A program made the position numbers and the translations under genes. Below the pieces are notes generated by a model. That model was given only the letters and a program-made list of their open reading frames with translations, searched no databases and had not been told where the DNA came from. A stretch of DNA of 23,416 bases from a virus, in IMG/VR virus record IMGVR_UViG_3300036768_000204, positions 1 through 23,416 of that record. One strand, given 5' to 3'. Below, in pieces: positions 1 through 23,416 of the stretch; the first letter of the stretch is position 1, and every line of letters starts with the position of its first letter.

Positions 1-26
1 CTCACCGTCGCAGAAATCGTTGCCAT
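1..26 (-). CDS. Start of the gene downstream of portal (partial)
   Basis: An ATG on the minus strand at 26-24 opens a frame reading MATISATV before the window ends. A good ribosome binding site (GGGAG, 6 bases upstream) lies in the 11-base gap after the portal stop. By position it should be the next head gene (often a scaffold, adaptor or hypothetical protein), but eight residues do not allow an identification. Confidence 0.6.
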
Positions 27-37
27 CTACTTCTCCC

Positions 38-2218
38 TCAGATGCCTGACCCCATTCGGGCCTTGATGTCAAGCTCCCTCTGCTGCATACGCTCTTCGTG
101 CCGCTGCTGCAGAAGAAGTTCCGTCATCTTCGCCTTCACGTCCTCAAGCTTCATCTTGTTCTCGTTCGCATACTTGATCACCTCAAGTTCGTACTGCAGG
201 TTCATCTTCTGCATGTCAGCCTGACGCTCACGCTCCGCATCCTGCATCGACGCCTGCAGCTTGGCGCTATCAAGCTGCGCCTTGATCTGGGCGACGGCAA
301 CCTTCGGATCCTGCGGCGGCGGCTGCTGCTGCATCTGCTGGATGATGCGGGTCGCCTCATCTTCGCCAACAAGGATGCTCTTCGCGTCGATCTGGTTCAT
401 CTCGTAGACCGACTTGAGCCAGTCGTAACCCTCGTTCCTGTGGAACTTGGCAAGGACAGGATGTAGTACGTACGTTGCGATCTGCAGCAGCATCTGCTTC
501 TGCGTGTCGCGCTGGATGAGCGCAGACGAACCTCGCGCGTCGATCTGGAAGTCGCCCTTGATCGAGTCGTCCTCGTTGTACTGCATGTTCCAGTCGTAGA
601 ACCGCGAGATCATCGTGTCGGTGATGCAGTCGTCGATGGTCTTCACTAGTCTGCGGAGGACCGTGTTGGCGTTGTTGTACAGCAGCGTCATCGACCCGAC
701 CTGATCTGGCGCGCCACCCTGATTCCCCTCCAGAAGCGACGGGATGCTCGACTCGTCTTCGGCGAACCTTATCGCACGCTCGATGATCGCCTGAATCTCG
801 TTCTGCCGCGTGTCGAACTGGTACGTCTTGAACGCGTGCCCGACGTCGACCGCTCCGTCTTTCGAGAACCAGATCTTGGACCCAGTGAGCGCCCAAGACT
901 TGTCCGCAGGCTCGATCAGCTTCCGGTTGATGACGATCTGCCCGCCGGATGACAGTGCAGCGTTGTCCATCATCATCCGCCACCCTGCGGTCACCACCTT
1001 CGACGGGTTCCGCAGGATGTATGGGACGCCGACACCGAACATCTGCCCCTCGATCCGCTCGTACTGCGCCACCGAGTACGGAAGCTCACCAGAGTCAAGC
1101 GGGTTCAGGTACGCCTTGATCGGTCGCCCGTTGCAGATGAAGACGCACCCGCTGACGGCGTCCTGACGCTCCTCGTCGCTCTCGCACTCGCACCCTTCTA
1201 CACCGGCAGCCTCAAGGTCGCCACGAGTGAATTCACCGTGGACGATGTACACGTCGAAGACCGCGTCATCCGGCGTCACATACTCGCCCGGCACGATCCT
1301 GTCGACCCCCACCCTGCGGCTCCTTCCACCCTTGGAAGCCTTGGGCCCCTCGTTCAGGCACTCGTTGATCTGGCTCGTGATGTAACCGTGCTGGCCGCGC
1401 AACTCGCGGAGAGTCTTCGCGTTGAACTCCTCGACTTCGACGACGTACCGTGCCTTCTCGATGTCGCCACCTGCAGCAGGGTCTGGGTAGAAGTTCCACG
1501 GGCTCACGCGTACAACCGCTGGTGCGTACTTCTCCTCGATCTGGAGCGCCCAACCGTTCGGAAGCTTCGTCCACCGTTTGCTGATGTACCGCTTCACGAA
1601 CGGCCCACGCAAGATCATCGTCCCGAGGACGCAGAAGTCCCAGATGCCCTTCCTGAACTCGGCGTTGTAGTTGCACTCAACGAGTTGGTCCTCGATCTCC
1701 CTCTCCATCCGCTTCGCACGCTCCGCCGCCTCCTCGATGGCGTGCTTCGCAGCGTCAGCAGCGGTCAGTTCGGTGCCGTCAGGTTTCATGATCGGTTGGC
1801 CGCCAGCGGTCAATACCGTGTCGCGCCCCTTGAGCAGGTCTGCAGAAAGGTCAGGGTTCGGAGTCGGGCGGATGGCGAAGTTCTTGTCGTCCGTCGGCAG
1901 CATCATCTCCGAGATACGCGAGATCGCAGCGTTAGTTTTTGGACGCGTGATGTTGACCGATATTTTGCTGCGCGTAGTCCGCTCACCCGAGACGACCGCA
2001 TCGGCCGCACCCTCCTGCGCCACCTGCGTCATCGACTTGTACGAGTGCTGCGTGAGTTCTGAGCCGTAGTACTGTCGCAGGTCTTCGATCCACCGCGACT
2101 CGATGCCGCTTGCGTCGCGCGCACTGATTGCTTCGTCGATCATTTTCTGGACCGCGACGCCGAACGCCTCTAGGCGTTCAAGGTTCTCGGTCTCACTCGA
2201 ATAGTTTTCAGTCTGCAT
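38..2218 (-). CDS. Portal protein (P22-like length)
   Basis: Forms the dodecameric ring at the capsid vertex through which DNA is packaged and ejected. The 726 residues match the P22 gp1 class. The N-terminal half is mixed alpha/beta with Trp- and Tyr-rich stretches typical of portal stem and wing. From about residue 610 the chain turns into Gln-rich, charged helix with a PPP break and a long coiled coil, like the C-terminal barrel of P22-type portals. Its ATG overlaps the large terminase stop by one base (TGATG), so the two are translationally coupled. Identification rests on overall pattern and on position right after the terminase; no single diagnostic motif was used. Confidence 0.88.
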   Translation of the reverse strand: MQTENYSSETENLERLEAFGVAVQKMIDEAISARDASGIESRWIEDLRQYYGSELTQHSYKSMTQVAQEGAADAVVSGERTTRSKISVNITRPKTNAAISRISEMMLPTDDKNFAIRPTPNPDLSADLLKGRDTVLTAGGQPIMKPDGTELTAADAAKHAIEEAAERAKRMEREIEDQLVECNYNAEFRKGIWDFCVLGTMILRGPFVKRYISKRWTKLPNGWALQIEEKYAPAVVRVSPWNFYPDPAAGGDIEKARYVVEVEEFNAKTLRELRGQHGYITSQINECLNEGPKASKGGRSRRVGVDRIVPGEYVTPDDAVFDVYIVHGEFTRGDLEAAGVEGCECESDEERQDAVSGCVFICNGRPIKAYLNPLDSGELPYSVAQYERIEGQMFGVGVPYILRNPSKVVTAGWRMMMDNAALSSGGQIVINRKLIEPADKSWALTGSKIWFSKDGAVDVGHAFKTYQFDTRQNEIQAIIERAIRFAEDESSIPSLLEGNQGGAPDQVGSMTLLYNNANTVLRRLVKTIDDCITDTMISRFYDWNMQYNEDDSIKGDFQIDARGSSALIQRDTQKQMLLQIATYVLHPVLAKFHRNEGYDWLKSVYEMNQIDAKSILVGEDEATRIIQQMQQQPPPQDPKVAVAQIKAQLDSAKLQASMQDAERERQADMQKMNLQYELEVIKYANENKMKLEDVKAKMTELLLQQRHEERMQQRELDIKARMGSGI

Positions 2219-3789
2219 CAGTAGCCAACAACCTCGTCGAACGGTCTGAACGCGGCAACAACTGGGCCGCTCTTTTCTTTCCTTCGCACCGGCTCCGCGA
2301 ACGTCAGCGCAAGCGCGTCTGCGATGTCGGGAGACTTCTCGTCACGCTTCCTCATACTCTCCTTCGACTCGATCCTCAGGCGCCCAGAACTGTCGTACGT
2401 GTACCCGGGCGCAGTCAGGTCTGCGAGGATTTCGTCCGACTGCGGCAGCGAGCACGGGAACTCTTCGAGCCAACGTTTCATCTCGCCCCACATTTCTGCG
2501 CGGCGGTTGACGTACTTGTCGTTCTCGATTGCAGTCTCCGCGGCGTTCACCGCGAACACAACGTTCTTGGACTCGTCATCTTGTGCGCCGTACCCGAGTT
2601 CGCACAACCGGTCGTACACGCCTGAGCCGATGCCGATCACGTCGATAAATACGGCGTCAGGATTGTGCGCCTCGATGAACCGGGCCACGATGCCAGCAAC
2701 TTCCATCGTCCCCCGCTTCGAGTACGTCTTGACCGCCCTGACCTTGCGGCCTTGACGGACCACGATTGCAGTCCGGTCGTCACCGTACCGCGCAGGGTCT
2801 ACGCCTACGACCATCGGGCCCGACGGCACGACGGATTGCATCGCCTGCGCACGCACGACCAAGCTTCCCGGAATGAACGAATCTCGAACATCCGAGACGA
2901 AAGCTTCCTGCCAGTTGCACGGGTATTCGGAATGGAACCTGTTGACGTCGCCGTCGAAGTCGTTGGCGATTTTCCATCTGCGCCAGACTAGGTGCTCGTC
3001 AGTGAGCCCCTTGTCGCCGTAGACCTCGATAAGCTGGTCCTCCTCTGGCGTCCGCGTCCAACCGTCCGGCACCGGGAGCGTGTACTCCGTCTGCCAGAAC
3101 CACGGGATAAAGATCGGCAAGTAGTCGCTCGTCCCGTTGATCGCCGCCTTCCACCTGCGATAGAAATCATTGTTCACGCCGTTCGCAGTCGACTCGACGA
3201 TCACTTCGGTATTCGGCAACAGCGGCACCGTCTGCCCGAGGCCAGCCCAGTGCGCTTCTGGCGTCGGCCAGTACGCGTACTCTGACGCGTGCAGGTACTG
3301 CGCCGTCCCCGACCGCCCAGTCTCTCGAGTTCCCGCAGTCGCCACTTCATACCGACTGTCGAGCAAATCGAACCAAAGCTCCTTCGCGTTCGCAGCACCA
3401 GTCGACGGACGAAACTCCGGCGGCGTGTGCTCGTGGAACCTGATCGCCATCGCGTACAGGTTGTCGCTCGCCCGCTGCTCGTGAGCTACGACGTACGCTT
3501 TGGCCCCCGCGCGGTGCTTCAACCGCCAGTTGAGTCGGCCTTGAATGTAAGTCGAGATGCCCTGCTGCCGACCCTTCAGGATGATCGCGCGGACCCACCC
3601 CTTTTCTTTCAGTTGACGCTCGATCAACTCGTGGACGTGCAACTGGGCCCGGTTGAGCTTGAACGGCACAAGCTCGCCGTTCTTCGAAAGCACACGCTGG
3701 AAAACGTACGCGTAGAACCGGTAGTCCTTCGCACCGCGCCCTACGACGTCGGCGGTGTCAAGTGTCACACGTTCACCCGGCCCGTCCAT
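2218..3789 (-). CDS. terL: Terminase large subunit (ATPase and nuclease)
   Basis: Motor that translocates DNA into the prohead and cuts the concatemer. The ATPase domain shows a variant Walker A (KGRQQGIST, residues 72-80), a Walker B-like segment ending in SE (about 162-170), and a coupling motif VIVESTANG (197-204). The nuclease domain has the RNase H-fold carboxylates: D331 in VVGVDPARYGDDRT, D383 in VFIDVIGIG, and D488/D491 in the SPDIADAL motif. The length of 523 residues is usual. It starts at ATG 3789, inside the 3' end of the PDZ gene, and runs into portal. Order small subunit, two membrane proteins, large subunit, portal is unusual only in the two inserted membrane proteins. Confidence 0.95.
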   Translation of the reverse strand: MDGPGERVTLDTADVVGRGAKDYRFYAYVFQRVLSKNGELVPFKLNRAQLHVHELIERQLKEKGWVRAIILKGRQQGISTYIQGRLNWRLKHRAGAKAYVVAHEQRASDNLYAMAIRFHEHTPPEFRPSTGAANAKELWFDLLDSRYEVATAGTRETGRSGTAQYLHASEYAYWPTPEAHWAGLGQTVPLLPNTEVIVESTANGVNNDFYRRWKAAINGTSDYLPIFIPWFWQTEYTLPVPDGWTRTPEEDQLIEVYGDKGLTDEHLVWRRWKIANDFDGDVNRFHSEYPCNWQEAFVSDVRDSFIPGSLVVRAQAMQSVVPSGPMVVGVDPARYGDDRTAIVVRQGRKVRAVKTYSKRGTMEVAGIVARFIEAHNPDAVFIDVIGIGSGVYDRLCELGYGAQDDESKNVVFAVNAAETAIENDKYVNRRAEMWGEMKRWLEEFPCSLPQSDEILADLTAPGYTYDSSGRLRIESKESMRKRDEKSPDIADALALTFAEPVRRKEKSGPVVAAFRPFDEVVGY

Positions 3790-4183
3790 TCGCCACCAAA
3801 CAGATTCGTTCGCGCTTCATTTTGAAACGCACCGTTTCGTTTCCACGGACTACACGCACGACGTACAGCCCACCCTCGTACTCGTCGTACCAAGGCTTGT
3901 GTATTACGTCGCCGACAACGATCCCTGCCTTCTCAGCGGGCCCGCCGGGAGCTACCTCGATCACCGTCCCGTCCCACCGCACCTTGAGGCCTACGCCGAA
4001 GTAGCTTTCATCGCAACCGAGCCCTCTGCCGCCTGCAACGGCGAACTTCAGGTCGGTTCCATCGATGATTGCGACCTGTTGCACCCTCTTCTTCTGCTGC
4101 ACGGTCTCAACAGGGTTCCAAAGCAACGCCAAGATCACCGCCGCATGTAGCACGACAACAAGAGCAAGGCACGTCAGATGCAC
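3773..4183 (-). CDS. Membrane-anchored PDZ domain protein
   Basis: About 136 residues. One hydrophobic segment near the N-terminus (LALVVVLHAAVILALLW) is followed by a soluble domain with PDZ features: a GLG-like loop, YFGVGLKV, then IEVAPGGPAEKAGIVVGDVI, which is the hallmark PDZ stretch (PAEKAG..VGD). Short basic N-terminus and charge pattern suggest N-in, with the PDZ domain in the periplasm, where PDZ domains bind C-terminal peptides of unfolded or outer-membrane proteins. Start codon is uncertain: GTG 4183 with GGTGGG upstream is preferred over GTG 4192 or TTG 4195. It overlaps its neighbours on both sides. Role in the phage is unknown; a protease-related enzyme is unlikely because no protease domain is attached. 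Confidence 0.75.
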   Translation of the reverse strand: MHLTCLALVVVLHAAVILALLWNPVETVQQKKRVQQVAIIDGTDLKFAVAGGRGLGCDESYFGVGLKVRWDGTVIEVAPGGPAEKAGIVVGDVIHKPWYDEYEGGLYVVRVVRGNETVRFKMKRERICLVANGRAG

Positions 4184-4296
4184 AACGCCCACCAAAGCAT
4201 CACGGCCAAGAACGCTGCGACCGCGACTGCAACCGCGTCTGGCAAGTGACTACGACGTTTCAGCGGAGCGTCGAACAGGTCGTTCGCAAGGTTCAC
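4174..4296 (-). CDS. 40-residue single-pass membrane protein
   Basis: A GTG start overlaps the small terminase stop as GTGA, with AAGG just upstream, giving a 40-residue peptide. The first 20 residues are polar and charged (LKRRSHLPD at 12-20), and the rest is one hydrophobic helix ending LWWALCI. Its stop lies inside the start region of the PDZ gene, so the three genes form a coupled chain. It might partner the PDZ protein, since both are membrane proteins and adjacent; this is inference. It is short enough to be missed by standard gene calling. Confidence 0.55.
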   Translation of the reverse strand: MNLANDLFDAPLKRRSHLPDAVAVAVAAFLAVMLWWALCI

Positions 4297-4958
4297 CCTT
4301 GCGATCCCTGCGTGGATTGCGTCAACTCCGCGTCGTACTGTTCGGCGAGCAATCTCCATTTCGTCTCCCACTCGTTTTCTGCGCCGTCTTCGTCCAACCC
4401 GTACGTCTTTCTTTCCAGTGGTACGAGTTTCGCAAGCACGTTCGCGAGCTTGTCCACCGCACCGATCCTCGACTGCATCGTCGCCGCCTCGACTGCTGCG
4501 CGTACTTCCTCTTCGTCGAGTCCAGCGTCCGCCCCGATCTGGATCAACCGCTCCTTCGTGAGCCCTTTCCGCTTCGCGACCGACAGACTCATCAACTCGC
4601 TGACAAGCGTCGTCCAAATTTCCCGCAGTTGCAGCATCGAAGACTTGTGACGCTCGACCACGTCCGCCACGACTTCCGCCGCCGCCTCGACCGCGTTCTT
4701 CGCGAACCCTGTTGCACTCTCCAGCCGCCTGTTGTACTCGCGTTCGATGATCTTCGCCCGCGTCGCGAGCCTTACCGAGTCCGTCAGGTCGCGCACGATC
4801 CCGTTCTTGCGCATGTGGCGACTGATGTTCGTGGCCGAGACACCATATTTCGCCTCCAGAGCGGCCAACGTGAGCCGCCCCATCCGGTACTCGACTTCAA
4901 TCGGATCCCAGTCGATTGGTCTACGGCCGGGCCGGTGTTTCGGTTTCTGTTGCGCCAT
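4293..4958 (-). CDS. terS: Terminase small subunit
   Basis: DNA-recognition subunit of the packaging motor. The 221-residue chain begins with a basic segment (KPKHRPGRRP) and a helix-turn-helix at about residues 26-52 (LTLAALEAKYGVSATNISRHM), followed by long helices (coiled-coil oligomerisation region) and an acidic C-terminus that normally contacts the large subunit. ATG 4958 is chosen over an upstream in-frame start at 5000 because it has the ribosome site GGAAAGAGG directly before it. It overlaps the upstream gene by 38 bases and the downstream 40-residue gene by 4. Confidence 0.85.
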   Translation of the reverse strand: MAQQKPKHRPGRRPIDWDPIEVEYRMGRLTLAALEAKYGVSATNISRHMRKNGIVRDLTDSVRLATRAKIIEREYNRRLESATGFAKNAVEAAAEVVADVVERHKSSMLQLREIWTTLVSELMSLSVAKRKGLTKERLIQIGADAGLDEEEVRAAVEAATMQSRIGAVDKLANVLAKLVPLERKTYGLDEDGAENEWETKWRLLAEQYDAELTQSTQGSQG

Positions 4959-5121
4959 CCTCTTTCCTAATTTCCGCCGCCAACTTGCGGAGAATTTCAC
5001 CCCTTGCAGAACATGCGGGAACCGTAAATACCGCTCCGCCGCTACTTGGTGACTCGATCAGTAGCCTTATTTCCCCGGCCACCGTCTCCTCGACGTTGAT
5101 CCTCCATCCGCTTGGCAGCAT
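4921..5121 (-). CDS. Small protein of unknown function
   Basis: 66 residues starting MLPSGWRINVEE, with GAGGAAG 5 bases upstream. The pattern of alternating hydrophobic residues (GEIRLLIES, GAVFTVPA) followed by a helix (REILRKLAAEIRKE) suggests a compact beta-beta-alpha fold. No family is recognised. It overlaps both the preceding gene (80 bases) and the small terminase (38 bases), so it is probably co-translated with the packaging genes. Confidence 0.6.
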   Translation of the reverse strand: MLPSGWRINVEETVAGEIRLLIESPSSGGAVFTVPACSARGEILRKLAAEIRKEDGATETETPARP

Positions 5122-5248
5122 CTTTCTTCCTCTTCTCCGCCTGATACACCGCAGCGTGCGCCTCATACCTTGACCAGAATTCAGGCCACAATGGCCACTT
5201 TTCTGGAACCGCCGTTGCCGTCGCCGCCGCGATGATGACCTCGATCAC
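5042..5248 (-). CDS. Small protein of unknown function
   Basis: 68 residues with a GTG start and an excellent ribosome site (GGAGG, 5 bases upstream), which is the main evidence that it is real. The N-terminus is Ala-rich and hydrophobic, then Trp/Pro-rich (PEKWPLWPEFW), then a highly charged tail of Lys, Arg and Asp. It is the first leftward gene after the moron-like insertion. Its last 80 bases overlap the next gene in another frame. No function can be assigned. Confidence 0.5.
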   Translation of the reverse strand: MIEVIIAAATATAVPEKWPLWPEFWSRYEAHAAVYQAEKRKKDAAKRMEDQRRGDGGRGNKATDRVTK

Positions 5249-5267
5249 GCCACCCTCCGTTGTTACA

Positions 5268-5315
5268 TGTCACGCTGTCATATGTCTTGACTTTTCTGCT
5301 GCACCGCGCTACATT
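5268..5315 (+). promoter_or_regulatory. Rightward sigma70-type promoter of the moron-like gene
   Basis: -35 TTGACT (5287-5292) and -10 TACATT (5310-5315) are separated by 17 bases. TGTCA elements at 5268 and 5276 and TGTC at 5283 lie just upstream, spaced 8 and 7 bases. The expected start near 5322 leaves a leader of about 57 nt containing a possible GCCCC/GGGGC hairpin. Confidence 0.7.
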
Positions 5316-5378
5316 GCTCACCACTGGCAGATGTTCTGCCGCCCGCGCCCCGGGGAGTCAGGGGCTGTAGGCTAGGGT

Positions 5379-5633
5379 ATGAAAACCATCACCAAAGAAG
5401 AGTATTCCGAGATCGTCAACATCGGAATTGCCCCGAAGCCGTTTCCAATCAAGCAATGGGAACGGTTCTCGGACTACTGCTACAAGAACAGAACAGTCAG
5501 CGAAATGGTGCGAGCGATCCAACACCCGCACAACCAGTACGAGTGCAGTAGTTGGGGGATAACCCCCTCCGAATGGAAAAAGGCGATCAATGCAGCGTTA
5601 GCAGCCAAGGCCTACGACTACCGCAACCGGTAG
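5379..5633 (+). CDS. Moron-like protein of unknown function
   Basis: 84 residues, the only plus-strand gene within the leftward late block. The sequence is Lys-, Tyr- and Trp-rich and mainly helical, with two Cys (one in YCYKN, one in YECSSW). It carries its own promoter (5287-5315) and its own strong terminator (5652-5677), so it can be expressed when the late operon is silent. That is the definition of a moron, a class that often encodes lysogenic conversion, superinfection exclusion or anti-defence functions. The ribosome site is weak (TAGGGT). The composition looks less GC-rich than its neighbours, in line with recent acquisition, though I did not count it. No family is recognised. Confidence 0.8.
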   Translation: MKTITKEEYSEIVNIGIAPKPFPIKQWERFSDYCYKNRTVSEMVRAIQHPHNQYECSSWGITPSEWKKAINAALAAKAYDYRNR

Positions 5634-5651
5634 GCCTACTCCACCACCAAC

Positions 5652-5677
5652 AGCCCGCCAACCGGCGGGCTTTTTTT
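5652..5677 (+). terminator. Intrinsic terminator after the moron-like gene
   Basis: Perfect 8-bp stem AGCCCGCC/GGCGGGCT with loop AACC and a run of seven T on the plus strand (5671-5677). There is no T run on the minus side, so leftward late transcription could pass through it. Confidence 0.92.
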
Positions 5678-5680
5678 CGC

Positions 5681-6085
5681 CTAGACGGCCCTGTTCTGAT
5701 CCGCCGTCTCCTTCGCCTTACCAACCGCACCGCAGATCGCTTCGGCAACCCGCTCGTCTGGACTGCCGGGTTGCGCTACGACTGCAACCGCCACCTCGTC
5801 ATTGCCATACTCGGTGAGGTACAGGATGTGCGGCTTGCGCCCACAACCTGCGCGCCCAGTGATGTAGACCGTGACGGCGAGCTTCCGGCCGTCCTTCCAC
5901 AACAGCACGGCATTAGCGCCATATGCTGTATCACCGTCAGGCAGAGGCACAACCCGTAGTGTCCGCAGGTTTACGACGGCAGTTCCTTTTTCAAACTCGA
6001 CCGTGATCTCGTCGGAGTAGGCAAGGACCGCGAACGTCGAGACCAGAAACACAACAAGCGCGCCGACCTGCTGGATCAGTTTCAT
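5681..6085 (-). CDS. Exported small protein
   Basis: 134 residues. The start at 6085 gives a clear signal peptide (MKLIQQ, hydrophobic VGALVVFLVSTFAVLA, then YSDE), with GGAG 6 bases upstream; a longer in-frame start upstream would bury it. The mature part alternates short beta-like stretches and has two Cys (GRAGCGRKP and EAICG) that could form a disulphide in the periplasm. It is coupled by ATGA overlap to the outer-membrane-like gene before it. Possible roles are superinfection exclusion or envelope modification during late infection; nothing in the sequence decides this. Confidence 0.7.
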   Translation of the reverse strand: MKLIQQVGALVVFLVSTFAVLAYSDEITVEFEKGTAVVNLRTLRVVPLPDGDTAYGANAVLLWKDGRKLAVTVYITGRAGCGRKPHILYLTEYGNDEVAVAVVAQPGSPDERVAEAICGAVGKAKETADQNRAV

Positions 6086-6504
6086 CTGAATCTCCAACCG
6101 ACCTCGACAGCAGCGACTCCTGACGATCCACCTAACGGCGGCAGCGCCCTCAACGTCACCGACGCGCCACCGACCCTGAACCGGCACACGACCCCCGCAG
6201 CAGGCATGATCGCCCTATCGGGATACCCGGTCGCTGCGCCGACGAAGACGCCGACGCTTGCGGGCCCAAACCTGACCGGCTCAAGGTCAACCAGCGCGTA
6301 CGTGCTGCCCTTGCCCCACGAGTTGCGGTAGATACCGAACTGCGCGTTGCCGAGTTTGACGCCTACGCCCGGATTTTTCTCGACGTACGGCTCACCGTCG
6401 CCCCTGATCCGGTCACCGTGCCTGCTGCCAAGGTGCAGCACCACCTCCGACGCTGCAGCCGATAGCGGCAACAGGAACGCAGCGGCAAGGAGCAGGCGGA
6501 TCAT
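6082..6504 (-). CDS. Probable small outer-membrane beta-barrel protein
   Basis: 140 residues. An N-terminal signal peptide (MIRLLLAAAFLLPLSAAAS) is followed by a Gly-rich chain of alternating hydrophobic residues that reads as about eight amphipathic strands, starting VVLHLGSRHGDR and ending VAAVEVGWRFR. The HLGSRH..., NPGVGVKLG and GIYRNSWGKGS segments resemble small phage and bacterial outer-membrane barrels of the PagP/Lom-like size. Start chosen at ATG 6504, which overlaps the previous stop as ATGA; there is no strong ribosome site, so expression depends on coupling. Such proteins often block adsorption of further phage, but that is inference. Confidence 0.6.
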   Translation of the reverse strand: MIRLLLAAAFLLPLSAAASEVVLHLGSRHGDRIRGDGEPYVEKNPGVGVKLGNAQFGIYRNSWGKGSTYALVDLEPVRFGPASVGVFVGAATGYPDRAIMPAAGVVCRFRVGGASVTLRALPPLGGSSGVAAVEVGWRFR

Positions 6505-6584
6505 GAGAACACAAGCAGCAGCGAAACGAACACGAGAGTAAGCCAGATACAACCGACGGCATCAAGGTACTCTTCATAACTCAT
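6501..6584 (-). CDS. 27-residue membrane peptide
   Basis: ATG 6584 overlaps the preceding stop as ATGA, and its own TGA overlaps the next ATG the same way. The peptide starts MSYEEYLDAVG and continues as one hydrophobic helix (IWLTLVFVSLLLVFS). Precise double overlap and the absence of any gap support it as a real gene despite its size. It may act with the flanking lysis and envelope genes. Confidence 0.5.
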   Translation of the reverse strand: MSYEEYLDAVGCIWLTLVFVSLLLVFS

Positions 6585-6781
6585 TGCGTGATGTTCGTGA
6601 ACTTGATGATGCCGCCGTACAACATTTCAAACCGCCACCCCCCGATAGTGTCGTTCAGGTCGTCGATCAGGTTGTCCATGCACTCATCACACTTGCAACA
6701 GTTCCGCAATGCGAGCCCAACCACCGCCTCCACCTGATCTGCGGTCATCACGCCGGTAGTAGCTTCCTGAGACGAAGTCAT
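6581..6781 (-). CDS. Small Cys-rich protein of unknown function
   Basis: About 66 residues, with a start at 6781 or at the later ATG 6748. It contains CCKCDEC (four Cys in seven residues), which could bind a metal, followed by an acidic helix and a beta-like end (FEMLYGGIIKFTNITQ). It overlaps the previous gene by 95 bases in another frame and is coupled to the 27-residue peptide downstream. No family is recognised. Confidence 0.5.
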   Translation of the reverse strand: MTSSQEATTGVMTADQVEAVVGLALRNCCKCDECMDNLIDDLNDTIGGWRFEMLYGGIIKFTNITQ

Positions 6782-6983
6782 ACAGATCAACTTCAATCCA
6801 ACTGACTGGAACATCTGCGTCGTAGACTCCGATCAGAAACGGCGCAAGCGAAACAACTTCTTTTGGTGAGCAGTGAAACTTTGCTCCGCCGCACGAGTAA
6901 ACATAGACGGGCGATCCATTTTTGGTAGCAGCGCTCTTGATCGCCTCAGCGTAGTACCTAGTCGTTTGTGGGTTGACCAACAT
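6687..6983 (-). CDS. Hypothetical protein
   Basis: 98 residues with GGAAAAG before ATG 6983. The N-terminal 75 residues look like a folded domain (MLVNPQTTRYYAEAIKSAA, then VYVYSCGGAKFHC and VSWIEVDLYDF). The tail is a low-complexity RRDDRRSGGGGGW segment. It starts inside the 3' end of Rz and ends inside the Cys-rich gene. Function unknown. Confidence 0.6.
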   Translation of the reverse strand: MLVNPQTTRYYAEAIKSAATKNGSPVYVYSCGGAKFHCSPKEVVSLAPFLIGVYDADVPVSWIEVDLYDFVSGSYYRRDDRRSGGGGGWARIAELLQV

Positions 6984-7509
6984 CTTTTCCGCCTAGGACT
7001 ACGTCCCTCACGTACTGCTGCAGCAGCCTCAGCCGCTCTTGGTCTTCTCGGCAGGATCCGTAGTTTTCGGCGACTGTTTCGGCAGCGTCTTTAACTGGGA
7101 CGGTGGCCGCATCAGATCCTGCGGCGGCGGAGGGATCTGGTTCACGACCAGTGGCTGCGGCGTCGTGCAGCACGCGCCAACCAGCAGGCAAGTCAGGAGT
7201 ATCGCTCGGTACATAGACTTCGACCCTTTCCCTGATAACCGAAGTAACAACTTTGATTTTCTCCGTCTCGACCGCTGCCGACTTTGCCAACTCCGCAACG
7301 GCTTCAGAGTTCCTCGCGTACAGGATCGCTTCTGTTCTTTTCGCCTCAGCTTCCGCTTCGATCCTGATCTTTTCGCGCGCGAGCCACGCGTTCCGCTCTT
7401 GCCAGATACCGAACGCCCTGCCGGCAATGAAAATCGACAACGCAACTGCGGCGTACGTCAGGATTCTCATCCATGCCGTAATGCCGAACGAAGGCAGAAA
7501 CGGAATCAT
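6958..7509 (-). CDS. Rz: Inner-membrane spanin (Rz-like)
   Basis: i-spanin that, with Rz1, fuses inner and outer membranes in the last step of Gram-negative lysis. 183 residues. One N-terminal transmembrane helix (about 12-33, LTYAAVALSIFIAGRAFG) is followed by a charged coiled coil rich in Ala, Glu and Lys (about 37-95). The C-terminal periplasmic part has a disordered Ala/Pro/Asp stretch and one Cys (GSCRED). Start overlaps the holin stop as ATGA. The embedded Rz1 frame confirms the assignment. Confidence 0.9.
   Translation of the reverse strand: MIPFLPSFGITAWMRILTYAAVALSIFIAGRAFGIWQERNAWLAREKIRIEAEAEAKRTEAILYARNSEAVAELAKSAAVETEKIKVVTSVIRERVEVYVPSDTPDLPAGWRVLHDAAATGREPDPSAAAGSDAATVPVKDAAETVAENYGSCREDQERLRLLQQYVRDVVLGGKDVGQPTND
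7029..7214 (-). CDS. Rz1: Outer-membrane lipoprotein spanin (Rz1-like), embedded in Rz
   Basis: 61 residues read in a different frame entirely within the Rz gene, as in lambda. It has a short signal ending in the lipobox LVGAC (Cys 15) and a Pro-rich mature part (NQIPPPPQDLMRPP), the signature of Rz1 o-spanins. Start ATG 7214 has AGGG about 8 bases upstream. Confidence 0.9.
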   Translation of the reverse strand: MYRAILLTCLLVGACCTTPQPLVVNQIPPPPQDLMRPPSQLKTLPKQSPKTTDPAEKTKSG

Positions 7510-7859
7510 CCGAAGATCGCCTTCTTGATCGCGGGGATCAAACCTTCGTCCGACGACGACACTTGATCAAGAATGTGGCGCGCGTAGCCCCACACTCCCC
7601 AAGCTACTGCGCCAACAAGTCCACCTGCAGGCAGCACAAGCTTGGTGGCCGGGATACCGAGGTAGTGCGAAGCAACCTCTGCAACAAGTTCGGCAAACAG
7701 GAACCCAGAACCGATTGAAACGATCCCGTACCGAAGGAGTTGCATCCGACTCTCAGGCGGCTTCGTCGCCGCCATCACCGCCGCACCGACCGCAGAGGCG
7801 GCGATTGCGACTCCCTTCGCCGTCAGACCGGGGTCGATGCCGCCGCTTGGTTCATTCAT
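7506..7859 (-). CDS. Holin
   Basis: 117 residues, located between endolysin and Rz. Three hydrophobic segments are visible: GVAIAASAVGAAVMAA, YGIVSIGSGFLFAELVAEVA and GGLVGAVAWGVWGYARHIL, with a short C-terminal tail. ATG 7859 is favoured because GAGGAG lies 9 bases upstream; ATG 7868, three codons earlier, abuts it and could give a dual-start pair (holin/antiholin) as in lambda S. Assignment rests on membrane topology and position in the lysis cassette. Confidence 0.8.
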   Translation of the reverse strand: MNEPSGGIDPGLTAKGVAIAASAVGAAVMAATKPPESRMQLLRYGIVSIGSGFLFAELVAEVASHYLGIPATKLVLPAGGLVGAVAWGVWGYARHILDQVSSSDEGLIPAIKKAIFG

Positions 7860-7873
7860 TTGTCCCATCTCCT

Positions 7874-8305
7874 CTATCCGCACCTTCCGAAAACCTGATC
7901 GCGCGCCTCTGCAATCGTGAGCCCGCCGGTGATCTGAATGTGGGCGTACTCCCTCATTTCGCGCCACCGTGCCGCCCATTCAAAACCGCGCGCCTCAGCA
8001 AGTTGGCCAATCGCTTCCCACAGCGCCCAGTCGTCACCAAGCGTACCCCACACAGGTTTCCCTGCGCGCACAGGCACAAAGTCGATGGCTCGGCGGTACT
8101 GGTGCCAGCTTTCCCAACCGCGCGCGTTCGTGACGATCCGACCGGGTTTCGTCCTGCCGATGGCGAACAACTCGTCCTGCTCCTCTGGCGACCTGTATGT
8201 GCATGTGATGATGACGTCGAGCTTGTTAGCAGCACAGTCGTCTAGCCACAGCTGCGCCGCATCTGCGACGTTAGGCAACAGGTCGTATATGCTCCTGCTA
8301 CTCAT
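7874..8305 (-). CDS. Endolysin, peptidase M15 (VanY/L-Ala-D-Glu peptidase type)
   Basis: Cleaves the peptide stem of peptidoglycan at lysis. 143 residues, a single catalytic domain with no signal peptide, so it needs the holin. Zinc ligands of the M15 family are visible: H68 and D75 in SWHQYRRAIDF and H122 in AHIQ. The substrate-side TYRSPEEQDELFAIGRT motif (36-52) is characteristic of the T5-type endolysins. It starts by overlapping the 31-residue membrane gene by 8 bases and lies 14 bases before the holin. Confidence 0.9.
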   Translation of the reverse strand: MSSRSIYDLLPNVADAAQLWLDDCAANKLDVIITCTYRSPEEQDELFAIGRTKPGRIVTNARGWESWHQYRRAIDFVPVRAGKPVWGTLGDDWALWEAIGQLAEARGFEWAARWREMREYAHIQITGGLTIAEARDQVFGRCG

Positions 8306-8393
8306 CGTCGCCCCCGTCAGATAAGAACGACCAAACCATCATCGCCGCGACAACAGCAACCAGCAGAATTGCAATCAGAGTTTCATTCGCCAT
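8298..8393 (-). CDS. 31-residue membrane peptide of the lysis cassette
   Basis: ATG 8393 with AGGA 7 bases upstream encodes MANETLIAILLVAVVAAMMV and then WSFLSDGGDDE. It has one hydrophobic helix and an acidic C-terminal tail. It overlaps the endolysin start by 8 bases. Size, single helix and place directly before the endolysin fit a pinholin, antiholin or lysis regulator. It lies between the tRNA and the endolysin. Confidence 0.6.
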   Translation of the reverse strand: MANETLIAILLVAVVAAMMVWSFLSDGGDDE

Positions 8394-8410
8394 AGCTTCA
8401 TCCTATCGGT

Positions 8411-8486
8411 TGGTTGCGGGGGTGGGATTCGAACCCACGGCCTGACGGTTATGAGCCGTCCGCTCTTACCACTGAGCTACCCCGCG
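8411..8486 (-). tRNA. tRNA-Met (CAT) with initiator-like C1-A72 mismatch
   Basis: 76-nt cloverleaf with encoded CCA. Stems: acceptor CGCGGGG/CCCCGCA, D arm GCTC/GAGC, anticodon stem GACGG/CCGTC with loop CTCATAA (CAT at 8453-8451), variable AGGCC, T arm GTGGG/CCCAC with TTCGAAT. Bases 1 and 72 are C and A and do not pair, and the acceptor is identical to that of bacterial initiator tRNA. The D stem has C11-G24, as in elongators, and only two of the three initiator G-C pairs of the anticodon stem remain. It could also be read as an Ile2 tRNA if the C34 is lysidinylated. The stop codon of the upstream membrane gene falls on bases 8-10. Confidence 0.95.
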
Positions 8487-8776
8487 ATAGGGCCCCGTGA
8501 CGTGGGGCGTCCGACCGTCTGCAGTCTGGCGAACGGGTTCGACGGTTCTTTGTGCGGCGTGGCCGCAGGCAGTACAAGATGGTTACTAATCCATCCGTTA
8601 CCGTCTTTGTCCCACGCAAATGCAACGTGGCAGCGTGGGTCGATGTCGCAAAACGTATGACGCTGGCTCAACTTCCAGCCGACCCATGCCCAGATATGGC
8701 AGCCCGCGAGCAACAGAACGAACAACCCAAGGATTACAGCTTCGATAATCAGGACCGCATCCAGAACGTCTTGCAC
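8477..8776 (-). CDS. Membrane protein, first gene of the late operon
   Basis: 99 residues with a GTG start and GGAG 8 bases upstream. A long hydrophobic helix (about 5-32, VLIIEAVILGLFVLLLAGCHIWAWV without interruption of charge) is followed by a soluble tail with two Cys and WISNHLVLP. It is the first gene after the late promoter-terminator pair, and its stop codon lies inside the tRNA. It could be an antiholin-like or superinfection protein; no family is recognised. Confidence 0.6.
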   Translation of the reverse strand: MQDVLDAVLIIEAVILGLFVLLLAGCHIWAWVGWKLSQRHTFCDIDPRCHVAFAWDKDGNGWISNHLVLPAATPHKEPSNPFARLQTVGRPTSRGPIAG

Positions 8777-8803
8777 GTTGTTGTCTCCGACCTAGCGGAC
8801 CAG

Positions 8804-8831
8804 AAAAACAAACGGCCCGAACACCGGGCCG
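8804..8831 (-). terminator. Intrinsic terminator in the late leader (tR'-like)
   Basis: On the minus strand, a perfect 7-bp stem CGGCCCG/CGGGCCG with a 5-base loop (8813-8831) is followed by TTTGTTTTT (8812-8804). It lies about 30 to 57 nt after the predicted late start and before the first late gene, so it would block late expression unless antiterminated. Confidence 0.8.
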
Positions 8832-8867
8832 CTACGAATCGTGAGGGCGCACTTCGCCCCGGGATTC

Positions 8868-8896
8868 AGACTACCACAGAAACGGAAAGTTCGCAA
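8868..8896 (-). promoter_or_regulatory. Candidate leftward late promoter (pR'-like)
   Basis: -35 TTGCGA (8896-8891) and -10 TAGTCT (8873-8868) are 17 bases apart on the minus strand. The start would be near 8861. The transcript begins with a GGGCG/CGCCC hairpin (8859-8845) and meets the terminator at 8831-8804. The hexamers are imperfect, as is common for promoters that need activation or pausing. Confidence 0.5.
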
Positions 8897-8942
8897 TACC
8901 GCGTTTTGGTGTCGCTTTTGTGCAACAAACGAATGTGAGTGG

Positions 8943-8972
8943 TTGACAACTGACATCTGACTTGTGCATAGT
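8943..8972 (+). promoter_or_regulatory. Rightward promoter with phased TGACA repeats
   Basis: -35 TTGACA (8943-8948) and -10 CATAGT (8967-8972) are 18 bases apart. TGACA at 8944, TGACA at 8951 and TGAC at 8958 repeat every 7 bases across the -35 and spacer, a likely operator. The leader contains a GCGCGGT/ACCGCGC hairpin (8986-9006). Confidence 0.6.
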
Positions 8973-8985
8973 GCGCCCATCAACA

Positions 8986-9006
8986 GCGCGGTGCTGTCAA
9001 CCGCGC
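8986..9006 (+). promoter_or_regulatory. Leader hairpin of the rightward operon
   Basis: Perfect 7-bp stem GCGCGGT/ACCGCGC with a 7-base loop, about 10 nt after the expected start. It has no T run, so it is more likely an RNA-stability or antitermination site than a terminator. Confidence 0.45.
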
Positions 9007-9035
9007 CTCGGTGACTCAGGGGTGAGGATGAAAGC

Positions 9036-9170
9036 ATGGAAGTCTTCGCAGCATTCGCAGTGATTGTCCTGCCAAACGGCAGGATCGCTGGAACAACACG
9101 CCCGGGCGGCGGCGTCGGACTGCCGGGTGGCAAACAATCGAGTAGCCATCAGAAAGGAGACGAGCCATGA
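9036..9170 (+). CDS. Nudix-like N-terminal remnant (44 residues)
   Basis: The 44-residue product reads MEVFAAFAVIVLPNGRIAG, then TTRPGGGVGLPGGKQ. This matches the start of Nudix hydrolases, where a hydrophobic strand, an NGR turn and an arginine precede the LPGGK of the Nudix box. The rest of the box (G-x5-E-x7-RE-x2-EE) is missing: translation continues for about ten polar residues and stops. So the catalytic glutamates are absent and hydrolase activity is not expected. The stop overlaps the next start as ATGA, so it may persist as a leader or coupling peptide. Confidence 0.5.
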   Translation: MEVFAAFAVIVLPNGRIAGTTRPGGGVGLPGGKQSSSHQKGDEP

Positions 9171-9373
9171 CCACCAAAACCAAATTTTTTCCACGGACCA
9201 GCGAGGTGAACGTGTGGGACGTATACGCCCAAAGCTGGACGGGCCGCGTCCCGGCGGTCCGGGTGGCCAGCAACTACAGGCTTCTGGCCACGCTCCCGTT
9301 CAAGGAGCGTGACCGCATCCGCCGAATGGCGGTTAATTCAAAAGCTTGCGGCGTCGACTGGTGGACCGCGTGA
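9167..9373 (+). CDS. Small protein of unknown function
   Basis: 68 residues with AAAGGAG 7 bases before ATG 9167. The start is polar (MTTKTKFFPRTSEVNVWDVY), and the C-terminal half is basic and helical (LPFKERDRIRRMAVNSKA) ending DWWTA. Basic composition could indicate nucleic-acid binding. It is the first full gene of the rightward operon. Unrecognised. Confidence 0.65.
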   Translation: MTTKTKFFPRTSEVNVWDVYAQSWTGRVPAVRVASNYRLLATLPFKERDRIRRMAVNSKACGVDWWTA

Positions 9374-9407
9374 TAGCGTGAACGCGGGATGTACGAGAGT
9401 CACGCTA
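9374..9407 (+). repeat. Inverted repeat between two small genes
   Basis: Perfect 8-bp arms TAGCGTGA and TCACGCTA with an 18-base loop, starting directly after the stop of the previous gene. A GCGTGA copy overlapping the stop codon offers an alternative pairing. It may influence translation of the next gene, which lacks a clear ribosome site. Confidence 0.45.
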
Positions 9408-9443
9408 CCTGCCATGATGGTCAGCAACTTGATGGTTGAGAAA

Positions 9444-9653
9444 ATGAAACAGTGCGAATATGTCTTCGACGAGATTCTCAAGGCTTGGGTTTCGCCACCC
9501 AAGCCGAAAAAAAAGTTTCGCGTCACCGTCTCGAACGGCGTGACCGAGTATGAGACGGTCAAGTGGTCTCATTCTGCAGTGGCTGCGGCTCGCGCTGCAG
9601 AACAAGAATTCGCATTCGAGCCGCTGTACGTTACCGTGAAGCTGGAGGGCTAG
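9444..9653 (+). CDS. Small protein of unknown function
   Basis: About 69 residues from ATG 9444; in-frame ATGs at 9414, 9417 and 9432 are alternatives and none has a strong ribosome site. The product begins MKQCEYVFDEILKAWV, then a basic linker PKPKKKFRVTV, and ends with an Ala-rich helix and a beta strand (LYVTVKLEG). Function unknown. The next gene begins one base after its stop. Confidence 0.6.
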   Translation: MKQCEYVFDEILKAWVSPPKPKKKFRVTVSNGVTEYETVKWSHSAVAAARAAEQEFAFEPLYVTVKLEG

Positions 9654-9654
9654 G

Positions 9655-9993
9655 ATGATCAAGATCAATTTTGGGCTCGTCACCAACAAGGGTGGCGACG
9701 TCTACCCGCACGAAGTCATCGAGACGATGACCAATATGGGACTTCACCCGGCTGGCATCTGCTTCGCAGAGTCGGACACGGAGCCGACTCTCATCTGCGA
9801 GATCAGCCGTGAACCGTCGCCAGAGGAGGCGGCGGCGTTGTGCGAACGGTTTTCCCAAGACTGCTTCGCGGTGTACGACAACGTCGCGAAGAAGGGGGCC
9901 CTGCTCGGGCCGAAGGCTGCCGAGTGGGGAGACTTCAACCCGCAGTATTTCTTGGTCAACTGCATGGGCCTGCGGTTGTCGCAGGTCGCCTAA
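9655..9993 (+). CDS. Hypothetical protein
   Basis: 112 residues from ATG 9655, one base after the previous stop, with AGG close by. The sequence suggests a small alpha/beta domain: MIKINFGLVTNKGG, a helix HEVIETMTNMG, a strand PTLICEIS, and an acidic helix PSPEEAAALCERFSQD. It has no recognised motif. It stands directly before the DUF932 gene and shares its operon. Confidence 0.7.
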   Translation: MIKINFGLVTNKGGDVYPHEVIETMTNMGLHPAGICFAESDTEPTLICEISREPSPEEAAALCERFSQDCFAVYDNVAKKGALLGPKAAEWGDFNPQYFLVNCMGLRLSQVA

Positions 9994-10006
9994 AAAGGGG
10001 GGAACA

Positions 10007-10984
10007 GTGTCACACGATCTGGACTTCACTGCTGGCCGACCGGCCATCGCATTCGCCGGTGCCGCACCGTGGCACCGGTTCGGGGCGCAGATTGATTCCG
10101 ATTCGCCAATCGAAGTCTGGCGCGACAAGGCCGGACTCGCTTGGTCGGCGCTCAGTTCTGAGGTCGCTTACGGGCCTGTAAGCGGCGGCAACATGAGGGT
10201 CGTACCGAACCGGGTGGCGCTCTACCGGAGCGACACTGGCGGCTTCCTCTCCATCGTTTCGGACGACTACAAGGTCGTCCAGCCCCACCAGATTCTGCAG
10301 TTCATGCGGGACATGGTCCACCGCGCCGGGTTCCGCATGGAGGTCGCCGGGGCCATGCTCGGTGGCCGCAAGATTTGGGCGCTCGCCCGAGTTAACGATG
10401 GAGCGCCAGTTATCGGGCATGATATCGTGCGCCCGTATATCCTCGCCGCCACGTCGTACGACGGCACGATGGCGTCGACGTTCAGGTTCACTTCTGTGCG
10501 GGTCGTGTGCAACAACACGCTCCGCATGGCGGTGTCGGAGGCGTCGAAAACTGGCGGCGCAGTCGTCGACTGCGTCAAGGTCAACCACTACGAGCACCTA
10601 GATATCGACGAGGTGCGCCGCAAGCTCGGCATCGTGCACGACGCGTGGGATCGGTTCCTAATCAACGCGCGCCTGCTTGCAGAGTCCAAGGTTGACCGGT
10701 CGTTCGCCAAGGACTTCCTCGCCAAGATTCTGCCGCACCCGAACAACAAGCCCATCGAGGAGACGCGGTCGTTCAAGAAGATCCTCGCCCTCTTCGACGG
10801 TGATGAGCCGATGGCCACGTTGCCTGAGGCGAAAGGCACCGCGTGGGGTCTGCTTAACTCCGTCACTTGGTACGTCGACCACGTCATGGGTCGGAACGAT
10901 ACGCGCCTCGACTCCGCATGGTTCGGCAGGGGTGACGAGATCAAGTCGCGCGCCGCCGATGCTCTTGTTGAGGCGGTTTCCTGA
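10007..10984 (+). CDS. DUF932 family protein (phage/plasmid-like, TIGR03299 type)
   Basis: 325 residues with a GTG start preceded by AAGGGGGG. The N-terminus APWHRFGAQIDS is the family signature (PWHG-G), followed by the YKVVQP motif, a Gly-rich loop (AGAMLGGRKIWALARV), and the TSYDGTMASTFRFTSVRVVCNNTLRMA block, all typical of DUF932. The family occurs on phages and plasmids and its biochemical role is not settled; it often sits in early or accessory regions with anti-restriction or replication genes. Length and motif order look intact. Confidence 0.88.
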   Translation: MSHDLDFTAGRPAIAFAGAAPWHRFGAQIDSDSPIEVWRDKAGLAWSALSSEVAYGPVSGGNMRVVPNRVALYRSDTGGFLSIVSDDYKVVQPHQILQFMRDMVHRAGFRMEVAGAMLGGRKIWALARVNDGAPVIGHDIVRPYILAATSYDGTMASTFRFTSVRVVCNNTLRMAVSEASKTGGAVVDCVKVNHYEHLDIDEVRRKLGIVHDAWDRFLINARLLAESKVDRSFAKDFLAKILPHPNNKPIEETRSFKKILALFDGDEPMATLPEAKGTAWGLLNSVTWYVDHVMGRNDTRLDSAWFGRGDEIKSRAADALVEAVS

Positions 10985-11031
10985 ACCAACGGGCCGGGGA
11001 AACCCGGCCCCATTCAGAAGGGAGACTAGTA

Positions 11032-11241
11032 ATGAAGTTCTACGTTGTCAGTCACCTTGGAAAGGACGTCGACTGCAAACTGCGAAAGTCCGAGGCAATC
11101 GAGGTCGCCAAGAGTATTGGGGAGGATTACGTCTCGGTTCAGGAGATGGACATCCCAGTGACCGCCGAGTCGATCAGGCGAATCCTCGGTGACGTCGGCG
11201 GCTACGCCAAGAAGGTCAAGACCGTGTACTCCATCCACTAG
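11032..11241 (+). CDS. Small protein of unknown function
   Basis: 69 residues with AAGGGAG 8 bases upstream. The pattern (MKFYVVSHLGKDVDC, helix SEAIEVAKSIG, YVSVQEMDIPV, helix ESIRRILGDVG) suggests a beta-alpha-beta-alpha fold. It lies between DUF932 and a Cys-containing gene in the same operon. No family is recognised. Confidence 0.7.
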   Translation: MKFYVVSHLGKDVDCKLRKSEAIEVAKSIGEDYVSVQEMDIPVTAESIRRILGDVGGYAKKVKTVYSIH

Positions 11242-11250
11242 GAGGTCACC

Positions 11251-11433
11251 ATGAAACGCGTCTGCAGGTGTCCTGCTTACAGGTTCCCGCACCGCCCTCT
11301 CGGTGGCGCGTGCGAGATGCGTACCGAGGATGACGACTGGATCGAGTACCAGCGCGAGATCCTCGAGGACGTGTACGCTGCCGAGTCGCGCGAAGTTCGG
11401 TCGATGCAGTACCGTATCGCGTCGGCAGCATGA
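11251..11433 (+). CDS. Small protein with N-terminal Cys residues
   Basis: 60 residues; ATG 11251 follows a consensus AGGAGG at 6-base spacing. The N-terminus holds CRCPAYRFPHRPLGGAC, three Cys and one His that could bind zinc. The remainder is an acidic helix (DDDWIEYQREILEDVYAAES). Function unknown. Confidence 0.65.
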   Translation: MKRVCRCPAYRFPHRPLGGACEMRTEDDDWIEYQREILEDVYAAESREVRSMQYRIASAA

Positions 11434-11467
11434 AACCAAACCAACCGGCTGAATGAAAGGAGAAGCA

Positions 11468-11782
11468 ATGCGTGACATCGAAACCATCACCGATAGTAAC
11501 CGGAAAGCTTCGGCAATCTACGCCGCCAAGAACAGGTCGCCGATGCCCGTCTGGCAGGACGACCTGTCGAGTGCCCGTGTCGTGAAGTCGCTTGTGAAGG
11601 CTATCCCGTACGTCGACAAGCCAGAGGGGTTCAGCCTTGTCGGCGTGATCTCGACGAACGACGACGTCGAGGCGGCACTCGTATCGAACGGCGGAGGTCG
11701 GTACTACGGGCGCATCGCGCCAGATGCAATCGGAGTGTACGTCAAGGAGGGCGTCGTCCCCGTGTTCCCGACCCGCCTCTAG
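11468..11782 (+). CDS. Hypothetical protein, last gene of the rightward operon
   Basis: 104 residues from ATG 11468 (AAAGGAG, 6-base spacing), preferred to an upstream in-frame ATG at 11453 that lies within the ribosome site. Mixed alpha/beta: an N-terminal helix, a Trp-containing loop (MPVWQDD), and two strand regions (FSLVGVISTND, GVYVKEGVVPVFP). Its stop overlaps the stop of the convergent gene by 4 bases. Confidence 0.7.
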   Translation: MRDIETITDSNRKASAIYAAKNRSPMPVWQDDLSSARVVKSLVKAIPYVDKPEGFSLVGVISTNDDVEAALVSNGGGRYYGRIAPDAIGVYVKEGVVPVFPTRL

Positions 11783-12213
11783 ACGTCCACACCACGCCGC
11801 CTTAGTGGCGGCGAGATGTTTCGGAGGGCGCTCCTAAGGAGCGCCTTCACTTTTTCGCGCGGCATCTTGCTGAATGGCCCGCGCTTCCATACAGGCGAAC
11901 CTACTTCGTTCGCGTACACGGCCCACAGGACCGCCTTCTCAAGGTCGTCACGCAGGTCTTCTATCGCACCGTCGAAAGCGTCTACCCAATGCTCCCGCTC
12001 CCTGCGGTCGTGGATCTCGTCGGGAGTCTCCCACTGGACGCTTGACGACGCGTCCCTGCATGTAGAGTCTGCGTCAGGGTACCACTTGACACCACGGTAC
12101 CCGATCTGGTGCGCCCCCCATACCCTCGCGACCGAGTCGACTTGCGCCAGAGGGTCGTTGTAGGCGATGGCTAGGTATTTCTGCGCGTCGTCGGCGTCCT
12201 TTATCCTATCCAT
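11779..12213 (-). CDS. Hypothetical protein at the position of lambda Q
   Basis: About 144 residues, last gene of the dnaB-ninB operon. ATG 12213 is used; TTG 12219 and GTG 12216 are closer to the AGGTGGGG ribosome site. The chain is mainly helical and charged, with a central RREREHWVDAFDGAIEDLRDD helix region and a basic C-terminus (KVKALLRSALRNISPPLRRRG). In lambda, Q follows the nin genes and antiterminates the late promoter; here the late promoter-terminator pair supports the presence of such a factor. No Q family motif is seen, so function is inference. The last 25 codons overlap a plus-strand terminator. Confidence 0.65.
   Translation of the reverse strand: MDRIKDADDAQKYLAIAYNDPLAQVDSVARVWGAHQIGYRGVKWYPDADSTCRDASSSVQWETPDEIHDRREREHWVDAFDGAIEDLRDDLEKAVLWAVYANEVGSPVWKRGPFSKMPREKVKALLRSALRNISPPLRRRGVDV
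11797..11815. repeat. Inverted repeat in the convergent junction
   Basis: Perfect 7-bp arms CGCCGCC/GGCGGCG with loop TTAGT. No T run follows on either strand. It lies inside the last codons of the leftward gene and just before the rightward terminator, and may add to it. Confidence 0.5.
11827..11855 (+). terminator. Intrinsic terminator of the rightward 9036-11782 operon
   Basis: 8-bp stem GGCGCTCC/GGAGCGCC with loop TAA, followed by TTCACTTTTT on the plus strand. The structure lies within the coding region of the convergent gene (its C-terminal LLRSALR codons). Confidence 0.85.
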
Positions 12214-12460
12214 CACCAACGCCCCACCTGAAACCAGACTCCTCCTCTAGGATAGCATCAAGCTCCTCTAGGGTCGCGTTCGCGTTCTCCCTCCACCGCT
12301 TGATCCTGCTGACCGCCGACGTCTCAAGCGACGCTGACGCGACCTCGACCGTCGTGAACCTGTACCCGCACAGCTTGCACTCCCTCCTGCGCCTGCGGCC
12401 ACCGACGATGTCACGAGAGTCGACTACCGAAGTTTCGCTGTCGCACTTCAGGCAACGCAC
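12206..12460 (-). CDS. NrdR-like zinc-ribbon protein without ATP-cone
   Basis: 84 residues from GTG 12460, with AGGTGG upstream; a longer TTG start at 12502 is less likely because the shorter product begins MRCLKC, exactly as NrdR does. Residues 3-36 contain C3-x2-C6, VVDSRDI, an RRRRREC run and C28-x2-C31 followed by YRFTT, all hallmarks of the NrdR zinc ribbon. NrdR represses ribonucleotide reductase genes through an ATP-cone, but here the cone is replaced by about 45 residues of charged helix. The protein could bind NrdR boxes without nucleotide sensing, or another target. It overlaps the following gene by 8 bases. Confidence 0.78.
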   Translation of the reverse strand: MRCLKCDSETSVVDSRDIVGGRRRRRECKLCGYRFTTVEVASASLETSAVSRIKRWRENANATLEELDAILEEESGFRWGVGDG

Positions 12461-12468
12461 AAGCCCAC

Positions 12469-12744
12469 CTACGCGATCACCATCAGACCCTTCTTTACCC
12501 AACGCTCAACCTGCTTCGGGTAGAGCGCATTGAACCAAGCCCTCTTCTCCTCGCGCGACATCTTCGACCCTTGGTCGTACTCACGGTGGCACGATGCACA
12601 CAGGTCAAGGGCCCAATAGTCTGGTGCCTTGATCCCCATGCCCTTCCCCTCGTTCCTGTGTGCAAGAACGACCGTTCCATCGCGCGCTCCACACGAGATG
12701 CAGCTTTCGTCCTCAGCAGCAAACTTCAGTGACGGGTACCTCAT
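12469..12744 (-). CDS. YbcO-like HNH-type nuclease (DUF1364)
   Basis: 91 residues. C15-x2-C18, H29 in VLAHRNEGKGMG, and C49-x2-C52-H53 in LCASCHREYD fit the YbcO/DUF1364 family, small putative nucleases of the lambdoid nin region. Metal-binding residues are all present. Start overlaps the ninB stop as ATGA. In this context it probably processes DNA junctions with NinB, but its substrate is not known. Confidence 0.82.
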   Translation of the reverse strand: MRYPSLKFAAEDESCISCGARDGTVVLAHRNEGKGMGIKAPDYWALDLCASCHREYDQGSKMSREEKRAWFNALYPKQVERWVKKGLMVIA

Positions 12745-13142
12745 ATCGTTAACTCCAGACCAAGCGTATCTGCCGCGTACTCGCGGATCGCATCGATGAA
12801 TTCCGAGAACGCCTTAGCCGACATCTCGGTTGTCGACCGCCTACGCTTCACTACCTCTCCGTTTGGAAGCTCGACCTCGTCGCACGGGCCAAACTCTCGG
12901 GCGAAGAACTCCCACCAAGCGTCAGCAGAAAACTGCCTACCTCCAACCCACGCGTTCGACGCAACCTCGCGGACGAGTGCTCTGGCGTAGTCGTTCTGGT
13001 CGCGCGTCCTAGGCTTCGACGCCTCAGATACCGTTACAGAAAGCAGGACTGATTTCCTGTTCGCTTCGATGAACGCCTTCGCTCGCCCCCATACAGCGTC
13101 ATCCCTCAAGACAAAATTCCGGTACAGAGTCGAGCTTGACAT
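12741..13142 (-). CDS. ninB: NinB recombination protein (lambda Orf family)
   Basis: 133 residues. The family pattern is clear: a helical N-terminus, SVTVSEASKPRTRDQNDYARALVREVA, then GGRQFSADAWWEFFAREFG and VVKRRRSTTEMSAKAFSEFIDAIREYAA, typical of NinB. NinB is a dimeric DNA-binding mediator that can replace RecFOR-type functions in lambda Red recombination, so it should work with the ERF, exonuclease and SSB encoded at 16512-18676. GAGGGG lies 8 bases before ATG 13142. It overlaps the preceding gene by 44 bases. Confidence 0.9.
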   Translation of the reverse strand: MSSSTLYRNFVLRDDAVWGRAKAFIEANRKSVLLSVTVSEASKPRTRDQNDYARALVREVASNAWVGGRQFSADAWWEFFAREFGPCDEVELPNGEVVKRRRSTTEMSAKAFSEFIDAIREYAADTLGLELTI

Positions 13143-13311
13143 GGCTTGAGCCCCTCATCCACCGCTTGAACGTCTTCAGCCTGCACGCGTACATTCTGTC
13201 GCCACCCTTCGAGTACAGGACGAATGGAGGCCTGATGTCGACGATGTACCTAGGCCTGCCAGACTTGTGGACGTATAGGCCGAACTCAACCTCAGTTCTT
13301 CGCCTCCCCAC
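13099..13311 (-). CDS. Small basic protein of unknown function
   Basis: 70 residues with a GTG start and GAGGTGAAAG just upstream. The sequence is rich in Arg, Lys and aromatic residues with strand-like segments (VEFGLYVHKSGRPRYIVDI, PFVLYSKGGDRMYACRL) and a short helix (KTFKRWMRG). The basic character suggests nucleic-acid binding. It lies in the dnaB-ninB operon, overlapping both neighbours. Unrecognised. Confidence 0.6.
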   Translation of the reverse strand: MGRRRTEVEFGLYVHKSGRPRYIVDIRPPFVLYSKGGDRMYACRLKTFKRWMRGSSHVKLDSVPEFCLEG

Positions 13312-13573
13312 CTTTCACCTCGCTGTCGACGATTGTCTCCATGACGACCTTTACAGCGCCCGGAAGGGCAAAGTACATCTGCTCCGGTGACATCGTGGTC
13401 CCGATGAACGACAGGTTCGCGTTCTCGTTTCCGGCACTCTCAGCAACGATGACGAACGCAACCGGAGCTTCGCACTTCTCGGCGAACTCGAGGCCGTTGC
13501 GTAGAGTTCGAAGGACAGATTCCTTCGGGTTGTCGACAGAACCGACCTCAGCAACTCCCTCTTTCAGGATCAT
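13292..13573 (-). CDS. Hypothetical protein
   Basis: 93 residues; ATG 13573 overlaps the kinase stop as ATGA. A helix (KESVLRTLRNGLEFAEKC) is followed by a strong hydrophobic strand (APVAFVIVAES), a loop, and a second helix, suggesting a small alpha/beta domain. It ends in a short charged tail. It is translated with the dNMP kinase; no family is recognised. Confidence 0.65.
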   Translation of the reverse strand: MILKEGVAEVGSVDNPKESVLRTLRNGLEFAEKCEAPVAFVIVAESAGNENANLSFIGTTMSPEQMYFALPGAVKVVMETIVDSEVKGGEAKN

Positions 13574-14184
13574 GGCACCCCCATTGTGAATAGCGAGGAC
13601 ACGACGCCCTCGACACTGAGACCGAGGTCGGCAATAGATCCGCCGTTTACTATGATGTAGTCGACCTCGATGTTGAAAATGTGCCGCTCACTCTCGTGCG
13701 CGGTTGATTGTGTGACAACTGGGTTCTCGATACGCACCATCGAGCCACCGAGCTTCTTGATCATCGCAGCCTCATCAGGGAACCTGACGTCGTCGACAAC
13801 GACCGAGACTCCGTTCGACACCAGCCTCCTGATCTCCTTCTCGGCTACCCTGACCCAGATGTCCTCCCCTACCATCCTGCGGCCCCACTCGGTACCGAGT
13901 GTCTGCATCACGTACCGTGGAGTCTTGCCGCACAGTTCGTCGAGAGGAATGTCCTTCAGAGGACCGTCAACCTGATCGTGCGTAAGCCCGAGTGCGCGCG
14001 CCATCCTCTTGATCGGTTCTGCGACCCTGACTCTTGAGAAGTCGTACCTGTCGCACATGATGCGTGCAGCAGTAGTCTTTCCTGATCCTGCTGTGCCAGT
14101 AATGCCTACGACCAACGGGCTATTCGGCGCGCAACCAACGACGGATAACCCGACCGGAACCTCGACGTACGTTCGCTTAACCAC
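13570..14184 (-). CDS. Deoxynucleoside monophosphate kinase
   Basis: 204 residues. Converts dNMPs to dNDPs to feed phage DNA synthesis. The P-loop GITGTAGSGKTT lies at 27-38, then the acceptor-site DQVDGPLKDIPLDEL region, GKTPRYVMQTLGTEWGR (typical of phage dNMP kinases), and a Walker B-like SVVVDDVRFPDEA. GTG 14184 has AGGAGG 5 bases upstream. The 22 residues before the P-loop are longer than usual, and a later start cannot be excluded. It overlaps the membrane gene upstream by 8 bases. Confidence 0.85.
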   Translation of the reverse strand: MVKRTYVEVPVGLSVVGCAPNSPLVVGITGTAGSGKTTAARIMCDRYDFSRVRVAEPIKRMARALGLTHDQVDGPLKDIPLDELCGKTPRYVMQTLGTEWGRRMVGEDIWVRVAEKEIRRLVSNGVSVVVDDVRFPDEAAMIKKLGGSMVRIENPVVTQSTAHESERHIFNIEVDYIIVNGGSIADLGLSVEGVVSSLFTMGVP

Positions 14185-14437
14185 GAAGCCTCCTGTGGAT
14201 CACCATTGCAACTATGCACCCTAGACCGCTACCAAGGCCTGTAGGGATAACGATCCAGCCCCAACCGTTGTGTGCGACGTTTGCTATCACGAAGACCTCG
14301 CACACGGCCATCGACATAGATGTAGGTACGACCCAAGCGAACTTGTCGTGCTGCACGTTCAGTTGCTGAAACGCCTTCACCATAACGAACACGAAGCTGG
14401 CCAAGAATACCAGAACGTAGTCAAAGCCAACACCCAT
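14177..14437 (-). CDS. Small polytopic membrane protein
   Basis: 86 residues from ATG 14437, chosen because GAGGCGAAG lies directly before it; 14479 is an alternative with no ribosome site. Three hydrophobic segments are visible: YVLVFLASFVFVMVKAF, WVVPTSMSMAVCEVFVIA and WIVIPTGLGSGLGCIVAMVI. It lies in the early replication operon, not in the lysis cassette, so a holin is unlikely. It could anchor replication proteins or alter the membrane; no family is assigned. Confidence 0.75.
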   Translation of the reverse strand: MGVGFDYVLVFLASFVFVMVKAFQQLNVQHDKFAWVVPTSMSMAVCEVFVIANVAHNGWGWIVIPTGLGSGLGCIVAMVIHRRLRG

Positions 14438-14627
14438 CTTCGCCTCTGTTGCCTTTTTCCCACTGCTCGTTCGCGTCACGCCTGATCCTGTCGGCGGCTT
14501 CCTGTCCGCGCGTTACGAGCACCCTGCCGATGAGTGCTAGTGCCCGCCTCATCTGCCCTGAAGCCTTCATCTTCAGAAAGAAGCGCACCTCACACTGGTG
14601 CCTGTACTCTTCGTCAGAAGTATTCAT
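14421..14627 (-). CDS. Small conserved-type phage protein (DUF7696-like)
   Basis: 68 residues, helical and charged. The EEYRHQCEVRFFLKMKASG start resembles a short family seen near replication genes in podoviruses (DUF7696 in my recollection, not checked). It continues with an Arg-rich helix (RRALALIGRVLVTRGQEAADRIRRDA). It overlaps dnaB by 14 bases. Function unknown. Confidence 0.6.
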   Translation of the reverse strand: MNTSDEEYRHQCEVRFFLKMKASGQMRRALALIGRVLVTRGQEAADRIRRDANEQWEKGNRGEDGCWL

Positions 14628-15939
14628 CGTCCCTCCTGCTACGACGCTTCGGAAGTTCGCCTTGAAGTTGCGCGAACTTCGTCAGGTTTCCAATGTACAT
14701 GAGAGGTATTGAGCACAACCCGCCTTGACGGTTCTTCTCGATGAGAAGCTCCCTGATTCCTTTCCACTCCGGGTCGTCGTTATACCGCTCCTCAGCGTAC
14801 AGCATCATCACGATGTCTGCATCCTGCTCGATGGCTCCAGAGTCACGGAGGTCGGAGAGTGTCGGCCTCTTGTTGTTACGTTCTTCGCACCTGCGGCTAA
14901 GTTGCGACAGTGCTACGACCGCAACGTCAAGCTCCTTCGCAATCGCCTTCAACCCTCGGCTGATCTCCTCGATCTCTGCGTTCCTGTTCTCGCGGTTGCC
15001 GACCATCAGTTGGAGGTAGTCCACGATCAGAAGATCGAGCCCTGCTCTCCTCTTGTGCGCCCTCGCCTTCGTCTTGACGTCGAAGATCGACAGTCCGCTC
15101 TGGTCGTCGACGTAGAACTTCAGTTGCCCGCAGAAGGCTGACGCGTCCACAAGGCGCGACCAGTACTCGTCGTTCTGGTCTGGCGACATGATCCAGTCAA
15201 GCGGGATGCTGCCGATCTGGGCCAGCGCCCTGTCGCCGACCTCTCGGCAACTCATCTCCATCGAAAGCATCATGACCGAGTGTTCGCGTGCAGCGTACAT
15301 CCCGATGGTCTGGGCGAACGCGGTCTTGCCGACCGAAGGTCTGGCAGCAACGATGACAAGGTTTCCTCGACGGAGGCCACCACAGAGGGCGCGGTCTACT
15401 GATGCGATTCCGGTACGGATGACTGACTCGCGCCCTTCAGACCTGCCGGAGACAGTCTTGACCGACTCGGTTGCGATGTCGCCGATGTGCCTAGCAACAC
15501 GGCGAGCCCTCCTGCTCGTAACCGACTCGATCTCGGACTGTGCAGTGTCGAGCTTCTCGTCGGTAGGTAGGGCAGACGTCGCAACCTCGATGATCCTTGA
15601 ACCTGCTGCTACGAGACCACGTTCAAGAGCCTTCGACCTGACGACCTCTGCATACCGGGCAACACCAGCAGAACTGGGTGTAGACGAAACAAGGTCGTTC
15701 AGGTACTGCATCTCGACATCGTGACCAGTCTCCCTGAGTCTTTCGAAGACTGACACGATGTCTGTTGGTTTGGAGTTCTCGTAAAGCCAGATGATGGCAG
15801 AGTAAATCTGACGGTGGATACCAACGGAGAAGTGTTCAACAGAAACATCTTCTACCCTGTCGATACATTCACCATCAAGCATCAAAGAACCAAGTAGTGC
15901 CTGTTCAGCCTCAACAGACCTTGTAGCATCAGATAACAT
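14614..15939 (-). CDS. dnaB: Replicative DNA helicase (DnaB family)
   Basis: 441 residues, full length for the family. The N-terminal domain (SVEAEQALLGSLML..., 8-115) is the primase/loader contact region. The RecA-like domain shows Walker A (ARPSVGKTA, 199-207), the MMLSMEMS segment, Walker B (LLIVDYLQLM, 303-312), VALSQLSR and DLRDSGAIEQDADIV. It unwinds DNA at the phage fork. GGGAG lies 6 bases before ATG 15939. Upstream is a long structured leader with a GGGCGC/GCGCCC hairpin immediately before the ribosome site, so expression may be regulated at the RNA level. No primase or loader gene is recognised here, so those may come from the host. Confidence 0.96.
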   Translation of the reverse strand: MLSDATRSVEAEQALLGSLMLDGECIDRVEDVSVEHFSVGIHRQIYSAIIWLYENSKPTDIVSVFERLRETGHDVEMQYLNDLVSSTPSSAGVARYAEVVRSKALERGLVAAGSRIIEVATSALPTDEKLDTAQSEIESVTSRRARRVARHIGDIATESVKTVSGRSEGRESVIRTGIASVDRALCGGLRRGNLVIVAARPSVGKTAFAQTIGMYAAREHSVMMLSMEMSCREVGDRALAQIGSIPLDWIMSPDQNDEYWSRLVDASAFCGQLKFYVDDQSGLSIFDVKTKARAHKRRAGLDLLIVDYLQLMVGNRENRNAEIEEISRGLKAIAKELDVAVVALSQLSRRCEERNNKRPTLSDLRDSGAIEQDADIVMMLYAEERYNDDPEWKGIRELLIEKNRQGGLCSIPLMYIGNLTKFAQLQGELPKRRSRRDDEYF

Positions 15940-15955
15940 GAAAATCTCCCTAACC

Positions 15956-16330
15956 GGGCGCGGTTGCGCCCTCCCATGTGGCTACGTTGTCCCCATAACG
16001 GGGATCGCAGGACAGCCCCCCCTACCCCCCAACGGAAAGTTGAGAGTAGGAGAGGGGATCGCCTTTGTAGAACCGTGTATCGGCGCACGCAACGCTCGTA
16101 CGCTCCCCGGCCAGCACGGTATACAGCCTAGCCCGCAGTCGTATGGGAGTTGCACCCCGCTGCGAATTGTTTAACGACCGTAGCGCTGAGTCGGTGTTCT
16201 GCTCCGAGCGGCCCATGCAGGCCCACTTCTGACGCGCGGAGTGCGCCACACACTTTCCCCAGAGTGTGAAGGCGTGGTCGGTTGCTACGTTGCGTAGCCG
16301 GGGCGGCTAGGGGGAACCCCACCGACCACG
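15956..16330 (-). ncRNA. Structured leader or ncRNA upstream of dnaB
   Basis: About 375 nt between the leftward promoter and dnaB that fold on the minus strand. Helices (plus-strand positions): 16273-16282/16321-16330 (10 bp); inner 16284-16289/16293-16298; 16249-16254/16263-16268; 16136-16142/16174-16180; 16066-16069 and 16072-16077 with 16115-16120 and 16122-16125; nested 16083-16089/16097-16103; 16016-16033/16039-16055 (17 bp, one bulge); 15991-15994/16000-16003; 15956-15961/15966-15971. Six pairs are G-U on the minus strand and would be A-C mismatches on the plus strand, so the minus strand is the folded RNA. The first helix begins right at the predicted transcript start. No known RNA class was recognised. 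Confidence 0.65.
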
Positions 16331-16338
16331 TGGAGTGA

Positions 16339-16365
16339 AGCATACCACAAAATTCTCGCTGTCAA
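16339..16365 (-). promoter_or_regulatory. Leftward early promoter (leader RNA and dnaB operon)
   Basis: -35 TTGACA (16365-16360, consensus) and -10 TATGCT (16344-16339) with a 15-base spacer, shorter than ideal. The predicted start, near 16332, coincides with the beginning of the first leader helix. The surrounding 16340-16440 segment is AT-rich compared with the genes. Confidence 0.6.
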
Positions 16366-16411
16366 TACCAAGAATGCGGTAGTTGTATTTACGCAACAGA
16401 CACGAAATCTA

Positions 16412-16440
16412 TTGTCACCTGTCAACGGGCGTGCTATTCT
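16412..16440 (+). promoter_or_regulatory. Rightward early promoter with phased TGTCA repeats
   Basis: -35 TTGTCA (16412-16417) and -10 TATTCT (16435-16440) are 17 bases apart. TGTCA at 16413 and at 16420 form a direct repeat with 7-base period over the -35, probably an operator. It drives ERF and the genes after it, divergent from the dnaB promoter. Confidence 0.75.
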
Positions 16441-16465
16441 CCGTCCAACACGTAGTAGTCTTGTG

Positions 16466-16485
16466 CCGCCACCGCTCTGTGGCGG
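16466..16485 (+). promoter_or_regulatory. Leader hairpin upstream of ERF
   Basis: Perfect 6-bp stem CCGCCA/TGGCGG with an 8-base loop, about 20 nt after the predicted start and 27 nt before the ERF ATG. No T run follows. It may be an antitermination, stability or attenuation element, comparable in place to the leader hairpin at 8986-9006. Confidence 0.45.
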
Positions 16486-16511
16486 ATGGGTTCTAAAACG
16501 AAGGGGGCAAG

Positions 16512-17147
16512 ATGTCAGGTGTCATCAAAGCGGTAGCTGCGATCATCGGTGAACTCGCTGCGGAAGGCATCTCCAAGCAACGCAGGAACGCGCAGCAGGG
16601 GTACATGTTCCGTGGCATCGACGACGTGCTGAATGCGCTGTCGTCTCTGTATGCGAAGTACAAGGTGGTCGTCGTGCCGTCGTACTCTAACCGTGTAATC
16701 ACGGAGAAGGCTGCCAAGAATGGCGGCGTCATCTTCTCCGTCGTAGTGGAAGGGAAGTACCGTATCATCCACGAGGACGGCAGCGAGATAGTCGCTGGCC
16801 CGTTTATCGGGGAGGCGATGGACTCCGCCGACAAGGCGACAAACAAAGCCATGTCTGCGGCGTACAAGTACTTCGCTATCCAGACGTTCGCAATCCCGAC
16901 TGAGGGCGACAACGACGCTGACGCGCACACGCCAGCGGTCGTCGCGTCTCCGAAGCAGGTTGATGAGTCCGCACTGTCGGACACCATCGAAGGCGTCACG
17001 ACTGGCGACGAGTGGGAGTCGGCAAAGTCGTACGTCTTCTCCGCATGCAAGGACGCTGGTGACCGCGAACTGTGGGCACGTATGCGGCAGAAGCTAGCCG
17101 ACAAGGCGAGAGAGATCGGGCACACTCCACGGGCAAAGGTGCAGTAG
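16512..17147 (+). CDS. erf: ERF-family single-strand annealing protein
   Basis: 211 residues. Anneals complementary single strands and, with the exonuclease two genes downstream, promotes recombination and genome circularisation. ERF features: N-terminal helix region, KQRRNAQQGYMFRGIDDVLNALSSLYAKYKVVVVP, the FSVVVEGKYRIIHEDGSEI strands, and GEAMDSADKATNKAMSAAYKYFAIQTFAIP (about 97-128), which is the family hallmark. The C-terminal 70 residues are acidic and helical, as in P22 Erf. AAGGGGGC lies just before ATG 16512, the first gene of the rightward early operon. The first codons contain a TGTCAggTGTCA repeat. Confidence 0.93.
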   Translation: MSGVIKAVAAIIGELAAEGISKQRRNAQQGYMFRGIDDVLNALSSLYAKYKVVVVPSYSNRVITEKAAKNGGVIFSVVVEGKYRIIHEDGSEIVAGPFIGEAMDSADKATNKAMSAAYKYFAIQTFAIPTEGDNDADAHTPAVVASPKQVDESALSDTIEGVTTGDEWESAKSYVFSACKDAGDRELWARMRQKLADKAREIGHTPRAKVQ

Positions 17148-17149
17148 CC

Positions 17150-17374
17150 ATGAGTGAGGAAATCATCTTCGAGATCAAGCGCGACCCGAACCCGCCGCAG
17201 AAGCGGACGAGGGTACCCGGGTTGGCCAACGCGATGCGTAACATGACGGTCGGGACGTACATCGACGTCCCGGCGAGGATGAAAGCGAGCATCTACCCTG
17301 TTGCCAAGCGCATCGGGATAAACGTCACGATCCGCAAAATGGGCGAGATTATCAGGGTGTGGAGGGTGGCGTGA
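17150..17374 (+). CDS. Small basic protein between ERF and exonuclease
   Basis: 74 residues from ATG 17150, two bases after the ERF stop, with AAAGGTG upstream. A polar N-terminus (EIIFEIKRDPNPPQKRTR) is followed by a domain with VGTYIDVP, a helix PVAKRIGI and strands VTIRKMGEIIRVWRV. Basic and small, it might be a DNA-binding accessory of the recombination pair. It overlaps the exonuclease start as GTGA. No family is recognised. Confidence 0.7.
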   Translation: MSEEIIFEIKRDPNPPQKRTRVPGLANAMRNMTVGTYIDVPARMKASIYPVAKRIGINVTIRKMGEIIRVWRVA

Positions 17375-18267
17375 GCGACCTAGTGATCGTGAACGTAGAG
17401 CAGGGGTCGCAAGAGTGGCACACGCTTAGGCGGACGAAGAGGCCAGCATCGATGACCCCGATGGTCACCGGCTCAAGCCGCTTCGGATCCATCACCGACG
17501 CGTACGACTACTTCGTCAGCGGCGTTGGGGTCGGCGAGAACGCCGCTATGAGGTACGGCAAGGAGATGGAGCCGAAGGCGCGCGCGGAGCTTGAGCTTGT
17601 GTTGAATGAAACAGGCGATCCAATCGTCGGGTACCGTGGCGACTATATGGCGTCGCTGGACTTCTACTCGAAAAACTGGATCGTCGACATCAAGTGCCCA
17701 TACAGCGGCACAGCGTCGTCGACGTGGAAGGAGGCGCTCAATGGCGAGATCGAGCCTCAGTACGCCGAACAGCTTGAGCACCAGTACAGGGTGTTCGGAT
17801 CCGACAGGGTCGGCCTCTACGTGTGGACGCCGGGTGGTGGCCTTTTCATCGAGTATAAGCCCGACCAGAAGCGGTGGGACAACATCCGGCGCGCGTGGGA
17901 CGAATTCTTCGAGAAGTACGTCAACAAGAAAGTCCGCCCGACCGACTGCGTGACTAGGGACGACAGCCTGTGGCTGTCGCTGGCGACGTCGCTGATTGAG
18001 ACGAACGCCAAGATCGCGGAGCTTTCTGCTCAGGCGGACCAAATCAAGCAGAAGCTGAAGGAGCTTGCCGGAGATACAAGTGCAACCGGCGGAGGCGTCA
18101 CTGTACGGCGCTACTGGAAAAACAACCAAGTGGACAAGGACGCAGCGATCAAGGAGCTTCTGCCGCCGTGGGAGTCGTTCGAAGAGTTCATGAAACGGTT
18201 CTCGACCGGTGGACGGTGGGAGAAGCGTGTTGTCATCGAAAGGAGTGGTAATGTCGAGCGTGAATAG
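17371..18267 (+). CDS. YqaJ-type recombination exonuclease (lambda Exo family)
   Basis: 298 residues. 5'-3' double-strand exonuclease that makes single strands for ERF. The GSQEWHTLRRTK start (12-23) is the family entry motif; ENAAMRYGKEMEPKARAEL (56-74) gives the conserved G-E helix; catalytic residues are D97 (GDYMASLD) and D106-x-K108 (VDIKCP), an aspartate in place of the more usual Glu; QYAEQLEHQYRVFG completes the core. The C-terminal third is helical. GTG 17371 with GGAGG is preferred over GTG 17359, four codons upstream. It overlaps SSB by 17 bases. Confidence 0.92.
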   Translation: MSDLVIVNVEQGSQEWHTLRRTKRPASMTPMVTGSSRFGSITDAYDYFVSGVGVGENAAMRYGKEMEPKARAELELVLNETGDPIVGYRGDYMASLDFYSKNWIVDIKCPYSGTASSTWKEALNGEIEPQYAEQLEHQYRVFGSDRVGLYVWTPGGGLFIEYKPDQKRWDNIRRAWDEFFEKYVNKKVRPTDCVTRDDSLWLSLATSLIETNAKIAELSAQADQIKQKLKELAGDTSATGGGVTVRRYWKNNQVDKDAAIKELLPPWESFEEFMKRFSTGGRWEKRVVIERSGNVERE

Positions 18268-18676
18268 GGCCATCATACTTGGCCGCATCGGTAAAGATCC
18301 TGAGGTGAAGCACCTCTCGGCAGAGACGTCTGTGGCTTCATTCAACGTGGCCACGACGTTCAGGAAGTCGAAGGTCGACGAAGATACAGAGTGGCACCGT
18401 GTCGTCGCTTGGGACCGCCTCGCAGATGTGGTCGGAAAGTATGCCAAGAAGGGCGACCTCATCTACATCGAGGGTCGCCTTCGTACGCGCAAGTGGACAG
18501 ACAAGAGCGGCAACGAGCGCGACGTAACCGAGATCGTTGCGGAGCGCATCCAGCTTATCGGGCGCACAGCGAAGCGTGAAGATGTCGAGCAAAAAACATC
18601 TGCATCGCCGGTGGACACGTCTGGCGGCATCGCTGAGATGGACGACGATCTCCCTTTTAATTGTCCTCCGTTCTGA
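18251..18676 (+). CDS. ssb: Single-stranded DNA-binding protein
   Basis: 141 residues. OB fold with typical blocks: NRAIILGRIGKDPEVKHL, VASFNVATTF, TEWHRVVAWDRLADVVGKYAKKGDLIYIEGRLRTRKW, and EIVAERIQLIG. ATG 18251 preceded by AAAGGAG-like GAAAGGAGTGGT. The C-terminus carries the acidic DDDLPF tip that recruits repair partners, but it is followed by NCPPF, so the usual terminal Phe is displaced and a second PPF end is formed. It follows the exonuclease with 17-base overlap. The last codons pair with the ribosome site of the next gene. Confidence 0.96.
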   Translation: MSSVNRAIILGRIGKDPEVKHLSAETSVASFNVATTFRKSKVDEDTEWHRVVAWDRLADVVGKYAKKGDLIYIEGRLRTRKWTDKSGNERDVTEIVAERIQLIGRTAKREDVEQKTSASPVDTSGGIAEMDDDLPFNCPPF

Positions 18677-18715
18677 GATGATGGTCGAATCGGACATTCG
18701 ACCATGGAACGGAGG
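18665..18715 (+). promoter_or_regulatory. Two-tier hairpin hiding the ribosome site of the next gene
   Basis: Outer stem CCTCCGTTC (18665-18673)/GAACGGAGG (18707-18715), 9 bp; inner stem ATGGTCGAAT (18681-18690)/ATTCGACCAT (18696-18705), 10 bp, loop CGGAC. The outer stem contains the GGAGG ribosome site of the gene at 18720. The SSB stop (18674-18676) sits in the internal bulge, so a ribosome finishing SSB would open it. No T run follows, so it is not an intrinsic terminator. Confidence 0.8.
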
Positions 18716-18719
18716 GAAT

Positions 18720-18809
18720 ATGAAGAAGTGCAGTATCTGCGGCATCACCAAGAACCTGTCCGAGTTCTATACCCACAAGGAGATGTCTGATGGGCGCCTG
18801 CACACTTGA
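18720..18809 (+). CDS. 29-residue half zinc-ribbon peptide
   Basis: MKKCSICGITKNLSEFYTH followed by ten residues and TGA. This matches the first half of a common small zinc-ribbon/HNH-type motif (KKCSxCG-xK-LSEFY...), where a second CxxC normally follows after GRLHT; here translation stops at exactly that point. It has GGAGGG 4 bases upstream and is controlled by the hairpin described at 18665-18715. With only one CxxC it could bind zinc as a dimer, or be a decayed remnant. The next gene starts within its 3' end. Confidence 0.55.
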   Translation: MKKCSICGITKNLSEFYTHKEMSDGRLHT

Positions 18810-19002
18810 CATGACGTGTCAGATGAGCAATATGGCCATGTTCAACCCACTGTACGCAACCTACCTGATCTTGCGGATCGCGTTCTGGCGCTTCGTTCTG
18901 TTTTGCGCCTGTAGGAGACACCCGTCGAGGCTGCACGCGCAGTGGATGCTGTTCCTTCTCCGCGACGCTCTGCGCCGCGAGTTCCGCGAACGACTTGACT
19001 GA
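18790..19002 (+). CDS. Small membrane-associated protein
   Basis: 70 residues from ATG 18790, with AGGAG 7 bases upstream inside the zinc-ribbon gene. The middle is hydrophobic and aromatic (YATYLILRIAFWRFVLFCAC), followed by a basic helix (LHAQWMLFLLRDALRREFRERL). Likely a membrane-bound or amphipathic protein. No family is recognised; a later start at 18823 is possible. Confidence 0.5.
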   Translation: MGACTLDMTCQMSNMAMFNPLYATYLILRIAFWRFVLFCACRRHPSRLHAQWMLFLLRDALRREFRERLD

Positions 19003-19013
19003 AGGAGGTAGCT

Positions 19014-19157
19014 ATGCCGAAAGAAGTGGAGATGAAACTGAAGCGTGAGGCCAAGAAGAAGGGCCTGACTGGCGACCGGGCCAACGCGTACGTGTACGGC
19101 ACCATGCAGAAACTAGGCCTGCTCGGGAAGGCCGTCAAGAAGGAGAAGAAAAAGTGA
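19014..19157 (+). CDS. Small Lys-rich conserved-type phage protein
   Basis: 47 residues with a consensus AAGGAGG ribosome site. The KEVEMKLKREAKKKGLTG start followed by DRANAYVYGTMQKLGLL is a pattern seen in many phage genomes as a short uncharacterised protein. Lys makes up about a third of the chain, suggesting nucleic-acid binding. The stop overlaps the next GTG as GTGA. Confidence 0.7.
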   Translation: MPKEVEMKLKREAKKKGLTGDRANAYVYGTMQKLGLLGKAVKKEKKK

Positions 19158-19552
19158 CCTATGTGGTTGTCGCTTACATGTGGGGGTGGACGAACGTACA
19201 CCAGTACCTAGTGTGCGCCACCTCCGACAAGGAGAAGGCAATCGACGAAGCTGGCAAGGAGGCAACCGAAAGTGACGGCAAATATGGCGTCGCGGTTTAC
19301 AGCCTGTCCGAGTCGAGGGATGGAGACTTCCGGCTTGAGGCCTACTTCCCGTCTGTGTATGGGGAGGATAAGCCGCGCTGGAATGCCATGCTTTCGATGT
19401 TCAGCGACGTTGGGACCAAAGTCGTGCGCGCCATCGAGGATGGAGAGCACGAAGACGTCCCGCCTTGGCTGATGGAGGTCGTCGGTGAAAAGCTCAAGTT
19501 ATACAAAGCGGCAGTCGAAGCTGCAATGTCGCTCGACGTGTCCAACCTGTAG
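19154..19552 (+). CDS. Hypothetical protein
   Basis: 132 residues, GTG start in a GTGA overlap. A first domain with alternating strands (YVVVAYMWGW, KYGVAVYSLSES, FRLEAYFPS) and a C-terminal helical part (PRWNAMLSMFSDVGTKVVRAIEDGEHEDVPPWLMEVVGEKL without break in helix propensity). No family is recognised. It shares 68 bases with the next gene in another frame. Confidence 0.7.
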   Translation: MTYVVVAYMWGWTNVHQYLVCATSDKEKAIDEAGKEATESDGKYGVAVYSLSESRDGDFRLEAYFPSVYGEDKPRWNAMLSMFSDVGTKVVRAIEDGEHEDVPPWLMEVVGEKLKLYKAAVEAAMSLDVSNL

Positions 19553-19709
19553 CGAGCTTCGTAGGCAGATCGGCGTCCTTGTGGCGCTTCTGGAGGATGT
19601 TTCGCTGTCGGTCGAGATCAACAGGTCGACGGCACCGATACACAGGAGGATTCAGTATGCCATCGCGGAGGCGAAGCATCTCGTCGACAATCGACAGGAT
19701 GAAGGCTGA
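19485..19709 (+). CDS. Small helical protein with CxxC
   Basis: 74 residues with GTG 19485 and GGAGG 6 bases upstream, which supports the long overlap with the preceding gene. It contains CPTCSELRRQIG (one CxxC) leading into a helix LVALLEDVSLSVEINR, and a second helix near the end. A short helical CxxC protein of this kind could dimerise around a metal. Unrecognised. Confidence 0.55.
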   Translation: MKSSSYTKRQSKLQCRSTCPTCSELRRQIGVLVALLEDVSLSVEINRSTAPIHRRIQYAIAEAKHLVDNRQDEG

Positions 19710-19986
19710 CCGGTGTTGCGACGAACTGATGGAGGCAACGGAGGCGTTCAACGACGCCGCTGTAAACAACCTGTTTACACTGCCTGAAGCCATCAAGATG
19801 GTAAAGCGAATCCTGAGTTCGCAGAGCAGAAAGCTGATGTTCCACACAACAATTGGCGCAGAATCGGAGGAAACGCTGCGCCTGCACAACGAGCACAACC
19901 AAGCCGTCGAGACGTTGCGTGCGCTGGCAGATGGTGGACTGATGTCGGTGCTTTCACGTATTGACGGGTCTATTTCCGTGGAGTAA
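19657..19986 (+). CDS. Hypothetical helical protein
   Basis: 109 residues from ATG 19657, chosen for the AGGAGG 7 bases upstream (an internal ATG at 19699 lacks one). The N-terminal ten residues are basic and Ser/Arg-rich, the rest is amphipathic helix (CCDELMEATEAFNDAAVNNLF, LPEAIKMVKRILS, ETLRLHNEHNQAVETLRALA). Overlaps the CxxC gene by 53 bases. Function unknown. Confidence 0.6.
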   Translation: MPSRRRSISSTIDRMKADRCCDELMEATEAFNDAAVNNLFTLPEAIKMVKRILSSQSRKLMFHTTIGAESEETLRLHNEHNQAVETLRALADGGLMSVLSRIDGSISVE

Positions 19987-19992
19987 TGTCAC

Positions 19993-20115
19993 ATGGATGA
20001 AGAGAATCGCTGGATCGTTAGGGCTGCGCGTCACCTTCCGCCGCCGGAAGTTGCGGACGCCATCGTCGTGATCGCTCTGGTGGCTGCGTTCTTCTTCGTG
20101 GTGTGGTTGCTGTGA
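19993..20115 (+). CDS. 40-residue tail-anchored membrane protein
   Basis: ATG 19993, GGAG about 10 bases upstream, encodes a polar N-terminus (MDEENRWIVRAARHLPPPEV) and one C-terminal hydrophobic helix (AIVVIALVAAFFFVVWLL). It has the same length and plan as the 40-residue protein at 4174-4296, including a basic residue and HLP before the helix, but sequence identity is low. It lies in the short gap between two larger genes and would be missed by length filters. Confidence 0.55.
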   Translation: MDEENRWIVRAARHLPPPEVADAIVVIALVAAFFFVVWLL

Positions 20116-20124
20116 GGTGGCGGC

Positions 20125-20571
20125 ATGAACCAGTCTGAGTTGCTTGAGAGGCTTGATGCCGTCCCGCGTGGCGCGGTGTTCTTGTACAGGTCTGGAGTCT
20201 TCCCGAAAATCATGCGCGGCGCCAGCGAACTGTGCGACGAGGCCGCGAAGGAGATCGTGCGCCTGAAGGCCGACGTGAAGCACTGGATTGAAGCGCGTCG
20301 GGTCGCAATCTCGTGCGGTGAGATGATGCAGGAGGAGCTGAAGAAGCTGAAGGACGAACTCAATGTTGCGCGCGACGAGATCGACCGCCTCCGCGAAGAA
20401 GTTAGCGCGCTGAGTAAGGACGCGCAACGGTGGCGCCATCTTGAGCGTAACGCCAGCGTTGGCTTTACTGGCCCGCCGTCTTATGACGCCGTGGTCAGAC
20501 TGAAGGTATTCAGCATCGCTGACAGCACAATCTCTGCGGTAGTTGATAGAGCCATCGCGGAGGGGCGGTGA
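20125..20571 (+). CDS. Coiled-coil protein of unknown function
   Basis: 148 residues. An N-terminal MNQSELLERLDAVPRGAVF segment precedes a long coiled coil (about 70-108, MMQEELKKLKDELNVARDEID and on), then the DAQRWRHLE motif common in phage early proteins with coiled coils, and a short C-terminal domain with a helix ISAVVDRAIAEG. Probably oligomeric; partner and function unknown. It is the last gene before the 236-base intergenic region. Confidence 0.75.
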   Translation: MNQSELLERLDAVPRGAVFLYRSGVFPKIMRGASELCDEAAKEIVRLKADVKHWIEARRVAISCGEMMQEELKKLKDELNVARDEIDRLREEVSALSKDAQRWRHLERNASVGFTGPPSYDAVVRLKVFSIADSTISAVVDRAIAEGR

Positions 20572-20594
20572 GAGCTACATTGTGAACTGAACAC

Positions 20595-20741
20595 GCGGCG
20601 GCAGCGCGGAGGGACGCGCCCGGAGGGAGTAGTGGAGGGAACGCCACGATCATGAGGTATGGCTCGAATTATCGGGTCGCCAACACTGGACCTCGACTGG
20701 CCAGACGTGGGAGCAGGTGTCGAGTCCTGCCCGCCGCACCA
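20595..20741 (+). ncRNA. Candidate tRNA-like structured RNA
   Basis: Outer 7-bp stem GCGGCGG (20595-20601)/CCGCCGC (20731-20737), two linker bases, a 4-bp arm GCGC/GCGC with 8-base loop (20604-20619), and a 5-bp arm GCAGG/CCTGC (20713-20730) with loop TGTCGAGT touching the outer stem, followed by A and CCA. This is tRNA geometry, but the T loop has one extra base and about 92 nt replace the anticodon arm and variable loop. It fills most of a gene-free gap. It could be a tmRNA-like or pseudo-tRNA structure, an attachment-site fragment of a host tRNA, or chance in GC-rich DNA. Confidence 0.3.
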
Positions 20742-20748
20742 ACTAAGG

Positions 20749-20797
20749 CAACTCAAACTGTCGGCATATATGCGTTCGGTGCCGACATTTTGAGTTG
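20749..20797. repeat. Large imperfect palindrome
   Basis: 18-base arms (20749-20766 and 20780-20797: CAACTCAAA, then TGTCGGCA and its complement) with one C-T mismatch and a 13-base loop. It ends 10 bases before the start of the next gene and has no T run. Operator, RNA hairpin blocking translation, or recombination site are all possible. Confidence 0.75.
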
Positions 20798-20807
20798 GTT
20801 GGTTGCC

Positions 20808-21041
20808 ATGGAGTGCGACAAATCGTGTATCGACGTGACTACGGACAAGCGCGGGAGAAAGGTGCCGACCGGGACGCGCCGCTATCCTCTGGAGCGGCTG
20901 TGCTGCGCGGTCGCGCTGCTGATGCGGCAGGACGAGACCGGTCGGTATTCGACGCTGCGGGTGATCTCGGCGCAGATCGGGGAAGAGTACGCGAAGAAGG
21001 TCGCGGACTGCGCGCGCGACGCTCTGGCACGCGCTGGCTAG
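20808..21041 (+). CDS. Small protein of unknown function
   Basis: 77 residues from ATG 20808. An upstream in-frame start at 20652 would translate the tRNA-like region and the palindrome and is rejected. The product has four Cys (MECDKSC, LCC), a basic loop (KRGRKVPTGTRRYP) and a helical C-terminus (LRVISAQIGEEYAKKVADCARDA). No good ribosome site is visible; the palindrome ends just upstream and may control it. Function unknown. Confidence 0.55.
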   Translation: MECDKSCIDVTTDKRGRKVPTGTRRYPLERLCCAVALLMRQDETGRYSTLRVISAQIGEEYAKKVADCARDALARAG

Positions 21042-21070
21042 TCCCGGAAGCGTCGGTAACGGTGTTCGCC

Positions 21071-22369
<1,299 letters not shown>

Positions 22370-22373
<4 letters not shown>

Positions 22374-22741
22374 ACATGGGCCTGATGCAGCGTAACAAAG
22401 GGAAACGTGGCGAGCGTGAGGCGGCAAGGATCCTCAGCGAAGTCACGGGGTGCAAGGTGACCCGCCGTGTCAGGCAGCACGACGGAGACAGCGACCTCGT
22501 CGGGATCGTCGGATTCTCCATCGAGGTGAAGGTCGCCAGCCGAGTCACCGCCGCAATCGTCGACGAGTGGTGGGAGCAGGCGAAGAAGCAGGCTGACGAA
22601 GGACACGAGCCTATGCTGATGTACAAGCAGGACAGGCAACCGTGGCGCTGCCGGTGGATGAGTTCTGGGGGATACTGGCTCGAAGGGACACCGAAGGCGT
22701 GGTGGGCTAATACCTGTGGAGCATTGAGGCAGAGCCTGTGA
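22370..22741 (+). CDS. Holliday-junction-resolvase-like PDDEXK nuclease
   Basis: 123 residues, GTG 22370 in a GTGA overlap; the internal MQRNKGKRG may be the true start. NKGKRGEREAARIL, GDSDLVGIVGFSIEVK provides the PDDEXK set (E15 or E17, D42, E52-x-K54), in the arrangement of phage and archaeal-type resolvases. It should cut four-way junctions before packaging or during recombination. The C-terminal WRCRW...WLEGTPKAWW block is shared only with the upstream paralogue and is not part of the standard nuclease core. Confidence 0.78.
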
Positions 22742-23007
22742 CTGAGGCGAACATGCACAAGGAGCTAATCGAGAGGCTGAAGCTCAGGGCGCTGTCGATG
22801 CCAGACATCCCTGAGTTCGGTGAGGCTGCTGCTGCTCTGTCCGGCGCGAACGTGCTGGATGAGCAGACGTACAAGATGGTGTACTCTGCAGCGTTCAACT
22901 ATGCACTCTTCAGCGGCAAGACGATCAGTGAGGCGGTACGTTTTGCGGCGGACGCAGCAGACGAGGCGATGTTCGAGGTCGCCAGACGGATCAAAGAGAA
23001 GCTTTGA
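22738..23007 (+). CDS. Hypothetical helical protein
   Basis: 89 residues from GTG 22738 (GTGA overlap) or, with a slightly better ribosome site, ATG 22753. Mostly helix: HKELIERLKLRALSMPDIP, GEAAAALSGANVLDEQTYKMV, and an Ala-rich C-terminal helix (SEAVRFAADAADEAMFEVARR). No family is recognised. It overlaps the next gene by one base. Confidence 0.65.
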   Translation: MTEANMHKELIERLKLRALSMPDIPEFGEAAAALSGANVLDEQTYKMVYSAAFNYALFSGKTISEAVRFAADAADEAMFEVARRIKEKL

Positions 23008-23306
23008 TGGAGAAGGACTCACACCTGAAAGATTTCTCGCACAGCGGCCCGGGTGGCCGGTGGAGCCGGAGGCAGGTATTTACCCAGACGTTCTGGACAA
23101 TCGGACGCCCGTTTGGAGAGTGTGAGGTTGTGGCGAAGGTTTCCGTCCCGAACGTCATCATCAGGGCGCGCGGCAGAAAGTACGTGGCGTCACTGCTGAG
23201 GGAGGCGCGCTCCGCATTGAGAGATTCTATCAGGCGAGGCGACACGACAGATGTTTGCTATGGGTTCGCCACGTTCTGTGTCGACATGAACGACGGTGAC
23301 GCCTGA
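23007..23306 (+). CDS. Hypothetical protein, last complete gene
   Basis: 99 residues from ATG 23007 in a TGATG overlap with the previous stop. Contains strands (FTQTFWTIG, CEVVAKVSVPNVIIRARG), a basic helix (LLREARSALRDSIRRGD) and an acidic end. Function unknown. The operator-like region begins right after its stop. Confidence 0.65.
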   Translation: MEKDSHLKDFSHSGPGGRWSRRQVFTQTFWTIGRPFGECEVVAKVSVPNVIIRARGRKYVASLLREARSALRDSIRRGDTTDVCYGFATFCVDMNDGDA

Positions 23307-23324
23307 CGGCGGTAGCGTTATACT
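23296..23324 (+). promoter_or_regulatory. Candidate rightward promoter
   Basis: -35 GTGACG (23296-23301) and -10 TATACT (23319-23324), 17 bases apart. The -10 lies within the left arm of an 11-bp inverted repeat, so a bound repressor would block it. The right arm also carries TATACT on the minus strand. Confidence 0.45.
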
Positions 23325-23349
23325 AGATGCAGCATGGTTCTAGTATAAC
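23317..23349. promoter_or_regulatory. Operator-like inverted repeat 1
   Basis: Perfect 11-bp arms GTTATACTAGA and TCTAGTATAAC with an 11-base centre. AT-rich arms containing -10-like hexamers on both strands and no T run after it indicate a protein binding site rather than a terminator. Confidence 0.7.
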
Positions 23350-23362
23350 CACTGTGCCGCAC

Positions 23363-23383
23363 GGTAACATGGGTAGTGTTACC
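23363..23383. promoter_or_regulatory. Operator-like inverted repeat 2
   Basis: Perfect 7-bp arms GGTAACA and TGTTACC with a 7-base centre, 13 bases after the first repeat. Total of 21 bases is typical for a dimeric helix-turn-helix repressor site. Confidence 0.65.
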
Positions 23384-23388
23384 ATGCA

Positions 23389-23416
23389 AAGCTGGTGTTA
23401 AGGTGTCTTCCAGCTT
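23389..23416. promoter_or_regulatory. Operator-like inverted repeat 3
   Basis: Perfect 7-bp arms AAGCTGG and CCAGCTT with a 14-base centre, ending at the last base of the window. It differs in sequence from the two before it. It might continue into unseen sequence. Confidence 0.5.

Follow-up and report, generated by a model that had tools for sequence, protein, structure and literature searches.

What occupies the 375 nt that separate the replicative helicase gene dnaB from a promoter-like site in the viral DNA analyzed here, and what might it do? The window, by which we mean the whole stretch of 23,416 nt (IMG/VR record IMGVR_UViG_3300036768_000204), contains a non-coding gap at 16330-15956 of the minus strand. 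The gap is located where genes diverge, with dnaB to the left and ERF, a small gene, and a RecE-like exonuclease (phrog_434) to the right. A preliminary description had proposed that it encodes a long structured RNA, transcribed leftward, and its coordinates and the gene calls that leave it non-coding were confirmed. It is virtually certain that positions 16330-15956 (minus strand) belong to a family of structured phage RNAs without an Rfam match, with a core consisting of a stem (P2) that carries a T-loop-like hairpin, an H-type pseudoknot (P3/PK) whose third loop contains hairpin P4, and a hairpin rich in G (P6). The features of the locus are as follows, listed in the direction of the RNA.

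16512-17147, plus strand: divergent gene for an ERF-type single-strand annealing protein (PF04404, E 2.9e-17)
16339-16365, minus strand: promoter-like site, TATGCT preceded by TGG and 15 nt from TTGACA; extended -10 kept in contigs L005 and L004
16273-16330, minus strand: P0, a 10-bp outer helix (16330-16321 with 16282-16273) around small hairpins, in the dnaB lineage; z -3.68 for 16260-16335
16191-16240, minus strand: P1 domain, a UCCG/CGGA helix around a GGGCC-UGCAU-GGGCC hairpin, then AGAACACCGA; by-eye comparison
16134-16164, minus strand: P2 stem CGCAG/CUGCG, with the T-loop-like and nearly invariant hairpin GGGGUGCAACUCCC as its cap, followed by AUACGA; fixed-offset test and covariance model R1
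16109-16133, minus strand: P3, GGCUAG/CUGGCC (GUCUAG/CUGGAC in L004); joint fit and covariation
16115-16120, minus strand: 5' strand of PK, ACCGUG, within the P3 loop; joint fit and covariation
16083-16103, minus strand: P4 hairpin, GCGUACG/CGUGCGC, with a purine run (16108-16104) before it; joint fit and covariation
16072-16077, minus strand: 3' strand of PK, CACGGU, which pairs with 16120-16115 as a pseudoknot; joint fit and covariation
16016-16055, minus strand: P6 hairpin, with a pyrimidine-rich strand at 16055-16042 and the conserved GGGGGUAGGGGGGG at 16029-16016; P6 pairing tests
15956-15971, minus strand: H8, a hairpin before the dnaB ribosome site; one G-C to A-U compensatory change in L004
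14614-15939, minus strand: dnaB replicative helicase gene, downstream of the RNA (PF03796, E 9.8e-80; PF00772, E 1.6e-24; phrog_19)

Two of these elements had been pointed out before and are present, namely the hairpin that precedes the dnaB ribosome site (15971-15956) and the outer helix (16330-16321 with 16282-16273). P0 was observed in the dnaB lineage only, and because its strands are invariant in the three sequences there, covariation provides no evidence for it. The pseudoknot formed by the P3 loop (16120-16115 with 16077-16072) is a key element that was missing from the helices first described. The long structured RNA upstream of dnaB exists as proposed, whereas its conserved core (16164-16016) is shorter than the full 375 nt and dnaB is one of several contexts in which it occurs. 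The leftward promoter stands in part: the extended -10 (TGN-TATGCT) is kept in all three dnaB-lineage sequences, but the site is weaker than had been implied, with a spacing of 15 nt, and it is absent from a consensus promoter scan, which requires 16-18 nt. The sole promoter-like site listed by that scan for 15850-16560 lies at 16412-16440, rightward, outside the RNA and facing away from it. Elsewhere in the window, a phage tRNA-Met(CAT) is encoded at 8411-8486 of the minus strand; L012 and L013 contain one each.

Besides the window, 15 IMG/VR contigs carry the RNA, giving 14 distinct sequences in all, and there is one diverged relative. Searching with the window DnaB identified four contigs: L002 is identical to the window over 1.2 kb around the RNA, L003 and L005 are 93.5% identical to it (and alike to each other over the stretch compared), and L004 is 86.5% identical, with P3 changed from GGCUAG/CUGGCC to GUCUAG/CUGGAC. 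A 19-mer conserved in this dnaB lineage, GGGGTGCAACTCCCATACG, was present in eight stretches in viral_contigs, four of them new (L011, L015, L016, and L017), and these have other gene settings and the same downstream GGG(U)UAGGGGG element. Wider patterns added L019 and then L037-L042 as members. The last scan, with GGGGTGCAANTCCCAT, returned 35 stretches, comprising 15 members, the diverged member (L058), and 19 that were rejected (L018, L020, and 17 of L043-L060). The nearly invariant hairpin GGGGUGCAANUCCCAU and short G-rich runs aside, the member sequences differ from one another. No member lacking GGGGTGCAA-TCCCAT was returned by a pattern freeing two stem pairs or by one freeing the loop bases, so variation in the hairpin, as far as these patterns reach, is confined to one loop base; the pattern freeing two stem pairs gave 15 new stretches, all rejected since the core and the downstream G-run are missing. 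The conservation of TAGGGG is partly selected, because TAGGGG belonged to some of the search patterns and to one script filter; other scans, including those with the 19-mer and with GGGGTGCAANTCCCAT, did not require it.

Membership was scored with the covariance model R1, which is limited to P2 and its hairpin because automatic alignment misplaced P3. Members score from 46 to 86 bits, all of them except L058 being in, or identical to, the training set; the window, which is in that set, scores 78.8 bits and L058, which is outside it, 49.8 bits. Other carriers of the 16-mer reach 25.2 bits or less among the roughly 15 of 19 rejected stretches that were scored. L045, L049, L053, L056, and L060 were not in this scoring; four of the five resemble copies of scored sequences, as does L060 by its listed letters. 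The rejected stretch with the highest score, L020, is borderline (E 0.008), and most of its score comes from the shared 16-mer. The motif occurs once per record in 12 of 12 records, with no second copy above 15 bits by R1 in the member contigs searched. In L068, the contig of L058, the diverged member is located at 10042-10122 of the minus strand, with the P2 hairpin and UUAGGGG present and no clear P4. Among the non-members by R1, L043 (584-599) and L046 (2231-2246) are almost alike around GGGGTGCAAGTCCCAT, in a stretch that seems to precede a reading frame. At 4525-4540 of L047, a 16-mer of the same type sits between tRNA-like sequences and is perhaps a T-arm-like remnant.

Searches of other collections gave no further members. 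A 17-mer matched one stretch in bacterial genomes (L036), in which little beyond the 17-mer matches (R1 20.6 bits), and it was rejected; a gapped pattern matched no stretch in bacterial genomes, and its relaxed form none in 398 genomes of one phylum. DNA similarity searches of named phage records identified no credible relative of the window region or of L019, nor of L016 (22 records, the best 10 of which are all at E ~10), L017 (one match at E 5), or L040 (eight records at E 3 to 10). The plasmid collection had no match with a 51-nt query from the window core. Rfam 15 gave one match across the whole window, a tRNA elsewhere, together with four sub-threshold matches (E 1.9 or worse) for the 521-nt region around the RNA, and no match in 10 of 10 further loci; the preliminary description had likewise recognized no riboswitch, tmRNA, RNase P, or group I core.

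All 14 sequences fit one fold, identified by eye and then by script, that consists of stem P2, P3, the P3-loop pseudoknot, and hairpin P4. Its 5' part runs from the P2 5' strand through the hairpin GGGG-UGCAANU-CCC and a linker, mostly AUA(A)CG(A/U), to the P2 3' strand. The P3 5' strand usually follows after 0-1 nt, and then come the loop, the PK 5' strand, and the P3 3' strand; a purine run (mostly GRGG) precedes P4, the PK 3' strand, a variable P5 region, and P6. From P2 to P6, this pseudoknotted core measures ~130-170 nt across the family. By eye, P5-region hairpins closed by a GAAA, GUAA, or GCAA loop occur in L011, L015, L017, L037, L040, and L042, and a block resembling the P1 domain was seen in eight of 12 sequences, a comparison made by eye only. 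Upstream of the core of L017, at ~2090-2190 of the minus strand, three apparent hairpins are flanked by the arms of a long inverted repeat, AATCACGCTGGGTCTGCG with its complement, again by eye; this arrangement is like that of P0, with no sequence likeness to P0 of the window.

The strands of the pseudoknot show wide sequence freedom, for example ACCGUG/CACGGU in the window, ACUCACA/UGUGAGU in L037, AAUCUCA/UGAGAUU in L038, AAGCGC/GCGCUU in L019, UCCUAU/AUAGGA in L042, and CCAAGA/UCUUGG in L016. Within P2, P3, PK, and P4, each helix position (counted from the outer end of its helix) that is present in at least five of 12 sequences has at least three standard pair types; full pairing in this covariation table is by construction, because the helices were chosen for complementarity. 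Compared with 1500 dinucleotide shuffles per sequence, the joint P3-PK-P4 score had p < 0.05 in 12 of the 14 sequences, and Fisher p = 8e-11 over 11 groups; L017 (p 0.17) and L038 (p 0.13) are not significant alone. The same sequences supplied the limits of this joint fit, which were relaxed on one occasion, a shorter P4 limit not having fitted L038, and without narrow limits the script picked other pairings in L017 and L041. Counts over 12 sequences omit L005, whose core equals that of the window, and L011, whose core equals that of L015; the Fisher test omits the window as well, with L004 representing the dnaB lineage. When P2 was placed at one fixed offset with zero freedom, 46 of 60 positions were paired, compared with 18-29 in slid versions, but 38 at +1, which is the P2 register of members with a one-base insertion. 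In all 12 sequences tested, P6 forms a hairpin that is 12 to 16 positions long and has three mismatches or fewer (without a shuffle control). RNAalifold, run on the automatic alignment, recovered a single 3-bp helix besides P2 and its hairpin, and nothing further. The preliminary description had named homologues lacking compensatory changes, or conservation with a codon pattern, as findings that would count against it; the homologues have compensatory changes in P2, P3, PK, and P4, and what is conserved across them is pairing and not codons. These observations support its proposal of a functional, structured minus-strand RNA of a new phage class.

Six base pairs in three helices had been cited as G-U in the minus-strand RNA and A-C in the plus strand, a bias that was taken as the mark of a minus-strand RNA. 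The bases at all six positions are as described, and five of the pairs fall in conserved helices (four in P6 and one in P4), whereas the helix with the sixth, 16137/16179, conflicts with the conserved P2, where 16137 pairs with 16161. The bias itself is weak on one sequence, and folding energies in the window are nearly equal on the two strands (z -1.87 for minus, -1.76 for plus), but it holds for P6 across the family. With P6 registered by Watson-Crick pairs alone, the 12 sequences contain 34 G-U pairs versus two A-C, an asymmetry that favours the minus strand and may partly reflect sequence constraint, because the G strand of P6 is itself conserved. P3-PK-P4 has no clear strand preference (7 to 5). 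Because a joint fit of P3-P4-PK with A-C replacing G-U scored higher in five of 12 sequences, the evidence on strand comes from P6.

The genes next to the RNA mostly act in replication and are of unrelated kinds: DnaB, SF2 helicases, and orphan C-terminal halves of O-type proteins. The RNA precedes dnaB in the window, L005, and L004 (a DnaB-like gene occurs in three of 14 records), and it precedes an SF2 helicase gene in L015 (PF04851, E 4.6e-23) and, by eye, in L017 and L040. Matches to the C-terminal part only of O-type proteins were found for a 145-aa gene in L064, the contig of L037 (positions 182-267 of 315 in phrog_16167), an 87-aa gene in L067, the contig of L042 (positions 177-249 of 383 in phrog_270), and, further downstream of the RNA, a 117-aa gene in L063, the contig of L016 (positions 217-315 of 346 in phrog_678). 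In O-type initiators, the N-terminal half binds DNA and the C-terminal half acts as a loader; as predicted proteins, the three beside the RNA are too short for a DNA-binding half. The four cultured phages that were viewed, picked from 26 and 34 matching records, each carry relatives of the orphan O domains toward the end of a single gene of 801-882 bp. A Phage_rep_O N-terminal domain was found in none of the 14 records, which are fragments, and this absence is weak evidence because even the longer O-like gene of L058 escapes the model. Elsewhere, the next operon with known families is a terminase operon, in L038 (phrog_2) and in L061, the contig of L019 (phrog_4102 and phrog_38), and the L011 contig ends before its next gene. 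Neighbours named methylase, HNH, and Cro were assigned by eye from translations. From P6 to the next gene, distances range from ~20 nt (L016) to ~600 nt (L061).

Some of these loci also contain DNA that resembles replication origins. The three strict DnaA boxes of the L038 contig are all downstream of the core (+193, +204, and +219), the sole strict box in the 39.8 kb of L066 (the contig of L039, G006) is at +207, and the sole strict box of L063 (G002, 38.8 kb) lies on the opposite strand, at +363. Three of the five box-bearing contigs therefore have a strict box 0-400 nt downstream of the RNA, for which random box placement gives P = 6e-5, an interval that was picked after the data were seen; the values are 5e-4 for +-400 nt and 0.007 for +-1 kb. 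G003 (three boxes) and G008 (one) have no strict box downstream of the RNA, and nine of 14 records, some of them partial, have no strict box. In L061, iteron-like direct repeats (TGTAGAGGTT..., three perfect and two partial, at 27-30 nt spacing) occupy 10103-10240, starting 161 nt downstream of the RNA with no DnaA box nearby; they are perhaps an initiator-binding array. The cumulative GC-skew minimum, in 200-nt steps, is less than 900 nt from the RNA in five of nine contigs (42 nt in the window, 58 nt in the 61-kb G003, 344 nt in G001, and 864 nt in G008 and G013) and not near it in G002, G004, G006, and G007. Support from GC skew is confounded, because genes diverge near the RNA in all five positive contigs, which could alone give a minimum. 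The analyses of DnaA boxes and GC skew both postdate the idea of an origin.

A replication gene or origin-like DNA is close to the RNA in 12 of the 13 loci with downstream sequence, the exception being L041. Because of this, and because the gene families differ and three O-type proteins are too short, we infer, tentatively and with somewhat less than even confidence, that the RNA specifies a replication origin. The single motif in each of the 12 records also counts in its favour. Several loci speak against this role: two reading frames separate the RNA from the orphan O domain in L016, an O-like gene of greater length (280 aa) follows the diverged member L058, phrog_678 matches marginally in G001 (30 positions, E 0.006), and in L041 and L039 the RNA precedes genes without a family.

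The mechanism that we propose is drawn by analogy with ColE1 RNA II and mycobacteriophage RNA origins, and each of its steps is conjectural. The RNA would be transcribed into the adjacent replication region, from its own promoter in divergent arrangements and within an early operon elsewhere. The folded RNA, with its G-rich 3' hairpin, might stay at the DNA or re-invade it as an R-loop that opens the DNA, and would probably give a primer for leading-strand synthesis; the R-loop or primer step taken by itself is rather unlikely. Helicase loading would follow, of DnaB in the window and, in relatives, through either an orphan C-terminal O loader or an SF2 helicase, with the RNA replacing the job of the DNA-binding N-terminal half of an O-type initiator. 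A wider reading, doubtful at present, is that such an RNA is widespread and substitutes for the half of initiators that recognizes the origin. Unrelated phages would place it before their own helicase or loader (DnaB, SF2 helicase, or O cut to its loader domain), and its use would go beyond a plasmid-like prophage state to the main replication module.

The main rival to an origin role is a leader RNA through which transcription of the following operon is controlled, by put-like antitermination or as an attenuator or riboswitch, its fold being read by RNA polymerase or a ligand. This would explain many of the same RNA positions, since at most loci a run of genes on the same strand has the RNA inside it or as its 5' leader, and put RNAs likewise follow early promoters, according to the accessible text of PMC9378689. 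Yet the genes behind the RNA, different in family, mostly share replication, the gap from P6 to the next gene varies (~20 nt in L016 to ~600 nt in L061), and L061 has its next gene on the opposite strand. In favour of a leader, a T-run hairpin separates the RNA from the terminase genes of L038 (by eye); against it, no terminator-like site follows the RNA in the window, or P6 on the RNA strand in the scanned parts of L015 and L040, and L061 has only a weak one, ~280 nt past P6. Where a replication gene is absent, DnaA boxes or iteron-like repeats follow the RNA, and each record has one motif compared with the two put sites that the same text gives for HK022. Overall, we consider control as a leader to be unlikely.

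Less probable is a free-standing, trans-acting RNA that is encoded in the replication region by happenstance and serves a phage or host protein as decoy or scaffold. The T-loop-like hairpin and the G-rich runs are conserved in sequence and the rest by pairing only, as in protein-binding RNAs, and the location varies among loci; such an RNA is at odds with the lack of a common terminator or 3' end after P6 in the loci scanned and with the replication genes or origin-like DNA nearby in 12 of 13 loci, which make it improbable. Phages carry ribozymes and introns, and the compact pseudoknotted fold is of a kind that a self-cleaving or splicing ribozyme, or an intron remnant, might have; this is very improbable given that neither the window nor 10 further loci have an Rfam ribozyme, group I, or group II match and that the gene calls show no single gene split by the RNA. 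Chance, or a structure at the DNA level such as a single-strand DNA hairpin origin, is hardly credible in view of the covariation and shuffle tests, the P6 counts (34 G-U versus two A-C), and the R1 scores of at least 46 bits for members (most of them the training set) versus 25 bits or less for other 16-mer carriers, even with both strands folding about equally well by energy alone and A-C scoring higher in five of 12 joint fits.

How the RNA compares with known systems can be considered for its parts and for the whole. The sequence GGGUGCAACUCCC, which resembles a tRNA T-arm, is identical to the Rfam tymovirus tRNA-like consensus at 13 positions (E 8.7; score 11.6 versus a gathering cut-off of 40), and for this reason the hairpin loop may fold as a T-loop; the remainder of the tRNA-like model is absent from the present RNA. 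Judged by titles and the opening lines of abstracts, none of the accessible papers found on structured phage RNAs, origins, R-loops, put, or RNA-based replication describes this RNA. GOLLD, ROOL, and OLE have Rfam models, and the present RNA differs from them in being smaller, tied to replication genes, and without an Rfam model match. It is like them in being an orphan structured RNA, theirs being of bacteria and phages (large ornate RNAs; PMC12286853, in the text available). With put of HK022 it shares the character of a cis-acting structured RNA near early phage promoters; put is ~70 nt, with two stem-loops and two copies per genome (PMC9378689, accessible text), whereas the present RNA has a pseudoknotted core of ~130-170 nt and one motif per record (12 of 12). 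A structured RNA family with a covarying pseudoknot and no Rfam match, common to unrelated environmental phages, is in itself a clear target for studies of structure and function.

RNA-based origins are already known; as an RNA family, the present one had no relative among the libraries searched. In cluster A mycobacteriophages (Alma, LadyBird, and RedRock), RNA-based prophage origins have been described in which, by the available text, the RNA-expressing region is necessary and sufficient for replication (PMC7157519). The likeness lies in a phage-encoded non-coding RNA, deleted stretches of ~400-500 bp, and phages without a RepA initiator (PMC7157519, same text). They differ in that R1 gives at best 8.4 bits for Alma (L081) and 7.4 for RedRock (L082), compared with at least 46 in members, and that GTGCAANT and TAGGGG are both absent from the Alma and RedRock stretches. 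The mycobacteriophage RNAs also adjoin parABS and serve the prophage (PMC7157519, in the portion available), while the present RNA, by the gene families assigned here, adjoins ERF, helicase, O, or terminase genes. If the origin role, which we hold only tentatively, is right, the present RNA would be like these origins in kind and not homologous to the two tested, Alma and RedRock. ColE1 RNA II, which starts 550 bp upstream of its origin and is restrained by the antisense RNA I, would be alike in idea, as a structured transcript that opens an origin, primes synthesis, and lets a helicase load without an initiator (PMC5043065, accessible text). Should an origin role prove true, the RNA would explain orphan loader domains without a DNA-binding half, offer a compact system for testing how RNA opens an origin, and stand beside the known examples as a second, unrelated RNA-based route for starting phage DNA replication.
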